Of a DNA stretch of 64,000 nt, positions 1 through 64,000 are shown in pieces. The position numbers were made by a program, and so were the translations under genes. Source of the stretch: Desulfobulbus sp. Lineage in GTDB: Bacteria; Desulfobacterota; Desulfobulbia; Desulfobulbales; Desulfobulbaceae. The stretch spans positions 124,001 through 188,000 of the forward strand of contig JAITGO010000010.1 in the NCBI GenBank assembly GCA_031280615.1. The letters are read 5' to 3'. How positions within the stretch are numbered: the stretch's first letter is position 1; each line of letters begins with the position of its first letter. The notes beneath the pieces were generated by a model. That model did no database searches. It worked only from the letters and a program-made list of their open reading frames with translations, and was not told the origin of the DNA.

Positions 1-117
1 GTTCTTACTGCCTTGGGTGCGGATGTCGATGCCGCTGCTCCGGGACAACAGCAGGCCGAAGGGGATGGCTCCGATCAGGTAGGAGCCGAGGATGCACGCG
101 GGTGCGGTGAAAAGCAT
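1..117 (-). CDS. plsY: Glycerol-3-phosphate acyltransferase PlsY, N-terminal part (runs off the window)
   Basis: Only the first 39 codons lie in the window. The protein starts MLFTAPACILGSYLIGAIPF and goes on with GLLLSRSSGIDIRTQGSKN. The YLIGxIPFGLLL and GIDIRxQGSxN patterns match the first membrane segment and first conserved cytoplasmic loop of PlsY, which transfers an acyl group from acyl-phosphate to glycerol-3-phosphate at the inner membrane. A ribosome binding site (AAAGGAAC) lies just upstream. The YkgJ-type gene lies 39 bases upstream on the same strand, so the two may share a transcript. The rest of the gene is outside the window. Confidence 0.85.
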   Translation of the reverse strand, partial: MLFTAPACILGSYLIGAIPFGLLLSRSSGIDIRTQGSKN

Positions 118-156
118 GGTGTTCCTTTGTTGAACGACAGGGGTTGGTCGGAAAAA

Positions 157-1020
157 TCAGGCCTTGTTGTGCCGGAAGAGCATGTCCAGTTCGCAGGCGG
201 CGGCAAAGGCCGCGATGTCCTCCCGGAGTTGGCGCACATAGGGGCAATCCACCACGGCCAGCAGGGTCTGGCGCAAGCGGAGCACCGGCTGGTCCCCGAG
301 GGTTGCCGGCTCCAGCACATAGGGAAAAATCTGCGGCCGGCGGCAGACCTGGGGTCGGTCGCCATAGATCCGGCAGTGGCCGGAGGATGGCGCGAGGTTG
401 GGACAGCGACTTTCCCTGGGCAGGATCAGGCTCCAGCCGGGCTGCCAGCGGATCAGCACCGGCGCGGTCCGGTCGAAGAAGTCCCGGCCATCCAGCCGAA
501 GCGGCGGCTCGTCGTCCGGCCGCCGCGTTTTCGTTGTTTCGGATTCGACCCGCGCCACCGGAAACAGGCCGGTTTCCTCGGGTTGCAGCGGAATTTCGAA
601 ATAGCCGTGGGCCATGGCCGCCTCCGGGCCGACGCAGCAGAGCGTGCAGCCGCAGGGCGCGCAGAGCAGGCTGTTGATCCGCTCCAGCTCGCGGGTGAGA
701 ACCTGCTGGGCCACCAGGGCCGCGGTTGCGGTCATGGGGTCCACCGGTCGGTCGTCGGCGTCGACTACCTGGGCCGATACCGGTCCTCCGGCCTTGAATG
801 TTTCCAGGGGCGCAAGCAGATCGACGTAAGGACCCAGGTCGGCGGCCGGATGCGGATACCGGGCAAAGGGGGTTTCGATCTCTTCGGTCAGCTGGCCGAT
901 CACCTCGGCCACCGAGCCGAAGTCGCCGGTCAAATACAGAAACTGGACAATGGCCACCAGGGGCAGAACCGGCTGTCGCAGCAGGGCCAGCCCAGGTGCC
1001 AGGGCATCTTGTTCAATCAT
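157..1020 (-). CDS. YkgJ family cysteine-cluster protein
   Basis: A 287-residue protein with a Cys-rich region in its C-terminal half: CAPCGCTLCC, then CPNLAPSSGHCRIYGDRPQVCR. This CxxxxxxCC plus C(x)nC..YxxRPxxCR pattern defines the YkgJ/UPF0153 family, whose members are thought to bind zinc or an Fe-S cluster; the function is not known. The N-terminal half shows no recognised domain. I chose the ATG at 1020 (MIEQDALAPG); the frame is open further upstream to an ATG at 1089. It lies upstream of plsY on the same strand and diverges from def. Confidence 0.8.
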   Translation of the reverse strand: MIEQDALAPGLALLRQPVLPLVAIVQFLYLTGDFGSVAEVIGQLTEEIETPFARYPHPAADLGPYVDLLAPLETFKAGGPVSAQVVDADDRPVDPMTATAALVAQQVLTRELERINSLLCAPCGCTLCCVGPEAAMAHGYFEIPLQPEETGLFPVARVESETTKTRRPDDEPPLRLDGRDFFDRTAPVLIRWQPGWSLILPRESRCPNLAPSSGHCRIYGDRPQVCRRPQIFPYVLEPATLGDQPVLRLRQTLLAVVDCPYVRQLREDIAAFAAACELDMLFRHNKA

Positions 1021-1197
1021 CTCGCATCCATTCACAATGGCCCGCACCCTACACAAAAAAAAGCCGAAAAACAAGCGGCCACCGTGCAAAATCCGCCCAA
1101 CAAGCCGTAGATACCTTTACTTTGGTCCGCAAACTGATTACATACCTCGATGCCTCAGCACAATGACGGCGCCCCGGCGCCAGGAACACCGACACAT

Positions 1198-1707
1198 ATG
1201 GCCCTACGAACGATCGTCACCTATCCGCATCCGGTCCTGCGCCAGGAAGCGGAGCCCATCACCGTTTTTGACCAGGAGCTCAAAACCCTGGTCGAAGACA
1301 TGGCGGAAACCATGTACCAGGCCCCCGGCGTCGGTCTGGCGGCCAACCAGGTCGGGGTTGCCCGGCAAGTAGTGGTGGTCGACCGCTCCACCGCCGAAAG
1401 CGAACGCACCTATATCACCTTGGTCAATCCGGAGATCAGCGACGGCGAGGGCAGCGTCACCGACGAGGAAGGCTGCCTGAGCGTGATCGAGTGCTATGCC
1501 AAGGTCGAGCGGTTTCGCAAGATCCACGTCACTGCCCGGGATGTGGAAGGCAATCCCCTGGAATTCGACGCCGAAGACCGCTATGCCCGCATCATCCAGC
1601 ACGAGGTCGACCACCTGCGCGGCACCCTGTTCATCGACCGGCTGAGTTCGCTCAAGCGCGCACTGTATAAAAAGAAGCTCAAGCGAATCCTCCAGGAACG
1701 GGAATGA
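1198..1707 (+). CDS. def: Peptide deformylase
   Basis: Removes the N-formyl group from new proteins in the cytoplasm. All three family motifs are present in the 169-residue product: GVGLAANQVG, EGCLSV (metal-binding Cys) and QHEVDH near residues 134-139 (two metal-binding His and the catalytic Glu). I start at ATG 1198 (MALRTIVTYPHP), because homologues begin at this point; an in-frame start at 1150 would add 16 residues with no family similarity. The stop overlaps the start of fmt as ATGA, the usual def-fmt coupling. Confidence 0.96.
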   Translation: MALRTIVTYPHPVLRQEAEPITVFDQELKTLVEDMAETMYQAPGVGLAANQVGVARQVVVVDRSTAESERTYITLVNPEISDGEGSVTDEEGCLSVIECYAKVERFRKIHVTARDVEGNPLEFDAEDRYARIIQHEVDHLRGTLFIDRLSSLKRALYKKKLKRILQERE

Positions 1708-2645
1708 GCGCTTCCTTGCGGATCGTCTTCATGGGCACGCCGGATTTTGCCGTGCCTTCGCTTCAAGCCTTGCTCGACGGTCCGGAAGAGGTGGTGGCTG
1801 CAGTCTGCCAGCCCGACCGGGAACGGGGCCGGGGCAAGAAGGTGAGCCCACCCCCGGTCAAGGTCCTGGCCGAACGGCACCGTATTCCGGTGCTGCAGCC
1901 CGAATCGGTGCGCACCGCCTCCTTTCTGGAGGAAATGCAGGCCCTGGCGCCGGATCTGCTGGTGGTGGCCGCCTACGGCAAAATTCTGCCCCAGAGGCTG
2001 CTCGACCTGCCGCGTTTGGGCGCGATCAATGTCCACGGATCGCTGTTGCCCAAATACCGGGGCGCGGCCCCGATCCAGTGGGCGGTGATCAACGGCGAGA
2101 CCGAAACCGGCATCACCATCATGCAGATGGACGCGGGCATGGACACCGGCGACATCCTGCTGGCCGTCGTTGTCCCCATTGGCCGGCAGGAAACGGCGGG
2201 CGAGCTGTTCGGCCGCCTGGCCCTGCTGGGCGGGGAAGTGCTGGGCAACGCCGTTGCCCGCCTCAAGGAAGGCGCCCTGGCCGCGCGGCCGCAGGCGCAC
2301 GATTTGGCCAGCCACGCGCCGATGCTCAAGAAGGAGATGGGGCACCTCGACTGGACCCTGCCAGCTTGCCGCCTCCATGACCTGATCCGGGGGCTCGCCC
2401 CCTGGCCCTCGGCCTATGGCTTCATCGACGGCAAGCGGTTTCGTTTTTTCTCCCCCGAAGTCGTGCCGGTCCGCGCTGGCAGCCCGCCCGGAGCCATCTG
2501 TCGGGCCGACGGTCAAGGCCTGCTGGTGGCCACCGGCGACGACTGCCTGCTCATCCGGGAAATCCAGCCGGAGGGCAAAAAACGGATGGATGCCGGTTCC
2601 TGTCTGCGTGGCCTCCGTATTCTCCCCAATACTCCGATCACCTGA
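1704..2645 (+). CDS. fmt: Methionyl-tRNA formyltransferase
   Basis: Formylates initiator Met-tRNA using 10-formyl-tetrahydrofolate. The 313-residue length is typical. The N-terminal Rossmann formyltransferase domain carries HGSLLPKYRGAAPIQWA (catalytic His region and SLLPxxRG loop) and the G(I/M)DTGDIL motif; the C-terminal OB-like domain follows. The start overlaps the def stop (ATGA) and the stop overlaps the larC start (TGATG), so def, fmt and larC are translationally coupled. Confidence 0.97.
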   Translation: MSASLRIVFMGTPDFAVPSLQALLDGPEEVVAAVCQPDRERGRGKKVSPPPVKVLAERHRIPVLQPESVRTASFLEEMQALAPDLLVVAAYGKILPQRLLDLPRLGAINVHGSLLPKYRGAAPIQWAVINGETETGITIMQMDAGMDTGDILLAVVVPIGRQETAGELFGRLALLGGEVLGNAVARLKEGALAARPQAHDLASHAPMLKKEMGHLDWTLPACRLHDLIRGLAPWPSAYGFIDGKRFRFFSPEVVPVRAGSPPGAICRADGQGLLVATGDDCLLIREIQPEGKKRMDAGSCLRGLRILPNTPIT

Positions 2646-3877
2646 TGCAAACGGCCTATCTCGACTGTTTTTCCGGCGTCAGCGGCGACATGCTGCTCGG
2701 GGCGCTGATCGACACCGGCGTGCCGGCGGACTATCTACGCGAGATCGTGGCCGGGTTGCGGCTCTCCGGGGTCGAACTTGGGGTGGAGCGCAAGGTGGTG
2801 CAGGGTTTTGCCGCCACCAAGGTCTCGGTGGCCTGCAGCGGGCATCACCATCACCACGGACACCGGCACGGCGAACACCACCACGAGCATGAGCATGGTC
2901 ATGAGCATCGCCATCTGGCCGACATCGCGAATCTGCTTGCGGCCGCCACCGTGCCGCCCCAGGTGCGGGACACGGCCCTGGCGGTGTTCACCCGCTTGGC
3001 CGAGGCCGAAGCGACGGTCCATGGCACCGCGATCGATACCGTCCATTTCCACGAGGTCGGGGCAGTGGATGCCATCGTCGACATTGTCGGCACCGTGGCC
3101 GGTTTTGCCTTCCTTGGCGTCGAGCGGCTGGTCTGCTCGCCCCTGCCTTTGGCGCGAGGTTGGGTAACCTGCGATCATGGCGAAATTCCCCTGCCCGGTC
3201 CGGCGGTTTGCCGGCTTTTGGCCGGGGTGCCGGTGTACGGCGAGCATCTTGCGCAGGAACTGGTCACCCCCACCGGGGCGGCCCTGGTCTGCGAGTTGAC
3301 GCACGAGTTCGGGCCGATGCCGCCGATGCGGCTTGCCCGGACCGGTTATGGCGCGGGTTCCTTGGTGCGGCACGACGGACGGCCCAACCTGCTCCGCCTG
3401 ATGCTCGGCGAGGCGGTTGAGGCGGTCGAAGCCCGGACGGTCGAGGTGATCGAGACCCATCTCGACGACTGGAACCCTGAATTCTGGCCCCTTGCCAGCG
3501 AGCGGCTGCTGGCTGCCGGTGCCCTCGATGTCTGCCTGATTCCGATCCAGATGAAAAAGGGGCGGCCCGGCTTCCTGCTGCGGGTGATCGCGGAACCCGC
3601 AGCCCGATTGGCCGTCACCACGGCGCTGTTCAGCGAGACCAGCACCATCGGCCTGCGGCTGCGCCGTGAGGAGCGGATCACCCTGCCGCGGCAAACCATC
3701 ACCGTACCCACCCCCTGGGGGGAGCTGGCGGCAAAACAAATCGCCACCCCAGCCGGCGAGGTCATCGCACCGGAATACGAGGTGTGCCGGGAAGTGGCCG
3801 AGCGCCACGGCGTGCCCCTGCAGGCGGTGTATGCCGCGGTCGGCCGCCACCCGTTGCCCCGCAAGGACGAACCATGA
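2645..3877 (+). CDS. larC: LarC nickel-insertion protein for the nickel-pincer cofactor
   Basis: DUF111 family, 410 residues. LarC is a CTP-dependent nickel insertase that places Ni into pyridinium-3,5-bisthiocarboxylic acid mononucleotide. The start MQTAYLDCFSGVSGDMLLGA is the family signature, and VHFHEVGAVDAIVDIVG follows. Between them, about residues 74-98, is a dense His/Glu segment that probably stores or delivers nickel. The gene is one open frame, unlike Lactiplantibacillus, where larC is read by frameshifting. No larA, larB or larE is in the window, so the target enzyme is unknown. Coupled to fmt by overlap. Confidence 0.93.
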   Translation: MQTAYLDCFSGVSGDMLLGALIDTGVPADYLREIVAGLRLSGVELGVERKVVQGFAATKVSVACSGHHHHHGHRHGEHHHEHEHGHEHRHLADIANLLAAATVPPQVRDTALAVFTRLAEAEATVHGTAIDTVHFHEVGAVDAIVDIVGTVAGFAFLGVERLVCSPLPLARGWVTCDHGEIPLPGPAVCRLLAGVPVYGEHLAQELVTPTGAALVCELTHEFGPMPPMRLARTGYGAGSLVRHDGRPNLLRLMLGEAVEAVEARTVEVIETHLDDWNPEFWPLASERLLAAGALDVCLIPIQMKKGRPGFLLRVIAEPAARLAVTTALFSETSTIGLRLRREERITLPRQTITVPTPWGELAAKQIATPAGEVIAPEYEVCREVAERHGVPLQAVYAAVGRHPLPRKDEP

Positions 3878-3993
3878 AGCATCCCGTTGATTATGTGGAG
3901 AGCGGCAACCGACCGGCCGTGCCGGCGCCGTCCTCTTTTCGCCCATCGGGGCGGACAAGCCCTATGCCCCCTACTGCCGAGGCGGCCGTCTGA
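3874..3993 (+). CDS. Possible 39-residue coupled ORF or frameshifted remnant between larC and pgpA
   Basis: ATG at 3874 overlaps the larC stop (ATGA) and the TGA at 3991-3993 overlaps the pgpA ATG (TGATG), so the frame is coupled at both ends. The product, MKHPVDYVESGN followed by a Pro/Ser/Arg-rich tail, has no recognised family. The pgpA frame is itself open back to 3891 without a start codon and reads LFSPIGADKPYAPYCRGGRL just before the PgpA Met. That looks more protein-like than the ATG-started frame, so this may be a small gene with a frameshift. Low confidence. Confidence 0.3.
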   Translation: MKHPVDYVESGNRPAVPAPSSFRPSGRTSPMPPTAEAAV

Positions 3994-4451
3994 TGGATCG
4001 GGTGCTGATGTTCATCGCCACCGGGGCCGGCAGTGGATATCTGCCCGTGGCGCCGGGCACCTGGGGCTCGGCGGTCGGCGTCCTGCTCTGGCTGGCACTC
4101 TCCCGCCTGGAGGCGATTCCCTATCTCGCCGTAGTGGCGGTGCTGTTCGTCCTGGGCGTCTTCGGGGCCGGGGCGGCGGAGAAAATCGTCGACCGACCCG
4201 ATCCCTCCATCGTGGTCATCGACGAGATCGTCGGCCAGCTGATTACCCTTTGTTTTGCCCCCCCGCACCCTGCCGCCCCTGTGGCCGGCTTTTTCCTCTT
4301 CCGTTTTTTCGATATCCTCAAACCCTTCCCCGCAGGCTGGATCGATCGCCACCTGCACGGCGGCTTGGGCATCATGCTCGACGATGTGGTCGCCGGGCTC
4401 TATGCCCTGCTGACCTTGCACCTCGGTTACTGGTTGCTCAAGATGCTGTGA
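3993..4451 (+). CDS. pgpA: Phosphatidylglycerophosphatase A
   Basis: Dephosphorylates phosphatidylglycerophosphate to phosphatidylglycerol in the inner membrane. The 152-residue protein has the PgpA signature: ATGAGSGYLPVAPGTWGS at the N terminus, then VVIDEIVGQ with conserved acidic residues, and FFRFFDILKPFP(A)GWID. Several hydrophobic segments fit an integral membrane protein. It is the last gene of the def-fmt-larC operon and is followed by a terminator at 4579-4608. Its product is the substrate pool for MprF, encoded at 20014-22575. Confidence 0.94.
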   Translation: MDRVLMFIATGAGSGYLPVAPGTWGSAVGVLLWLALSRLEAIPYLAVVAVLFVLGVFGAGAAEKIVDRPDPSIVVIDEIVGQLITLCFAPPHPAAPVAGFFLFRFFDILKPFPAGWIDRHLHGGLGIMLDDVVAGLYALLTLHLGYWLLKML

Positions 4452-4578
4452 TCGCGGACCTCAAGGATGCGGTGATTTCGGCAGGACCGGTGGCCAGATG
4501 ACGGTCGACCCGGTGCTGCTGGATGCTCTTCCCAAAAAAAGGAAAAACCCCGCTAATCGCGATAGCCACAAAAGTATT

Positions 4579-4608
4579 GCCTGGCCAGACGAGGTGGCCG
4601 GCTTTTTT
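4579..4608 (+). terminator. Rho-independent terminator after the def-pgpA operon
   Basis: GCC-T-GGCCA pairs with TGGCCGGC (one bulged T) across a 7-base loop, followed by six T. It lies 127 bases past the pgpA stop. Nothing recognisable lies between the pgpA stop and this hairpin. Confidence 0.7.
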
Positions 4609-4704
4609 CGTGATCCTGTCCATCGGTGGTGGCGCTGAAAAGCGAGTGTTCATTCAATGGGAGTCCGCTTCACGTCGCGGCTCAGATCAGACGTTTACGG
4701 AAAA

Positions 4705-5397
4705 ATGAAGAGAAAATTCACCGCCATAATCTTGATTCTTTCGTGTTGCCAGTGGGCATATGCGGAAACAACTCCCAGTACCTGTTACGGCACCACCAAG
4801 GATGGCCGCCTGAAAAATGGTTGGCAGTTGCCATCTTCAGGCAAGAATTTCGAAGCCGATAGTTCCTTGGGTGTGTTTCTCGGCCGCAATTATGTTCACA
4901 GCAAGGTGCATGCAGTTGTAGTGGCTGCTTACAAAATGCTTGAGTCCTCAGCTCCTGGAAAGATGTTCGTTTATGGCGAGACCGGGTTGGAAGATGGCGG
5001 CCGTTTCAGGCCTCACAAGACACATGCCAATGGCTTGTCGGTGGATTTTTTCGTGCCTGTTGTTAATCCTGCTGGTGTTTCGGTCAAATTGCCAATGGGC
5101 CCATTGAATAAATTTGGTTACGATATCGAATTTGACAGAAACGCTCAATACGAAGACATGACCATCGATTTTGAGGCAATGGCCCGGCACCTGCTCGCAA
5201 TAAAACAAGCAGCCGATGCGCACGAGGTCGGAATAAGCGTCATCATATTTGACAATTCTTTTCAAGAAATGCTTTTTGCAAGCCCTACAGGTAAAAAATT
5301 ACCTGCATTGATGCGCTTTTCCGTCAAAAAGCCTTGGGTGCGGCACGATGAACATTATCATGTCGATTTTGATGTGCAATGTGCCGATGGTGGCTGA
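4705..5397 (+). CDS. Secreted LAS-type (MepA-like) peptidoglycan endopeptidase
   Basis: A 230-residue protein with a signal peptide (MKRKFTAIILILSCCQWAYA). The mature part has HKTHANGLSVDFFVPV, a HxxHxxGxxxD zinc motif, and near the C terminus RHDEHYHVDF, giving the HxH zinc ligand. This layout is that of penicillin-insensitive murein endopeptidase and related LAS metallopeptidases, which cut peptide cross-links of peptidoglycan in the periplasm. I start at ATG 4705 because the signal peptide begins there; 16 further codons are open upstream. The gene is visibly more AT-rich than its neighbours and lies next to a decayed transposase, which hints at acquisition. Confidence 0.82.
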   Translation: MKRKFTAIILILSCCQWAYAETTPSTCYGTTKDGRLKNGWQLPSSGKNFEADSSLGVFLGRNYVHSKVHAVVVAAYKMLESSAPGKMFVYGETGLEDGGRFRPHKTHANGLSVDFFVPVVNPAGVSVKLPMGPLNKFGYDIEFDRNAQYEDMTIDFEAMARHLLAIKQAADAHEVGISVIIFDNSFQEMLFASPTGKKLPALMRFSVKKPWVRHDEHYHVDFDVQCADGG

Positions 5398-5490
5398 TTG
5401 ATGCATGAGCCGAAATTTTTCGATTCCTGTGGGGCAATCAGGGCCCTCATTTTGGTTCATCCGGTAAACACGTACCCGGAGTTGTGGAGA

Positions 5491-5640
5491 TTATAACGCC
5501 TGAAACTTGAAGTATTCCATGGCGTTGTAGGTCGGTTTGGCGGTTCAGGGTCTCGATTTTGCCGAACCCTTCCAGGAGGCCGTTGGCGAAGGATTCAATT
5601 CCGTCGACAACCTCTTGACGAACCAACAGCCCGGTATAAT
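5491..5640 (-). pseudogene. Decayed C-terminal end of a transposase (ISL3-like)
   Basis: Read on the minus strand, one frame gives ESFANGLLEGFGKIETLNRQT and, after a frame change, YNAMEYFKFQAL followed by a TAA at 5491-5493. The order NG..EG..KI..L.R.(Y..R)..EYFK...L is the C-terminal end of ISL3-type transposases (NGxxEGxNxKIKxxKRxxYGYRNxEYFKLR). No other part of the element and no terminal repeats were found, so this is a scar. Family assignment is from pattern memory only. The rest of 5398-5743 holds no other gene. Confidence 0.5.
5615..5640 (+). promoter_or_regulatory. Promoter-like sequence upstream of the DegP gene
   Basis: TTGACG at 5615-5620 and a perfect TATAAT at 5635-5640, with only 14 bases between them, about 100 bases before the DegP start. 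The spacing is short for sigma-70. CTTGAC followed by CCCGGTATA also resembles a heat-shock promoter, but again with a short spacer. It lies inside the transposase remnant. Confidence 0.35.
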
Positions 5641-5743
5641 GGTGTTGCCAGCATCGTCAAAATCGGCTTTCAGCCGCGCCAAACCGTTGTCCCCATTCTG
5701 CGGGATGACCTCCTTCCTTTCCATGCTCAAATGGAGAACCATT

Positions 5744-7219
5744 ATGGACCAATCCCACAAACGCACCGAATCCAAACGTCTTTTCATCCTCGCCTCTTGC
5801 CTGTTCTGCTTTATGCTGCTGGCCGGAGGCCACCATGCCGCCTTTGCCCAAAGCGATGACGACCTGGCCCTGCTCGACCGTTCCGCCAAGGCTTTTTCCT
5901 CGGTGGTGAAAAAAGCCGGACCGGCGGTGGTGTATGTCGGGGTGGAAAAAGAAACTTCCGCCAAAGGCATGCCTCAATTTCCCGACATGTTCAACGATCC
6001 TTTTTTTGAACGGTTCTTTGGCCCCCAATTCCGCCATCCCCGGACCAATCCCAAGCAGGACAAGCGGACCTTCAAGCAGCAGGCCGCCGGCTCCGGCTTC
6101 ATTATTTCAGGCGACGGCTATATCCTGACCAACAACCATGTGGTCGAGGAGGCCAGCAAAATCACCGTGCGTCTGGCGGATAAGCGCGAATTCCAGGCCA
6201 AGGTGGTGGGGACCGATCCCCAGTCCGATGTGGCGGTCATCAAGATCGACGCCAAGGATCTGCCGGTTCTTCCCCTCGGCAATTCGGACAAGCTGGAGGT
6301 CGGCGAATGGGTTATCGCCATCGGCAGCCCCTTTGAATTGAGCCAGACCGTCACCGTCGGGGTGGTCAGCGCCAAGGGACGTAACCGCATGGGCATCACC
6401 GACTATGAAAACTTCATCCAGACCGACGCCGCCATCAATCCCGGCAATTCGGGCGGCCCGTTGCTCAACATCCGCGGCGAGGCCGTGGGTATCAATACCG
6501 CAATTTTTTCGCGGAGTGGCGGCTACATGGGCATCGGATTCGCCATTCCGATCAACATGGCCAAGTCGATCGAGCAGCAGCTGCGCAAGAGCGGCAAGGT
6601 CACCAGGGGCTGGCTGGGCGTCATGATCCAAGACGTCAACGAGGAGCTGGCCAAATCGTTTGGCGGCAAGGCCGGCGGTGCCTTGATCACCGAAGTGAGC
6701 GACGATTCCCCGGCCAAGAAGAGCGGTTTGCTGCAGGGCGATATCGTCATGTCCATCAACGGCGAGCCGGTGGCGGATGTGGCCGACCTGCGCAACAAGA
6801 TCGCCATGACCCCGCCGAACACCGACCTCAAGCTGCACATCTTGCGCGACGGCACTGAAAAGGATCTGGTGGTGGCCGTGGGAGAGCAACCGGCGGACAT
6901 GGGCGCACTCGCCAAGAAGATGACCGGCACCACCCTGGGCGAGTTCGGGTTGACTCTCCAGGATCTGACCAAGGAAGTCGCCGAACAGTTCGGTTATGCC
7001 AAGGACCAGGGCGTGCTGATCGCCGATGTCGATGCCGACAGCCCGGCCGCCGAGCTGGGTCTGCAGTCGGGCATGCTGATCGAGGAAGTCAATCGTGCCC
7101 GGGTCCGTAATCTCAAGGAGTTGCAGCAAACCTTGAAGAAGGCCGGCAGCGCCAAGCAGATCCTGTTGCGGGTTCGCTCCGGCGAGCAAAGCCAATATGT
7201 GGTTCTGCAGTTGAAGTAG
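5744..7219 (+). CDS. degP: Periplasmic serine protease, DegP/HtrA (DegQ) family
   Basis: 491 residues. A long signal peptide ends near HHAAFAQS. The trypsin-like domain carries the catalytic triad: His in TNNHVVEE (residue 132), Asp in DPQSDVAVIK (162) and Ser in GNSGGP (236). Two PDZ domains follow, around residues 285-375 and 395-490, each with a GLLQGD or GLQSGM-type loop. It degrades or refolds damaged proteins in the periplasm. I chose ATG 5744, with GGAGAA upstream, over an open frame reaching back to 5537, because the signal peptide starts here. A terminator follows directly, so it is likely monocistronic. Confidence 0.95.
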   Translation: MDQSHKRTESKRLFILASCLFCFMLLAGGHHAAFAQSDDDLALLDRSAKAFSSVVKKAGPAVVYVGVEKETSAKGMPQFPDMFNDPFFERFFGPQFRHPRTNPKQDKRTFKQQAAGSGFIISGDGYILTNNHVVEEASKITVRLADKREFQAKVVGTDPQSDVAVIKIDAKDLPVLPLGNSDKLEVGEWVIAIGSPFELSQTVTVGVVSAKGRNRMGITDYENFIQTDAAINPGNSGGPLLNIRGEAVGINTAIFSRSGGYMGIGFAIPINMAKSIEQQLRKSGKVTRGWLGVMIQDVNEELAKSFGGKAGGALITEVSDDSPAKKSGLLQGDIVMSINGEPVADVADLRNKIAMTPPNTDLKLHILRDGTEKDLVVAVGEQPADMGALAKKMTGTTLGEFGLTLQDLTKEVAEQFGYAKDQGVLIADVDADSPAAELGLQSGMLIEEVNRARVRNLKELQQTLKKAGSAKQILLRVRSGEQSQYVVLQLK

Positions 7220-7250
7220 ACTGCACGATCCGCAAATCACGGCTGAACAA

Positions 7251-7280
7251 GCCGGCAGGGCAACCATGCCGGCTTTTTTT
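7251..7280 (+). terminator. Rho-independent terminator after degP
   Basis: GCCGGCA pairs perfectly with TGCCGGC over a 9-base loop and is followed by seven T, 31 bases past the degP stop. Confidence 0.9.
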
Positions 7281-7458
7281 GTCCGACAGCCGGAGAAGGT
7301 GCTATCCGAGACACCGCAACAGGGGCGGGGCTATATGAATAGGTGTCGATATCCCCCATGGTTTCGGTGCTGTCCGCTCGGGCAAGACTTCCGTGTCGGC
7401 CGTCAAAGACTAGGTGTGGCCAGCCACTTTCCCGCCGGGCATCGTCGCCATTTTTCCC

Positions 7459-7490
7459 TTGACGAGAACCCTCGCATGGGTTCTAGAGAG
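7459..7490 (+). promoter_or_regulatory. Possible promoter with a 7-bp inverted repeat upstream of the first cobalamin riboswitch
   Basis: TTGACG at 7459-7464 could be a -35 element for the riboswitch leader. Directly behind it, AGAACCC and GGGTTCT (7465-7484) form a perfect inverted repeat with a 6-base centre, which could be an operator between -35 and -10. A clear -10 is not evident (TCTAGA is the best candidate), so the promoter call is weak. The stretch 7281-7440 holds nothing I recognise. Confidence 0.35.
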
Positions 7491-7495
7491 ACCGT

Positions 7496-7649
7496 TTAGG
7501 TGTTCATTCGTGAACTGAAAAGGGAACTCCGTGTAAGTCGGAGACGGGCCCGCCGCTGTAACCGGGGACCAACGCTGCACCGTGTCACTGACCGCCAGGT
7601 CGGGAAGACGCAGCAAGTAGGATGAGCCGGGAGTCAGAAGACCTGCCTG
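7496..7649 (+). ncRNA. Cobalamin riboswitch, copy 1
   Basis: It contains the conserved core elements of the AdoCbl/B12 riboswitch class: GGGAA followed by a GTGTAAGTC segment, GACGGGCCCGCCGCTGTAACC, and the B12 box region AGACGCAGCAAGTAGGATGAGCC, then GTCAGAAGACCTGCC closing on the AGGT near the 5' end. A strong terminator lies 69 bases downstream (7718-7755), so this copy probably acts by transcription termination when cobalamin is bound. It shares an identical 48-base core (7543-7590) with copy 2 (7965-8012). Confidence 0.94.
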
Positions 7650-7717
7650 AACGCGCGAAAGACGAGTGCGAGGACGGCACGCTTTCGACATTTTTGTCTG
7701 TGGATAAAACAAGGGCT

Positions 7718-7755
7718 ATCCCGGATCGATCTCCATCGATCCGGGATTTTTTTTT
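7718..7755 (+). terminator. Intrinsic terminator between the two cobalamin riboswitches
   Basis: A perfect 13-bp stem, ATCCCGGATCGAT with ATCGATCCGGGAT, a 4-base loop (CTCC), and eight T. It lies downstream of riboswitch 1 and upstream of riboswitch 2, and is the likely expression platform of copy 1. Confidence 0.9.
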
Positions 7756-7916
7756 GGAAAGGAAAGGGAGAGAAGGAGAGTGGCGCCCCTTTCCCCTGCC
7801 GGCCACGTGCCGGCCGGACAACGCTGCCCGCCGTACCGTCGATCGGCCCGACGATGCGGCGCTTGAAATGCAATCGGCCGGAGCCCGGGCCTCCGTGTCC
7901 GGAGACGACAACGCCT

Positions 7917-8073
7917 ATCAGGTGTTCGGCAACGAGCCGAGCAGGGAACCCCGTGCAAGTCGGGGACGGGCCCGCCGCTGTAACCGGGGACCAACGCTGC
8001 ACCGTGTCACTGGCCTCCAGGCCGGGAAGACGCAGCAAGTAGGATGAGCCGGAAGTCAGAATACCTGCCTGAT
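7917..8073 (+). ncRNA. Cobalamin riboswitch, copy 2
   Basis: It has the same core as copy 1, with the P1 ends ATCAGG (7917-7922) and CCTGAT (8068-8073) pairing perfectly. Between its end and the btuB start at 8218 I see no hairpin with a T-run, so this copy more likely controls translation, perhaps by masking the CCTGGAGG ribosome binding site at 8206-8213. The control mode is inference. The 7756-7916 spacer holds no convincing gene. Confidence 0.94.
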
Positions 8074-8217
8074 ACGCACGTACATGCCACGCCTTCCCGC
8101 GGATCTCGGGCCGGCTGGCGGATCTCGCGGAGAAACAGGGAATCTCCAGATCGATTATGTTTCGGTCCGGGGAGTTGCACGCCTCGGACGCACAATTCCA
8201 ATCACCTGGAGGTTGCA

Positions 8218-10254
8218 ATGAGGAACACGAAACTTTTTCTCCTGGCGCCATTGTCACTGGCAGCGGCGCAGTCGTCGCTGGCCTGGGCCGCCGACAACCA
8301 GCCGACCGTCATGGACGAGGTGGTGGTCACCGCGACCAAGACCGAGGAGACCCGCAGGGCGATCGTCAACAGCGTGGTGGTCAAGGACGCCTACGATATC
8401 GAGGAGGCGCCGGCGACCTCGTTGGGCGAACTGCTGGCCAACGAGCCGGGCATCGACTGGCGGACCCGCGGCAATTACGGCGGTGCCGCCGAGGAAATCC
8501 ACCTGCGCGGCATGGGCGGCGATGGCACCCTGGTGCTCATGGACGGAGTGGTGCTCAATTCTCCGTCGCTCGGTTCGGCGGATGTGAGCCAGATCCCCCT
8601 AAACAGCATCGAGCGGGTGGAGGTGGTCAAGGGACCGGGCTCCCTGCTGTACGGTTCCGGCGCCATGGGCGGCACGGTGAACGTCATCGGCAAAGAGCCC
8701 AAGCGGGAGGGATTTGCCGCCAAGGTCGAGGCCGGGTACGGCACCGAGCAGACCTACCATCTCGCGGCGGAAAACGGCGGCTTCGTCATCGGCGACTTCG
8801 GCTATTACCTGACCCTCAACCGCAAGGAAACCGACGGATTCCGCGACAACAGCGACCTGACCCACAACGATGCCACCGTCAAGCTGCTGCTCGACAAGGG
8901 CAAGCAATTCCAGGGCAGCCTGGATGCGGGCGTAGTTGATCGCGACTACGGCCTGCCCGGTCCGCAGCCGCCTGCCGGCACGGTCCCGTATCTGCCGTTT
9001 TACAACGGCGATTCCGCGACCTTGCTCGATTGGAGCGAGGACACCAACAGCCACGCGGCCCTGACCTTCAAGGGGCAGGGCGCCGAGTGGCTCGACTGGC
9101 GGGTCAAGGGCGACTGGGTGAACCTGGACGCCACTACCCTCAGCCGCTTCAGCTTCAACGGCGGCGGCAGCAAGACCGATGTCACCAATACCGTCAAGGG
9201 ACTGGAAAGCAACCTCGATTTCCACGCCTTTTCCCGCCGGATAGGCTTGCTGGTGGGCAGTGAGTACCGCAATTACGACTACGACAACGAGATGTATACC
9301 CTCGACACCGCCGGCCGGGAGATGGCCGACAGCCTGCAGGCAGGGGAGCACCGGGTCTTCACCAACGGCACTTTTGCCGAGTTGAGCCTCAAGCCCGTGG
9401 AATTGCTGAAGCTGGTGGGCGGCTACCGTTACGAAACCCATTCCCTGTTCGGCCACGAGGACGTCGCCCGCTACGGCTTGGTGCTGACGCCCCTGGCGGA
9501 CACGGCCATCAAATTCAACCGGGGCCAGCATTTCAAGGCCCCGACCATGAACGATTTATTCTGGCCCGACGACTTGTCCACCAAGGGCAATCCCAACCTC
9601 AAGCCGGAAACCGGCTGGCACACCGACGTGACCGTGGAGCAGGGCGGGTTGCTGGACGGGAAGCTGTTCGCCTCGGTCTCCTGGTTTGAGTGGGATATCG
9701 ACGACAAGATCAGCTGGGCCGAGGATCCGAACCAGCCCAACCCCTTCGGTGGGAATTACTGGACGCCGTCCAATGTCGACACCTATCGGGCCGACGGCTG
9801 GGAGTTCAGTGCCAGGGTCGGTCCTTTTTACAGTGTGTTGGCCGATTTCGCCCTGACCCTGATCGATGCCGAAGAAAAAAAGAACCACGGGGCCACCAGG
9901 CCGGCCGTCTACGTCCCGGATACCCAGATCAAGGCCCAATTGAGCCATGCCAGTAATTTCGGGCTGACCTCCACCGTGACCGCCCGCTACACCAATTCCC
10001 GGCCCGGCTACTACCAAAACGACGCCAGCCGTGACGCAGCCATCGAGTTGGATTCCTACTGGACCGTGGACGTCAAGCTCCAGCAGATCCTGGCCACCCA
10101 CTGGACCGTGACCCTGTTGGCGTCCAACCTGCTGGACGAGGAGTATGACACCTATCTCGCCGGATTTTTCGACCAAAGAACCGGCGTCAACACCCAGCAA
10201 CCCTATCCCGGGGCCGGCCGGAGCCTGTTCGTCTCCCTGGCCTACACCTGGTAG
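8218..10254 (+). CDS. btuB: TonB-dependent outer-membrane receptor, probable cobalamin transporter (BtuB)
   Basis: 678 residues with a signal peptide (MRNTKLFLLAPLSLAAAQSSLAWA), a TonB box (DEVVVTATK, about residues 33-41), a plug domain with LRGMGGDGTLVLMDGV and IERVEVVKGPGSLLYGSGAMGG, and a 22-strand barrel ending in an aromatic residue (AYTW). The substrate call rests on the two cobalamin riboswitches in its leader. ATG 8218 is preceded by CTGGAGG; the frame is open upstream through the riboswitch, but that part is not coding. tonB follows 52 bases later. Confidence 0.9.
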   Translation: MRNTKLFLLAPLSLAAAQSSLAWAADNQPTVMDEVVVTATKTEETRRAIVNSVVVKDAYDIEEAPATSLGELLANEPGIDWRTRGNYGGAAEEIHLRGMGGDGTLVLMDGVVLNSPSLGSADVSQIPLNSIERVEVVKGPGSLLYGSGAMGGTVNVIGKEPKREGFAAKVEAGYGTEQTYHLAAENGGFVIGDFGYYLTLNRKETDGFRDNSDLTHNDATVKLLLDKGKQFQGSLDAGVVDRDYGLPGPQPPAGTVPYLPFYNGDSATLLDWSEDTNSHAALTFKGQGAEWLDWRVKGDWVNLDATTLSRFSFNGGGSKTDVTNTVKGLESNLDFHAFSRRIGLLVGSEYRNYDYDNEMYTLDTAGREMADSLQAGEHRVFTNGTFAELSLKPVELLKLVGGYRYETHSLFGHEDVARYGLVLTPLADTAIKFNRGQHFKAPTMNDLFWPDDLSTKGNPNLKPETGWHTDVTVEQGGLLDGKLFASVSWFEWDIDDKISWAEDPNQPNPFGGNYWTPSNVDTYRADGWEFSARVGPFYSVLADFALTLIDAEEKKNHGATRPAVYVPDTQIKAQLSHASNFGLTSTVTARYTNSRPGYYQNDASRDAAIELDSYWTVDVKLQQILATHWTVTLLASNLLDEEYDTYLAGFFDQRTGVNTQQPYPGAGRSLFVSLAYTW

Positions 10255-10306
10255 AACGGCGGCGCATCGGCCTGTCGACAAGAACGCACGGCAACGGAGG
10301 GCGGAC

Positions 10307-11104
10307 ATGGAGCATATTCTGGCGGAACGGGAAATCGCGACGATGGCGGCGGCCCGGGAAGAGGCGCAGCCGGTACCGACTGGAGGACGACGGCCGGCGG
10401 GTTGGCGGCTGTCCCTGGCAGGGGCGCTGGCTATCCACGTTGGTCTGTTCGTGCTGCTCCAGGCCACGCCGGGTCCGTCCCGACCGCCGGCATTGTTTTC
10501 GGCCGAGGTGGTGGAGGTAGCCCTGCTTGCCGAGGCCCCGAGCGCCGACCCGCCGGCTGCCGCTCCTGCGACGGCGGCCAAGGCTCCAAAGCCGCGGGAA
10601 ACCGCTCCACGGCCGGCCGCGCCCACCCATCGCCAGCGGCCGGCAATGCCGTCCCCGGAGTCGGCGCGGCCAACGCAGCCGACCCCGTCCTCCGCTCCGG
10701 CCCCGGCCGAAACCGCCACTGTCGCCCCCTCGGAGGCAGTGGCGGCTGCCAAAACGCCGGCCACGGCTTCGGCCGGCAATGGCGGTGGCGCGACCACGTC
10801 GCCGGCAACATCCGGAGCCGCGACCGCCGAGGTACCGGCCAAGCCGCGCTACCGCGACAATCCGCCGCCGCCCTATCCGGAGCCCGCCCGGCGGCTTCGC
10901 CTGGAAGGCACGGTGGTGTTGGAAGCCCAGGTCAACGGCGGCGGCACGGTCAACGATCTAGCCGTGCACGCCTCCAGCGGCCATCAACTGCTGGACGCCG
11001 CCGCTTTGCGGGCGGTCCGGAACTGGCTGTTCGAGCCGGGAAGGCGGGGCGGCATGCCGGTGGCCACCACGGTGCTGGTCCCGGTGCGGTTCGCCCTGCG
11101 CTAG
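10307..11104 (+). CDS. tonB: TonB energy-transducing protein
   Basis: 265 residues. One N-terminal membrane anchor (about residues 32-48, LSLAGALAIHVGLFVLLQA) is followed by a long Ala/Pro-rich periplasmic linker and a TonB C-terminal domain (about residues 183-265) with YPEPARRLRLEGTVVLEAQV and GHQLLDAAALRAVRNWLFEP. It passes proton-motive energy to the TonB box of the upstream receptor. GGAGG sits just ahead of ATG 10307. No exbB or exbD is in the window. Likely cotranscribed with btuB and so also under cobalamin control. It ends 12 bases from the convergent UPF0280 gene. Confidence 0.92.
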   Translation: MEHILAEREIATMAAAREEAQPVPTGGRRPAGWRLSLAGALAIHVGLFVLLQATPGPSRPPALFSAEVVEVALLAEAPSADPPAAAPATAAKAPKPRETAPRPAAPTHRQRPAMPSPESARPTQPTPSSAPAPAETATVAPSEAVAAAKTPATASAGNGGGATTSPATSGAATAEVPAKPRYRDNPPPPYPEPARRLRLEGTVVLEAQVNGGGTVNDLAVHASSGHQLLDAAALRAVRNWLFEPGRRGGMPVATTVLVPVRFALR

Positions 11105-11116
11105 GTGAAGCTCTGG

Positions 11117-11854
11117 CTATCCTTGGAAATCGGAACGGAGATCGCGGGTGATTTTGCGGCTGGCTTCGGCGTCCTGATTGCGGACCAACTCCGGCAGACG
11201 GCCCCAGAGGCCGATTTTGCCGTCCTTGACCGCCAGGATGCCGTCGATGCCGGCAATGGCGCCGACCCGGTCGAGCACCGGGGTTAAGTCGCGCTCCTTG
11301 GTGATCAGGTTGCAGACCAGGGTGACGGCGGCATCGGCCAGCGCCGCATCTTTGGCCGCCACGGTGGCCAGGTCGCACCGGCCGAAACTTAAGGAATGCC
11401 CCATCTTGGAGGAGGAGGAGCACAGGGCCAGGGGCAGGTCCGCCGGATCGAGGCGCAGGGCCAGCTTACCGGCGATGGCATTGTCGCCGGCGTACAGGCC
11501 GATGGTGACCTCGCGGTCGGAATGGACGAAGATGTCTCCGCCGTTTTCGACGATGGCCTCGCTGCACCCGGCGGCCATGGCGGCCTCGACTCCCAGCTGC
11601 GCCAGGGTGCCGGCCACGGCGGCCATGGGGCCGAGCCCGGTCAGTTCGCTGGCAGCGGCCATGCGGAGGGCCGCCTCGGGCGGATCGTCCAGCAAGGCGA
11701 CCGGCACCAGGGCGGTGAGGAATTCGGGGTGGCGGCCGATATAGCGTTCCAGCTTGCGCCGTTCCTCGACCACGGTCCGAGTCACCAGGTCAAAGGCCTC
11801 GCAGGCCACCCGTAAATTGGTTTCCTTCCAGGCAAAAGAGCGGTAGACGCGCAT
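11117..11854 (-). CDS. UPF0280 family (ApbE-like) protein of the homocysteine cassette
   Basis: 245 residues with the UPF0280/COG2122 features: VENGGDIFV, then SSSSKMGHSLSFGRCDLATVAAKDAALADAAVT, which resembles the flavin-transferase ApbE fold (NxGGDI, and D/T-rich C-terminal loop). The biochemical role is not settled. It follows the NIL-ferredoxin and DUF39 genes on the same strand. In methanogens and many anaerobes the three families occur together and have been tied to homocysteine synthesis from aspartate semialdehyde and sulfide. Last gene of that operon. Confidence 0.85.
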   Translation of the reverse strand: MRVYRSFAWKETNLRVACEAFDLVTRTVVEERRKLERYIGRHPEFLTALVPVALLDDPPEAALRMAAASELTGLGPMAAVAGTLAQLGVEAAMAAGCSEAIVENGGDIFVHSDREVTIGLYAGDNAIAGKLALRLDPADLPLALCSSSSKMGHSLSFGRCDLATVAAKDAALADAAVTLVCNLITKERDLTPVLDRVGAIAGIDGILAVKDGKIGLWGRLPELVRNQDAEASRKITRDLRSDFQG

Positions 11855-11882
11855 CGGTGGCGGCTAGGCGGCCCGGTTTCCC

Positions 11883-12293
11883 TCAGAAGGTCGAGGAGCA
11901 AGCGCCGAAGGGGCAGGCGGCGATGCAGGCCAGACACTCGACGCAACTCTCCTCGTTGAAGGTCACGGTCCGGGTGGGCCGGTCGATGATCGATAGGGCC
12001 GCGGTCGGGCAGTGGACCACGCAGGCGCCGCAGTGGACGCACCGGCTCTCGTCCCAGTGCACGCCCTTGTTGCCGGCGTGGATGACCACGTCGAAGGTGG
12101 TGAGATAGGCAAAGGCCCGGTTGATGTTCTCCTGGGTGCCGGTCACCTCCAGGCTCAGATACCCTTCCTCTTCCGGCGTTACCTTGGCCCGGAAGATATT
12201 GACGATCAGATCGTAGTCCTTGACCAGCTGGTAGACGATCGGCTTCTCGGTCTCGCTCTTGGGAAAATAGAGATAGATTTTCTTGGTGATCAT
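11883..12293 (-). CDS. NIL-domain ferredoxin of the homocysteine cassette
   Basis: 136 residues: an N-terminal NIL domain (about residues 5-76, a ligand-binding fold first seen in methionine ABC ATPases) and two [4Fe-4S] motifs, CVHCGACVVHCP and CVECLACIAACP. It is thought to feed electrons to the DUF39 enzyme in sulfide-dependent homocysteine formation, and the NIL domain may sense a sulfur amino acid. Its ATG overlaps the DUF39 stop (ATGA), so the two are coupled. UPF0280 follows after 28 bases. Confidence 0.92.
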   Translation of the reverse strand: MITKKIYLYFPKSETEKPIVYQLVKDYDLIVNIFRAKVTPEEEGYLSLEVTGTQENINRAFAYLTTFDVVIHAGNKGVHWDESRCVHCGACVVHCPTAALSIIDRPTRTVTFNEESCVECLACIAACPFGACSSTF

Positions 12294-13483
12294 CTGACCG
12301 GTCCCGTGATGTTCATGGATTGCATGCCCTGGTTGAGCGGCAGGCGCTGGCTGGGCTCGGCCAGCAGGAATTTGCCGTCCTGGATCTCGCTCTTGAGCAG
12401 GTTGCAGATTTTGAGCGCCTTGTTGTAGGAGGAAAGCGAGGTCACCGGTATTTTCTTGCCCATCAGCTCGACTTCGCCCGAGCGCAATTCCTCGTAGGAG
12501 AACCGCCCCAGGACCTTGCCGGTTTTTTCCGGATAATCCGCCGAATAGTCGATGACGCAGGCGGAGATGTCGCGGTCGCGCACCGTGGTCCGCTTGAGGA
12601 CCTGCGGGTTGAGGATGGGAATGGGGATGCCCACTCCCAGCGCCAGCGACACGCCGTAGCCCTTGAAGCTGGCGCCGCGGACGAACTCGGGCAGCATCTC
12701 CTTCATGTTGCCGGTCAGGGCAAGGGTGCCGGCGCCCTCCACCGGCACGTCGTTTTCACCGCGCTCGACCAGCGAGCAGTGCTGGGTGCCCTCGGCATAG
12801 ACATGGCCCCGCGCCCCGGCCAGCCACACGCTGGTGCCGACGCCGATGGTCTCGTACAGGGGATCGTTCAGCAGCGGCGCCAACTGGCCGGCCGAGCAAT
12901 AGGTCATGTTGCGCATCTTGGCCCGGAGAATGCCCAGGTAGGTATAGATGCGCTTATCCGAGACATTGACCGCCACGTTGTAGTTCTGGTAGCAGTTGCG
13001 CGGGTTGACCATGATCGCCTGGTTGAGGTCGTTGATGTCGAATAGGGTGCGGACCTCGCGGCGGGGGTAGTCGTCGGTGCCGTAGGAGAGGCCGAAGAGC
13101 TGCAGTTTCTTGCCGGCCACCAGTTCCTCGATCACGTGGCCGCCGCCGTAGCGGAACTCGCCGGGAGGGTACATGTTGGCCGGATCGTTGTGGCGCAGCT
13201 GGGTCGCGCCGAGATAGACATCGACCGCGGCGATGCCGCAATAGGCGGCCACATCGTTGATCCAGGCCTCGGAGATGCGCATCTTGGGCTTGCTGTGGCC
13301 GAAGTTGAGGAAGCAGCCCGAGGAGCACATCGGGCCGAAGGTGGCGGTGGTGACCACGTCCACCTCCTTGGCCGCGGCTTCCAAGCCCCGTTTGTCGACA
13401 TAGTCGATCACCTCTTCGGCGGTCAGAACCACGGCCTTGCCGGAGGCTATTTTTTCGTTGATTTCCGCATAGGTCTTGCTCAT
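12290..13483 (-). CDS. DUF39 homocysteine biosynthesis protein
   Basis: 397 residues, DUF39/COG1900. Reported in methanogens (MA1821-type proteins) as needed for converting aspartate semialdehyde and sulfide to homocysteine, together with the NIL-ferredoxin. Signature stretches include VVTTATFGPMCSSGCFLNFGH near residues 45-65, with conserved Cys, and GGGHVIEELVAGK. I start at ATG 13483 (MSKTYAEINEKIASGKAVVL), the usual family start; 29 more codons are open upstream. It is the first gene of a three-gene minus-strand operon with a promoter at 13532-13560. Confidence 0.9.
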   Translation of the reverse strand: MSKTYAEINEKIASGKAVVLTAEEVIDYVDKRGLEAAAKEVDVVTTATFGPMCSSGCFLNFGHSKPKMRISEAWINDVAAYCGIAAVDVYLGATQLRHNDPANMYPPGEFRYGGGHVIEELVAGKKLQLFGLSYGTDDYPRREVRTLFDINDLNQAIMVNPRNCYQNYNVAVNVSDKRIYTYLGILRAKMRNMTYCSAGQLAPLLNDPLYETIGVGTSVWLAGARGHVYAEGTQHCSLVERGENDVPVEGAGTLALTGNMKEMLPEFVRGASFKGYGVSLALGVGIPIPILNPQVLKRTTVRDRDISACVIDYSADYPEKTGKVLGRFSYEELRSGEVELMGKKIPVTSLSSYNKALKICNLLKSEIQDGKFLLAEPSQRLPLNQGMQSMNITGPVR

Positions 13484-13531
13484 GGGACATTCTCGCAAAT
13501 AAGGGCTCTTTAGATTCGCCGGAAAGTGCCT

Positions 13532-13560
13532 ACTATAGGATAAATGGAGCAAAACGGCAA
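13532..13560 (-). promoter_or_regulatory. Sigma-70 type promoter of the homocysteine operon
   Basis: On the minus strand, TTGCCG (13560-13555) and TATAGT (13537-13532) are separated by exactly 17 bases. This leaves a leader of about 40 bases before the DUF39 ATG at 13483, too short for a SAM-class riboswitch. Confidence 0.6.
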
Positions 13561-13697
13561 GTTGCCGCAACGGGGGACGACGAAAAACCCCGGCCCCGGT
13601 GCTTTGCGGCCCGGCCGGCCGCCTTCCTGCTTGTGCTGAGCCGGATGAATCGTGTAAGGAGAATCATTCCCCATTATTTCTTCAGGAGGCATGCGTT

Positions 13698-16370
<2,673 letters not shown>

Positions 16371-16439
16371 GCGCTCCGGCAGCCGTCCCGCCCTCTGCCG
16401 CCTGTAGCCGAGTTGATTGATCGAGCCCTTTGCCGCGCG

Positions 16440-17528
16440 ATGGATACCTTATCTTTGCTGATCGCCTTCTTGGGTGTGGCCGTGGTTGCCTTCCCGTCCG
16501 TCCTGGGGGCGGCCGAGTCGATTCCCGGCCGGCTGCCGCCCGAGAGGACGCCCCAGTTCGTCGGCATCGGTTTTGACGACAACTATTCGCCGGCCGGAGT
16601 GGACTGGGTGGTCGATACCCTGATGGAGCTGCGCAACCCGCCGGGCACGGGCAATGCCGCCACCTTTGACGGCGCCCCGGTGCGGGCTACCTTTTTCAAC
16701 AACACCGACAATGGCCGGCCGGCCCGGCCCGGCAACGAGTTGGGGCGCAGTTACGTCCGGGCCGCGGCCAACGGCCACGAAATCGGCGCGCATACCCGGC
16801 GCCACGACACCTCGGCGGCCACCTCGCCCGCCCGGTGGCGGGAGGAGATCGGCGGTTGCCGGCAAGACTTGGCTGCCCTCGGCCTGCCGTCGGGGTCGAT
16901 CGCCGGCTTCCGCGCCCCCTTCCTGCTCACCAATCGCGCCGCCTTCGCCACCCTGCGCGAGCTCCGTTTTGCTTACGACTGCTCCCTTGAGCACGGATTT
17001 GCGGATCGTTCCGACGGCACGGACCTGCGCTGGCCCTATCCGCTGGATCACGGCAGCCCGGACGATCCCCGGATCGGGCCGCAGCCCGGCCTGTGGGAGA
17101 TGCCGGTCTACGCCCTGACCGTGCCGCCCCGGCTCCGCGCCGCCGTCCAGGCCCGGCTGCGGGATTTCGACGTCAACAGCGGCAAGATCACCGGCATGGA
17201 CTGGAACATGGTGGTCGAACCCAAGCTGGGCGGCGCCGGCTTCACCGCCGAGGAATACCTCGAAACCTTGAAATACAGCCTGGACCAGCGGCTACGCGGC
17301 AACCGGGCACCGCTCCTGTTCGGCGCGCACTCGCAGTTTTACGCGGGGCAGGGCGCGGACGCCGGCATCTCCCCGCCCAACATCACCCTGCCTTCGATGC
17401 GCCGGGCACTGGCGCAGTTCATCGCCTATGCGCTGACCAAGCCCGAGGTCCGGATCGTGCCGTACCGCAGCATCCTGGCCTGGAGCCGCCACCCGGTGCC
17501 GCTCGGTCCGCCGCCGGCCGCACGATGA
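16440..17528 (+). CDS. Exported polysaccharide deacetylase-like protein
   Basis: 362 residues with an N-terminal signal peptide (MDTLSLLIAFLGVAVVAFPS, cut near VLGAAES). The NodB-like domain shows GFDDN (catalytic Asp and metal Asp), HEIGAHTRRHDT (the metal-binding HxxxH pair within HEIGAHTxxH) and GFRAPFL. These are the carbohydrate esterase 4 motifs, so it probably removes acetyl groups from a cell-surface or chitin-like sugar polymer. The family also contains inactive members. ATG 16440 is chosen for the signal peptide; a TTG 27 bases upstream is also in frame. No operon partner is evident. Confidence 0.78.
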   Translation: MDTLSLLIAFLGVAVVAFPSVLGAAESIPGRLPPERTPQFVGIGFDDNYSPAGVDWVVDTLMELRNPPGTGNAATFDGAPVRATFFNNTDNGRPARPGNELGRSYVRAAANGHEIGAHTRRHDTSAATSPARWREEIGGCRQDLAALGLPSGSIAGFRAPFLLTNRAAFATLRELRFAYDCSLEHGFADRSDGTDLRWPYPLDHGSPDDPRIGPQPGLWEMPVYALTVPPRLRAAVQARLRDFDVNSGKITGMDWNMVVEPKLGGAGFTAEEYLETLKYSLDQRLRGNRAPLLFGAHSQFYAGQGADAGISPPNITLPSMRRALAQFIAYALTKPEVRIVPYRSILAWSRHPVPLGPPPAAR

Positions 17529-17618
17529 CCGCGCCGTCGCGCCGGGCCTGACCCGCAAGCCGAGCAGGCACCCCCAGGCCCGAGTTCGCCAACCCCTTTC
17601 GCAAGAAGTGCATCCAAC

Positions 17619-19133
17619 ATGCCCGCCATCGTCCTTGCCACCGTCAACGCCCGTTACATCCACGCCAACCTGGGATTGCGCTGGCTGTTCGCCAACCTGG
17701 AAGAGCTGCAGGCCCAGGCGACCATCCAGGAATACTGCCTCACCGACCGGCCCGGCGACATCGCCGAGGCCATCCTGGCCGTAGGGCCGGCCATCGTCGG
17801 CATTGGTGTCTATATCTGGAATGCGGCCGAGGTGCGACGCCTGGTGGGCGTGCTCAAGCGAGTGGAGCCTGCGACCACCGTGGTGCTCGGCGGACCGGAG
17901 GTCAGCCATCTGCCCTTGCGGGTGGACTTGCGCGAGGCCGATTACCTGCTCCAGGGGGAAGGGGAGCACAGCTTCCGCGAGCTCTGCCGGAGCCTGCTGG
18001 CCGGCCGGCCGCCGGCGGAGCGGATCGTTCCCGCCGCTTCGGTCGAGACCGATACCCTCAAGCCGCCCTACCGGTTCTACACCGACCAAGACCTGGCCCA
18101 TCGCCTGGTCTATGTGGAGGCGTCCCGCGGCTGTCCCTTTGCCTGCGAGTTCTGTCTTTCTTCTATCGACCGGCGGGTTCGGCCCTTTCCGGCCGATGCC
18201 TTCCTGGCGGAGCTGGAGGGGCTTTGGGCGCGGGGGGCGCGGACCTTTAAGTTCGTGGACCGCACCTTCAACGCCAACCCGGCCACCGCCGCCCGGATCC
18301 TCGATTTTTTCCTCGCCAAGGAGCCGCCTTTTCATGCCCACTTCGAGGCGATCCCCGACCATTTCCCGGACAGCCTCAAGGAGCGGCTCGCCCGTTTTCC
18401 GGCCGGCACCCTGCAGCTCGAGGTCGGCATCCAGACCCTGGATGCGCGGACTGCGGCCAACATCAACCGCCGGCTCGACATGGACCGCATCCGCGCAAAT
18501 CTGGCCTTCCTGGAGCAGCGGACCGGCGCCCATCTCCACCTCGACCTGATCGTCGGCCTGCCCGGCGAGTCCCTCGAACGGTTCGGCCAACACCTCGACG
18601 CCCTGGTGGCGCTCACCTCCGGCGAGATCCAGATCGGCATCCTCAAGAAACTCTCCGGCACCGCCATCGACCGGCACGATCGGGAGCACGGCATGGTGTA
18701 TGCCGCCGATCCGCCCTATGAAATTCTGCAAAACGATTTGATCGCCTTTGGTGAAATGCAGGAAATGAAGCGGCTGGCCCGGTTCTGGGATTTGGTCTAC
18801 AACAGCGGCAACTGCAAGCGCACCGCCCCGCTGCTGTGGCCGGACGGCGGCGTGTTCCGGGGCTTTCGCGCCTTCTGCGCCTGGCTCCATGCCCGGACCC
18901 GCGCCACCTGGCAGATCGGCCTGCCGCGTCTGGCCGAGTTGCTGTTCGAGTATCTCACCGCCGAACTGAACCGAGACAAGGCCGAGGTGGCCGATGCCTT
19001 GGCCGCCGACATCCTGGGGATCAAGGGCCGGGTGCTGCCGCCCGCGGTCATGGCGCACGTCACCCGGCAGCCCGGCGAACGCCGCGACCTGGGCGACTCC
19101 CTCACTCGGCGCCAGAGCCGGCATCAACTGTAA
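17619..19133 (+). CDS. B12-binding-domain radical SAM protein (DUF4080 type)
   Basis: 504 residues. The N-terminal 150 residues form a cobalamin-binding Rossmann-like domain (VGIGVYIWNAAEVRRLV, VVLGGPEVSHLP) without the DxHxxG lower-ligand motif. The radical SAM core follows, with the cluster motif CPFACEFC at about residues 172-179. The C-terminal part matches DUF4080 proteins, which are uncharacterised. The opening IVLATVNARYIHANLGLRWL is typical of the group. Probably a methylase or rearrangement enzyme; the substrate is unknown. It ends 15 bases before the convergent acvB gene. Confidence 0.85.
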   Translation: MPAIVLATVNARYIHANLGLRWLFANLEELQAQATIQEYCLTDRPGDIAEAILAVGPAIVGIGVYIWNAAEVRRLVGVLKRVEPATTVVLGGPEVSHLPLRVDLREADYLLQGEGEHSFRELCRSLLAGRPPAERIVPAASVETDTLKPPYRFYTDQDLAHRLVYVEASRGCPFACEFCLSSIDRRVRPFPADAFLAELEGLWARGARTFKFVDRTFNANPATAARILDFFLAKEPPFHAHFEAIPDHFPDSLKERLARFPAGTLQLEVGIQTLDARTAANINRRLDMDRIRANLAFLEQRTGAHLHLDLIVGLPGESLERFGQHLDALVALTSGEIQIGILKKLSGTAIDRHDREHGMVYAADPPYEILQNDLIAFGEMQEMKRLARFWDLVYNSGNCKRTAPLLWPDGGVFRGFRAFCAWLHARTRATWQIGLPRLAELLFEYLTAELNRDKAEVADALAADILGIKGRVLPPAVMAHVTRQPGERRDLGDSLTRRQSRHQL

Positions 19134-19148
19134 AAAAAGAAGACCCGG

Positions 19149-19970
19149 TCAGCGGGCAGGCGGCTTTTGTTGTTGGGCGGCCTCCAGCCCCTTGAAAATG
19201 GCCTGGATGACCGGATCGTAGCGGTAGTTGTAGTGATGGCCGCCCGGCATGGCCAGGACGCTGAAGTTGCCGCCCTTCAGGGCCGGGCAGATGGCATCGG
19301 TTTCTTCGGTGCCGTACACGCACAGCACCGGCCCCTTGATGCGCGCCGCCTCGGGGAGCACCTCCAGGGCTCCGGGCCGCCGCTCGTCCTTCATCCAGTC
19401 CAAAACGTGGATCTCGACATTGACGAAGGTGCTCGGCCCGAGCAGGACGCAGTAATCGACCCGGGCGAGGAGATCGTCGGGCAGGCGGTTGACGAGAAAG
19501 GGCAGCCAGCAGGCCCCGAACGAAAAGCCGACCAGGAGCACCCGTTTTTTTTCCCAGGCCTGGAGGTAATGCCTGAGCACCGCGGCCAGGGCCTGCGAGA
19601 CCTCCGCGGGATCGCGCTCTTTCCAGAAATACTTGAGGCAGTCGAAGCCCACGGAGGCGATGCCCCGCTTCTGGAAGGCTTCGCCGAACGATTTGTCCAG
19701 GTCGGCCCAGCCGCCGTCGCCGGAAAGGATCACTGCCAGAACGTCGTTGCGGTCCGTCGTCGGCAGTTCGATCAGGGGCAGGTCGCCCACTTGCACCGCC
19801 TCCTGGCCGGTCCGCGGTCCGAGCTGCGGCCCGGCATGTCCCACCGTTGCCACCGCCAGCAGACTCCAAAACACCACTGTCGCCAGCCCCCAAGTTCCCG
19901 GCCGTCGCTGGAGACCGTCCCCGTCGTTGCGACTCAGCCGCTCCCCTCCGCATGTGTTCACACTGTGCAT
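19149..19970 (-). CDS. acvB: AcvB/VirJ family periplasmic hydrolase
   Basis: 273 residues with an alpha/beta-hydrolase (VirJ) domain: an N-terminal export signal (VVFWSLLAVATVGHA), LSGDGGWADLD (oxyanion region), GFSFGACWLPFL with the nucleophile Ser in GFSFG, and a late His in GGHHYNY. In Agrobacterium, AcvB is encoded next to the lysyl-PG synthase LpiA and splits lysyl-phosphatidylglycerol. The same pairing is seen here: mprF ends 43 bases upstream on the same strand. ATG 19970 is preceded by AGAGGAGG. Confidence 0.85.
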   Translation of the reverse strand: MHSVNTCGGERLSRNDGDGLQRRPGTWGLATVVFWSLLAVATVGHAGPQLGPRTGQEAVQVGDLPLIELPTTDRNDVLAVILSGDGGWADLDKSFGEAFQKRGIASVGFDCLKYFWKERDPAEVSQALAAVLRHYLQAWEKKRVLLVGFSFGACWLPFLVNRLPDDLLARVDYCVLLGPSTFVNVEIHVLDWMKDERRPGALEVLPEAARIKGPVLCVYGTEETDAICPALKGGNFSVLAMPGGHHYNYRYDPVIQAIFKGLEAAQQQKPPAR

Positions 19971-20013
19971 GGATGCGCACCTCCTCTGTTTCGGGTGCAA
20001 GCGCCGGCCCGGC

Positions 20014-22575
20014 TCACTTGCCCACCATGCCCCTGGCCCCGCCGGAGATCAGGGTGGCCAGGTTGGTCATGATCCGGGGCAGGGCCAGGCCGCCCGGCGA
20101 GGCCAGGTAGCGCGGTTCCCACACCGGATCGAATTTTTCCTTGTAGGTCCGCAGCCCCTTGAAGTTGTAGAAGTGCTCCCCGTGCTGGTAAAGCAGGGAG
20201 CCGGCTCGGTGCCACAGGGGGGCGTGCGGCCGGTTGGCTAGGCCGGCCAGGGGAGCCATGCCGAGATTGAACCAGCCGTAGCCCTGCTGTTTGGCCCAGA
20301 GAATCAAGCTGATGAACAGATAGTCCATGGTTCCGTTCGGGGCATCGGGGAGAAAGCGCATCAGGTCGATCGACGTCTCTTCCCGTTCCGCGCCCAGCCA
20401 CACATTGGCAAAGGCGACGATGCGGCCGCCGTGCCGCACCAGGGCCACGGGATTGGTTTGCAGATATTCCGGGTGGAAAAAGCCCAGGGAAAAGCCTTTT
20501 TCCTTGGTTTTCTTGCCGATCAGCCAGCCGTCGGAAATCTGCCGCAGCTCGGGCAGTAGGGCGGCGACGTCGGCGGCCTCGACCAACTCGAAGGAGCTGC
20601 CCTCCTTTTCCGCCTTCCGGTGAGAGTAGCGCAGGCCGCTGCGTGCCTTGCCCTCGAGGGAGAACCCGGCCAACGGCACCCTGGCCTCCTCGCCAAGCTT
20701 GAGCAGGGTCAGCCCGAGGTCGAGGTACAGGTAGAGGGTATCGTGGCCGACCTCGTAGAACACCGGCCAAGATTCGGCCTGTTCGCAGAGTTCGCGAAAC
20801 CGCCAGATCAGTTCCTGGTGTTCGGCCTGGGGACCGATGGGATCGCCCAGGGCGACCCAGCTCCTTCCCTCGATGGCGTACATGATGAAGGCGGTGCCGG
20901 TTGGGTCGAACAAAAGGGATTTATCGCCGAGCAGGGCCAGGTTGGCCCTGGTCTGCGGACTGGCGACGATCACCGCCCTGGCCTGGTCCGAACCGGCTGG
21001 ATGGGGCGAGGGGCCGGCGAACCGCACCGGTTTGAGTAGGTGGGCGGTGGCGTAGAAGAGCAATAGGCTCACGGCCCCGACCGTGGCCCTGAGAAAGCGG
21101 GGGGCGTCGCCGCTGATGGCAAAATGCCACCAGAGATCGCGGGAATAGGCCACATGCTTATGGGTAAAGAAGCCCAGCCAGATCGCGCAGCCCATCACCA
21201 GCAGGATCAGCATGGTCCATTTTCTGCTCAAGGGCTCGCTGAGCAGGGAAGAGCGGCGATAGAAGGCGTGGCGGCAGGGCAGCAGGGCCAGGAGCATCAG
21301 GCCGAGGACAATGGCCGCCTCGTAATCCACCCCCCTGAGCAGGGAAAAAAACGAGCCGCTGGCCAGCAGGATGACGGCCAGCAGGTAGGCGGCGTCGAGA
21401 CGGCGCAGCAGGCCCCAGGCGACCAGCAACAGGCCGGCGCCGGTCAGGCTGCCGAGAAAGTGCGACAATTCCATCACCGGCATGGGTAACATGCCGTGCA
21501 GCCAATGCAGCCGTCCCGGATGGCCGGGCATTGCCCCGGAAAAGAGCAGCACCGCCCCACCGGCCAAGGTGGAAGCCGCCATGAGCTGCGGCACTAAAGT
21601 GCCGCCCAGGCGGGCGAGCCCCTTGACGATCCGCCCGGCCAGGGCCCGCTGGCGGAAGAATTCCAGCCCGCCCAGGAGCAGGCTGGCGCCGGTGAGCGGC
21701 AGCAGGTAATACACGGCCCGGTACATCATCAGGCTGCCGGCCAGGGCGTCCAGATGGAGTTGCGGCAGACTGAGCAGGATCATGGACTCGAACACGCCGA
21801 TCCCACCGGGGACATGGCTGATCAGGGCCACCACCTGGGCCAGCAGGAAAATTCCCAGAAAATGCACGAACGAAAGATGGGCGCCGGCGGGCAGGAGCGC
21901 GTACAGCACGCTGCCGGCCAATATCCAGTCGATGGCGCCGACCAGGATCTGGCTCCAGGCCAGGACGGGCCGGGGCAGGGAAAACTGCCAGCCGCCCACC
22001 GCAAAGGGCCGGGTGCGGACATGCGTTGCCGCCAAATAGGCCGCCACCAGCACCAGGAACACCAGCCCGAGCAGGCGAACGGACAGGAAGGGCAGGTGCA
22101 GCTGGCTCGGCAGCGCGAGCGGTTGGGTCACAAAGACCGCGCCGCCCGCCGTGCCGACCCCCAGCCAGAAGGTGACGACCGTGAAGGAGAGCACCCGGGC
22201 GATTTCCTCGGTCGACAGGCCCCAGGCGGAGTAGAGCCGGTAACGGATCGAGCCGGCGGTCAGCAGCGACAGACCGATGGTGTTGCTGAAGGCGTAGCTG
22301 ATGAACGAGGTCAGGATCACCTTGCGGGGTGCCAGCGGGTGGCGCACATAGCGGATCGCCAGCCAGTCGTAGCCGGTCATGATCAGGTAGCTCAAGACCG
22401 TCAGGCCCAGGGCCGCGGCGATCTGCCGGGGCGGCAGCGCATGCAGGTGGTGGAGAATGTCGCGGTAATGAATTTCGTGCAGGGCTCGATGCAGGATCCA
22501 CAGCGCTCCGCCGAACAGGAGCAGGGAGAGTAAAGGGGGAAGTATTCGCAAGGGGATCGTTCGTCTCATTCCCAT
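20014..22575 (-). CDS. mprF: Bifunctional phosphatidylglycerol lysyltransferase/flippase MprF
   Basis: 853 residues, the usual MprF length. The N-terminal half, up to about residue 550, has a dozen or more hydrophobic segments including the flippase block HVPGGIGVFESMIL. The C-terminal cytosolic part (about 560-853) is the aminoacyl-PG synthase: ALGDPIGP, FYEVGHDTLYLYLDLG, LRYSHRKAEKEG, and DLMRFLPDAPNGTMDYLF near the end. It adds an amino acid, usually Lys, from tRNA to phosphatidylglycerol, lowering negative surface charge. ATG 22575 follows CCGGAGAG; 80 extra open codons upstream look non-coding. Cotranscribed with acvB. Confidence 0.93.
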   Translation of the reverse strand: MGMRRTIPLRILPPLLSLLLFGGALWILHRALHEIHYRDILHHLHALPPRQIAAALGLTVLSYLIMTGYDWLAIRYVRHPLAPRKVILTSFISYAFSNTIGLSLLTAGSIRYRLYSAWGLSTEEIARVLSFTVVTFWLGVGTAGGAVFVTQPLALPSQLHLPFLSVRLLGLVFLVLVAAYLAATHVRTRPFAVGGWQFSLPRPVLAWSQILVGAIDWILAGSVLYALLPAGAHLSFVHFLGIFLLAQVVALISHVPGGIGVFESMILLSLPQLHLDALAGSLMMYRAVYYLLPLTGASLLLGGLEFFRQRALAGRIVKGLARLGGTLVPQLMAASTLAGGAVLLFSGAMPGHPGRLHWLHGMLPMPVMELSHFLGSLTGAGLLLVAWGLLRRLDAAYLLAVILLASGSFFSLLRGVDYEAAIVLGLMLLALLPCRHAFYRRSSLLSEPLSRKWTMLILLVMGCAIWLGFFTHKHVAYSRDLWWHFAISGDAPRFLRATVGAVSLLLFYATAHLLKPVRFAGPSPHPAGSDQARAVIVASPQTRANLALLGDKSLLFDPTGTAFIMYAIEGRSWVALGDPIGPQAEHQELIWRFRELCEQAESWPVFYEVGHDTLYLYLDLGLTLLKLGEEARVPLAGFSLEGKARSGLRYSHRKAEKEGSSFELVEAADVAALLPELRQISDGWLIGKKTKEKGFSLGFFHPEYLQTNPVALVRHGGRIVAFANVWLGAEREETSIDLMRFLPDAPNGTMDYLFISLILWAKQQGYGWFNLGMAPLAGLANRPHAPLWHRAGSLLYQHGEHFYNFKGLRTYKEKFDPVWEPRYLASPGGLALPRIMTNLATLISGGARGMVGK

Positions 22576-22689
22576 GACTCTCCGGGGAAAAAAGCGCGGG
22601 TGCGGATGAGGATGCCCCATCCGCCCGGATAGGACGAGAAGCGCCGGCGGCGTCCTCGGGTGGATTGCGCGGGCCGCCGCTGGCGCGGC

Positions 22690-22720
22690 CCTTTGCCGGC
22701 GTCGGGCGCCGCCGGCAAGG
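22690..22720. other. GC-rich inverted repeat between mprF and the Nudix gene
   Basis: CCTTTGCCGGCG and CGCCGGCAAGG pair over an 8-base loop with one bulged T, in the 320-base divergent spacer 22576-22895. There is no T-run on either side. It could be a leader structure of mprF or an operator. Nothing else is evident in the spacer. Confidence 0.35.
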
Positions 22721-22895
22721 CAGTGGGCCAAGTCTATCCCATGGAATGCGGTCAAGACAAGCCTTATCGCCCCTGCCGCCGACAAACTATGGCGGCTCCA
22801 GGCGTGGAACTGCAAATAGTGATTGCAAAAATTGGCGCAACCAACAAAGGTGACAAAAAGGGATGCAACCCGGAAAATCCTCGAGAGGGAGTGGG

Positions 22896-23489
22896 GTGAA
22901 TCTGTATCAGGTGTTCAGCCATTCCGGGCCGCTGGCCGGTAACAACCGGCGGGCCCGGCATTGCCCGCAATGCGGCCTTCGCTTCGCCGACCGGGTGCTG
23001 GCCAGGTTCGAGCGGCAGCGATGCGGCCGATGCGGGTATGTCCATCATCTCAATCCCGCCCCCGGCATCACCATGCTCGTCAAGTCGCCGGCCGGCGAAA
23101 TCCTCATCGGCCGGCGCCGGGCCACGGCCCGCTACGGCGGCATGTGGTGCCTGCCCGGCGGCTACATCGAGTACGAGGAGTCGTTCATCGACACCGCCCA
23201 TCGCGAGGTTCGGGAGGAGACCGGGCTGGCGGTGCGGATCGCGGGCATCGTCAATGTGGTGTCCAACCATCTCGACGACTGCCACCATACCCTGGTGATC
23301 GTGCTGCTCGGGGAGGTGCTGGCCGGCCGACCCGAACCCGGGGACGACCTGGAGGAGTTGAAGTGGATCGATCGGCGGGCGCACGCGGGCATCGGCTATG
23401 CCTTCGAGGCGGACCAGCGGATCATCGATGGCTATTTTGCCGGCAACCTGCGGCTGTTGCCGATCGATGCCAGAATCGAACCAAGGTGA
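22896..23489 (+). CDS. Nudix hydrolase with an N-terminal zinc ribbon
   Basis: 197 residues. An N-terminal zinc ribbon (CPQCG near residue 25 and CGRCG near 47) is followed by a Nudix domain with the box GGYIEYEESFIDTAHREVRE plus ETGL, matching GX5EX7REUXEEXGU. Such proteins cleave nucleoside-diphosphate-linked compounds, often NADH or ADP-sugars; the substrate cannot be read from sequence. I prefer GTG 22896, with GAGAGGGAG ahead of it; an ATG at 22863 would add 11 residues. The PPK2 gene follows after 60 bases, so both may act in nucleotide metabolism. Confidence 0.85.
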   Translation: MNLYQVFSHSGPLAGNNRRARHCPQCGLRFADRVLARFERQRCGRCGYVHHLNPAPGITMLVKSPAGEILIGRRRATARYGGMWCLPGGYIEYEESFIDTAHREVREETGLAVRIAGIVNVVSNHLDDCHHTLVIVLLGEVLAGRPEPGDDLEELKWIDRRAHAGIGYAFEADQRIIDGYFAGNLRLLPIDARIEPR

Positions 23490-23549
23490 ACCATGCGACC
23501 CCGGCCCGGAGAGCACCGGCGGCCGCGGTTTTAGGGAGGGTAGACAACG

Positions 23550-25082
23550 ATGTTTGAATCAGCGGAATTAGGCCACAAGATCAAGAAATCGGTGTACGAG
23601 AAAGAGGTGCCGGGCCTGCGGGAGGAGCTGCTCGAGGTCCAGCTGGAGCTGGCGAAATCGACGGCCTTCCCGGTGATCATCCTGGTGGGCGGCCTGGACG
23701 GCTCCGGCCGCGGCGCCACCGTCAACCTGCTCAACGAGTGGATGGACCCGCGCCACATCCAGACCCACGGCATGGGCGAGCCTTCGGACGAGGAACTCGA
23801 CCGGCCGATGATGTGGCGCTTCTGGCGGGCCCTGCCGCCCAAGGGCAAGATCGGCGTCTTCCTTGGCTCCTGGTACACCTGGCCGATCCTGAACCGGGTC
23901 AATGGCCGCACCAAGGACGCCGATCTCGAGCAAAGCCTGGAGCGGGCCGTGCAACTGGAGAAGATGCTGGTGGACGAAGGGGCGCTGGTGCTCAAGTTCT
24001 GGCTGCATCTGTCGAAGGCCAAGCAGGAGAAGCGGTTCAAGGAACTGGAGAAAAATCCCCTGACCCGCTGGAAGGTGACCAAGCGCGACTGGAAGCGCTT
24101 CAAGCAGTACGATACCTTCCAGGCCGTGCACGAAAAGGTCATCCGGTTCACCAGCACGGCCGAGGCCCCCTGGCTGGTCATCGAGGGCGAGGACGCGTGC
24201 TACCGCAGCCTGACCGTGGGCAAGGTGATCCTCAAGGCCATCCGGGACCGGCTGGAGCTGGCGACGGTGCCGCCGCCCCGGACCGTGGCCCCGCCCCTGA
24301 TGCCGCCCATCGACAACCTGCACCTGCTGAAAACCCTGGACATGACCCAGAAGATCGACAAGCGGGACTACAAGGTCAAACTGGACAAGCTGCAGGGCCG
24401 GCTCAACGAGCTGACCCGCGACCCCAAATTCAAATACATGTCGGTGATTGCGGTGTTCGAGGGCAACGACGCCGCCGGCAAGGGGGGCAGCATCCGCCGG
24501 ATCACCGGCGCGCTCGACGCCCGCTACTACCAGGTCATCCCCATCGCCGCCCCCACCGAGGAGGAGCGCGCCCAACCCTATCTGTGGCGGTTCTGGCGCC
24601 ACCTACCGCGCAAGGGCCGGGTGACCGTTTTCGACCGTTCCTGGTACGGCCGGGTGCTGGTGGAACGGGTCGAGGGCTTTTGCTCGGAGTTCGACTGGAT
24701 GCGGGCCTACAGCGAAATCAATGAGTTCGAGGCGCAGATGGTCCGCCATCGCCTGCTGGTGATCAAGTTTTGGCTGACCATCACCAAGGAGGAGCAGTTG
24801 CGGCGGTTCGAAGACCGGCAGAAGACCGGCTTCAAGAATTTCAAGATCACCGACGAGGACTGGCGCAACCGGGAAAAATGGGAACAGTATGAGCAGGCGG
24901 TCTGCGACATGGTGGACCGGACCAGCACCCTGGTGGCGCCGTGGACGCTGGTGGAGGCCAACAGCAAGAATTTTGCCCGGATCAAGGTGCTGAAAACCGT
25001 GTGCGACCGGGTCGAGGCCAAGCTGAAGGAACTCCACGACCAGGGCATCGACTATTTGGATAAGCCGAAGAAGAAAGGCTGA
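23550..25082 (+). CDS. Two-domain PPK2 family kinase (polyphosphate:AMP phosphotransferase type)
   Basis: 510 residues with two PPK2 domains in tandem. The C-terminal domain has a full Walker A ([10 protein letters not shown], from about residue 304), the lid sequence and Walker B ([17 protein letters not shown]). The N-terminal domain is altered: [12 protein letters not shown] replaces the P-loop and GSWYTWPIL replaces the Walker B block, so it is probably inactive or structural. This is the layout of class II PPK2 (Pap), which phosphorylates AMP to ADP with polyphosphate. Substrate choice is inference from layout. Confidence 0.9.
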
Positions 25083-25147
25083 CCGGGCAACCGCTCGCGG
25101 CCGGGACGCCCGACGGTGCCGGCCGCGGCAAGTGGAACGAGGTGGCT

Positions 25148-25963
25148 ATGGTTGAGTGGATACAGCAGTTCAATCCGATTATGCAGGCCTTGCTGGCGAC
25201 CCTGTTCACCTGGGGGGTGACCGCTGCCGGCGCGGCGCTGGTGTTCCTGCAACGGGAGATCAGCCCGAAGCTGCTCGACGGCATGCTCGGGTTTGCCGCC
25301 GGGGTGATGATCGCCGCCAGCTTCTGGTCGCTGCTGGCACCGGGAATCGAGATGGCCGAGCAACTGGGCCATGTCCCTTGGCTGACCGCTACCATCGGCT
25401 TCATGGGCGGCGGCATCTTCATGCGGCTCACCGACAGGTTCCTGCCCCACCTCCATCCCGGCCTGGCCCTGGAGGAGAGCGAGGGCATCAAGACCTCGTG
25501 GCAGCGCTCCACCCTGCTGGTGCTGGCCATTACCCTCCACAACATTCCCGAGGGACTGGCGGTGGGCGTGGCCTTCGGCGCGGTGGCGGCGGATCTGCCC
25601 TCGGCCTCCCTCGGCGGGGCCATTGCCCTGGCCATCGGCATCGGCCTGCAGAACTTTCCCGAGGGCGCGGCGGTATCTCTGCCCCTGCGGCGCGAGGGCC
25701 TAAGCCGCGGACGGTCGTTTTTCCTGGGCCAGGCCTCCGGGGTGGTCGAGCCGATCGCCGGGGTGTTCGGCGCCTGCTTTGTCCTCAAGATGCAGCATGT
25801 GCTGCCTTATGCGCTGTGCTTCGCCGCCGGGGCCATGATTTTCGTGGTGGTCGAGGAATTGATCCCCGAATCCCAGCGCAAGCAGGCCAACATCGACTTC
25901 GTGACCATGGCCACCCTGGCCGGATTCGCCACCATGATGATCCTCGACGTCGCCCTGGGGTGA
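25148..25963 (+). CDS. ZIP family divalent metal transporter
   Basis: 271 residues with about eight membrane segments. The metal-binding signatures of ZIP carriers are present: [14 protein letters not shown] on TM4 and [13 protein letters not shown] on TM5, where His, Asn, Pro, Glu line the path. It resembles the GufA/ZupT group, which moves zinc and other divalent ions into the cytoplasm. ATG 25148 has GAGGTGG before it. The response regulator gene begins 87 bases later on the same strand, so the two-component system might respond to metal instead of oxidant. Confidence 0.9.
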
Positions 25964-26050
25964 GGGCGGATCGCGGCTGACGCATCCTGTTCGCGCCGTC
26001 GTGAACGGATGCGCGGTCCACATTTTGCCAACCATTCAGGTCCTGTTGCC

Positions 26051-26767
26051 ATGGCGTCCGCAGCATCCAAGGGATCCATCCTGATCGTCGAAGACGACGG
26101 CCATACCGCCAACCTGGTAAAAACCTACCTGGAGCGGGAAGGCTTCGCCACCCTGGCCGCAGCCGATGGCCGCAGCGCCCTCGACATCGCCGGCCGGCAG
26201 CCGCTGTGCTGCATCATCTTGGACATCATGCTGCCCAAGCTCGACGGCTGGGAGGTTTGCCGCCGCATCCGGCGGACATCGAACGTGCCCATCGTCATGC
26301 TGAGCGCCAGGGAAGAGGAAATCGACCGGGTGATGGGGCTGTCGATCGGGGCCGACGATTACGTGGTCAAGCCGTTCAGCCCCCGCGAGCTGGTGGAGCG
26401 AGTCAAGGCCATCCTCCGCCGCACCCACCCTCCTCCGCCTCTCGAAGAAGAATGGCGCCACGGCGCGTTGGTGCTCAACGACGCCAAGCACAAGGTCACC
26501 CTGGCCGGTGTCCCGGTGGAACTGACCGGCAGCGAATATAAACTGCTCCGCACCCTGATGCGTTCGCCGGGCCGGGTCTTCTCACGGGAGGAACTCCTGG
26601 CCGAGTTCTACGCATACGGCGAGGCCGTGATCGACCGGGTGATCGACGTCCACATCGGCAAGCTGCGACAGAAAATCGAACCCAATCCGGCCCGGCCGAC
26701 GTACATCCTCACCGTGCGCGGCTTCGGCTATCGGTTGGCCGAGGCGGCCGAGGAGCCGCGGCCGTGA
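26051..26767 (+). CDS. OmpR-family response regulator
   Basis: 238 residues. The receiver domain (about 8-120) has the acidic pair in VEDDG, the phospho-accepting Asp58 in ILDIMLPKLDGWEV, a Ser in MLSAREEE and Lys in VVKPFSPREL. The C-terminal winged-helix domain (about 140-232) ends with RPTYILTVRGFGYRL, the OmpR/PhoB signature. It binds direct repeats as a dimer. Its stop overlaps the kinase start (GTGA). The four 11-bp repeats at 27869-27912, just past the kinase gene, are a natural candidate site. An ATG at 26009 is also in frame. Confidence 0.93.
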   Translation: MASAASKGSILIVEDDGHTANLVKTYLEREGFATLAAADGRSALDIAGRQPLCCIILDIMLPKLDGWEVCRRIRRTSNVPIVMLSAREEEIDRVMGLSIGADDYVVKPFSPRELVERVKAILRRTHPPPPLEEEWRHGALVLNDAKHKVTLAGVPVELTGSEYKLLRTLMRSPGRVFSREELLAEFYAYGEAVIDRVIDVHIGKLRQKIEPNPARPTYILTVRGFGYRLAEAAEEPRP

Positions 26768-27831
26768 CGCACCGCCTGCTGTGGAAACTGCTGCTGATCA
26801 ACATCGTGCCGGTGATTCTGGTGATCATCGGCGTGATCTGGTTGGCGATCGATCACCTGGCGGCCTCCTATTTCATGGAGTTGATGGACAACTACGCCAT
26901 CTCCCCCACCGAGCTCCACGCGATGTTCCTCACCTCGATCCACCATTATCTGTTGTGGGCGAGCCTGGTGGCCCTGGTGGTGGCCACCCTGTTGAGCTTT
27001 CTCCTCACCAGGCGGGTGTTGCGGCCCCTGTCGCAGATGGCGCGGATCACCGAGAGCATCGCCGCCGGCGACTTCACCGGCCGGGTGCTGGTCCGCACCG
27101 ACGACGAGGTCGGCGACCTGGGGCGGGCCTTCAACCGGATGGCGGACAGCCTGGCCAGGGTGGAGCAGTTGCGCAAGAACATGGTGGCCGATGTGGCGCA
27201 CGAACTCCGCAGCCCCCTGACCAATCTGCGCGGCTACCTGGAGGCGCTCAACGACCGGGTGCTGCCGCCCTCCCGCGACACCCTGCGTATCCTGCAGGAG
27301 GAAAGCCTGCATCTGATGCGGCTGGTGGACGATCTCCAGCAGTTGGCCCGGGCCGACGCGGCCAAGATTCTGCTCCACCGCACCTCGGTCACCCCTGCCG
27401 ATGAGCTGGAACGGATGCTGCGGCTCTATCGGCAGCAGTTTGCCGCCAAGTCGATCGCGGTGGCCACCGATCTGAAATCCACCGTCCAACTCATGGCCGA
27501 CCGCGACAAGCTGCTCCAAGCCCTGCGCAATCTTTTCGAGAATTGCTGGAAATACACGCCGACGGACGGTTGGGTCCGGCTGGAGGTCGTCGATGACGGC
27601 CAAGAGGTGCGGGTGGCGTTCCACAACTCCGGGCCCGGCATTGCGGCCGAGGATCTCCCCTTCATCTTTGAGCGGTTTTTTCGCGCCGACCGTTCCCGTT
27701 CGCGCAAGGACGGCGGCGCCGGCATCGGGCTGTCGATCGTCAAGGAATTGATCGAGGCCCAGGGCGGCCGGGTCGGTGCCGAAAGCGATCGGGAAACCAC
27801 CACGGTCTGGTTTGCCCTGCCTCTGTCTTGA
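26764..27831 (+). CDS. Membrane sensor histidine kinase
   Basis: 355 residues, GTG start overlapping the regulator stop. Two membrane segments (about 7-28 and 63-83) enclose a short periplasmic loop of some 35 residues containing several Met (FMELMDNY, HAMFL). Then HAMP (about 84-135), HisKA with His146 in VADVAHELRSPLTNLRGY, and HATPase with NLFENCWKYTP, NSGPGIAAEDLPFIFERFFR and GAGIGLSIVKELIEA. The HisKA and HATPase motifs needed for autophosphorylation are present. The Met in the small sensor loop would suit oxidation sensing, but that is inference. Confidence 0.93.
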   Translation: MTHRLLWKLLLINIVPVILVIIGVIWLAIDHLAASYFMELMDNYAISPTELHAMFLTSIHHYLLWASLVALVVATLLSFLLTRRVLRPLSQMARITESIAAGDFTGRVLVRTDDEVGDLGRAFNRMADSLARVEQLRKNMVADVAHELRSPLTNLRGYLEALNDRVLPPSRDTLRILQEESLHLMRLVDDLQQLARADAAKILLHRTSVTPADELERMLRLYRQQFAAKSIAVATDLKSTVQLMADRDKLLQALRNLFENCWKYTPTDGWVRLEVVDDGQEVRVAFHNSGPGIAAEDLPFIFERFFRADRSRSRKDGGAGIGLSIVKELIEAQGGRVGAESDRETTTVWFALPLS

Positions 27832-27868
27832 CGTTATCGCCTGTCCAGGTGTTCCACCTGGGCATCAT

Positions 27869-27912
27869 TCTTTAAGACTTCTTTAACTCGTCTTTATCCG
27901 ATCTTTACATTG
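27869..27912 (+). promoter_or_regulatory. Four exact 11-bp direct repeats (TCTTTA-N5), likely response-regulator operator
   Basis: TCTTTA occurs at 27869, 27880, 27891 and 27902, each exactly 11 bases apart, with a degenerate fifth unit (GCTTTC) at 27912. OmpR/PhoB-type regulators bind 11-bp direct repeats, for example the PhoP box (G/T)GTTTA-N5-(G/T)GTTTA. The array ends about 57 bases before the Met-rich protein start and 37 bases after the kinase stop. A -10-like TTATGG lies at about 27924. The binding partner is inferred from adjacency. Confidence 0.72.
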
Positions 27913-27969
27913 CTTTCCTAGAGTTATGGCAACCAATCCCCCTTAACATAAACGATAGAGGAGGACGCC

Positions 27970-28323
27970 ATGAAAAACTATTTGATCGCCTTGGGCAGCA
28001 TGGTGCTGCTGTGGAGCCTGACGGGCGCGCCCGCCATGGCTGTGGAAGAGGCACCGATGACATCGGGTCCGGAACGGACGATGCCGATGGCAACCATGCC
28101 GGACAAGCCGGCGGGTACCATGGCCAAACCGGAGATGGGCGGCGATCCGCCCCGATCCATGATGCCGTCGTCGGGTCCCGAGGAAAAGACCCCGGTGGTG
28201 CCGGCAACGGAGACCGGCATGTCCGGAGGCATGAGCGGAAAGGACTCGATGAAGCCGCCTGAGTCCACGATGGAGAAAGGCCGAACCGGCGACGCCATGG
28301 AGCCGATGGCCCCGAAGCGCTAG
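27970..28323 (+). CDS. Secreted methionine-rich protein
   Basis: 117 residues. A signal peptide of 24 residues ends ...TGAPAMA. The mature part is 93 residues of low complexity, rich in Met (14), Pro, Gly, Glu and Lys, with no Cys and repeated M-P/M-S/M-K steps such as TMPMATMP and GMSGGMSGKDSM. It has no recognised domain. Met-rich exported peptides can act as sacrificial targets for oxidants or as copper carriers. The operator-like repeats upstream and msrAB downstream favour the oxidant role. GGAGGAC precedes ATG 27970. Confidence 0.75.
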   Translation: MKNYLIALGSMVLLWSLTGAPAMAVEEAPMTSGPERTMPMATMPDKPAGTMAKPEMGGDPPRSMMPSSGPEEKTPVVPATETGMSGGMSGKDSMKPPESTMEKGRTGDAMEPMAPKR

Positions 28324-28586
28324 AATTGCGCATCCCCCGGCCGGCTGCCGAAGGCGGGACCGCCCCCGCCGCGAGCGTGAAACGGTGGCCGGCCCTCATC
28401 TCGCATCCGCGTTCGACTCGCTCGACCATATGCAAAAAGAAACAGTGAACCGAGGTGGGCCGAACAACCTTCGACCTTGTTTGGGGCGGACCTTGGACAG
28501 CAAATCTGACTCTTCTTTCCCTTCTTTGCCGAAAGGAAGCCTGGCGTGCGCACAGCAGGGGCAGGACAACCATCTGGAGAACAACG

Positions 28587-29669
28587 ATGAAATTCGTGGC
28601 CTTTTTTTCCCTGGCGAGCGTGTTGGTGCTCTTGACCGTGGTACTCCCGACGTGGCGAGGTGGCAACGGTGTTGCCGGAGAATCCGGCATGACGCCGACA
28701 GCCCCGGATCAGCGAAACACGGAACGGGCTCTGTTTGCCGGGGGGTGTTTCTGGAGCATGGAAAAGTCGTTCGAACAGCTCGATGGCGTTCTATCGGTGG
28801 AATCCGGCTACGCCGGCGGCACCACGGCCAATCCCACCTATGAAAATTATGCGAACGGCGGTCACATTGAAGTCGTGCAGGTGGTCTACGATCCCCAGGT
28901 GGCGAACTACGGGCAACTCCTGGCAACCTATTGGCGCCAGGTCGATCCCACCGACAACGGCGGACAGTTCGTTGACCGTGGCCATGCCTACACCACCGCC
29001 ATCTTCACTTACAACCAGCAGCAGCGTGAGGCGGCGGAGTCATCGAAAAGGGAGCTGGCGGCCAGCGGCATTTTCAAAAATCCCATCGTGACCCCGATCC
29101 TCCCGGCCCCGGTTTTCTACCGCGCCGAGGAATATCACCAGGATTATTACAAGCACAATCCAATGCGCTATACCCAGTACCGCTCCCACTCCGGACGCGA
29201 CAGTTTTTTTGCAACGACATGGAAAAACGTCAAAACGGATGTTGCCGCACCCGCCGACCTGAAGAGCCGGCTCACCCCGCTCCAGTACAAGGTTACCCAG
29301 GAAAACGGTACCGAGCCGCCTTTCAACAACGTCTACTGGGACAACAAGCGGCCGGGCATCTACGTTGACATCGTCTCCGGAGAACCGCTGTTCGGCTCCA
29401 CCGACAAGTTCGATTCGCACACCGGCTGGCCGAGTTTTACCAGGCCGCTGGTCCCGGGAAACATCGTGGAGCATGAAGACCGAAGCCTGTTTGCGGTACG
29501 GACCGAAGTGCGAAGTAAGGGCGGCAATTCCCATCTCGGCCATGTGTTCGACGACGGGCCGCCGCCCACCGGCCTCCGCTACTGTATCAACTCGGCCGCG
29601 CTCCGCTTCGTTCCCGCCGAAGACCTGGAAAAAGAAGGATTGGGCGAATTTGTTCATCTGCTTCAATGA
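28587..29669 (+). CDS. msrAB: Exported MsrA-MsrB fusion, peptide methionine sulfoxide reductase
   Basis: 360 residues. An N-terminal signal or anchor ([20 protein letters not shown]) places it outside the cytoplasm. MsrA domain (about 45-200) with catalytic Cys54 in GGCFWSME reduces the S-sulfoxide; MsrB domain (about 225-350) with catalytic Cys333 in [11 protein letters not shown] reduces the R-sulfoxide. The MsrB part lacks the zinc CxxC pairs found in E. coli MsrB. The layout is that of PilB/MsrAB without the thioredoxin-like domain, so an external reductant is needed. TCTGGAGAA precedes ATG 28587. The 263 bases before it show nothing notable. Confidence 0.94.
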
Positions 29670-29710
29670 GTGCAATTTGCATTCAAGAACGACACGAGCT
29701 TGTGGCAACG

Positions 29711-29880
29711 GACAAGAGCGAAGAGCGTTCGATTTTCCAGTTTGCAGACAGATCGCTCGAAGAACGCATGGCTACGGAGGCCACGTAGAGTCCATTTTTT
29801 TGCCATGACGGCTGTTCACAGTTCTCTGACGCGGCGGGTCTGCTGTGATGATTCGTGGACGCTGAACAGGAGGAAAGTCC
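29711..29880 (+). pseudogene. Decayed partial copy of the cytochrome b gene (3' end)
   Basis: This stretch aligns with the 3' end of the intact cytochrome b gene at 33076-33250. One frame reads AKSVRFSSLQ...RRVHFFAM, against WKSVQFPLLR...RRVHFFAM in the intact protein; a second frame ends AVMIRGR-stop against LLMIRGR-stop. After the stop both copies continue GTGGACG(C/T)TGAACA with a purine-rich ribosome binding site. Frameshifts and an internal deletion make it non-functional. The rest of 29670-30128 holds only the promoter-like sequence at 29962. Confidence 0.7.
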
Positions 29881-29961
29881 CACCCCCAGGTTTGGGAGAG
29901 CGCGTCTCCGCAGACGGCACGATTGTTCTATTTATGGAACGCATGGTTGCCGCTCCGTGTA

Positions 29962-29990
29962 TTGATCGCCAAATACCATCACAGGATAAT
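29962..29990 (+). promoter_or_regulatory. Sigma-70 type promoter for the chemoreceptor gene
   Basis: TTGATC (29962-29967) and GATAAT (29985-29990) are 17 bases apart. The leader to ATG 30129 is about 130 bases and contains a direct repeat TTTAGCGC at 29998 and 30024. Confidence 0.5.
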
Positions 29991-30128
29991 AAAAAAGTTT
30001 AGCGCTTGTCATTATGTCCAAGCTTTAGCGCCTCTATCGGCGTGGCGGACATGGACCTGCGGGCGATTCGCCCGGCGTTTACATGATGATGGGATACAGC
30101 GAACCCAGTTTTCGGAGATGACATCAAT

Positions 30129-32495
30129 ATGCGGCATACATCGATTCGTTTTAAACTGTTGGGCGCGGGATGCCTTGTGCTCGTGCTGCTTCTCCTCATC
30201 AATGGGACCCTGGTGATCAGGGACGTATCCCATGCTCTGATTTCCCAAACCAAGCAAAGCGAGGAAGCCCTGGCCCGAGGGCTTGCCTCGCGCCTCGATA
30301 GTTTGCTGGCGGGTGAAATGAAAACCGCCGCGGGCATGGCTTCCGGTTACCTGATCAAGAAGACGACCAACGAGATCCATAAGGTTGGCCTGCAGGACGC
30401 AGAGGGCACTATCCGTGCCTTGCGGCAGGAAATGAAGGCTAAGTACAAGTTACTCGAACCAGGCTACCTTGGCATTTTCGTCACGGACCAGGCCGGCAAT
30501 CTGTATACCGGCGAACTGGAAAACGGCGGCGAATATAAAGGCATCAATGTATCGGACCAGGATTATTTCAAAAAAGTCCGACAAAGTGGCAAGGCGGCTG
30601 CGAGCGACATGGTGCACTCCAAAGAGACCGGCGAACCGATGTGCGTTATCGCCGCTCCCATAATGCTTGCGGATGGATCTTTTGGCGGTGTTCTCGGGCT
30701 TTCGCTCAATGCAACACGGCTGAATCATCTGATCGCCGATTTCAAACTGGAGGAGACGGGCTACGCGTTTATGGTGAACGACCAGGGACTTGTCGTTGCC
30801 CATCCCCAGGAAGAACAGATCCTGAAAGTGAATCTTTCGTCCATAGCGAGCATGCGTGACCTGATGCCGCTCGTCACCTCGGGGCAAACCGGGATCAAGG
30901 ACTATCTCCATGAAGGCAAGCAGATGGTTGCGGGCTTCGCACCGGTGCCGAACACCACGTGGCGGGTCGTCATTACCGAAAGCGAGCAAGAATTCTTGGA
31001 AAAGGTCACGGTTCTGCGCAACAAGATCATCTTGGTCATGGTGATCTCGCTTTTTGCCGCCGCGCTGGCCATGTTCTATGGCTCCTCTTTTGTTGTCGCC
31101 CCCATCAAGAAAGCCGCCGAAGGCTTGCGGGACATCGCACAAGGGGAGGGAGACCTGACCAAGCGCCTGCAAATTATCCGAAGAGATGAGGTCGGAGAAC
31201 TGGCCCATTGGTTTAACGCCTTTCTCGATCGAATGGAGTTCATTATCGGCCAAATCAATTCCCGGTCCCATGGACTGCAACTCTCAGCCGCCGATCTCGA
31301 CACCTTTGTCAGGCAAATGATGGACCGTGCGACTGCGTCCTCGAATCGATCGGAGGGAGTGGTTGAAGGTGCCGAACTCATGAACAGTACCATGAACGTC
31401 GTTGCCGTCTCCAGCGACCAGGCATCGACGAGCGTCAACGTGGTGACGATGGCCATGGAGGAGATGGCCGCCACTGCCAAGGAGATTGCTTCGAATTCGG
31501 AGAACGCGCGCATCATCATCGAAAAAGCGTCTTCCGAGGCGGGAGACGCCACCGAGCACATCGACCGATTGGGCAACGTGGTCAGCGAAATCGGCAAAGT
31601 CACCGAAGTGATCACCGAGATTTCCGAACAAACCAATTTGTTGGCGCTCAACGCCACCATCGAGGCGGCCCGGGCCGGGGACGCCGGCAAGGGGTTTGCG
31701 GTCGTGGCCAACGAGATCAAGGAACTTGCCAAGCAAACGGCTCTGGCAACTGGGGAAATCAAGAATAAAATCGAATTGATCCAAAGTACGACCAACGACA
31801 CGGTCAACGAAATCGGCCGGATTGTGGCGGTCATCAAGGAAGTGAATGGAATTGTCGGCGTGATTGCGGCCTCGGTGGAGGGGCAATCGCAAAAAAGTGC
31901 CGAAATCACCATGAACCTGCACCAGGCATCTCTGGGCATCCAGGATGCGACCCAAAATGTTGTGGAAGCCACGACCACTGCGGGCAACATTTCCTTCGAT
32001 ATCACCGAGGTGAACCAGAATGCCCGGCACATGAATGTCCTGGCCTCGGAAGTTAACACCCAGTTGCGCGATGTTATTGATTTTTCGTCGAACCTGAAGG
32101 AGGCTGTCGCCCAGTTCAAAACCTCGCCCCCTGGTTTCGATCTTGCAAGCGTCCGCGCCGCCCACATGCAGTGGCGATCCCGTTTGGTGGAGATTGTTTA
32201 CGGACACCAGGCCCCAAGCATGAAGGACGTGGCCTCCGATCGCGACTGCGCATTCGGCAAGTGGCTGTTTGGGTCGGAAGGAGAGGCGTTGCGCGGAAGC
32301 GCTCATTATGCGGAGGTCGTGGCCCAGCATAAAAAGATTCACGACTATGGCCTGTTGGTTATACAGGCTATGCAGGGAGATGACCGGGAGCAGGCTCTTG
32401 CCTTGATGCAGGAATTCGAAAGAATCAGGAATGCATTCCTCAAGGCCTTGGACGCATTCTGGCTCGACTCGCTCAACACGGCCGGGAGCGCCTGA
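30129..32495 (+). CDS. Methyl-accepting chemotaxis protein with periplasmic sensor and C-terminal CZB domain
   Basis: 788 residues. TM1 (about 12-32), a dCache-like periplasmic domain (about 33-295, with [19 protein letters not shown] and GVLGLSLN), TM2 (about 297-320), HAMP, then the signalling domain with the hairpin tip [20 protein letters not shown]. The last 110 residues form a CZB zinc-binding domain: HMQW near 679, CAFGKW near 706 and HKKIH near 734, matching Hx(2)W...CxFGxW...HxxxH. CZB domains of H. pylori TlpD and E. coli DgcZ sense hypochlorite through the zinc-bound Cys. Its site between msrAB and the Mo-oxidoreductase fits that stimulus. ATG 30129. Confidence 0.92.
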
Positions 32496-32617
32496 AAAAA
32501 ACCATCCAGCACGATCTCCGGTCGGGCAAGCAGTGATGGGCTCAGAGTGCACTTCGTGTGGAATGAGAGGGGGATTTCCTCTTGAAAGGCCGGGAGATCT
32601 AACATGAAGAGGAAAAG

Positions 32618-33244
32618 TTGCTCAGCCTAAAGAAAAAAGCCTTTGTCCGCAAGCATTCCTCGGCGATCGTCAATCCGCTTTGGCTACGTCTCATGCACTG
32701 GCTCAATGCGTTGGCAGTCATTTTGCTGGTTTTGAGCGGTTGGCGTATCTATGATGCCTCCCCCTTTCTCGGTTTCGTCATTCCCAAAGAGCTCACCTTG
32801 GGCGGATGGCTGGCCGGTGCCCTGCAATGGCATTTTGCCGCGATGTGGCTGCTGGCAATCAACGGCATCGCCTATCTCCTTTGCAACCTCCTGACAGGAC
32901 GTCTGTTTAAGAAATTTTTTCCGCTATCACCCCGCGAAGTCCTCAAAGATATCGCCGCTGCCCTGAGGGGGAAATTTATTTCCGACGACCTCACCCGTTA
33001 TACGGCAATGCAGCGCACTGCCTATCTGTTCATTATTGCCAGTCTGGTGATTCTGGTGCTCTCGGGTCTCGTCCTCTGGAAGTCCGTTCAATTTCCGCTA
33101 CTCCGTGAGATGCTCGGCGGATACGAAGGCGCTCGCCGGGTCCATTTCTTTGCCATGGCTGCGGTGGTCGTTTTTTTTCCGATTCATCTGCTCATGGTTG
33201 CGTTGTCGCCGCGCGCCTTGCTGCTGATGATCCGTGGACGTTGA
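32618..33244 (+). CDS. Membrane cytochrome b (b561/NiFe-hydrogenase b-type family)
   Basis: 208 residues, about four membrane helices with candidate heme His in RLMHWLNA, LQWHFAAMW, RRVHFFAM and FPIHLLMV. It belongs to the cytochrome b561 bacterial type, not the FRD-like MsrQ/YedZ family. Such proteins pass quinol electrons to a periplasmic partner; the next gene, a molybdopterin oxidoreductase 19 bases on, is the obvious one. The start is TTG 32618 with AGAGGAAAAG ahead; no ATG suits. A decayed copy of its 3' end lies at 29711-29880. Confidence 0.82.
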   Translation: MLSLKKKAFVRKHSSAIVNPLWLRLMHWLNALAVILLVLSGWRIYDASPFLGFVIPKELTLGGWLAGALQWHFAAMWLLAINGIAYLLCNLLTGRLFKKFFPLSPREVLKDIAAALRGKFISDDLTRYTAMQRTAYLFIIASLVILVLSGLVLWKSVQFPLLREMLGGYEGARRVHFFAMAAVVVFFPIHLLMVALSPRALLLMIRGR

Positions 33245-33263
33245 ACAAGGAGTATTGCCCACC

Positions 33264-34055
33264 ATGAACGAACACTCGAAAAAACCGTTACTCTCCAGTG
33301 CGAACGAAACGTTGCTGCGGGATATCCGAAAGGATATGGGCCGTTTCATTCACCAGCCACAACGGCGCATTTTTTTGCAACATTCGTTGACTCTTGGTGG
33401 ACTGGCTTTGCTCAGCGGTTGCACTGTGGTTGATGAAAACAGCATTGAAAACGCCTTGATGGCCATTTCGCGCTTCAACGATAAGGTCCAGGCGCTGTTG
33501 TTCGATCCAAATCGTTTGGCCCCGACATACCCGCAATCGATGATCACCCAGCCGTTTCCGTTCAATGCATTTTACGGAAAAAATAATATTCCCGAAATCG
33601 AGGAGGAAGACTTTCGATTGGAAGTAACCGGTATGGTTGCCGACAAACGATCCTGGACTCTCAAGGAGTTGCGTGCCTTGCCGCAAGTCGACCAAATTAC
33701 CCGGTTGATCTGTGTCGAGGGCTGGAGCGCGATCGGTCGCTGGGGCGGTATCCAGTTTTCCACCTTTTTACGTCGGATTGGTGCCGACCTGACGGCAAAA
33801 TATGTGGGGTTCAAGTGCGCCGATGAGTACTACACCAGCATTGATATGCCGACCGCGCTCCATCCGCAAACAATACTCACGCTTACGTACAACGGAGAGA
33901 TGCTACCGCCCCAGTATGGCTTTCCTCTGAAATTGCGGATGCCCACCAAGCTGGGATACAAAAATCCCAAGCACATCCATGCCATGTTCGTTACCAACGT
34001 CAACCCGGGGGGATACTGGGAAGATCAAGGCTATAATTGGTTTGGAGGCAGTTGA
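33264..34055 (+). CDS. Molybdopterin-dependent oxidoreductase, sulfite-oxidase/MsrP fold, Tat lipoprotein
   Basis: 263 residues. The N terminus carries twin Arg and a lipobox in QRRIFLQHSLTLGG and LLSGC, suggesting Tat export and lipid anchoring. The sulfite-oxidase-type Mo domain follows, with LICVEGWSAIGRWGG (Cys150 as the Mo ligand) and a C-terminal PLKLRMPTKLGYKNPKHIHAM. MsrP (YedY) of this fold repairs periplasmic methionine sulfoxide; this member is related, but its substrate is not proven. ATG 33264 follows AAGGAG. It is paired with the cytochrome b and followed by the MXKDX protein. Confidence 0.85.
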   Translation: MNEHSKKPLLSSANETLLRDIRKDMGRFIHQPQRRIFLQHSLTLGGLALLSGCTVVDENSIENALMAISRFNDKVQALLFDPNRLAPTYPQSMITQPFPFNAFYGKNNIPEIEEEDFRLEVTGMVADKRSWTLKELRALPQVDQITRLICVEGWSAIGRWGGIQFSTFLRRIGADLTAKYVGFKCADEYYTSIDMPTALHPQTILTLTYNGEMLPPQYGFPLKLRMPTKLGYKNPKHIHAMFVTNVNPGGYWEDQGYNWFGGS

Positions 34056-34126
34056 GCGCAGGGGTGCGACTGCTCCGATAAGGCCGGCAAGAACGCCGGG
34101 GAATTTTATTTGCATAGGAGAACAGC

Positions 34127-34387
34127 ATGAAAACAAGAACGATTGCAAGTGTCCTTTTCTCAATGTCTCTTTTGGTCGGCGGTGCATGCTTTGCTGCCGA
34201 TACGATGATGAAGGATGACATGGCGAAAGACGGTATGATGAAGCACGACACCATGGACAAAAAAGACGAGATGCACAAAGGTGATATGGATAAAAAAGAC
34301 GGTATGATGCAGAAGGACGAGATGCACAAAAGCGGTATGGATAAAAAAGACGGCATGGACAAAAAAGACGATATGAGGAAAAAATAA
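34127..34387 (+). CDS. Secreted MXKDX-repeat methionine-rich protein
   Basis: 86 residues: a signal peptide (MKTRTIASVLFSMSLLVGGACFA) and a 63-residue mature chain made almost only of Met, Lys, Asp, plus some Gly, His and Glu. Repeats such as MDKKDG, MHKGD and MQKDE give 14 Met. It matches the pentapeptide MXKDX family. In Azospira the similar MrpX peptide is oxidised by hypochlorite and restored by a YedY-type reductase encoded beside it. The same neighbourhood is seen here, with the Mo-oxidoreductase 71 bases upstream. AGGAGAA precedes ATG 34127. Confidence 0.88.
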   Translation: MKTRTIASVLFSMSLLVGGACFAADTMMKDDMAKDGMMKHDTMDKKDEMHKGDMDKKDGMMQKDEMHKSGMDKKDGMDKKDDMRKK

Positions 34388-34409
34388 AGAATATGTAGTG
34401 GTTAGAGAT

Positions 34410-34451
34410 TGATCTGGCAGCTGCCAATTTTGATTGGTTGCTGTCAGATCA
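34410..34451. other. Imperfect stem-loop after the MXKDX gene
   Basis: A 19-base arm beginning TGATCTGGCAGC pairs with an arm ending GCTGTCAGATCA across a 4-base loop (15 of 19 positions). There is no T-run, so it may protect the mRNA end, or end transcription poorly. Confidence 0.4.
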
Positions 34452-34474
34452 GGGCTTGCCTTCAATAAGCGAAG

Positions 34475-34762
34475 ATGAAGAGTATTTTGGTTGAAATTCT
34501 AGAGTTTAGTATCGATGTCTTTCTTTTGCGACGCGCGCGCCGTGCCCGAGGCCTCAAGGAACATCAACTTGAACATGATGTCGCCGACATGGCGAACATG
34601 TATTTCCTGGGCATTGTGCTTTCGGTGACAGCCCTGGCGGCCATGTTCGTACTCTATTTTGGGCTGAATTGGCCATTCTGGCTCAGCTTCGGACTTCCGA
34701 CAGCCGCTGCAACAGGCTACAGTGGTTTGAGATTGAAAGGGTTGTACCGCAACCCCGATTAG
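34475..34762 (+). CDS. Small two-helix membrane protein, unknown function
   Basis: 95 residues. A basic N-terminal stretch (LLRRARRARGLKEH) is followed by two hydrophobic segments, about residues 44-63 (FLGIVLSVTALAAMFVLYF) and 66-83. I do not recognise a family. It follows the MXKDX gene on the same strand after 87 bases and may be the last gene of the methionine-oxidation island. The N-terminal helix with an ATG at 34475 is plausible, though the ribosome binding site is weak (AAGCGAAG). Confidence 0.6.
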   Translation: MKSILVEILEFSIDVFLLRRARRARGLKEHQLEHDVADMANMYFLGIVLSVTALAAMFVLYFGLNWPFWLSFGLPTAAATGYSGLRLKGLYRNPD

Positions 34763-35000
34763 TCCAGCGGCCACACTTGTATGATCCCCCAAAAACAAAA
34801 CGGATGCAGGGTGCCCATCCTCTCCTTCACTTACATCCTGCCATAAAACCGGTTTGCGCCCGTATCGTGGGCCAAATTGAGCTTACCCTTACCGGACATT
34901 TCCTCATCGCCCTGATCGACAGGGACTGCGACTGCCTGCTGGTCTTGCTGGTGCGCTGCCTGTGCAAGGGCGCTTGGCGGCAGGGTTGGCGGAGGAAGCC

Positions 35001-35226
35001 ATGGCAGTAAAGCCGATTCTTGAACTTGTCGACCTTTCGCATTATTTTACTCATAATGACCAGGCGGGTCCGGTCCTGCGCCACCTCAGCCTGACCGTGG
35101 GCAGGGGTGAACTGATCTGCCTGATCGGCGGCAGCGGCAATGGGAAGTCGAGTGACTCTGGCCCTGGTCGTGGTGCTGATCTGCAGCCCGTGGCCATTGC
35201 CGGCCGATACCGGCGTTCGCATCTAA
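35001..35226 (+). pseudogene. Truncated ABC transporter ATPase fused to a foreign tail
   Basis: ATG 35001, with GGAGGAAGCC ahead, starts a typical ABC ATPase: ILELVDLSHYF, LRHLSLTVGRGELICLIGGS and GNGKS, the Walker A motif. Similarity stops right there at about 35150, where the frame turns into low-quality sequence. From GTG 35152 another frame reads VTLALVVVLICSPWPLPADT then VRI-stop, a hydrophobic export-like stretch with no known partner. A deletion has removed the rest of the ATPase. The 34763-35000 stretch before it shows no gene I recognise. Confidence 0.65.
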
Positions 35227-35262
35227 CCCATATATCAAAAAACAAGAGAGACGGAGGCAACC

Positions 35263-36279
35263 ATGCAGCTGGGAATGATCGGAATTGGCAGGATGGGGGG
35301 AGACATGGTGCGGAGACTGCTGCACCGGGGGCATGCCTGCGTGGTGTACGCCCGCCGGGCCGGAGCGGCGGACGGACTGGTGGCGGAAGGGGCCGTGGCG
35401 ATGGCCACCTACCGCGAGCTGGTCGCCCGCCTGGCCGCGCCGCGGGTGGTCTGGCTGATGGTGCCGGCGGCCGCGGTCGACGGGGTGATCGCCGAGGTGG
35501 CGTCGTTGCTGGAGCCTGGCGATATTCTGGTCGATGGCGGCAACTCCCACTATCAGGACGATCTCCGCCGCAGTGAGGCCCTGCGCGCCCGCTCCATCCG
35601 TTACCTCGACGTCGGCACCAGCGGCGGCGTCTGGGGACTGGAACGCGGCTACTGCCTGATGATCGGCGGCGAGACCGAGGCCGTGCGGCTGCTCGACCCC
35701 GTTTTCCTGGCCCTGGCACCTGGCGTCGGCCAGGTGGCGCCCACGCCAGGCCGAGCCGCGGGTTCGACCGCCGAGCAGGGCTATCTCCACTGCGGCCCGA
35801 GCGGGGCGGGCCATTTCGTCAAGATGATCCACAACGGCATCGAATATGGCCTGATGGCCGCCTACGCCGAAGGGTTCAATATCCTCCGCCACGCCAACAT
35901 CGGCAGCGACGGCCGGGCGAGCGATGCCGAAACCGCGCCGCTGACGCATCCCGAGCATTTCCGCTACGATTTCGACCTGGCCGATATCGCCGAACTCTGG
36001 CGACGGGGCTCGGTGATCCCCTCCTGGCTGCTCGACCTGAGCGCCAGGGCCTTGGCCGAACAGCCGACCCTGGCCGGTTTCGCCGGCCGGGTCTCCGACT
36101 CGGGCGAAGGTCGCTGGACCGTCAACGCCGCTGTCGAGGCCGGCGTGCCCGCGCCGGTGCTGAGCGCCGCTCTGTTCCAGCGTTTCGGTTCGCGCGGGCA
36201 GGGCGATTTCGCCGATCAGTTGCTCTCGGCCCTGCGGGCGCAGTTCGGCGGGCACCACGAACGACCGGCGGAGGGCTGA
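35263..36279 (+). CDS. gnd: 6-phosphogluconate dehydrogenase, decarboxylating (short type)
   Basis: 338 residues, the short GntZ/YqeC-like form. It has the NAD(P) Rossmann start MQLGMIGIGRMGGDMVRRLL, DGGNSHYQDD, DVGTSGGVWGLERGYCLMIG and GPSGAGHFVKMIHNGIEYG, with the catalytic Lys and Asn. It oxidises 6-phosphogluconate to ribulose 5-phosphate and CO2. Short forms often prefer NAD; cofactor use here is not tested. First gene of gnd-zwf-pgl, with only 2 bases before zwf. Confidence 0.95.
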   Translation: MQLGMIGIGRMGGDMVRRLLHRGHACVVYARRAGAADGLVAEGAVAMATYRELVARLAAPRVVWLMVPAAAVDGVIAEVASLLEPGDILVDGGNSHYQDDLRRSEALRARSIRYLDVGTSGGVWGLERGYCLMIGGETEAVRLLDPVFLALAPGVGQVAPTPGRAAGSTAEQGYLHCGPSGAGHFVKMIHNGIEYGLMAAYAEGFNILRHANIGSDGRASDAETAPLTHPEHFRYDFDLADIAELWRRGSVIPSWLLDLSARALAEQPTLAGFAGRVSDSGEGRWTVNAAVEAGVPAPVLSAALFQRFGSRGQGDFADQLLSALRAQFGGHHERPAEG

Positions 36280-36281
36280 TT

Positions 36282-37793
36282 ATGGCACAGACCGCCTCCC
36301 TGCCGCCCACCATTCTGGTCATCATCGGCGCGGCCGGCGACCTGACCCGGCGCAAGCTGATCCCCGCCCTCTACAACCTCCACCTGGATCGCCAGTTGCC
36401 CGAGCGGTTCGCCATTGTCGGCGTGGCCCGGCGGCCGATGGACGACGACACCTTCCGCGACCGCCTCCGAGAGGGCGTAGCCAGCTTTTCCCGGCGCGGG
36501 ATCGTCGACGAGGCCAGCTGGCGGGCCTTTGCCGAAGGGGTGTCCTATCTGTCCGAGGACGTGCTTCATCCCGCCTCGGGCCTGGCGCTCAACGGCCGTC
36601 TGGCCGCCATCGAGCAGGAGTGGGATCTGCGCGCCAACCGCATCCACTACCTGGCGGTGCCGCCGCAGATGATGGAGCCGTCGGCGGCCATGCTCCAGCG
36701 GTTGGGGGTCTGCCGCGACTGCGCCCACGACCGGCTGGTGGTGGAAAAGCCCTTTGGCCGCGATCTGGCCTCGGCCCGGGACTTGAACCGCTTTCTCGGC
36801 GAACTGTTCGTCGAATCACAGATCTACCGGATCGACCACTACCTCGGTAAGGAAACGGTGCAGAACATCCTGGCCTTCCGGTTCGCCAACTCCCTGTTCG
36901 AGCCCATCTGGAACCGGCGCTACATCGACCAGGTGCAGATCACCGTGGCCGAAACCGTGGGCGTGGAGGAGCGCGGCGACTATTACGACCGGGCCGGCGC
37001 CCTGCGCGACATGGTCCAGAACCATCTCCTCCAGCTGCTCTGCCTGGTGGCCATGGAACCGCCGATTTCCTTTGCCGCCGACGACGTCCGCAACAAGAAG
37101 GTGGACGTGCTCCGGGCCATCCGGCCCTTTCATCCGGATGCGATCCATCGGGTGGCGGTCCGGGGCCAATACCGGCGGGGGATCGTGCTTGGCCGGGATG
37201 TGCAGGGCTACCGCGAGGAGCCCAAGGTCGCGCCGGATTCGACCACCGAGACCTTTGCCGCCTTCACCTTCCACCTCGACAACTGGCGCTGGCAGGGCGT
37301 GCCCTTTTATCTGCGCACCGGCAAGCGGATGCCGGCCAAGGTGTCGGAGATCAACGTGCTCTTCCACGAGCCGCCGCACCAGTTCTTTCCCTCGGCCGCG
37401 GTGGAGAGCTGGCAGCCCAACCGGATTGTCATCCGCATCCAGCCCGAAGAGGGGATCGGTACCCGCATCCAGGTCAAGCAGCCGGGCACGCGTATGCTGC
37501 TCGGCACGGCCGAGATGCGGTTCCGTTACCACGAGGCCTTCCGCACCCCGGCGCCGGAGGCCTACGAAACCCTGCTGCTCGACGTGATTCGCGGCGACGC
37601 CACCCTGTTCATGCGGGCCGATCAGATCGAATCCGCTTGGCAGGCGGTGAGCCCGATTTTGGAGGCCTGGGAATCGGTCCCTGCCGCCGGATTTTCCGAA
37701 TACGCCGCCGGTTCCTGGGGTCCGGAAGCGGCCGACCTGATGGTGGCCCGGCAGCGGCATAGCTGGCTGCAACCTTCGGCGGTGCAGGAATGA
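36282..37793 (+). CDS. zwf: Glucose-6-phosphate 1-dehydrogenase
   Basis: 503 residues. N-terminal NAD(P)-binding domain with VIIGAAGDLTRRKLIPALYNL, then the substrate-site signature YRIDHYLGKETVQNILAFRF with the active-site Lys, and RNKKVDVLRAIRP. It makes 6-phosphogluconolactone from glucose 6-phosphate. It sits between gnd and pgl; its stop overlaps the pgl start (ATGA). Together with pgl and gnd it completes the oxidative pentose phosphate branch. Confidence 0.97.
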   Translation: MAQTASLPPTILVIIGAAGDLTRRKLIPALYNLHLDRQLPERFAIVGVARRPMDDDTFRDRLREGVASFSRRGIVDEASWRAFAEGVSYLSEDVLHPASGLALNGRLAAIEQEWDLRANRIHYLAVPPQMMEPSAAMLQRLGVCRDCAHDRLVVEKPFGRDLASARDLNRFLGELFVESQIYRIDHYLGKETVQNILAFRFANSLFEPIWNRRYIDQVQITVAETVGVEERGDYYDRAGALRDMVQNHLLQLLCLVAMEPPISFAADDVRNKKVDVLRAIRPFHPDAIHRVAVRGQYRRGIVLGRDVQGYREEPKVAPDSTTETFAAFTFHLDNWRWQGVPFYLRTGKRMPAKVSEINVLFHEPPHQFFPSAAVESWQPNRIVIRIQPEEGIGTRIQVKQPGTRMLLGTAEMRFRYHEAFRTPAPEAYETLLLDVIRGDATLFMRADQIESAWQAVSPILEAWESVPAAGFSEYAAGSWGPEAADLMVARQRHSWLQPSAVQE

Positions 37794-38524
37794 GCGGGCG
37801 GGGCGAGGTGCGGGTGTATGCCGATGCGGCAGCGCTCGGCCGGGCGGCGGCGGAACTGTTTGCCGAGGTGGTACGCGCCGCGGTGGCCGAAAGCGGCCGG
37901 TGCGGCGTGTTGTTGGCCGGCGGCGAAACGCCGCGCCGAGCCTATGGACTGTTGGCCGAAGAGCCGTTGGTCGGCAGCGTTCCCTGGCCGCAGATGCACA
38001 TCTTTTGGGGCGACGAACGCTGCCTGCCGGCGGGCGATCCGCGCCGCAACGAGACCATGGCCCGCCGGGCGCTGCTCGACCGGGTGCCGGTCGTGCCCGA
38101 CCAGGTGCATGTCATCGATTGCGCCGTCGCCCCCGAACGGGCCGCCGCGGACTATGCCGAGCGAATGCGGCGGTTTTTCGGCGAGAGGCCGTCCCGATTC
38201 GATTTGGCGCTCCTCGGATTGGGGGACGACGGCCACACCGCCTCGCTCCTGCCCGGTTCCGCCGCCCTGGCCGAGAGGCATTGCTGGACCGCGGTGACCG
38301 GACGGGTCGAGGAGCCGTTCGTTCGGGTCACCCTGACCGCGCCCCTGCTTAATCGGTCCGAGACGACCGTGTTTCTGGTGAGCGGCCAAGGCAAGGCCGA
38401 AATGCTGCGCGCCGCCCTGGCCGGTGAGCTGCCGTCGCTACCGGTGCATCTGATCCGGCCGGAAGGCCGGCTGCTGTGGCTGGTCGATCGCGAGGCCGCG
38501 AGCCTGTCGGGGGCCGCCGCCTGA
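37790..38524 (+). CDS. pgl: 6-phosphogluconolactonase
   Basis: 244 residues. DevB/NagB-like fold with LLAGGETPRRAYGLLA, HIFWGDERCLPAGDPRRNE and LALLGLGDDGHTASLLPGS, all family signatures. It hydrolyses 6-phosphogluconolactone. The ATG overlaps the zwf stop, so the three genes of the oxidative branch form a tight operon. After the stop, 38525-38744 contains no recognisable gene; a short stretch reads GGLLLGPVFGLLWTVARKDL and may be another gene scar. Confidence 0.94.
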   Translation: MSGRGEVRVYADAAALGRAAAELFAEVVRAAVAESGRCGVLLAGGETPRRAYGLLAEEPLVGSVPWPQMHIFWGDERCLPAGDPRRNETMARRALLDRVPVVPDQVHVIDCAVAPERAAADYAERMRRFFGERPSRFDLALLGLGDDGHTASLLPGSAALAERHCWTAVTGRVEEPFVRVTLTAPLLNRSETTVFLVSGQGKAEMLRAALAGELPSLPVHLIRPEGRLLWLVDREAASLSGAAA

Positions 38525-38744
38525 ACCGGTGGGTTGTTGCTCGGCCCGGTCTTCGGCCTGCTGTGGACCGTGGCCCGCAAGGATTTACAAGTTAGCGACC
38601 CGCCTTGAAGAACCGTGCCTCTATTGCCTGCAGAGGCGTTATCCCATGTCCGTGGCAAGAATGGTGACATGCAGCTTGCCGTCACCTCGCTCGTTCCGGC
38701 AAAGCACCCCAAAAAGGATTCTGCCGTCTTTGTGTATCCTTGCG

Positions 38745-39207
38745 TTAATGGCCTGAATAAATTTCAGCAAGTTCGCCGATTGACGATTCGTCGCCGCAGC
38801 TCATGTTGACCAGGGCACGGCGGGCCTGGCCGATATCCGCGCCGCGCAACAGCGGGGAGTCGAGGGCGCACAGGACGGCTTGGCTGGCTCGTTTCGCGCC
38901 AAAGGCCGATCCGGTGCCCATGGCAGCCAGGCCCGCTTTCCTCAAAATGGCTTGCACATCGGCAAGGTCTAGGCTGATAAGGCCCAGGTGCACGAGCAGG
39001 TCGCTGATACCCCTGACCGCGCTGTGCATGGCTTCGTCGGCCTCGCGCATCATGCCTTCGAGAGTTATCCCTTCGGCCGCAAGCTGAATTTGGCTGTTCG
39101 GTATGACAACAAGGCAGTCGGTGACGCGGTGGAGGTCAGTGATCGCCTCTTCGGCAGCAGCGAGCCGACGCTTGCCTTCAAGGGCAAACGGGCTGGTGGC
39201 CTTCCAT
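38745..39207 (-). pseudogene. FtsZ fragment lacking the N-terminal GTP-binding half
   Basis: The open frame without a usable start reads WKATSPFALEGKRRLAAAEE, then VVIPNSQIQLAA, ADEAMHSAVRGISDLLVHLG, LISLDLADVQAIL, GLAAMGTGSAFGAKRA and ALVNMSCGDESSIGELAEIYS before a stop at 38745. This follows FtsZ from PF.FEG(K)R through IPND, D..L...V.GISDL...G.INLDFADV and MGTG to the region after it. The GGGTGTG GTP-binding part and the C-terminal tail are missing, so it cannot be a working FtsZ. An internal ATG (39053) could only give a 102-residue piece. Confidence 0.75.
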
Positions 39208-39388
39208 GGCCCGTTCCATCGAGCGTTTTCATGAGACAGCGGCGATACGCTGTATCTTGTGACGGTATGACTGTAAATATAGCGCGATAGATATGAATCG
39301 GCGAGCAGGCATACAAACGGGATACGGCCCGTTATCCAGGTGCCGGTCGCCGACTCCCGTTTGACGGTCTGCCAGAGCCAATACTATA

Positions 39389-39658
39389 TCAATTCGTCTT
39401 TTTCGATTGGCCGTCTTTGTAGCCTTGGTGGTAGGCCTTCTGCTCGTTTTTCTTGCTCTTGTCATACAGGTAGCCGCCAGCGGCGCCGGCAGCGGCACCG
39501 GCTGCGGCCCAGCCCCATTCGCCCGTAAGGATTCCCGCCGCCGCCCCGCCGATGGCCGTTCCAGTGGTGACGCGTTTTTGTGTGTCGGTCATGCCGGCGC
39601 AACCGGTTATGGCCATCATGCCCACTAAGCAGCAAATAATAATCGGTTTAGGATTCAT
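39389..39658 (-). CDS. Glycine-zipper lipoprotein
   Basis: 89 residues. Lipoprotein signal ending in a lipobox (VGMMAITGCAG), then a glycine-zipper block (TGTAIGGAAAGILTGEWGWA, AAGAAAGAAGGYLYD) typical of YMGG-like outer-membrane lipoproteins, and a charged tail. Its role is unknown; such proteins insert in or line the outer membrane. GGAGGAG precedes ATG 39658. The Rap1a-like gene lies 33 bases upstream on the same strand, so the two are likely one operon. The stretch 39208-39388 behind it has no gene. Confidence 0.8.
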   Translation of the reverse strand: MNPKPIIICCLVGMMAITGCAGMTDTQKRVTTGTAIGGAAAGILTGEWGWAAAGAAAGAAGGYLYDKSKKNEQKAYHQGYKDGQSKKTN

Positions 39659-39691
39659 ATCGATCTCCTCCCATGAAATTCGCATTCGGCG

Positions 39692-40057
39692 TTACTTGCC
39701 ACAGGGATAGTTTTCCCCCAGGTACCTGAAAAGCGCGTCCGCCGCTTGATCCTTCATGTATTCGGGATGTCTTTTCGCCCAGGCAACAAAGTTGTTTGTC
39801 ACCTCGGAAAGGGAAAGATTTTGATTGGACGAGCAAACGAATCGGTCTTTTTCCTCCACGGTAGCATTGTAATATTGGTAGGCGCCGACAAGGTATCCAT
39901 GGCAAAAAGCCTTGGCTTTTTCATGTTGCGGGTCTTGATTGGAAACTCCACATATATCCACAAGGCCTTCCGCATTTTTTACATGAAACTCCCTTTGTTC
40001 AGCAGCGTGTGCCATGCTTGCCATGAACAGCGAGAGCACGACAATGAAATATTTCAT
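39692..40057 (-). CDS. Secreted Rap1a/Tai-family protein
   Basis: 121 residues, signal peptide MKYFIVVLSLFMASMAHA. The mature chain has CGVSNQD...AFCHGYLVGAYQYYNA, FVCSSNQNLSLSEVTNNFV, WAKRHPEYMKDQAADALFRYL and a final NYPC, the Cys spacing and YL..HPE...A...L...YPC ending of the Rap1a/Tai immunity fold. Members protect against type VI amidase effectors in some enterobacteria, but most solitary homologues have unknown roles, and no effector gene is nearby. AAGGAGAA precedes ATG 40057. Confidence 0.75.
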   Translation of the reverse strand: MKYFIVVLSLFMASMAHAAEQREFHVKNAEGLVDICGVSNQDPQHEKAKAFCHGYLVGAYQYYNATVEEKDRFVCSSNQNLSLSEVTNNFVAWAKRHPEYMKDQAADALFRYLGENYPCGK

Positions 40058-40544
40058 ATGCGTTTCTCCTTAAGGTTGAATGATACTGTTCAACTACTCT
40101 CCGGAAAATATCTGTGAATTTGTCGCACGAGGTGTCGGCTCGCATTGAAATCTCTTTTCTCAAGGGCAGTAAACAATTGCTTGAGAAACGAACAATTGCA
40201 ATGGACGGCCTCCGTTGTCTCCTTCGACAAGGAGGAAACGTCAAATCACAGGGAAAATGAGTTGAAACGGGAATATGTTTTCATTGTATTCATGATGTTC
40301 GCACCGGTCAAGAATGGCCCATTCCCCATCGTTGGTCTTTGATGGTATTGCATTGTCCGCAATCCGTGGCACGAACAAAACTGTCAATGGTGCGTTGCGA
40401 AAAGCCATAGAGGTTGCTCCCAGCATGGGTGCCCCGTGGCTTTCGTTTTGCGGTGAACAACGATTGCGCGCATTGGTGCATGGTCGGAAGGCCGTAAAAG
40501 CGTTCCGGCGGGCAGGTGGAATTTTCGCAGTGGTGTAGAGACGT
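40058..40544. other. Non-coding stretch with a repeated CAATTG element
   Basis: No convincing gene on either strand; the open frames here have no family similarity. It contains AACAATTGC twice, at 40172-40180 and 40191-40199, each holding the palindrome CAATTG, 19 bases apart, about 115 bases upstream of the Rap1a-like gene. These could be operator half-sites. Confidence 0.35.
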
Positions 40545-40892
40545 TTAGCGCTTGAGGGTAGGCCTTTTCAGCTCGGCCATGGCGGTTGCATGACCGTCGC
40601 GGCCGATTTGCTTGATTTGCGCGATACATGCCGCGCGATCGGAATTGAACACCAATCCAAAGAGCTTGGACATGAAGTTGTTGAACTTGGAGCAGGCCCG
40701 CGGGTCGGCGAATTCGGTGCAATCCGCACAGATTTCGATCCGTTTGTCGGCACAACAGGAGCGCACTTTGCACCAGGTGGCTTTCGAGTTTTCATGGCAG
40801 CCTGTGCATGTGCCTTTCAAGTAGGATTTGCAGGCACCGCAATAGAGTCCGCAACGGGCAATCAAGCCTACATTCGCTTGGATGGCAGGCAT
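40545..40892 (-). CDS. DUF3795-type Cys-rich protein
   Basis: 115 residues with nine or more Cys, including RCGLYCGACKSYLKGTCTGC, KVRSCCADKRIEICADC and ACSKF. This start (CGLYCGAC) is that of DUF3795 proteins, common in anaerobes and of unknown function; the Cys layout suggests metal or Fe-S binding. ATG 40892 has GGGAGGTGATG ahead of it. The small membrane protein gene ends 26 bases upstream on the same strand. Confidence 0.8.
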   Translation of the reverse strand: MPAIQANVGLIARCGLYCGACKSYLKGTCTGCHENSKATWCKVRSCCADKRIEICADCTEFADPRACSKFNNFMSKLFGLVFNSDRAACIAQIKQIGRDGHATAMAELKRPTLKR

Positions 40893-40918
40893 AGTTACAT
40901 CACCTCCCGGTGCCGGGA

Positions 40919-41242
40919 TCATTTCGCATTCCGGAGCACCCCGAACTTTGCCAGGAGCAGGAGTACGGTGGGCCAGAAAAGGGTGTTGAGGATATCGTGC
41001 ATACTTGCCGCCCAGCGCCAGTGGCCGAAGCTGGCAATATCGTCCCGCATGTCGAGCGCTTCTCCTGCGAGGGCTACGGCAATGGCCGCAAGCCAGGGAA
41101 CGGCGGACCGAAGCGGTTTGCGCAATGCGACCGAGGTTGCGAGAAAAACGGCGAGACCGACATAGACGTGAAGCGCATCTTTCGACAAGCCGGTAGCCGA
41201 AACAACGGCCAGTTTGAGCGATTGGAATGCCGAAGTTTCCAT
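40919..41242 (-). CDS. Small membrane protein, unknown function
   Basis: 107 residues, three hydrophobic segments (about 24-40, 48-62 and 84-102). Recognisable stretches are KDALHVYVGLAVFL, GEALDMRDDIASFGHWRWAA and SMHDILNTLFWPTVLLLLAK. I recall similar uncharacterised proteins in proteobacteria but no function. The conserved Asp/Glu/His-Trp centre (EALDMRDD..GHW) looks functional. It lies between the VOC and DUF3795 genes on the same strand. Confidence 0.7.
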   Translation of the reverse strand: METSAFQSLKLAVVSATGLSKDALHVYVGLAVFLATSVALRKPLRSAVPWLAAIAVALAGEALDMRDDIASFGHWRWAASMHDILNTLFWPTVLLLLAKFGVLRNAK

Positions 41243-41270
41243 GATGCCGGGTTTGGATTCGATCCGGCGA

Positions 41271-41714
41271 TCACGTCCGGGCTTCGATAATCAGCATGTC
41301 GTTCCTGTCGAATTTCCACGACGAGGCATACGCCACTTCCCAGTAATACCCGTCCGGATCTTGAAAATAGCCGCTGTAGCCACCCCAAAAGACATCTTGC
41401 GGCGGTTTGACAACCACTCCGCCATGCTGTTTGACCCTCTCCATGGCCGCATCGACTTCCTCTTTGGACTTCATGTTGCACGCCAAGGTCATGCCGCCAA
41501 ATCCGCCTGACGATAGCGGCGGTGGAGTTTCGGCGTTTATATCCTTGGCCAGTTCGTCGAGAGGGTACAATTCCAGTTTGGTGCCCTGATTATCGAAAAA
41601 CACGATGGGCGGTTCATCCGCATTCTCATGGGTACTGAAACCAATGTTTCGATAAAAGTTCAGCGATTTTTTTATATCCCTGACCCCAAGACAAATCAGA
41701 TTGATCCTGTTCAT
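41271..41714 (-). CDS. VOC (glyoxalase/bleomycin-resistance) superfamily protein
   Basis: 147 residues. Starts INLICLGVRDIKKSLNFYRN, with ELYPLDELA in the middle and GGYSGYFQDPDGYYWEVAY near the end. This is the paired beta-alpha-beta-beta-beta VOC fold, with metal-ligand candidates in the Glu of LELYP and WEVAY. Substrate unknown; homologues range from dioxygenases to resistance proteins. ATG 41714 follows CCAGGAGGA. Confidence 0.85.
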   Translation of the reverse strand: MNRINLICLGVRDIKKSLNFYRNIGFSTHENADEPPIVFFDNQGTKLELYPLDELAKDINAETPPPLSSGGFGGMTLACNMKSKEEVDAAMERVKQHGGVVVKPPQDVFWGGYSGYFQDPDGYYWEVAYASSWKFDRNDMLIIEART

Positions 41715-41767
41715 AGCGCTTGGTCCTCCTGGCGCCAAATCGATAGTCTCTCGATGTAGCGCAAATC

Positions 41768-43213
41768 CTACAAAATCTCCCTCAAATCGATGATTTCCAT
41801 CTTGTGGTTACGGTCCGGTTCTTCGGGGGAGGGCCCCTCGGTTTGGATGATGCAACTGCCGGTCAGCCGGTATTTCAGGGCGTAATCGCGGGCATAGTCG
41901 GTCCAGTCCGCCGGATGGTTGAGTTCGTAGACCGGAAAGACCCCGTAGGAAAAGAGCAGCTCCCGGCAAGTTTTTTTATTGGAGCTGACCGCCAGAATCC
42001 AGGTCGGCAGCCGGTAGCGCGACAGCCGCCGGGCGGTGAAACCGCTGTCGGTGGGGGCGAGAATGGCGGCCACGCTGTCGGTCTGGCTGACAATGCTGTT
42101 GATGCTGGAAGCGATGAAGTCCACCTCGCGGATATCGGTGAAAATCGGATGTTCCGGGGTTTTGCGGTAGCTCTGCCGGGTACGGTGGGGTTCGGTGGCC
42201 CTGGCGATCTGCACCAGCATCCGGACCGCTTCCAGCGGATAGCTGCCCATGGCCGATTCCTCGGAAAGCATCACGCAATCGGTGCCGTCGAGGATGGCGT
42301 TGGCCACGTCGGTGGCCTCGGCCCTGGTGGGTCGCCGGTTGTTGGTCATCGATTCGAGCATTTGGGTGGCGGTGATCACCGGCTTGCCGAAGAGGTTGGC
42401 CTTGGCGGTGATCATTTTCTGCAGAATGGCGATCTCCTCGATCGGGACTTCCACCCCGAGGTCGCCGCGGGCTACCATCACCCCGTCGGTAGCTTCCATG
42501 ATTTCATCGATCCGGGTCAGGATGGAGGCCCGCTCGATCTTGGCGATGATGAACGGCGAATAGCCCATCTCCGCCGCGGCCTGCCGCACCGCGCGAATGT
42601 CGGCGGCGCTGTTGACAAAGGACTGGCTGATGGCGTCGACGCCGTTTTCCAGGGCGAATTGCATGCAGGCCCGGTCGTGCTCGGTGAAGGCGGAGATGCC
42701 CAGGTCGATGCCCGGCAGATTGAGCCCTTTTTTCGAGCGCAGCTTGCCGCCGACCAGCACACGGCAGCGGACGTCGTTGCCTTCGATCTCTTCCACCTGC
42801 ACCTGGATCAGGCCGTCGTTGATGAACAGGATGTTGCCGGCCGACACGGCCTGCGGCAATTCCTTCAAGGTCACCGAGACCCGCTCGCCGGTGCCGACCA
42901 CCTCCTCGGTAGTCAGGGTGAAACGACTGCCGATGGCCAGATCGACCGGTTCCTCGCCCAAAACGCCGATGCGGATCTTGGGACCCGGCAGATCGGCCAT
43001 GATCGCCACCGGCCGTCCCATCTCGGCGGCGGCCTCGCGGAGGCGCTGGATGGTGACGCCATGCACCCGGAAATCGCCATGGGAGAAATTGAGTCGGGCG
43101 ATGGTCATCCCGGCTGCCAGCATCTGGCGCAGCATGTCCGGGGAATCCGAGGCCGGGCCGATGGTGCAGACCAGCTTGGTTTTGCAGAGGGGCAGGGTGA
43201 AGGCGCTGTTCAT
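41768..43213 (-). CDS. pyk: Pyruvate kinase
   Basis: 481 residues. Converts phosphoenolpyruvate and ADP to pyruvate and ATP. Signatures: KLVCTIGPASDSPDMLRQML, ARLNFSHGD, the active-site block IAKIERASILTRIDEI with the catalytic Lys, MVARGDLGVEVP, and TATQMLESM with NRRPTRAEATDVANAILDG. The C-terminal regulatory domain (about 350-481) is present. A 160-base gap separates it from the upstream FMN enzyme gene. Confidence 0.97.
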   Translation of the reverse strand: MNSAFTLPLCKTKLVCTIGPASDSPDMLRQMLAAGMTIARLNFSHGDFRVHGVTIQRLREAAAEMGRPVAIMADLPGPKIRIGVLGEEPVDLAIGSRFTLTTEEVVGTGERVSVTLKELPQAVSAGNILFINDGLIQVQVEEIEGNDVRCRVLVGGKLRSKKGLNLPGIDLGISAFTEHDRACMQFALENGVDAISQSFVNSAADIRAVRQAAAEMGYSPFIIAKIERASILTRIDEIMEATDGVMVARGDLGVEVPIEEIAILQKMITAKANLFGKPVITATQMLESMTNNRRPTRAEATDVANAILDGTDCVMLSEESAMGSYPLEAVRMLVQIARATEPHRTRQSYRKTPEHPIFTDIREVDFIASSINSIVSQTDSVAAILAPTDSGFTARRLSRYRLPTWILAVSSNKKTCRELLFSYGVFPVYELNHPADWTDYARDYALKYRLTGSCIIQTEGPSPEEPDRNHKMEIIDLREIL

Positions 43214-43373
43214 GGGATCGTCCGCGATAAGAGGTGAGTGGAAAGGGACGGCCGGCCGCGAAACGGGCGCGGGGCCGTCCCCACAAGGCCGCAGTCCTGC
43301 ACGAAGGCGGGGCTGCGGGCATGTAAGCCGGTCAAGCCTGGCCGGATCGGCGCAGGCAGCCGGGGATAATCGG

Positions 43374-44390
43374 TCAGGGCGCCAGGATGGAGCGGGGCAC
43401 CTGGCCCACGTCCGCCGTGCCGGTGAGCAGCATGGCCTGGAGCAGTTCGTTCTTGAGCTGGTTGAGGGCCAGGGCGACTCCTTCCCGGCCGCCGCCGTAG
43501 ACCGCGGTGATCATCGGCCGGCCGATCAGCACCGCATTCGCTCCCAAGGCGAGCAACTTCAGCACATCGGTGCCGCTGCGCACGCCGCCGTCGGCAAAGA
43601 CGATGGCCTTGCCCTTGATCCGGTCGGCGATCGCCGGCAGGACCTCGGCCGCTCCGGGGACCGAATCGAGCACCCGGCCGCCGTGGTTCGAAACCACGAT
43701 CGCCGCCGCTCCGGCCCGCACCGCCGCCTCGGCCTCGTCGACGGTCATCACCCCCTTGACGATGAAGGGCAATTGGGTGGCACCGATTACCTCCCGCAAT
43801 TCCTCGAAGGTCTTGGGTCCCACCGGCTGACCCTTCATGGCCATGGTCACCAGGCCGGCGCCGTCGACATCCATGCCCGTGGCCAGCACGCCGGCTTCCT
43901 CCGCTTGGCGCAGGTAGCTGACGATCGCCTCCTGAGCCCTCGGCTTGATGATGGCGATGGTGCTCGCCCGGTTGGCCTTGCCGGCCGTCAGTCCGCTGCC
44001 GAACATGGTCGGATCGGCGCCGTCGCCGGTCATGGCGATGGTGCCGGCCTGCAGGGCGCCGGCCGCGAGTTCGGCCACGAATTGCTCCTCGGTCATGGCG
44101 CCGCCCATGTTATAGGTGGAGCCGGTCATCGGCGCCACCAGGATGGGCATGGCCAGGGTTCTACCCCACAGGGAGAAGGAAAGCTTGGGCTCCTTCACCG
44201 GGTGGATGGTTCGCATCTGCAGGCGAATCCGCGCCAGGGCCTCGATGTTGGCCCGAAACGAAGACGCGGTGCCCAGTCCGCCCATGCCCGGGACCTCGCC
44301 GGCGCAGACCCGGCCGTCACAGACCGGACAGACCCGGCAAAAGCCCTTGAGTTTTTTCCGGGCATCTTCCCGGACGGTTTTCATATCCAT
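43374..44390 (-). CDS. FMN-dependent alpha-hydroxy-acid dehydrogenase family protein with N-terminal Cys cluster
   Basis: 338 residues. The TIM-barrel FMN domain has APMTGSTYNMGG, FIVKGVMTVDEAEAAVRAGA, IVVSNHGGRVLDSVPGAAEV (the SNHGGRxLD catalytic His and Arg), FADGGVRSGTDVLKLLALGA and IGRP. This is the lactate/glycolate oxidase family. The N terminus carries CRVCPVCDGRVCAG, four Cys that could bind an Fe-S cluster or zinc and are absent from the aerobic oxidases. In an anaerobe it more likely works as a dehydrogenase. ATG 44390 with GGAGGACA ahead. Confidence 0.82.
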   Translation of the reverse strand: MDMKTVREDARKKLKGFCRVCPVCDGRVCAGEVPGMGGLGTASSFRANIEALARIRLQMRTIHPVKEPKLSFSLWGRTLAMPILVAPMTGSTYNMGGAMTEEQFVAELAAGALQAGTIAMTGDGADPTMFGSGLTAGKANRASTIAIIKPRAQEAIVSYLRQAEEAGVLATGMDVDGAGLVTMAMKGQPVGPKTFEELREVIGATQLPFIVKGVMTVDEAEAAVRAGAAAIVVSNHGGRVLDSVPGAAEVLPAIADRIKGKAIVFADGGVRSGTDVLKLLALGANAVLIGRPMITAVYGGGREGVALALNQLKNELLQAMLLTGTADVGQVPRSILAP

Positions 44391-44702
44391 CGATGTGTCC
44401 TCCTCTCCCTCGGAGGCCGGCCGTACGGCGCCCGGGTACGACCGCGCCCTGGGGAGATGTGTGTTCAATTCATTCCGTGCGAGCCCACCGTCTTCCGAGC
44501 GGCAGGGCAAAAGACCGATTGCCCGTCGGCAACCGGCCGCCCGCCCAACAGGCCGAACAATCGGCGCTGCGCGGGTTCCCTCTGTATTGTCAAGCGACAC
44601 CGAACGCAGGCATCGGGCCGCCGTCGCGGCACTCGCCGTTGCCTGCGGCTTGGCGAACTGTAGCAAGAATGTCGCGTGGTTTCAATAGGATGTTCCTGGT
44701 AT
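44391..44702. other. Spacer without a recognisable gene
   Basis: This 312-base stretch lies between the FMN enzyme gene and the thioesterase gene, both on the minus strand. It shows no gene, terminator or riboswitch I can identify. It should contain the promoter of the FMN enzyme gene. Confidence 0.5.
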
Positions 44703-45116
44703 TCAGCGCGGCCGGGCAAAGTCCGCCAGGGATTGGTCGATGGTGGTGCGCAGCTGGCTGTCGATGGGGATCGGGTTGCCCTGGTCGTCGATCTTGACAA
44801 AGACTATCCGGGTCGAACAGACCAGTTCCTCGCTGTCCCGGTCGAAATCGAACCGTCGGGCCTCGACATCGATGGTCAGAGAGGTGGTACCGAGCCGGTG
44901 CACGCTGGCGTAGATGCGGACATGGTGGCTGATCTTGACCGGTCGCCGGAACAACACCTCCTCCATTTTCAGGGTGACCAGCGATTGGGTGCGGCTGAGA
45001 TAGCCGGCAAAGGCCGCCCCGGCCTCGTCCAGCCAGGACAGCATGGTGCCGCCGAAGAGGTTGCCGTTGATCCCGATTTCGCTGGTGCGACAGATTTTGG
45101 TGGCTACATAGTGCAT
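44703..45116 (-). CDS. Hotdog-fold acyl-CoA thioesterase
   Basis: 137 residues. Hotdog fold with EIGINGNLFGGTMLSWLDEAG, in which the Asn-Gly-GG..L.W.DE pattern is the acyl-CoA thioesterase (YciA/BFIT-like) active site, and MEEVLFRRPVKISHHVRIYA. It hydrolyses acyl-CoA; chain preference is unknown. ATG 45116 with CCAGGAGCA upstream fits the family start, although the frame is open further to 45179. It diverges from radA. Confidence 0.87.
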   Translation of the reverse strand: MHYVATKICRTSEIGINGNLFGGTMLSWLDEAGAAFAGYLSRTQSLVTLKMEEVLFRRPVKISHHVRIYASVHRLGTTSLTIDVEARRFDFDRDSEELVCSTRIVFVKIDDQGNPIPIDSQLRTTIDQSLADFARPR

Positions 45117-45297
45117 AAAGTGCTCCTGGAATGGACGGTGCGTCCGCCGGCGAACAGGTTGCGTCCGGCCAAGGCGCATTGTATAAGGCTATCATAAGAA
45201 TTCAACGCCGGAATGCCACGGGAAAATGGGGCGATCCGGCGTGCTGCCGTCCGGTGCGCCGAACCGCGCGCCCAAGCCACCCGATTGGGGATCGTCC

Positions 45298-46662
45298 ATG
45301 CAAGCATCGAAAAAAGACGCGGCCCTGCTCTTTGTCTGCGGCCAGTGCGGTTTTGCCAGCCGCAAATGGCTTGGCCGTTGTCCCGACTGCGGTGCCTGGG
45401 ACAGCTTGAGCGAACAGCGCAAGCCGGCCGCGTTCCGGCCGGGCCGCGTGCCCGCGTCCGCCCAGCCTTTGGCCACGGCCGACGAGGAGGAGTGCCTGCG
45501 CCTGGTGACCGGCATCGCCGAGATGGACCGGGTGCTGGGCGGCGGCATCGTGCCCGGTTCCCTGGTGCTGATCGGCGGCGATCCGGGGATCGGCAAGTCC
45601 ACCCTGATTCTGCAATTGCTCGCCTCGCTGACGGCCAAGGATCTGCAGGTGCTCTACGTCACCGGCGAGGAATCCATGCGCCAGATCCGCATGCGGGCCA
45701 ACCGACTCAAGATCGGGAACGAGGCTATTTTCCTCTCCACCGAGAACTGTGTCGAGGCCATGATCGACCTGGCCGGGACCATGCTGCCGGCGCTTTTGGC
45801 GGTGGATTCGATCCAGACCGTGTACAGCGAGGAGGTCGGGTCGGCGCCGGGGTCGGTCACCCAAGTGCGCGAGTCCACGGCCCGATTGTTGGCCCTGGCC
45901 AAGTCGAGCCACCTGCCGATCCTGCTGGTCGGCCACGTCACCAAGGACGGCGCTATCGCCGGCCCTCGGGTGCTGGAGCACATGGTCGACACCGTGCTTT
46001 ATTTCGAGGGGGACCGCGGCCAGGTGTTCCGCATCCTGCGCACGGTGAAAAACCGCTTCGGCTCGACCAACGAGATCGGCGTGTTCGAGATGCAGGAAAG
46101 CGGGCTGGCCGGAGTGGACAATCCCTCGGCGCTCTTTCTGGCCGAGCGGCCGGTCAACGTGCCGGGTTCGGTGGTCCTGCCCAGTGTCGAGGGAACCCGG
46201 CCGATCCTGGTCGAGGTCCAGGCCCTGGTCAGCCGCTCCAGCCTGGGCACGGCCCGGCGGACTGCCATCGGTGCCGATCCCCAGCGCCTGGCTTTGCTCA
46301 CCGCGGTGCTGGAGAAGAAGCTGGGCGTCACCCTGTTCGACCACGACATCTTCCTCAACGTCGCCGGCGGCATCAGGATCATCGAACCGGCGCTCGACCT
46401 GGGGGTGGTGGCGGCGCTGTTGTCCAGCTTTTTCGAAAAACCCATCGACCCGGCCACGGTGGTGTGCGGCGAGATCGGCCTGGCCGGCGAGGTCCGGGCC
46501 GTGGGGCAGATGGAGATGCGGCTGCGCGAGGCGGGACGGTTGGGTTTTTCCACCTTTTTCATGCCCGAATCCTCTGCCCGGCAACTGCGGGGCAAGAAGC
46601 AAGACGGCATGCGGCTGGTGCCGGTGCGCACCGTGGCCGAACTGGCCGAACACCTGTTTTAA
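45298..46662 (+). CDS. radA: DNA repair protein RadA
   Basis: 454 residues. N-terminal zinc finger CGQC...CPDC (Cys14, 17, 28, 31), RecA-like ATPase with Walker A GGDPGIGKST, the RadA signature KNRFGSTNEIGVFEM, and a C-terminal Lon-like domain (about 280-454). It drives branch migration in recombination repair. ATG 45298 gives the standard start; the open frame back to 45226 is not family-like. A terminator follows 10 bases after the stop. Confidence 0.96.
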   Translation: MQASKKDAALLFVCGQCGFASRKWLGRCPDCGAWDSLSEQRKPAAFRPGRVPASAQPLATADEEECLRLVTGIAEMDRVLGGGIVPGSLVLIGGDPGIGKSTLILQLLASLTAKDLQVLYVTGEESMRQIRMRANRLKIGNEAIFLSTENCVEAMIDLAGTMLPALLAVDSIQTVYSEEVGSAPGSVTQVRESTARLLALAKSSHLPILLVGHVTKDGAIAGPRVLEHMVDTVLYFEGDRGQVFRILRTVKNRFGSTNEIGVFEMQESGLAGVDNPSALFLAERPVNVPGSVVLPSVEGTRPILVEVQALVSRSSLGTARRTAIGADPQRLALLTAVLEKKLGVTLFDHDIFLNVAGGIRIIEPALDLGVVAALLSSFFEKPIDPATVVCGEIGLAGEVRAVGQMEMRLREAGRLGFSTFFMPESSARQLRGKKQDGMRLVPVRTVAELAEHLF

Positions 46663-46672
46663 CCGTTGCAAG

Positions 46673-46706
46673 GCAGGCGCTTTTTCGGCCTGCGTTTCTT
46701 TTTTTT
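46673..46706 (+). terminator. Terminator between radA and lpdA
   Basis: GCAGGC pairs with GCCTGC over a 9-base loop, followed by GTTTC and eight T. The stem is only 6 bp, so it may be leaky. Confidence 0.55.
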
Positions 46707-46725
46707 GCACGAGAAGGAGTTGTGG

Positions 46726-48147
46726 ATGGAACATGCGATTGAAACCGATCTCGCCGTCCTCGGTGGCGGGCCGGGCGGCTACACGGCGGCCTTCCGCGCC
46801 GCCGACCTGGGGCTTGCGGTGTGCCTGATCGAGCAGGGCCCCCGGCTGGGCGGCGTCTGCCTCCATGCGGGCTGCATGCCGTCGAAGACCCTGCTCCATG
46901 CGGCGGCGGCCTTCGAGGAGGCGCGGGCCGGCGAGGTTTACGGTCTGCGGTTCGACGGCCTGCGACTCGATATCGCCGCGTTGCGGAGCCATAAAATCAA
47001 AATCGTCGAACAACTGGCCGGCGGTCTGGACAGCCTGGTCAAGGCCCGCAAAATCACCCGGATCACTGGCCGCGGCCGCTTTGTCGACGACCAAACCCTG
47101 GTGGTCGACGACCCGGAGGGAAGCACCGGGGTGCGGTTTGGCCAGGCGATCATCGCCACCGGTTCGCGCCCGGCTCCCTTGGCCTGCGCCCCGCGCGATC
47201 CTCGCATTTGGGATTCCACCGATGCCCTGGCCCTGCCGGCGGTGCCGCCACGGTTGCTGATCGTGGGCGGCGGCATCGTCGGGCTGGAGATGGCCCAGGT
47301 CTACCACGCCCTGGGCGCCGGCATCACCATGATCGAGGCCGAGCCCCAGATTATTCCGGCTGCCGACCGCGACGTGGTGCAGCCGCTCTTTTTGCAGGTG
47401 AAGAACAAATACCGGATCTGGACCGGGACCAAGGTAGCGGCAATGACGGCGCGAGCCGAGGGCATCGAGGTGGCGTTGAGCGGCGGCACCGAGACCACTG
47501 AACTGTTCGACGCCGTGCTGGTGGCGGTGGGCCGCCGCCCCAACCTCGAGGACATCGGCCTGGAAACGCTGGGCCTGGCGCCCGACCGGCAGGGCCGCCT
47601 TGCTGTCGATGCGCGGCTGCAAACGGCCATGCCCCGGATTTTTGCCATCGGCGATGTGACCGATGGGCCAATGCTGGCCCACAAGGCCATCCACCAGGGC
47701 AAGGTGGCGGCCGAGGCGATTGCCGGCCAGCCCGCGACCTTTGCGCCTGCAGCCATTCCCGCCGTGGCCTATACCCATCCCGAGGTGGCTTGGGTGGGCC
47801 TGACCGAACGGGAGGCGGCCCGGCAGGGCATCGTCTGCGCCAAGGGCAAGTTCCCCTGGGGGGCTAGCGGACGGGCGCTTTCCGCCGGGGCCGGCAACGG
47901 AGTGAGCAAGGCGCTGTTCGACGCTGCCGACGGCCGCCTGCTCGGGGCCGGCATCTGCGGCCTCAACGCCGGCGAATTGATCCACGAGGCGGCGCTGGCC
48001 CTGGAGACGGGCGCCACCGCCGAGACCATCGCTCGTACCGTGCACGCCCATCCCACGCTGGCCGAGACCTTTGCCGGCGCGGCCGGCGCGGTCTGCGGCT
48101 CGGTCACCGACCTGCTGCCGGCCAGGCCGAGAAAACGAACACAATAG
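46726..48147 (+). CDS. lpdA: Dihydrolipoyl dehydrogenase
   Basis: 473 residues. FAD-binding start DLAVLGGGPGGYTAAFRAA, redox disulfide GGVCLHAGCMPSKTLL (Cys45 and Cys50), NAD-binding LLIVGGGIVGLEMAQVYHAL, and the C-terminal HAHPTLAE with the catalytic His. It reoxidises dihydrolipoyl groups of 2-oxoacid dehydrogenase complexes or the glycine cleavage system, neither of which is in the window. GAAGGAG precedes ATG 46726. pyrC follows after 10 bases. Confidence 0.94.
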   Translation: MEHAIETDLAVLGGGPGGYTAAFRAADLGLAVCLIEQGPRLGGVCLHAGCMPSKTLLHAAAAFEEARAGEVYGLRFDGLRLDIAALRSHKIKIVEQLAGGLDSLVKARKITRITGRGRFVDDQTLVVDDPEGSTGVRFGQAIIATGSRPAPLACAPRDPRIWDSTDALALPAVPPRLLIVGGGIVGLEMAQVYHALGAGITMIEAEPQIIPAADRDVVQPLFLQVKNKYRIWTGTKVAAMTARAEGIEVALSGGTETTELFDAVLVAVGRRPNLEDIGLETLGLAPDRQGRLAVDARLQTAMPRIFAIGDVTDGPMLAHKAIHQGKVAAEAIAGQPATFAPAAIPAVAYTHPEVAWVGLTEREAARQGIVCAKGKFPWGASGRALSAGAGNGVSKALFDAADGRLLGAGICGLNAGELIHEAALALETGATAETIARTVHAHPTLAETFAGAAGAVCGSVTDLLPARPRKRTQ

Positions 48148-48157
48148 GGATACGGCC

Positions 48158-49168
48158 ATGGATTTGATGCTCGACACCCCCCTGGACATGCACCTGCACC
48201 TGCGCCAAGGCGAGATGCTCGACCTGGTCGCCCCTTTCAGCGCCGCCCAGTTCGCCGGCGGGGTGGTCATGCCCAACTTGATGCAACCGGTGGACAGTCT
48301 GGAGCGGGTGCGCGCCTATCGGGCCGCCATTGCCGCCGCTTGCGGAACCGCTGCCTTTGTCCCCTACATGACCCTGTTCTTCCGTGACTATAACCGGAAG
48401 GAGTTAGTCGGGGCCAAGGACGAGATCATCGGCGTCAAGCTCTATCCGGCCGGAATCACCACCCAGAGCGAGGCCGGGGTGCGCGATTTCGACCGGATCG
48501 GCGCCACCGTGGCCCTGCTGGAGGAGTTGGACATCCCGCTGCTGGTGCATGGCGAGACCGGCGGCTTCGTCATGGAGCGGGAACAGGAGTTCCTGACGGT
48601 CTACCGATGGCTGGCCGAGACCTTTCCCCGGCTGCGACTGGTGATGGAGCACATCACCACCGCCGCGGCCATCGACTTTCTCGACCGCTTCGACCGGGTG
48701 GCGGCCACAATCACCCTTCATCACCTGTTGATCACCCTGGACGACGTGGCCGGCGGCCTGCTGCGGCCGGATTTGTTCTGCAAGCCGATCGCCAAGACGC
48801 CCCGTGACCGCGACGCCCTGCGGCAGGCGGTGCTGGCCGGCCATCCCCGGTTGATGTTCGGTTCCGATTCTGCTCCCCATCCCCGCCACAAAAAGGAATG
48901 CCTCGGCTGCGCGGCCGGGGTGTTTTCCGCTCCGGTGGCCCTGCCGGCCCTGGCGGAGCTGTTCGTGGAAGCGAACTGCCCGGAACACCTGGGCGCCTTT
49001 GTTGCGGCCAATGCCCGCCGCTTCTACCGGATCGAGCCGCCGGCCAAAACGGTGTGCCTTGAGCCGGTGGCATGGCAGGTGCCGGATCGCTACGGGGAGG
49101 TCGCATCCTTTCTTGCCGGTAAAACAATCGGTTGGCGGGTGAAGGCGTCGCATTCGGACCGGTTTTGA
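48158..49168 (+). CDS. pyrC: Dihydroorotase, PyrC (type II)
   Basis: 336 residues. Cyclises carbamoyl-aspartate to dihydroorotate in pyrimidine synthesis. Zinc motif DMHLHLRQGEML, carboxylated Lys in GVKLYPAGITTQSEAGV, metal His in LLVHGE and MEHITTAAA, and the catalytic Asp in FGSDSAPHPRHKKE. The length and these motifs match the type II (E. coli-like) enzyme. ATG 48158; the frame is open back into lpdA but that part is the lpdA tail in another frame. Confidence 0.95.
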   Translation: MDLMLDTPLDMHLHLRQGEMLDLVAPFSAAQFAGGVVMPNLMQPVDSLERVRAYRAAIAAACGTAAFVPYMTLFFRDYNRKELVGAKDEIIGVKLYPAGITTQSEAGVRDFDRIGATVALLEELDIPLLVHGETGGFVMEREQEFLTVYRWLAETFPRLRLVMEHITTAAAIDFLDRFDRVAATITLHHLLITLDDVAGGLLRPDLFCKPIAKTPRDRDALRQAVLAGHPRLMFGSDSAPHPRHKKECLGCAAGVFSAPVALPALAELFVEANCPEHLGAFVAANARRFYRIEPPAKTVCLEPVAWQVPDRYGEVASFLAGKTIGWRVKASHSDRF

Positions 49169-49187
49169 TTGAAACGGAGGAGGGAAG

Positions 49188-49553
49188 ATGGTAACCAAGG
49201 CTCCGCGACACGCAGTCCCGGTCTATTCCACCGAACAGGGCAGGCTGTGTCCGGGCTGCGGCCAGCCGGCCGCCGCTTGCGCCTGCAAGACGAAATCGGC
49301 TGCCCCCAAGGGCGACGGCGTCGTCCGGGTGGGGCGGGCGACCAAGGGACGCAAGGGCACCGGGGTAACGGTGGTGACCGGACTTGCCCTCGACCAGGAG
49401 CAGCTCCGCGAGCTGGCCAGCCGCTTGAAAAAGCAATGCGGAGCCGGGGGGGCCGTCAAGGAAGGGGCCATCGAGATCCAAGGCGAACATCGCGATCTTC
49501 TGGTGGCCACCCTCCAGCAGCTCGGTTACACCGTCAAACGGGCGGGCGGCTGA
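49188..49553 (+). CDS. SUI1/eIF1-like translation factor (YciH family)
   Basis: 121 residues. A Cys-rich start (CPGCGQPAAACACK), a basic linker and a SUI1 domain: RATKGRKGTGVTVVTGL, LKKQCGAGGAVKEGAIEIQG and LLVATLQQLGYTVKRAGG. Bacterial YciH proteins are related to eukaryotic eIF1 and may affect start-codon fidelity. GGAGGAG precedes ATG 49188, 19 bases after pyrC, so it likely belongs to the lpdA-pyrC transcript. Confidence 0.92.
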   Translation: MVTKAPRHAVPVYSTEQGRLCPGCGQPAAACACKTKSAAPKGDGVVRVGRATKGRKGTGVTVVTGLALDQEQLRELASRLKKQCGAGGAVKEGAIEIQGEHRDLLVATLQQLGYTVKRAGG

Positions 49554-49697
49554 CCGCCGCGCCCGACCCCGATCGTCCATCCGTCGCCCAGCACGATTCG
49601 CTTCCGGACGCGCCGCGAAACACCCGTCGGACCGCCGGGGCCGTCACCGCCCTTGGTCCTCATCCCGTCTTTCATCTCATCCACGGAGGAACCTGCC

Positions 49698-51323
49698 ATG
49701 TTCTGGTCCTATCCCGTTGCCTTTGCCAGGAATTTTCTCGGCAAGGCGCCGCTCTGGTATAAGCTGGTCATCCTGCTGTTTTTGATCGCCAATCCCGTTC
49801 TATTCAAGGTCTACGGCCCGTTCGTCGCCGGTTGGGTGCTGATCGGCGAATTCATCTTCACCCTGGCCATGGCCCTCAAATGCTATCCCTTGCCGGCCGG
49901 CGGCCTGTTGGCCCTGGAGGCGGTGTGCATCGGCATGACCAAGCCCGAGACCGTTTTTCAGGAGGCACTGACCAATTTCGAGGTGATCCTGCTGCTGATC
50001 TTCATGGTGGCCGGCATCTTTTTCATGAAGGATTTCCTGCGGTTCACCTTCACCCGCATCCTGGTTAAGGTGCAGTCGAAATACAAAATCTCGCTGCTGT
50101 TCTGCTTTGCCGGCGCTTTTCTCTCCGCCTTTCTCGACGCTCTCACCGTTACGGCGGTGATCATTGCCGTGGCCTACGGTTTCTACGACATCTACCACCG
50201 CTACGTTTCCGGCCAGGACGGCAGCGATGCCATCCACGACTTGACCAGCGACCTGGCGCTCAAGGAGAAGGAGCAGGAGGATCTCAAGCAGTTCAGGGGT
50301 TTTCTTCGCAACCTGATGATGCACGGTGCGGTCGGCACCGCGCTCGGCGGGGTGTGCACCCTGGTGGGCGAGCCGCAGAACCTGTTGGTGGGCAGCGTCA
50401 TGGGCTGGCAGTTCGCCACGTTCTTCATCAAGGTGGCGCCGGTGAGCCTGCCGGTGCTGGTGGTCGGCCTGGCCACTTGCTACTACGTGGAAAAGAAAAA
50501 ATGGTGCTCCTACGGCGTCGAGCTACCCGGACACATCCGCTCCCACCTACTGGAAACCGAGGTACAGATGGAGGCCAAACGCGGCACCCGGGGCACCATG
50601 CGATTGGTCGTTCAGGCCATCGCCGGCCTCTGGTTGATCGTCGCTCTGGCCTTCCATCTGGGCGCGGTCGGCTTGATCGGCCTGTCGGTGATCGTCTTCC
50701 TCACCGCCTTCAACGGCATCACCGAGGAGCAGCGGATCGGCCACGCCTTCGAGGAGGCGCTGCCCTTCACTGCACTGCTGGTGGTGTTCTTCGCCATCGT
50801 CGCGGTTATCCACGATCAGCATCTGTTCACGCCGGTGATCGACTATGTGCTCAGCCTCAAGGGCCACGCCCAGCTGGCGGCCTACTACATTGCCAACGGG
50901 GTGCTTTCCGCCATCTCCGACAACGTGTTCGTGGCCACGGTCTATATTTCGGAAACGAAAACCCACATGATCGGCATGCTGGCCGCCATTCCCGATATCG
51001 GCATGACCGGCCAGGAGTTGATGAAGAAGCTCACCGACCCGCACACGGCCCGGGCCGACGTGCTGGCCACCCTGCCGCAGGCCACGGCGGTCCAGGTGAA
51101 GGCGGTGATGGACCAATTCGACAAGCTGGCCGTGGCCATCAACACCGGCACCAACATCCCCAGCGTCGCCACCCCCAACGGTCAGGCGGCATTCCTTTTC
51201 TTGCTGACCTCGGCCCTGGCCCCGGTGATCCGCCTGTCCTACGGCCGCATGGTCTGGCTGGCCCTGCCCTACACCATTACCATGTCGCTCACCGGCCTGG
51301 CCGCAACCTATCTGTTCTTGTGA
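49698..51323 (+). CDS. nhaB: Sodium/proton antiporter NhaB
   Basis: 541 residues, 12 or so membrane segments. Starts [20 protein letters not shown], with [20 protein letters not shown] carrying the conserved Asp pair region, [17 protein letters not shown], and [20 protein letters not shown] near the end; these match NhaB. It exports Na+ in exchange for H+ in the inner membrane. CACGGAGGAAC precedes ATG 49698, and a strong terminator follows the stop. Confidence 0.94.
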
Positions 51324-51343
51324 ACTTGCGATCTTGAGCCAGC

Positions 51344-51379
51344 AAAAAAGGCGTGCCGATTGCCGGTACGCCTTTTTTT
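51344..51379 (+). terminator. Rho-independent terminator after nhaB
   Basis: GGCGTGCCG pairs with CGGTACGCC (one G-U pair), flanked by six A before and seven T after, 20 bases past the nhaB stop. Confidence 0.88.
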
Positions 51380-51482
51380 GTCCGATCGCCACTGCAACTC
51401 AGCCGGATATTCTCCATGCCGGGCGGCCTTCTTCGTGAGCATGCGAGGATGCTTCCCGCAGCACCCCTCGCGCCGTCGACGC

Positions 51483-51545
51483 AAACCACTCCTTCCGATC
51501 CTCAACACCTTCTGCCAGCGGTTCAATCCCCATGTCCTGATGAAC
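51483..51545 (-). pseudogene. Short remnant of an EAL domain gene
   Basis: The minus strand reads HQDMGIEPLAEGVEDRKEWF. GIEPLAEGVE(D/T) is the late conserved motif of EAL (cyclic-di-GMP phosphodiesterase) domains. Neither the EAL motif itself nor the following GYxFSxP part was found around it, so at most a scrap remains. The surrounding 51380-51720 has no intact gene. Confidence 0.35.
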
Positions 51546-51789
51546 TGGCTTGTGGTGTCGCATTCCATCTACAGCCGATTCTGCGGTGCCTGCCAAAACT
51601 GGGCTACAATTCGCGGGCAATCAGATTCAGTAAGCACGTAATCCCGAAGCTCGTATTGCGGGGCCTGTTTCGTGCCCTGCTGGGCGCAGAGCAATTATTT
51701 TATTAACATATTGAAATAATTGAAAATATAAGAGAGTTTCCGTTTTTCATGTAGAAAATATACGACAAAATGCATATGTTTTCCGGTTT

Positions 51790-51809
51790 GTTTCCGAAAT
51801 TTCGGAAAC
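51790..51809. promoter_or_regulatory. Perfect 20-bp palindrome upstream of the PEP-CTERM gene
   Basis: GTTTCCGAAATTTCGGAAAC is its own reverse complement, in an AT-rich stretch (51700-52130) that contrasts with the GC-rich surroundings. It fits a symmetric dimer operator. It lies 320 bases before the PEP-CTERM start. Confidence 0.45.
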
Positions 51810-51905
51810 AGGTTTTGGGCATAACATGCTGGAATAACTCGAGTGAGGAGCGGGTTTCCGCTTCGCCATAGGGAGAAATGCGACGATTTGTTTGTTTGGG
51901 CCCGA

Positions 51906-51929
51906 ATTTGTCCGCTTGTGCGGACAAAT
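51906..51929. promoter_or_regulatory. 10-bp perfect stem-loop upstream of the PEP-CTERM gene
   Basis: ATTTGTCCGC and GCGGACAAAT pair perfectly across TTGT. There is no T-run after it, so it is more likely an operator or an RNA leader element than a terminator. Confidence 0.45.
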
Positions 51930-52054
51930 GGATTCGTAAGGGGAGGATAATATTTTTTTGCTGCCGGGATGCGGTTATTTTTTGCAGGTAACTATCTAAA
52001 ATTAATAATTTTATACAAAAGATTCCGGCTGCCTCTAGGTGAATGGGAAGAAAT

Positions 52055-52070
52055 TGGCACGAAAGGTGAA
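52055..52070 (+). promoter_or_regulatory. Possible sigma-54 promoter of the PEP-CTERM gene
   Basis: TGGCACG (a full -24 element) is followed at the right distance by GTGAA, which matches the -12 consensus TTGCA only at two key positions. It lies 61 bases before the PEP-CTERM ATG. Some PEP-CTERM genes are known to depend on RpoN with PrsK/PrsR. The weak -12 keeps confidence low. Confidence 0.3.
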
Positions 52071-52131
52071 ACAAGAGGGTAACGAAAAAAAACACCTCGT
52101 CTTCGTAACATACATCTCACAGGAGGAAATC

Positions 52132-52827
52132 ATGAAAAGGCAATTATTGAAGAGCGCGTTGATCGCAGTGGCAGGAATCGGACTGGTGGCGGGAAGTGCA
52201 ATGGCAGATAGTCTGTATTTTAGCTTTCAGAGCGGAGATGCAAGTACTACCAAGGCTCAATATTTGAATCTTGATGGAAACAAGGGCTTGGAGACCATCA
52301 GAATCCAGAATATCGGAGTCAATTTTTCACAGGATAGCTATCTCACCGATCACGGAGCCACTGTAAGTTTTTCTGATTTTACCATTACTGATTTCAGCAC
52401 ACTGACCCTGGCAACGGATTTTTATGCAAGTGGATTCACCGTAAAGAACAGCGGTGGGCAAACTATCTTCTCCGCAGATCTGAAGGTGGAATCACTTGGC
52501 CAAACTGGCAGCATGGCATCATTCAATCCGTATCTTGATGTCAACCTTTCCAATTTTCAGATTGGAGCTGGTTATACCATGGGAGACTCTGCCCTCATAG
52601 ATGCATTCCTTGGTTACGATGCAGGGGCAGTTGGTGTTGCGATGTGGATCAATAGCGGTTTTCCGATGAAAGATTTCGGAACTTTCCTGAAAGATTTCAA
52701 TGGTAATGCCCATTATAATGCCATGGCCGGTACTGCCGCACCCGTTCCCGAGCCCGCGACCATGCTGCTTTTTGGCGCCGGCTTGCTTGGTCTGTCAGGT
52801 GTTGCCCGCAGGAAAATCGCTCACTGA
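52132..52827 (+). CDS. PEP-CTERM sorted exported protein
   Basis: 231 residues. Signal peptide (MKRQLLKSALIAVAGIGLVA, cut near SAMA), a mature part rich in Ser, Thr, Asp and aromatic residues without Cys, and a C-terminal sorting signal VPEPATMLLFGAGLLGLSGV followed by ARRK. Exosortase cuts at this PEP signal and places the protein outside the cell. The mature region has no recognised domain. AGGAGGAAATC precedes ATG 52132. It is more AT-rich than its neighbours, has its own AT-rich leader and terminator, and no exosortase gene is in the window. Confidence 0.9.
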   Translation: MKRQLLKSALIAVAGIGLVAGSAMADSLYFSFQSGDASTTKAQYLNLDGNKGLETIRIQNIGVNFSQDSYLTDHGATVSFSDFTITDFSTLTLATDFYASGFTVKNSGGQTIFSADLKVESLGQTGSMASFNPYLDVNLSNFQIGAGYTMGDSALIDAFLGYDAGAVGVAMWINSGFPMKDFGTFLKDFNGNAHYNAMAGTAAPVPEPATMLLFGAGLLGLSGVARRKIAH

Positions 52828-52860
52828 ATTATCAGCTGAATCATCTCATTGCTTTACCCG

Positions 52861-52890
52861 AGCCCGGCAGGATTTCCTGCCGGGCTTTGT
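52861..52890 (+). terminator. Terminator after the PEP-CTERM gene
   Basis: AGCCCGGCAGG pairs perfectly with CCTGCCGGGCT over a 4-base loop, followed by a short T-rich tail (TTGTTG), 33 bases past the stop. Confidence 0.8.
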
Positions 52891-52989
52891 TGTATGAACG
52901 CAGCCCTCCCTATCCAAAGTTCGCCGAAACCTGTCGAACATTCCGCGGTAAACGAATTTTTATGGGATGAGAGATTGTCCCGCCTCCGG

Positions 52990-54177
52990 CTACAGCCTGC
53001 GCTTGATCGACAGGGCCAGTTCGTGGACGGCCATGGCGTAATAGGTGGAGTTGTTGTAGCGGGTGATGGTGTAGAAGTTGGGATGGCCGATCAGATATTG
53101 ATCGTAGCCGACGTACCGGAGCCGTACCAGGCGCAGGGGGCCGTCGCTGCTGCACGGGCGCGCCGGCTGCAGCCCGGCCTGTTGGAGGGCGGCCAAGGTG
53201 TATTGGGGCGCCAAGCCCGCTTCCAGGCTGACTGGACCGTTGGCCTGCAGGGGCGTGACCACCGGATGGCCCGGTTGCCAGCCGTGTTGGGAAAAATAGT
53301 TGGCAACACTGCCGATGGCATCTTCCGCATTCCACAGATCCCGCCGGCCGTCGCCGTTGAAATCCACTGCCCAGCGCAGAAAACTGCTGGGCATGAACTG
53401 TCCCAGCCCCATGGCCCCGGCGTAAGAGCCCACCGGTGCGGCCGGGTCCAGCCTCTCGCTGCGCGCCATCAGCAGAAAATTCTCCAGTTCGCCGCGAAAA
53501 TAGTCGCCCCGCCGGGCATAATCGAACCCCAGGGTGGTCAGGGCGTCGAGCACCCGATCCTTGCCGACATAGCCGCCGAAGGTGGTCTCCACGGCCAGGA
53601 TGCCGAGGATGTACTCCTCGGGCACGCCGTATTGCCGGGTGGCGCGCTGCAGGGCGGCCCGGTTGCGGTTGGCGAATTCGACCCCGGCGCCGATGTGGCG
53701 CTCGTCGAGAAATTTGGCCCGGTAACGGCTCCAACCGCCGGCGGACGGCGGGCCTTTTAATTCCTGGTCCGACTTGGCTAGGTAGTTGAGGGTCCAATTC
53801 TTGCGCCGGGCCTGGGAAAAGAGACCCAGCAGGTATTCCTCTTCAAAGCCGTGCTTGCGGACCATCTGGTCGACGAATTGCTGCAGGTTGGCATAACCGG
53901 CGAAATCGCCGGTGAGCTGCCTGGCACGGTAGGCGCCGACGCAGGCGCGGCTGGCCGGACGCTCCGTGGCTAAAGCGGCGTTGGGACGGCCGGCGGCCGG
54001 CGGCAAGGCCAGCCGATTCGATTGCTCGGCGCAGCCGGCACAACCGAGTGTCAGCAGCAGAGCGCAGGAGGTGAAAAGGGGTTGGCACCACCGGGAAAAA
54101 CGAAACCGCGGCAGCAAATACCGGGGCGTGGCCAGAGAAGCGGGCAACAAACAAGAGTCGTGCGAATGGGTGTCCAT
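52990..54177 (-). CDS. mltB: Lytic murein transglycosylase B, lipoprotein
   Basis: 395 residues. The signal ends in a lipobox (LLTLGCAGC). The SLT domain has the catalytic Glu in EEYILGILAVETTFGGYVGK, then ARRGDYFRGELENFLLMARS, GSYAGAMGLGQFMPSSF and NGDGRRDLWNAEDAIGSVANYF, the MltB order. It cuts glycan strands to 1,6-anhydro products. ATG 54177 (MDTHSHD) gives a somewhat long but lipobox-containing signal. Upstream 110 bases separate it from the Ca/Na antiporter gene on the same strand. Confidence 0.93.
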   Translation of the reverse strand: MDTHSHDSCLLPASLATPRYLLPRFRFSRWCQPLFTSCALLLTLGCAGCAEQSNRLALPPAAGRPNAALATERPASRACVGAYRARQLTGDFAGYANLQQFVDQMVRKHGFEEEYLLGLFSQARRKNWTLNYLAKSDQELKGPPSAGGWSRYRAKFLDERHIGAGVEFANRNRAALQRATRQYGVPEEYILGILAVETTFGGYVGKDRVLDALTTLGFDYARRGDYFRGELENFLLMARSERLDPAAPVGSYAGAMGLGQFMPSSFLRWAVDFNGDGRRDLWNAEDAIGSVANYFSQHGWQPGHPVVTPLQANGPVSLEAGLAPQYTLAALQQAGLQPARPCSSDGPLRLVRLRYVGYDQYLIGHPNFYTITRYNNSTYYAMAVHELALSIKRRL

Positions 54178-54287
54178 GGCGAGACGGTCGTCCAAAGGGT
54201 TGGGCTTGGGTGGGATGCGCCGGTGCCGGCGCCGATCCCCATCAAAATAAAGGAAATTTTCCTGTTGGGGAAGAGGAATGGAGGCGC

Positions 54288-55217
54288 TCAGCCGCCAAAG
54301 ATGAGCACCAGATACAGGGAACAGCCGTAGAGCAGCAGCAGGATCCAACCCCGGGCCCGGTGAATATGGCCGGCGCGGTTGGGATAGGTGAGCGCCATGG
54401 CCAGAAAGCCGAAGCAGAGGGAAATGAACGCCCCGGCGGAATCGGCCACGGTGATGGGGCTGATGAGGGCTGCCACCGGGACGATCAACAAGCCGTTGAA
54501 GATGTTGCTGCCCAAAATGGTCCCCAGGCCGACCTCGTCGTGGCCGCGCAGCTTGGCGATCACTGCGGTCGCCAGTTCGGGGGTGGAGGTGGCGATGGCC
54601 ACCACTGTGACCCCGACCGTGAAGTAGTCCATGCCAAGCGACAGGGCGATCCCCCCGGCACCCGCCACGACCAGGTCGCCGGCCAAAATCAATAGGGCCA
54701 GGCCGGCGCCGCAGCAGCAGACGATCCGCCACCGGCTCCGTTCGCCGGGTAGCTCGGACGCGGCGCTGCGCTGCTGTCGGGCATCGGCCACCGCCACCGC
54801 CAGCCAGGCCAGGAACAGGGCCAGCAGCACCATGCCGTCGATTCGGGAAAGCGTGCCGTCGAGTAACAGCAGGCCGATGCCGGGAGGAATCAGGAGGGCA
54901 ACGGGAAAATCGCGCCTGATGCTGCCGCGCGGACAGCGGATACCGGCAATGGTCAGGGCCAGGGCCAGCACCAGGGCCACATTGGCGATGTTACTACCCA
55001 GAATGTCGCCCAAGGCGATTTGGGGTCGGCCGGCCAGGGCGGCGTTGACGGCGACGGACAGCTCCGGGCTTGAGGTGGCGAACGCGGCCACGACCGCGCC
55101 GACGATTGCCGGCGAAATTCGCAGCCAGTCGGCCAGTCCGACCACCCCGCGGACAAACAGCTCGCCACCCATCCCGGCGCAGGCGATACCGGCGAGCAGC
55201 AAGGCGTAATCGCGCAT
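54288..55217 (-). CDS. Calcium/sodium antiporter, CaCA family (YrbG-like)
   Basis: 309 residues with the two inverted alpha-repeats: FATSSPELSVAVNAALAG with ALGDILGSNIANV, and IATSTPELATAVIAKLRG with LGTILGSNIFNGL. The Glu in each SPEL/TPEL lines the cation path. About ten membrane helices. It exchanges Ca2+ (or another cation) for Na+ or K+. ATG 55217. The korB gene ends 12 bases upstream on the same strand, so it may be transcribed with that operon. Confidence 0.93.
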   Translation of the reverse strand: MRDYALLLAGIACAGMGGELFVRGVVGLADWLRISPAIVGAVVAAFATSSPELSVAVNAALAGRPQIALGDILGSNIANVALVLALALTIAGIRCPRGSIRRDFPVALLIPPGIGLLLLDGTLSRIDGMVLLALFLAWLAVAVADARQQRSAASELPGERSRWRIVCCCGAGLALLILAGDLVVAGAGGIALSLGMDYFTVGVTVVAIATSTPELATAVIAKLRGHDEVGLGTILGSNIFNGLLIVPVAALISPITVADSAGAFISLCFGFLAMALTYPNRAGHIHRARGWILLLLYGCSLYLVLIFGG

Positions 55218-55229
55218 GGAGTGCCGCGC

Positions 55230-56282
55230 TTACCGGTGAGCGGCGTTGATCGCCTCCAAGATCTGGCCGTCGGGACAGAGATCGGCCTCGGCCAGGCTGT
55301 TGAGCGGCCGCTCGCAGGTATGGAGGATCTCGTGGGTATCGGCGGAATCCGGGTTGATGTACAGCACGCCGGTGAGAATCACCCCCTGGGCCTTGTGGTC
55401 CTCGAGATTGTCGATGGCCTGGCGGCGGTCGGTGATGTCCGGGGCGTCGTGGTGCTTGTGCAGGTGGATCACCGAGTTGTCGTGCAAGGCCACCTCCTGG
55501 ACGGTATCGCCGTCGTATTCGGCGGTGATGGTCTGTTGGAAGGGCACCAGGTCGAAGGTGTTGGTGGCCTCGCTGTGCTCGCGCACCCAGTGGTAGCTCT
55601 TGGTCGATTCCGGGTTGTTGTTGAAGGTGACGCAGGGGGAGATCACGTCGATGAAGGACAGCCCTTTGTGCGCCAGACCGGCCTTGATCAGCGGCACCAG
55701 CTGCTGTTTGTCGCCGGAAAAGCTGCGGGCCACGAAACCGGCGCCCAGTTGGATGGCCAGTTCGCACAGATCGATGGATTCCAGCTCGTTGATCCCGCCC
55801 TTCTTGCTTTTCGAGCCCTTGTCGGCGGTGGCCGAATACTGGCCCTTAGTCAGGCCGTAACAGCCGTTGTTCATCACGATGTAGAGCATGTCGAGGTTGC
55901 GGCGGACCGCGTGCATGAACTGGCCCATGCCGATGGAGGCGGTGTCGCCGTCGCCGGAAACGCCCAGGTAGATCAGGTCGCGGTTGGCCATGTTGGCGCC
56001 GGTGGCGATGGAGGGCATGCGGCCGTGCACCGAGTTGAAGCCGTGCGATTTGGCGAGGAAATAGGCCGGACTCTTGGAGGAGCAGCCGATGCCCGACATC
56101 TTGACGACACGGTGCGGCGGCAGGGCCAGTTCGAAGCAGGCCTGGATGATGGCGTTGCAGATGGAATCGTGGCCGCATCCGGCGCAGAGGGTGGAAATGC
56201 CGCCCTCGTAATCCTGGCGACGGTAGCCGGCGGCATTGGGCGGCAATTCGGGATGACGGAAGGTGGGGCGGAAAAAGGTCAT
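55230..56282 (-). CDS. korB: 2-oxoacid:ferredoxin oxidoreductase, beta subunit
   Basis: 350 residues. Thiamine pyrophosphate-binding subunit with LCAGCGHDSICNAI and GIGCSSKSPAY (Cys for the Fe-S cluster), LGVSGDGDTASIGMGQFMHA (TPP motif GDGD), and MNNGCYGLTKGQYS. With the alpha subunit it interconverts a 2-oxoacid plus CoA with acyl-CoA and CO2, using ferredoxin. Its ATG overlaps the korA stop (ATGA). The substrate, 2-oxoglutarate or a branched or aryl 2-oxoacid, cannot be told from sequence alone. Confidence 0.93.
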   Translation of the reverse strand: MTFFRPTFRHPELPPNAAGYRRQDYEGGISTLCAGCGHDSICNAIIQACFELALPPHRVVKMSGIGCSSKSPAYFLAKSHGFNSVHGRMPSIATGANMANRDLIYLGVSGDGDTASIGMGQFMHAVRRNLDMLYIVMNNGCYGLTKGQYSATADKGSKSKKGGINELESIDLCELAIQLGAGFVARSFSGDKQQLVPLIKAGLAHKGLSFIDVISPCVTFNNNPESTKSYHWVREHSEATNTFDLVPFQQTITAEYDGDTVQEVALHDNSVIHLHKHHDAPDITDRRQAIDNLEDHKAQGVILTGVLYINPDSADTHEILHTCERPLNSLAEADLCPDGQILEAINAAHR

Positions 56283-58135
56283 GGGGTGCCTCCTCGGTCG
56301 GGAGTGTTCTTGGGGAGGATGACGCCGCGTTCCGCCAGGGCTTCCTCCAGGGCGCGGGTGAGAAAACGGCTGGCCACGGGCAGGCCGTCGTAGCTGGCGA
56401 TGGGCACCAGCTTGTCCGGCGGCAGGCCGCCCTCGTTGATCAGCAGGGTCCGCATCTGGCCGTCCCGGTTCTGTTCGATGACGAACACCAGCTCGTGGGC
56501 CAGGATGAAGTCGAACGCCTCCCGCTGGAAGGGAAAGGCGCGGATGCGCATGCTGTTGACCGCGATGCCTCGGTCGCGCAGCAGTTCGATGGCCTCGTAG
56601 GCCGCCGGCGTGGTGCTGCCGTAGAACACCACTCCCAGGCGGGCGTCGGCATCGTTGAGTTTGATCCGGGCCAGGGGCAGCAGTCGCTTGGCGGTCTCCC
56701 ATTTCAATCGCAGCCGTTCCAGGTTGCGGACGTAGGCGGCGTTGTCCTCGGTATAGGCGGCGTATTCGTCGCGCGAACTGCCCCGGGTGAAGTAGACGCC
56801 CTTGTCGGGATGGGTGCCGGGATAGGTGCGATAGCAGATGCCGTCGCCGTCGACGTCGCGGTAGCGGCCCCACCGGGTGGTGAGGGCGTCGAGCTGGGCG
56901 GCGTCGAGGACCTTGCCCCGGTCGTAGCGCCGCTGCGGATCCCAGGCCAGCGGCGGGCCGTAATGATCGTTCATCCCCAGGTCGAGGTCGCTCATCACGA
57001 TCACCGGGGTCTGCAGCCGTTCCGCCAGGTCGAAGGCATCGGCGGTCATGTCGAAGCATTCCTTGGGGTCGCAGGGAAAAAGGAGCGGATGCTTGGTGTC
57101 GCCGTGGGAGGCGTAGGCGCAGGCCAACAGATCGGATTGCTGGGTGCGGGTGGGCATGCCGGTGGAGGGGCCGACCCGCTGGACATCGATCAGCACTGCC
57201 GGGATTTCGGCGTAATAGGCCAGGCCGAGGAATTCGGTCATCAGCGAGATGCCGGGGCCGGAGGTGGCGGTGAAGGCGCGGGCCCCGTTCCAGGAGGCGC
57301 CGATGACGATGCCGATGGCGGCCAGTTCGTCCTCGGCCTGGACAATGGCGGCCTTGATGCGGCCGGTGCCCTCCTCGGTCCGGAATTGCTCGGCATAGCG
57401 GCCGAAGGCCTCGATGATCGAGGTGGAAGGGGTGATCGGGTACCAGCCGACCACGGTGGCGCCGGCAAAAATCGCCCCCAGGGCGGCGGCGTTGTTGCCA
57501 TTCATGATGATGGCGTCGCCCACCCGGTCGCTGCGACGCACCGTGAGCTTGCAGGCGCCGGCATGGTGGTCGCGGGCATAGGCGTAGCCGAGCTCCAGGG
57601 CCCGGATGTTGGGTTCGGCCAGGGCCGGGTTCTTGCGGAACTGCTTGCGCAGCGACTCGACGAGCACCTCGGGCTCCATGTCGAGCAAGGCCGCCAGCGC
57701 GCCGACATAGATGATGTTTTTCAACAGGGGCCGCATCTTGGCGTTGTCAAAGGCCTCGTTGCACATGGTGGTCATGGGGATGCCGACCGTGGTCACGTCG
57801 TCGCGGCAAAAATCCTCGGGCAAAGGCCGGGAGGAGTCGTAGACGAAGTAGCCGCCCGGTACGAGGCCGTCGTAATCCTGCCGCAGGGTCTGGCCGTTGA
57901 TCGCCACCACCAAGTCGACATCGCCGCGCCTGCCCACGTGGCCGCGCTCGTTAATCCGTACTTCGTACCAGGTGGGCAATCCCTGGATATTGGAGGGGAA
58001 GATGTTCTTGGGGCTGACCGGCACGCCCATGCGGAACACCGCCTTGGCGAACAGGTTGTTGGCGCTGGCCGAGCCGGAACCGTTGACCGTGGCGAAACGG
58101 ACGACAAAATCGTTGATGCTTTCCAATTGCTTCAT
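56279..58135 (-). CDS. korA: 2-oxoacid:ferredoxin oxidoreductase, alpha subunit with fused gamma domain
   Basis: 618 residues. The N-terminal gamma domain (about 1-190, FATVNGSGSASANNLFAKAV) is fused to the alpha domain (about 200-610) with NGNNAAALGAIFAGATVVGW, YPITPSTSIIE, ATSGPGISLMTEFLGLAYY and GPSTGMPTRTQQSDL. This gamma-alpha fusion is typical of KorA/OorA-like enzymes. It starts four bases inside the flavoprotein stop and ends overlapping korB, so all three genes are translationally coupled. Confidence 0.93.
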   Translation of the reverse strand: MKQLESINDFVVRFATVNGSGSASANNLFAKAVFRMGVPVSPKNIFPSNIQGLPTWYEVRINERGHVGRRGDVDLVVAINGQTLRQDYDGLVPGGYFVYDSSRPLPEDFCRDDVTTVGIPMTTMCNEAFDNAKMRPLLKNIIYVGALAALLDMEPEVLVESLRKQFRKNPALAEPNIRALELGYAYARDHHAGACKLTVRRSDRVGDAIIMNGNNAAALGAIFAGATVVGWYPITPSTSIIEAFGRYAEQFRTEEGTGRIKAAIVQAEDELAAIGIVIGASWNGARAFTATSGPGISLMTEFLGLAYYAEIPAVLIDVQRVGPSTGMPTRTQQSDLLACAYASHGDTKHPLLFPCDPKECFDMTADAFDLAERLQTPVIVMSDLDLGMNDHYGPPLAWDPQRRYDRGKVLDAAQLDALTTRWGRYRDVDGDGICYRTYPGTHPDKGVYFTRGSSRDEYAAYTEDNAAYVRNLERLRLKWETAKRLLPLARIKLNDADARLGVVFYGSTTPAAYEAIELLRDRGIAVNSMRIRAFPFQREAFDFILAHELVFVIEQNRDGQMRTLLINEGGLPPDKLVPIASYDGLPVASRFLTRALEEALAERGVILPKNTPDRGGTP

Positions 58136-59913
58136 GGCTGTCCCGCCTGTGCTGAAAGGTAGAGGAACTTCTGCATCTCCCAGGCCGAGGTCGGACAGCG
58201 CTCGGCGCAGAGCGAGCAGTGCAGGCACACATTCTCGTCTTTGACCATCACCTTGCCGCTGGCCACCGGCCCGGCCAGGTAGAGGCTCTGGCCCAGGTGG
58301 ACGGCCGGTGCCTTGAGCCGGGTCCGGAGCTCTTCTTCCGTACCGTTGTCGATAAAGTTGATGCAGCTTTCCGGGCAAACGTCGACGCAGGCGTCGCATT
58401 CGATGCAGAGCTCGGCCCGGAAGACGGTCTGGACGTCGCAGTTGAGGCAGCGCAGCGACTCGGCCTGGCCGACCTGTCGGTCGAACCCGAGTTCCACCTC
58501 GAGCAGCCGATCCTTCAAGGTTTTGGCCTTGGCGAGCACCGGCACGGCCTGACGCTCGGTCACCGCCACCTGGTTGTGGTAGAGCCAGTCGTGCACGCCC
58601 ATTTTCTGGCCGGCCAGGTTCACCTTGGGGGCGGGCCGGTCGAGGAGGGAGAGGCCCCGGCAGAAAAGGTCGATGGAAATGGCGGCCTGATGGCCATGGG
58701 CCACGGCGGTGATGATGTTGCGCGGGCCGAAGGCGGCGTCGCCGCCGAAAAAAACCCGGGGCAGGGACGATTGCAGGGTGCGAGGGTCCAGTTCCGGCAG
58801 CCCCTGGGGAGTGAACTGGATGCCCGCATCCGGCTCGATCCAGGGGAAGGCATTCAACTGGCCGACCGCTAGCAGCACCTCGTCGCAGGGGAAAAACACC
58901 GGCCCTTCGCCGGCCGACTCGGCCCGCATCTCACCCGCGGCATCCGGCACCGCGTGCGTCCTGACAAAACGCATGCCCACCAGATGGCCGTGCTCGATCA
59001 CAAACTCCACGGGGGCGTGGTTGTCGATGATCGGGATGTCCTCGCCGAGGGCATCCTCGATCTCCCAGGGCGAGGCCTTCATCTCGGAACGCTGGCCGCG
59101 CACCATCACTTTCACGTCGCTCCCACCCAGGCGGCGGGCGGTGCGGCAGCAATCCATGGCGGTGTTGCCGCCGCCGATCACCAACACCCGCTTGCCGACC
59201 GAGGTGACATGGCCGAAAATTACCCCGGCCAGCCAGTCGATGCCGATGTGGATTCCCTGGCCGCCGGCCTCTCGGCCCGGAAGATCGGGCAGGTCGCGGC
59301 CGCGCGGTGCGCCGGTGCCGACGAAAATCGCATCGTAGCCCTTGGCCAGCAAGGCCTTCATGCTCTCGATCCGGTGGTTGAAATGGGTGTGCACACCCAT
59401 GTCGAGGATGTAGTTGACCTCGGTGGCCAGCACCGGCTCCGGCAGGCGGAAGGAGGGCAGTTGACTGCGCATGAAGCCGCCGCCCTTGGCCTGTTCGTCG
59501 TACAGGTCGATGGTGTAGCCGAGCGGCATCAGGTCGCGGGCCACGGTCAGCGAGGCCGGGCCGGCACCGATCAGGGCGATTTTTTTTCCGTTCTTCTCGG
59601 TGGGAATGGCCGGAAACCGGTCCGTCAGGCCGAGGTTGCGGTTGTCGGCGCAGAGCCGTTTCAATCGGCAGATGGCCACCGGCTCCTTTTCCACCCGGCC
59701 CCGGCGGCAGGCGGGCTCGCAGGGCCGATCGCAGACCCGGCCCAGAATACCGGGAAAAACATTGGACACCCAGTTGACCATGTAGGCGTCGGTGTACTGT
59801 TTTTCGCTGATCAGGCGGATATATTCCGGTACCGGGGTATGGGCGGGACAGGCGAACTGGCAGTCGATCACCTTGTGGAAATATTCCGGGTCCTCGATGT
59901 TGGTCGGTTTCAC
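58132..59913 (-). CDS. GltD-like FAD/NAD(P) oxidoreductase with C-terminal 2x[4Fe-4S] ferredoxin, partner of KorAB
   Basis: 593 residues. N-terminal Cys-rich helical domain (CQFACPAH, CDRPCEPACRRG), FAD site IALIGAGPASLTVARDL, NAD(P) site VLVIGGGNTAMDCCRTARRLG, GGDAAFGP near the flavin, then a ferredoxin domain with CIECDACVDVCPESC and CLHCSLCAERCP. It probably connects NAD(P)H with the ferredoxin used or reduced by KorAB. I prefer GTG 59913 (AGGAG 8 bases before) over GTG 59922. Its stop overlaps the korA start. Confidence 0.88.
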   Translation of the reverse strand: MKPTNIEDPEYFHKVIDCQFACPAHTPVPEYIRLISEKQYTDAYMVNWVSNVFPGILGRVCDRPCEPACRRGRVEKEPVAICRLKRLCADNRNLGLTDRFPAIPTEKNGKKIALIGAGPASLTVARDLMPLGYTIDLYDEQAKGGGFMRSQLPSFRLPEPVLATEVNYILDMGVHTHFNHRIESMKALLAKGYDAIFVGTGAPRGRDLPDLPGREAGGQGIHIGIDWLAGVIFGHVTSVGKRVLVIGGGNTAMDCCRTARRLGGSDVKVMVRGQRSEMKASPWEIEDALGEDIPIIDNHAPVEFVIEHGHLVGMRFVRTHAVPDAAGEMRAESAGEGPVFFPCDEVLLAVGQLNAFPWIEPDAGIQFTPQGLPELDPRTLQSSLPRVFFGGDAAFGPRNIITAVAHGHQAAISIDLFCRGLSLLDRPAPKVNLAGQKMGVHDWLYHNQVAVTERQAVPVLAKAKTLKDRLLEVELGFDRQVGQAESLRCLNCDVQTVFRAELCIECDACVDVCPESCINFIDNGTEEELRTRLKAPAVHLGQSLYLAGPVASGKVMVKDENVCLHCSLCAERCPTSAWEMQKFLYLSAQAGQP

Positions 59914-59987
59914 GGGAGGCACTCCTGGGCTGACATGAGGAAAGCTGATGGGAATAGTTACTAAATTTTCAATCTAGAAGAAAAGCA

Positions 59988-60015
59988 GGGACAATGAAAG
60001 GCTTTTCATTGTCCC
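59988..60015. promoter_or_regulatory. Perfect 12-bp inverted repeat upstream of the flavoprotein-korAB operon
   Basis: GGGACAATGAAA and TTTCATTGTCCC are exact complements around GGCT, about 75 bases ahead of the operon start. On the minus strand it is followed by the T-rich TGCTTTTCTTCT. It could be an operator in the operon promoter, or a terminator of minus-strand transcription. Confidence 0.5.
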
Positions 60016-60230
60016 ATGGGAGAAATCGTGCGGATTGACCGGTTGTCGGCACCCCGGATTGTAGACGACTCTGTGAGAAGAACAATATGAAAAATTGCAT
60101 TCATCCGGTTTTTGTGCAACCATAGCCCCACAACGTGTCGCGCTCCAAAGCAAAAATCATTGTCGAGAAATCGGGCCATGCCCGAGTCATGGAGTGTAGG
60201 CGCGGCCATGGAACGGGGAGGAAGCGAAGC

Positions 60231-60827
60231 GTGGATTCGGCACCGGAAATTCGGATGAGCAAAGAGGCTATCAATGCCCTGCCGCTGGCATGTTGGCAGG
60301 GGACTATCCATTGCGTCCGCACCGCCGGGGAGGCGGAAGAGGCGGCCGTACGCCTGGCGCGCGCCGACCTGCTCGGGTTCGACACCGAAACCCGGCCGGC
60401 GTTCCACAAGGGGCAGAAATTTGCGCCCAGCCTGCTCCAATTGGCAGCCGAGGACGAGGTGGTGCTGGTGCAGCTGGAGCGATGCGGCCTGCCCGCCCCG
60501 TTCCGGGATTTGCTCGAAGATCCGGCCATTGTCAAGGCCGGGGTGGCCCCTGATTTCGACCTGAAAAACCTGCAGGGACTGCATCCCTTCCGGCCGGCGA
60601 GCTTTGTCGACCTGGCGCGGATGGCCAAGGGTCGGGGCATCCGCCACCATGGCCTCAGGGGCTTGGCCGCAGTGGTCTGCGGGTTTCGCATTTCCAAGTC
60701 GGCGCGAACCACCAATTGGGCCAGTCCCGAACTCACCGCCCGCCAGATCCGCTACGCGGCCACCGATGCCTGGATCGGCCGCGAAATCTACCGCCAGCTG
60801 CTGGCCCTGGCTCCAGCCGGGGCATGA
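60231..60827 (+). CDS. 3'-5' exonuclease, RNase D/DnaQ-like (DEDDy)
   Basis: 198 residues. ExoI GFDTETRPAF (Asp and Glu), ExoII VAPDFDLKNL and ExoIII YAATDAWIGREIY (Tyr and Asp) give a complete DEDDy site. No HRDC or polymerase domain. Similar small proteins act on RNA or DNA 3' ends; the substrate is unknown. I prefer GTG 60231 because GGGGAGGAAG lies right before it; ATG 60255 and a GTG at 60135 are alternatives. Convergent with the ygjV gene, 27 bases apart. Confidence 0.87.
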   Translation: MDSAPEIRMSKEAINALPLACWQGTIHCVRTAGEAEEAAVRLARADLLGFDTETRPAFHKGQKFAPSLLQLAAEDEVVLVQLERCGLPAPFRDLLEDPAIVKAGVAPDFDLKNLQGLHPFRPASFVDLARMAKGRGIRHHGLRGLAAVVCGFRISKSARTTNWASPELTARQIRYAATDAWIGREIYRQLLALAPAGA

Positions 60828-60854
60828 GCCCCCGATTTTTCCCTCAACTGGTTA

Positions 60855-61388
60855 TTACCGTAACGGGCCGGCCGACGGTGGCAATTCCGTCTTGCCCTTT
60901 CCATGCCCGTAATAGCGGTAGTAGCCCAAAAGATTGCTGGTGAGGAACAAGGCTTCCATCAGGGCGGCGACCGGAGTGTCGGCCAGGATGTTATGTAGCA
61001 ACCAGAGGCTGCTGGCCGCCATCAGCAGTTGCCGCAGCCGTTTATCATCGGCGCAGAACGAGCCGACGGTGCCGAAAATGGAACCCAGGCAGCTGAGCAC
61101 GCTGAGCGGGCCGTGAAAGGTGAAGGCCGCGACGAGCAAGGAGGCAGCGATGAAGGCTGCCATCGCCTTTTTCGAGGTGGTCCGATAGCTGGCGATGAAA
61201 CGCACCGCCGCCAGCCCGGCCACGCCCATGGCGGTCCAGTGTTGCAATAGCGCGAAATGCACGGCGATCAGCAGGCAGGAGACGATCAGGCAGGCGATGA
61301 TTCGACGGCGTTCCTTGAATTGGCAGGAAGCCAGATCAAAACAGATGGCAATGGCGGCCAAGATTTGGGACAGGACGAACAGCGACAT
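60855..61388 (-). CDS. YgjV family inner-membrane protein
   Basis: 177 residues, about five hydrophobic segments. The order SQILAAIAICFDLASCQFKE, LLIAVHFALL, VRFIASYRTT and ALFLTSNLLGYYRYY matches the YgjV family of uncharacterised bacterial inner-membrane proteins. No catalytic motif. ATG 61388, 42 bases after the glk stop on the same strand. Confidence 0.85.
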   Translation of the reverse strand: MSLFVLSQILAAIAICFDLASCQFKERRRIIACLIVSCLLIAVHFALLQHWTAMGVAGLAAVRFIASYRTTSKKAMAAFIAASLLVAAFTFHGPLSVLSCLGSIFGTVGSFCADDKRLRQLLMAASSLWLLHNILADTPVAALMEALFLTSNLLGYYRYYGHGKGKTELPPSAGPLR

Positions 61389-61430
61389 GGCGGCCTCCGG
61401 CCGGGTGCCTGGGAAGCGGGCAAGCGACGC

Positions 61431-62474
61431 TCAGGTGGAGGAGGTGGCCGCGGAATCGCTCCCCAGGGCTCTGATACCCAAGGCGGCGGCACCGAGCAGT
61501 GCGGTCTGCGGATTGAGGATCACCTGGACCGGGATGCGGGCCAGCATCTGGCGGTGGACTCCCCGGGCAAAGACGGCCATAAATCGGGATGCCTCGATCA
61601 ACGGCAGCACCCGGGCCGCCAGGCCACCGCCGATGAAGACGCCGCCCAGGGCCAGGGTCTTGAGGGCGAGATTGGCGGCCTCGTCGGCCAGGATATCGAG
61701 GAAGAGATGCAGGGCTTGCACGGCCGGGTCGCAAGGCTTGCCGCGATGCACGGCGCCAATGGCCGCCTGGACAATGGCTGGCGTTCGGTCGACGGCCTGC
61801 ACCAGTTCGGTTGCTAGCCACGCAGGCACCGGCCGGTTGGCGGCGGCAAAGGCGAAAAGCTCGGGGATCGCCAGGCCGGAACAGACCTGTTCCACCGAGA
61901 CGTGTCCGTGCAGGCTGGTCATGAAGCTCAACAGCTCGATTTGTTCCGCTGTCCTGGGGGCAAAGCTGGCGTGGCCGCCTTCCGAGGGAAAGGGCAGGAA
62001 AAGATCGCCATGCGGTACGAGGAAGGCCTCGCCCAGGCCGCTGCCCGGCGCCAGCACCGCCATGGCCGCCCCAGCGGCGGGCTGCCCGTCCGGATTGAGC
62101 GACCGCACATCTGCGGGTGCAAGCCAGGGAATACCGGCGGCGGTGGCCACCAGGTCGTTGATCAGCAGGGCCTGGGAACATCCGAAGCGCGCCTGCAAGG
62201 CTGCGCCCGCAATCGACCAGGAGAGGTTGGTCATGTGGACCGCGTTGTCCAGAATCGGCCCGGCCACGCCCAGGCAGATGGCCGCAGGCCGCGTCCGCTC
62301 GGCGAGGAAGGCGGCCAGCAGGCCGTCGAACTCGGCGAAGTCCCGGTTGCGGAAGGTCTGCTGTCGCAGCGGCGGTCCGGGCCAGGAGTCGGCCCGATAC
62401 AGCGCCAAATCGGTCTTGGTGGCACCGAGATCGCCGGCAAGGAGCAGGCCACCGCCTTCGTTGGTCGCGGTCAT
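61431..62474 (-). CDS. glk: Glucokinase
   Basis: 347 residues. ATP-dependent phosphorylation of glucose. LLLAGDLGATKTDLALY (phosphate loop), CLGVAGPILDNAVHMTNLSW, INDLVATAAGIP with the catalytic Asp, GSGLGEAFLVP, PSEGGHASFAP, and GGVFIGGGLAARVLP near the C terminus. It is the bacterial Glk type without the ROK zinc motif. It can feed glucose 6-phosphate to Zwf (36282-37793). Only 6 bases separate it from the NYN-CSD gene upstream. Confidence 0.93.
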   Translation of the reverse strand: MTATNEGGGLLLAGDLGATKTDLALYRADSWPGPPLRQQTFRNRDFAEFDGLLAAFLAERTRPAAICLGVAGPILDNAVHMTNLSWSIAGAALQARFGCSQALLINDLVATAAGIPWLAPADVRSLNPDGQPAAGAAMAVLAPGSGLGEAFLVPHGDLFLPFPSEGGHASFAPRTAEQIELLSFMTSLHGHVSVEQVCSGLAIPELFAFAAANRPVPAWLATELVQAVDRTPAIVQAAIGAVHRGKPCDPAVQALHLFLDILADEAANLALKTLALGGVFIGGGLAARVLPLIEASRFMAVFARGVHRQMLARIPVQVILNPQTALLGAAALGIRALGSDSAATSST

Positions 62475-62480
62475 GGTTGC

Positions 62481-63257
62481 TCACCCGTCCTTGAGCAGCC
62501 GGATGTCCCAGGCTTCGGACCGGTTGTTGTTGGCCGGGTTGTCGACGATCTTGAACTCGAAGATCCGGTACGGCTCCTGAAAGACATGGTCCGAGGAAAG
62601 CGTCGACTTCGACAGGTGGAAAAAGACGGTCTCCGGCTGGAGCGCGCCTTCCTGCAGCCGGTAGTAGCGGAAGAAGCCGAAGCCCCGGTCCTGGTTGAAA
62701 TTGACTACCGTACCCCGCTGCCAGTGGTCGCCGTTGTCGCTGTGGCTACCGGCGATCGGCAGCAGGCCCGGCACCAGGAACCCGGAGATGTAGGAATCGG
62801 CCACCTCGCGCAGCTCCTTGTTGACATTGTGGAAGCCGATGACCTCCACCCGGCAGCCCATGTTCTGCAGGGCGATGATCAGGCGAAGGAAATCGCCGTC
62901 GCCGGTGAGCAGAATGATCCGGTCGAGGTTGCGGGCCTGGAGCAGGGCGTCGATGGCCAGGTCCATGTCGGCGTTGGCCTTGGTGGTGATATTGCCGTCT
63001 TCGTCCTTGAACCGGCGGACATACTTTTTGATGATCTTGAAGCCGCAGTTGCGCAGGATGTTGTGGTAAGAATAGACCTTCTGCCGGTACTCCGGATCGC
63101 GCTGGGTGCGCTCGTGATCCTCGGCCAGGTAGCAATTGGCTCGGAGCATCACCGAGTTGCTGCTGTTGGCCAGGCCGACGAGCACGTCGTAGCGCATGCC
63201 GTAGCCGCCGCTCATCTTGATGTTTTCGGCGTCAACGTAGATTGCTGTCTTGAGCAT
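62481..63257 (-). CDS. NYN-domain (PIN-like) protein with a C-terminal cold-shock-like domain
   Basis: 258 residues. The NYN/LabA domain (about 1-160) has the acidic nuclease-like residues in YVDAENIKMSGG, ADMDLAIDALLQA and LLTGDGDFLRLI. The C-terminal part (about 180-255) begins RGTVVNFNQDRGFGFFRYY, the RNP-1-like core of cold-shock domains, so it likely binds RNA or single-stranded DNA. The fusion suggests an RNA-processing or decay enzyme; activity is not shown. ATG 63257 fits the LabA-type start MLKTAIYVDAEN. Upstream of glk, same strand. Confidence 0.87.
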   Translation of the reverse strand: MLKTAIYVDAENIKMSGGYGMRYDVLVGLANSSNSVMLRANCYLAEDHERTQRDPEYRQKVYSYHNILRNCGFKIIKKYVRRFKDEDGNITTKANADMDLAIDALLQARNLDRIILLTGDGDFLRLIIALQNMGCRVEVIGFHNVNKELREVADSYISGFLVPGLLPIAGSHSDNGDHWQRGTVVNFNQDRGFGFFRYYRLQEGALQPETVFFHLSKSTLSSDHVFQEPYRIFEFKIVDNPANNNRSEAWDIRLLKDG

Positions 63258-63305
63258 GAAACAATGGTGATGTTGAGGTAATTCCAAAGGGTTGCCGGTC
63301 CGAGT

Positions 63306-64000
63306 TTACTCCCATTCGATGGTCGCCGGCGGCTTGGAGGAGATGTCGTACACCACCCGGTTGACGCCGCGCACCTCGTTGATGATCCGGTTGGAAATGC
63401 GGCCCATCAACTCGTAGGGCAGATGCGTCCAGTCGGCGGTCATGGCATCCTTGCTGTCCACGCAGCGCAGGGCAACGACATGCTCGTAGGTGCGGCCGTC
63501 GCCCATCACCCCCACGGTCTGAATGGGCAGGAGCACGGCAAAGGATTGCCAGACCTTGCGGTACCAGCCGGCGTCCTTCATTTCCTCCAGCACGATCACG
63601 TCGGCCTGGCGGAGAATGGCCAGCCGTTCGGCCGTGACCTCGCCCATGATCCTGATACCCAGGCCCGGACCGGGGAAGGGCTGCCGGTAGATGGCCTCCT
63701 CGGGCAGGCCCAGTTCCAGGCCCAGTTCGCGCACCTCGTCCTTGAACAGTTCGCGCAGGGGCTCGATCAGATCCAGCTGCATCCGCTCGGGCAGGCCGCC
63801 GACATTGTGGTGCGATTTGATCGGCGCCTTGCCGCGGAATACCACCGATTCGATCACGTCCGGATACAGCGTGCCCTGGGCCAGATAGCGGACTTGCCCC
63901 AGCTTCTTGGCCTCGGCTTCGAAGATCTCGATGAAGCCGTAGCCGATCCGCTTGCGCTTCTCCTCGGGATCCTTGATCCCGGACAAGGCGGTCAGGAAGT
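63306..64000 (-). CDS. guaA: GMP synthase, C-terminal part (runs off the window)
   Basis: About 230 C-terminal residues are present. They show [57 protein letters not shown] and the C terminus PPATIEWE, all typical of the ATP-pyrophosphatase and dimerisation parts of GuaA, which aminates XMP to GMP. The glutaminase and P-loop parts lie beyond base 64000. The NYN-CSD gene begins 48 bases downstream on the same strand. Confidence 0.96.

What the first reader, a model, noticed from the sequence alone, without database searches (positions are those of the whole stretch)
25964..34762. Candidate periplasmic methionine-oxidation (reactive chlorine) defence island in an anaerobe
Seen: in about 9 kb there is a two-component system, an exported Met-rich protein, an exported MsrA-MsrB fusion, a chemoreceptor with a CZB domain, a cytochrome b plus Tat-lipoprotein MsrP-fold molybdoenzyme, and a second exported Met-rich (MXKDX) protein. 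Known: in Azospira a MXKDX-type peptide (MrpX) and a YedY-type reductase detoxify hypochlorite, under SigF/NrsF control; in E. coli HprSR controls msrPQ; CZB zinc sites react with HOCl. Inference: this is one system combining sense, swim, scavenge and repair, with a different regulator and a different electron donor (cytochrome b561 type in place of MsrQ). I do not know of a described locus with this full combination.
Basis: partly seen in the sequence, partly recalled or inferred. Interest (0 to 1): 0.88.

Follow-up and report, generated by a model that had tools for sequence, protein, structure and literature searches.

The report
Two methionine-repair modules side by side
A stretch of an anaerobe's genome holds two separate sets of genes for repairing oxidised methionine outside the cytoplasm: a home-grown set beside its own sensor, conserved in many relatives, and an imported betaproteobacterial-type set of a kind already known to protect bacteria from bleach and peroxide.

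Summary
The genes are all there, but they do not look like one evolved system. (1) Native module, 26009-29669: response regulator, histidine kinase, Met-rich exported protein, exported MsrA-MsrB fusion. A methionine sulfoxide reductase gene lies within about 2.5 kb downstream of the kinase in 29 of 39 evaluable loci (42 examined, this one included), and a CTTTA-N6-CTTTA repeat lies within 400 bp of its 3' end in 31 of 42. In this genome the array occurs at one place, before the Met-rich gene. (2) Imported cassette, 32618-34387: cytochrome b561, MsrP-like molybdoenzyme, MXKDX protein. Not found in sampled kin, low in G+C, nested in a mostly betaproteobacterial clade, and a stereotyped trio there (79 and 70 of 80 loci). 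It has neither the CTTTA array nor its relatives' SigF-type promoter. (3) The CZB chemoreceptor showed no conserved link to either. The 'different donor and regulator' are not new: E. coli OrhKR and betaproteobacterial loci pair a two-component system with a cytochrome b and molybdoenzyme. The native module resembles ModRS-MsrAB of Fusobacterium. Reactive chlorine as signal is untested.

The parts
26009..26767 (+). OmpR/PhoB-type response regulator (alternative start 26051), native module
   Evidence: PF00072 + PF00486; 63-77% identical orthologs beside the kinase in 6 relatives of the same family
26764..27831 (+). Sensor histidine kinase with a short periplasmic loop (limits by eye) holding Met38, Met41, Met54 and several His, native module
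   Evidence: HAMP, HisKA, HATPase; 42 kinase loci examined, this one included; loop residues
27842..27864 (+). Terminator-like stem after the kinase gene
   Evidence: 10-pair stem; a consensus match only (14 such sites found in the region, 10.4 expected)
27870..27907 (+). Four CTTTA boxes at 11-bp spacing, proposed binding array of the response regulator
   Evidence: 3 exact CTTTA-N6-CTTTA matches against 0 in 100 shuffles; the only place with such a triple, up to 1 mismatch, in the 3.4-Mb genome; conserved in relatives
27970..28323 (+). Exported Met-rich protein (117 aa, 15% Met), proposed sacrificial oxidant sink
   Evidence: Sequence; a Met-rich ORF within 700 bp after the kinase in 11 of 42 loci against 10 of 970 control pieces
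28587..29669 (+). Exported (N-terminal hydrophobic anchor by eye) MsrA-MsrB fusion
   Evidence: PF01625, PF01641; GCFW and RYC motifs shared with 7 aligned homologs
29770..29872 (+). Decayed remnant resembling the 3' end of a cytochrome b561 gene
   Evidence: Two collinear matches to 33119-33165 and 33204-33252; the two best matches of that tail elsewhere in the window, E 5e-5 and 0.002
30129..32495 (+). dCache-HAMP-MCP chemoreceptor with C-terminal CZB domain (H679, C707, H734, H738)
   Evidence: Pfam, residues; no conserved link to either module seen
32618..33244 (+). Cytochrome b561-type membrane subunit, imported cassette
   Evidence: PF01292; directly upstream of the molybdoenzyme in 79 of 80 loci, the miss being cut off by the locus end
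33264..34055 (+). MsrP/YedY-like molybdopterin enzyme, predicted Tat lipoprotein, imported cassette
   Evidence: PF00174; best solved relative 1xdq (YedY entry; name recalled), E 6e-14; tree
34127..34387 (+). MXKDX-type Met-rich exported protein (MrpX/BcrX type), imported cassette
   Evidence: TIGR02953 47.7 bits, cut-off 41
35001..35150 (+). ABC-transporter ATPase fragment broken off after the Walker A motif, at the right edge of the low-G+C stretch
   Evidence: PF00005 19.7 bits over profile 1-25 of 137, below the cut-off of 25

Best explanation
Two modules of the same function lie next to each other. The native one is a dedicated envelope methionine-redox circuit: a kinase with a short Met/His-containing periplasmic loop senses an oxidant (inferred); the regulator binds the CTTTA-N6 array at 27870-27907 (inferred from conservation) and switches on a Met-rich exported protein that soaks up oxidant and an exported MsrA-MsrB that reduces both methionine sulfoxide epimers (family knowledge). 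The second is a cytochrome b561 - MsrP-like molybdoenzyme - MXKDX trio taken from a betaproteobacterium or close kin; by analogy with the Azospira, Brucella and UPEC loci it passes quinol electrons to methionine sulfoxide in the MXKDX protein and other envelope proteins. It lacks its relatives' usual regulator here, so it is constitutive, read through from upstream, or under a promoter not found here. The CZB receptor is probably a bystander. Shown here: gene content, conserved order, the DNA site and its uniqueness, the transfer. Inferred: signal, binding, scavenging, electron flow.
For: Native module: kinase loci have an Msr gene within about 2.5 kb downstream in 7 of 7 same-family genomes including this one, 19 of 24 evaluable new places in the class (27 fetched, 3 cut off) and 3 of 8 outside it. 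CTTTA-N6-CTTTA lies within 400 bp 3' of the kinase in 31 of 42 loci, against 11 occurrences in 881,380 bp elsewhere; in G032, where MsrAB is displaced by about 2.4 kb, the array lies before MsrAB, not after the kinase. The triple array is at one place in the own genome, in 5 of 6 kinase-bearing and 0 of 4 relatives without a close kinase ortholog. Cassette: in 193 sampled genomes of the order the other 11 matching genomes reach at most 35% identity; in 395 of the phylum three others pass E 1e-40, at 36-42%; but 60-75% in the listed Beta/Gammaproteobacteria; G+C 0.42-0.54 against 0.63-0.71 in flanking genes; nests in a 22-row, mostly betaproteobacterial clade, SH-aLRT 95, quick tree.
Against: No expression, binding or phenotype data exist. 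57 of 73 family genomes match MsrAB but only 7 have this kinase, so MsrAB is usually run otherwise. 10 of 39 evaluable kinase loci have no Msr gene nearby; in two of them the paired box precedes a radical SAM/B12 gene. A Met-rich ORF follows in only 11 of 42 loci. My written prediction that three loop methionines mark Msr-linked kinases failed on new data (16 of 19 linked intact, 5 of 5 unlinked also intact). Only weak terminator-like matches lie between MsrAB and the receptor (29772-29788) and inside the cassette (34084-34099), so read-through from the native operon cannot be excluded. A 3-mismatch match to the triple array lies on the other strand at 34363-34389, at the end of the MXKDX gene (expected 0.08 per window); I take it for chance.
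Confidence: 0.72

Rival explanations
1. One reading: one reactive-chlorine defence island in which the two-component system, Met-rich proteins, MsrAB, chemoreceptor and cassette are one regulated system.
For: All genes are on one strand within 9 kb; an MXKDX - Msr system answers HOCl in Brucella (PMC8315932, abstract and passages); an MsrA homolog lies in the fetched locus of 29 of 80 cassettes; read-through is not excluded.
Against: Regulator array found only before the Met-rich gene; no array and no SigF motif before the cassette; CZB match in 0 of 80 cassette loci, with one query domain, and no MCP match in 6 native-module regions of 6.9-16 kb; different ancestry and composition.
Confidence: 0.12
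2. Copper or silver response: the kinase senses metal through its Met/His loop, the Met-rich protein binds it, and Msr repairs metal-driven methionine oxidation.
For: E. coli msrPQ is also induced by copper through CusSR and protects CusF (PMC9302797, abstract and passages); the Met-rich protein of G107 contains Met/His clusters; three Met and several His in the window kinase's first 70 residues.
Against: No copper efflux family among the Pfam matches of the ten genes from 25142 to 34762; the window's own Met-rich protein has no His; the neighbour at 25142 is a ZIP-family transporter.
Confidence: 0.15
3. The oxidant is peroxide or oxygen exposure, not chlorine, as reported for ModRS-MsrAB of the anaerobe Fusobacterium and OrhKR of E. 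coli. This is a variant of the best explanation that differs only in the signal.
For: Both closest described two-component versions respond to hydrogen peroxide (PMC9239216, PMC8550376; abstracts and passages).
Against: Orthology to ModRS was not tested and to OrhKR not shown; HprSR of E. coli is activated more efficiently by reactive chlorine (PMC13367049, passage).
Confidence: 0.45

Closest known systems
ModRS-MsrAB-Trx-CcdA locus, Fusobacterium nucleatum (PMC9239216; abstract and passages read)
   Same: Two-component system beside a fused MsrAB in an obligate anaerobe, used against oxidants
   Different: Regulators downstream of msrAB, trx and ccdA present, 'methionine-rich' nowhere in the text held, large ModR regulon; here regulators upstream, one array in the genome, no trx or ccdA among the ten scanned genes
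OrhKR - c3566-c3568, uropathogenic E. coli (PMC8550376; abstract and passages read)
   Same: Two-component system beside a cytochrome b, a putative periplasmic Msr and a small periplasmic protein
   Different: Proposed site there is TCACA-N15-TGTGA and the regulators adjoin the cytochrome gene; here the two-component system adjoins MsrAB and ends 4.8 kb before the cassette. I did not compare c3567 itself; an E. coli plasmid homolog (L101) is 57% identical to the window enzyme
SigF/NrsF - yedYZ - mrpX of perchlorate reducers (PMC4623255, passages read; Melnyk 2015 not held) and bcrS-abcS - bcrXQP of Brucella (PMC8315932, abstract and passages)
   Same: Met-rich MXKDX-type peptide plus MsrP-like enzyme plus membrane partner; two perchlorate islands add exported MsrA and MsrB
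   Different: ECF sigma/anti-sigma control; no ECF or NrsF match in the window and no GTAAC-N-CGAA motif before the cassette
HprSR-msrPQ, E. coli (PMC13367049 and PMC9302797, passages read)
   Same: Two-component control of periplasmic methionine repair; HprS reported to act upon its methionine oxidation
   Different: MsrP/MsrQ enzymes, box CATTACAAAATTGTAATG; regulator adjoins msrPQ, not MsrAB
CZB chemoreceptors such as H. pylori TlpD (PMC6715182; search listing and start of abstract only)
   Same: Chemoreceptor with a CZB domain
   Different: TlpD is cytosolic; here a membrane receptor with a dCache sensor; no conserved link to Msr genes seen

Membership tests
MsrPQ | Catalytic subunit reaches the MsrP equivalog cut-off | tested here: not met
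   NF003767 78.2 bits, cut-off 207
MsrPQ | Sulfite-oxidase/MsrP-type molybdopterin domain with Cys ligand (ligand recalled) | tested here: met
   PF00174 108 bits; invariant C150-V-E-G-W in 25 aligned rows; best solved relative 1xdq
MsrPQ | MsrQ-type membrane partner | tested here: not met
   Partner matches PF01292, prokaryotic cytochrome b561, as its only Pfam hit
Beta/gammaproteobacterial cytochrome b - molybdoenzyme - MXKDX cassette | Gene order cytochrome b561, molybdoenzyme, Met-rich MXKDX protein | tested here: met
   Same order in the window; cytochrome in 79 of 80, Met-rich ORF downstream in 70 of 80 loci
Beta/gammaproteobacterial cytochrome b - molybdoenzyme - MXKDX cassette | Molybdoenzyme inside the clade | tested here: met
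   22-row clade, SH-aLRT 95, quick tree with an unfinished careful search
SigF/NrsF-controlled MrpX system | ECF sigma and NrsF genes adjacent | tested here: not met
   No match of either query in the 64-kb window
SigF/NrsF-controlled MrpX system | GTAAC-N-CGAA-type promoter before the cassette | tested here: not met
   Pattern GTAA[CT]-N15-19-CG[AT][AT] in 18 of 22 ECF-linked loci, 0 of 16 two-component-linked, 1 of 41 others; absent in the window
OrhKR-type locus | Two-component system adjacent to the cytochrome b gene | tested here: not met
   Kinase ends at 27831, cytochrome gene starts at 32618; window regulator 43% identical to the Rahnella regulator beside such a trio
TIGR02953 pentapeptide MXKDX protein | Curated cut-off | tested here: met
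   47.7 bits, cut-off 41
ModRS-MsrAB type locus | Two-component system adjacent to a fused MsrAB | tested here: met
ModRS-MsrAB type locus | trx and ccdA in the locus | tested here: not met
   None among the ten genes scanned, 25142-34762
ModRS-MsrAB type locus | Regulator orthologous to ModRS | not tested
   ModRS sequences were not compared
CZB chemoreceptor | CZB domain with the His/Cys residues of the zinc site (site recalled) | tested here: met
   PF13682 40.6 bits; H679, C707, H734, H738
Reactive-chlorine response system | Induction by HOCl or chlorite and sensitivity of mutants | not testable with these tools
   Needs expression and mutant data

The most novel reading that the evidence does not exclude
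The native module is an undescribed two-component circuit dedicated to envelope methionine repair, scattered across this anaerobe's phylum and common in its class. Its signature is a regulator-kinase pair followed by a local array of 11-bp CTTTA repeats and a repair operon. The operon's enzyme slot takes different repair enzymes (MsrAB; separate MsrA and MsrB; a PF00174 molybdoenzyme plus MsrB in G556), its scavenger slot takes unrelated Met-rich proteins or a candidate selenocysteine MsrA-like protein, and this genome has stacked a second, quinol-fed repair route of betaproteobacterial origin beside it.
Probability: 0.55. Interest if true: 0.62.

Novelty: new variant of a known kind. Interest (0 to 1): 0.45.

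Why it matters
How anaerobes of this kind sense and repair envelope oxidation is, as far as I recall, little studied. The conserved array makes a specific regulator-target prediction that can be tested in many species by a gel shift or one reporter, and the locus looks like a natural case of two methionine repair routes with different electron supplies (inferred) side by side. It also corrects the idea that a cytochrome b561 donor for this enzyme is new.

Tried and rejected
Rejected: that the chemoreceptor belongs to either module. Its sensor part is at best 40% identical to relatives in the family sample; CZB domains are common there (52 of 73 genomes); comparing the tables by eye, only this genome and G078 have CZB and MsrAB on one contig within about 10 kb. 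The CZB search of the 80 cassette loci used one query domain and is a weak test.

Failed prediction: after 15 kinases I wrote down that three loop methionines mark Msr-linked kinases (10 of 10 intact against 0 of 5). The new set refuted it as a discriminator: 16 of 19 linked intact (G615, G128 and G098 broken), 5 of 5 unlinked intact; the 3 cut-off places, set aside, are intact too. Overall 26 of 29 against 5 of 10.

Uninformative: the TIGR02953 genome search missed even the window's own gene, so its blank rows prove nothing. The viral scan found no relative. Rfam at gathering threshold found nothing in the region, only two cobalamin riboswitches elsewhere in the window. The tree is a quick tree, its careful search unfinished; row f73_L203 in it came from a faulty translation in my script and must be ignored.
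Full report
Observation. The ten genes from 25142 to 34762 were translated and scanned. Only 5 of 366 window ORFs of 60 aa or more have 10% Met or more, and two of them are the ones named.

The cassette is imported. The molybdoenzyme is the only PF00174 match in the genome. In a sample of 193 genomes of the order 12 matched, this one included, and the other 11 reached at most 35% identity over parts of the protein. In 395 genomes of the phylum only three others passed E 1e-40, at 36-42%; a cytochrome b homolog (34-37%) lies beside the enzyme in their loci. In plasmid records, 51 of 629 had a best match of 60-80% identity. G+C falls from 0.63-0.71 in the flanking genes listed to 0.54, 0.51 and 0.42 in the trio, with MsrAB (0.59) and the receptor (0.56) in between. 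In a quick tree the window nests in a 22-row, mostly betaproteobacterial clade (SH-aLRT 95). A decayed cytochrome b 3' end at 29770-29872 and a broken ABC ATPase at 35001 lie at either side of the receptor-cassette stretch.

The cassette is a known kind. Across the 80 loci, all misses included, the cytochrome gene is directly upstream in 79 (the other is cut off at its end), a Met-rich ORF is downstream in 70 (78 have at least 300 bp there), an ECF sigma gene lies nearby in 22 (19 with NrsF), a response regulator in 17 (16 with a kinase), never both, and neither in 41; an MsrA homolog lies somewhere in the fetched locus in 29 and an MsrB in 12. Counted from that table, 11 of 80 combine response regulator, cytochrome, molybdoenzyme, Met-rich protein and MsrA. 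A SigF-type promoter motif, modelled on the Brucella sites in PMC8315932, stands before the cytochrome gene in 18 of 22 ECF-linked loci, 0 of 16 two-component-linked and 1 of 41 others; it is absent in the window, as are ECF and NrsF matches. In E. coli, 350 of 5426 genomes match the cassette DNA; the 8 listed rows match within the molybdoenzyme gene. One plasmid copy has a divergent regulator (annotated as a pseudogene) and kinase, then cytochrome b, molybdoenzyme and a small hypothetical protein. Published cases: SigF/NrsF-yedYZ-mrpX of perchlorate reducers, two islands with exported MsrA and MsrB (PMC4623255, passages); Brucella bcrXQP, HOCl-induced (PMC8315932, abstract and passages); UPEC OrhKR, peroxide (PMC8550376, abstract and passages). 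The original Azospira paper is not held, so I did not test which cytochrome type Azospira has.

The native module. The kinase's six same-family orthologs (62-78% identity; G203, G032, G142, G107, G193, G214) all have the regulator upstream and MsrAB downstream. Between kinase and MsrAB, the window, G142, G107 and G214 have dissimilar Met-rich exported proteins; G193, G214 and G032 have a small ORF with an in-frame TGA. A direct-repeat array, CTTTA at 11-bp spacing, precedes the operon in the window and in all six, degenerate in G193. In the window the pair occurs 3 times, overlapping, against 0 in 100 shuffles. A triple with up to one mismatch occurs at one place in the 3.4-Mb genome, control 0. 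Exact triples occur in 5 of 6 kinase-bearing relatives and in 0 of 4 congeners without a close kinase ortholog. The genome's second MsrAB (on C4) therefore has no such array.

Wider sampling. In a phylum sample 10 of 395 genomes have the kinase at E 1e-90 or better, 8 of them outside the family (51-61%): G376 and G345 have MsrAB downstream with boxes, G556 has a PF00174 molybdoenzyme and an MsrB with boxes before each, G275 and G490 have a paired box before a radical SAM/B12 gene, and G509, G471 and G488 have neither boxes nor Msr. In a class sample 33 of 257 genomes have the kinase at E 1e-80 or better; 27 further places in 26 genomes were fetched: 19 have Msr genes within about 2 kb, 5 evaluable ones do not (one has an MsrA match 6.3 kb away), and 3 are cut off. 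In all, 29 of 39 evaluable loci (42 examined) are Msr-linked. In the 42 loci, 31 have the paired box within 400 bp of the kinase, against 11 boxes in 881,380 bp elsewhere; a Met-rich ORF follows in 11 of 42 against 10 of 970 control pieces. Against this: 57 of 73 family genomes match MsrAB, mostly without this kinase. These counts are of related genomes and are not independent.

Mechanism. Shown: order, conservation, site, uniqueness, transfer. Inferred: the kinase senses an envelope oxidant; the regulator activates the Met-rich and MsrAB genes; the Met-rich protein is a sink that MsrAB regenerates. HprS of E. coli is reported to act upon methionine oxidation (PMC13367049, passage), which makes the three loop methionines (38, 41, 54) candidates, but my written test of them as markers of Msr linkage failed. 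The cassette would add a quinol-fed route, by analogy with the published systems. It has no recognisable regulator site here; because all genes run the same way and only weak terminator-like matches separate them, read-through cannot be excluded. A 3-mismatch match to the array on the other strand at 34363-34389 is taken for chance.

Literature. Closest to the native module is ModRS-MsrAB of Fusobacterium nucleatum (PMC9239216, abstract and passages). I found no description of this two-component system or its array in eight full-text searches, of which I saw the listed rows only; most subscription journals are not in that library.

Verdict. The anatomy is real; the single reactive-chlorine island is not supported. 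What is worth keeping is a conserved methionine-repair circuit with a precise candidate DNA site, and a transferred second route beside it.

Noticed in passing
L172:7419-7748 (+); L171:4332-4622 (-); L170 near its MsrAB gene: Small ORFs between kinase and MsrAB with an in-frame TGA (ATFAV[QR]-TGA-YDVG in L171 and L172), MsrA-N-like; with TGA read as selenocysteine these two match NF041383 (VPGUxxT seleno-protein type 2) at 37.4 and 35.6 bits, far below its cut-off of 275. Candidate selenoproteins; no SECIS or selenium-machinery check was made.
   Followed up: partly
29770-29872: Degenerate copy of the cytochrome b561 gene's 3' end between MsrAB and the chemoreceptor, suggesting an earlier or duplicated cassette.
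   Followed up: partly
35001-35150: ABC transporter ATPase fragment that stops after Walker A, right of the cassette.
   Followed up: partly
34475-34762: Small protein with hydrophobic stretches and low G+C after the MXKDX gene; no Pfam or NCBIfam match.
   Followed up: no
7481-7664 and 7903-8086: Two cobalamin riboswitches in tandem next to a TonB-dependent receptor ORF at 8044.
   Followed up: no
L202:6068-7427 (-): In G556 the same kind of kinase-regulator pair precedes a PF00174 molybdoenzyme and an MsrB, both with Tat-like starts (by eye) and with CTTTA boxes before each.
   Followed up: partly
L200:4458-5135 (-): In G345 a second CTTTA array lies about 400 bp upstream of a sigma-70 family (r2/r4 domains) gene that precedes the regulator.
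   Followed up: no
L197:5436-6989 (-) and L198:8615-10117 (+): In G275 and G490 the paired CTTTA box precedes a radical SAM/B12-binding gene instead of an Msr gene, and the kinase loop lacks the three methionines.
   Followed up: no
L250 (G615) and L255 (G128): Two Msr-linked kinases with boxes have lost all three loop methionines (loop GNFPD...), so if the loop is the sensor these two must sense differently.
   Followed up: no
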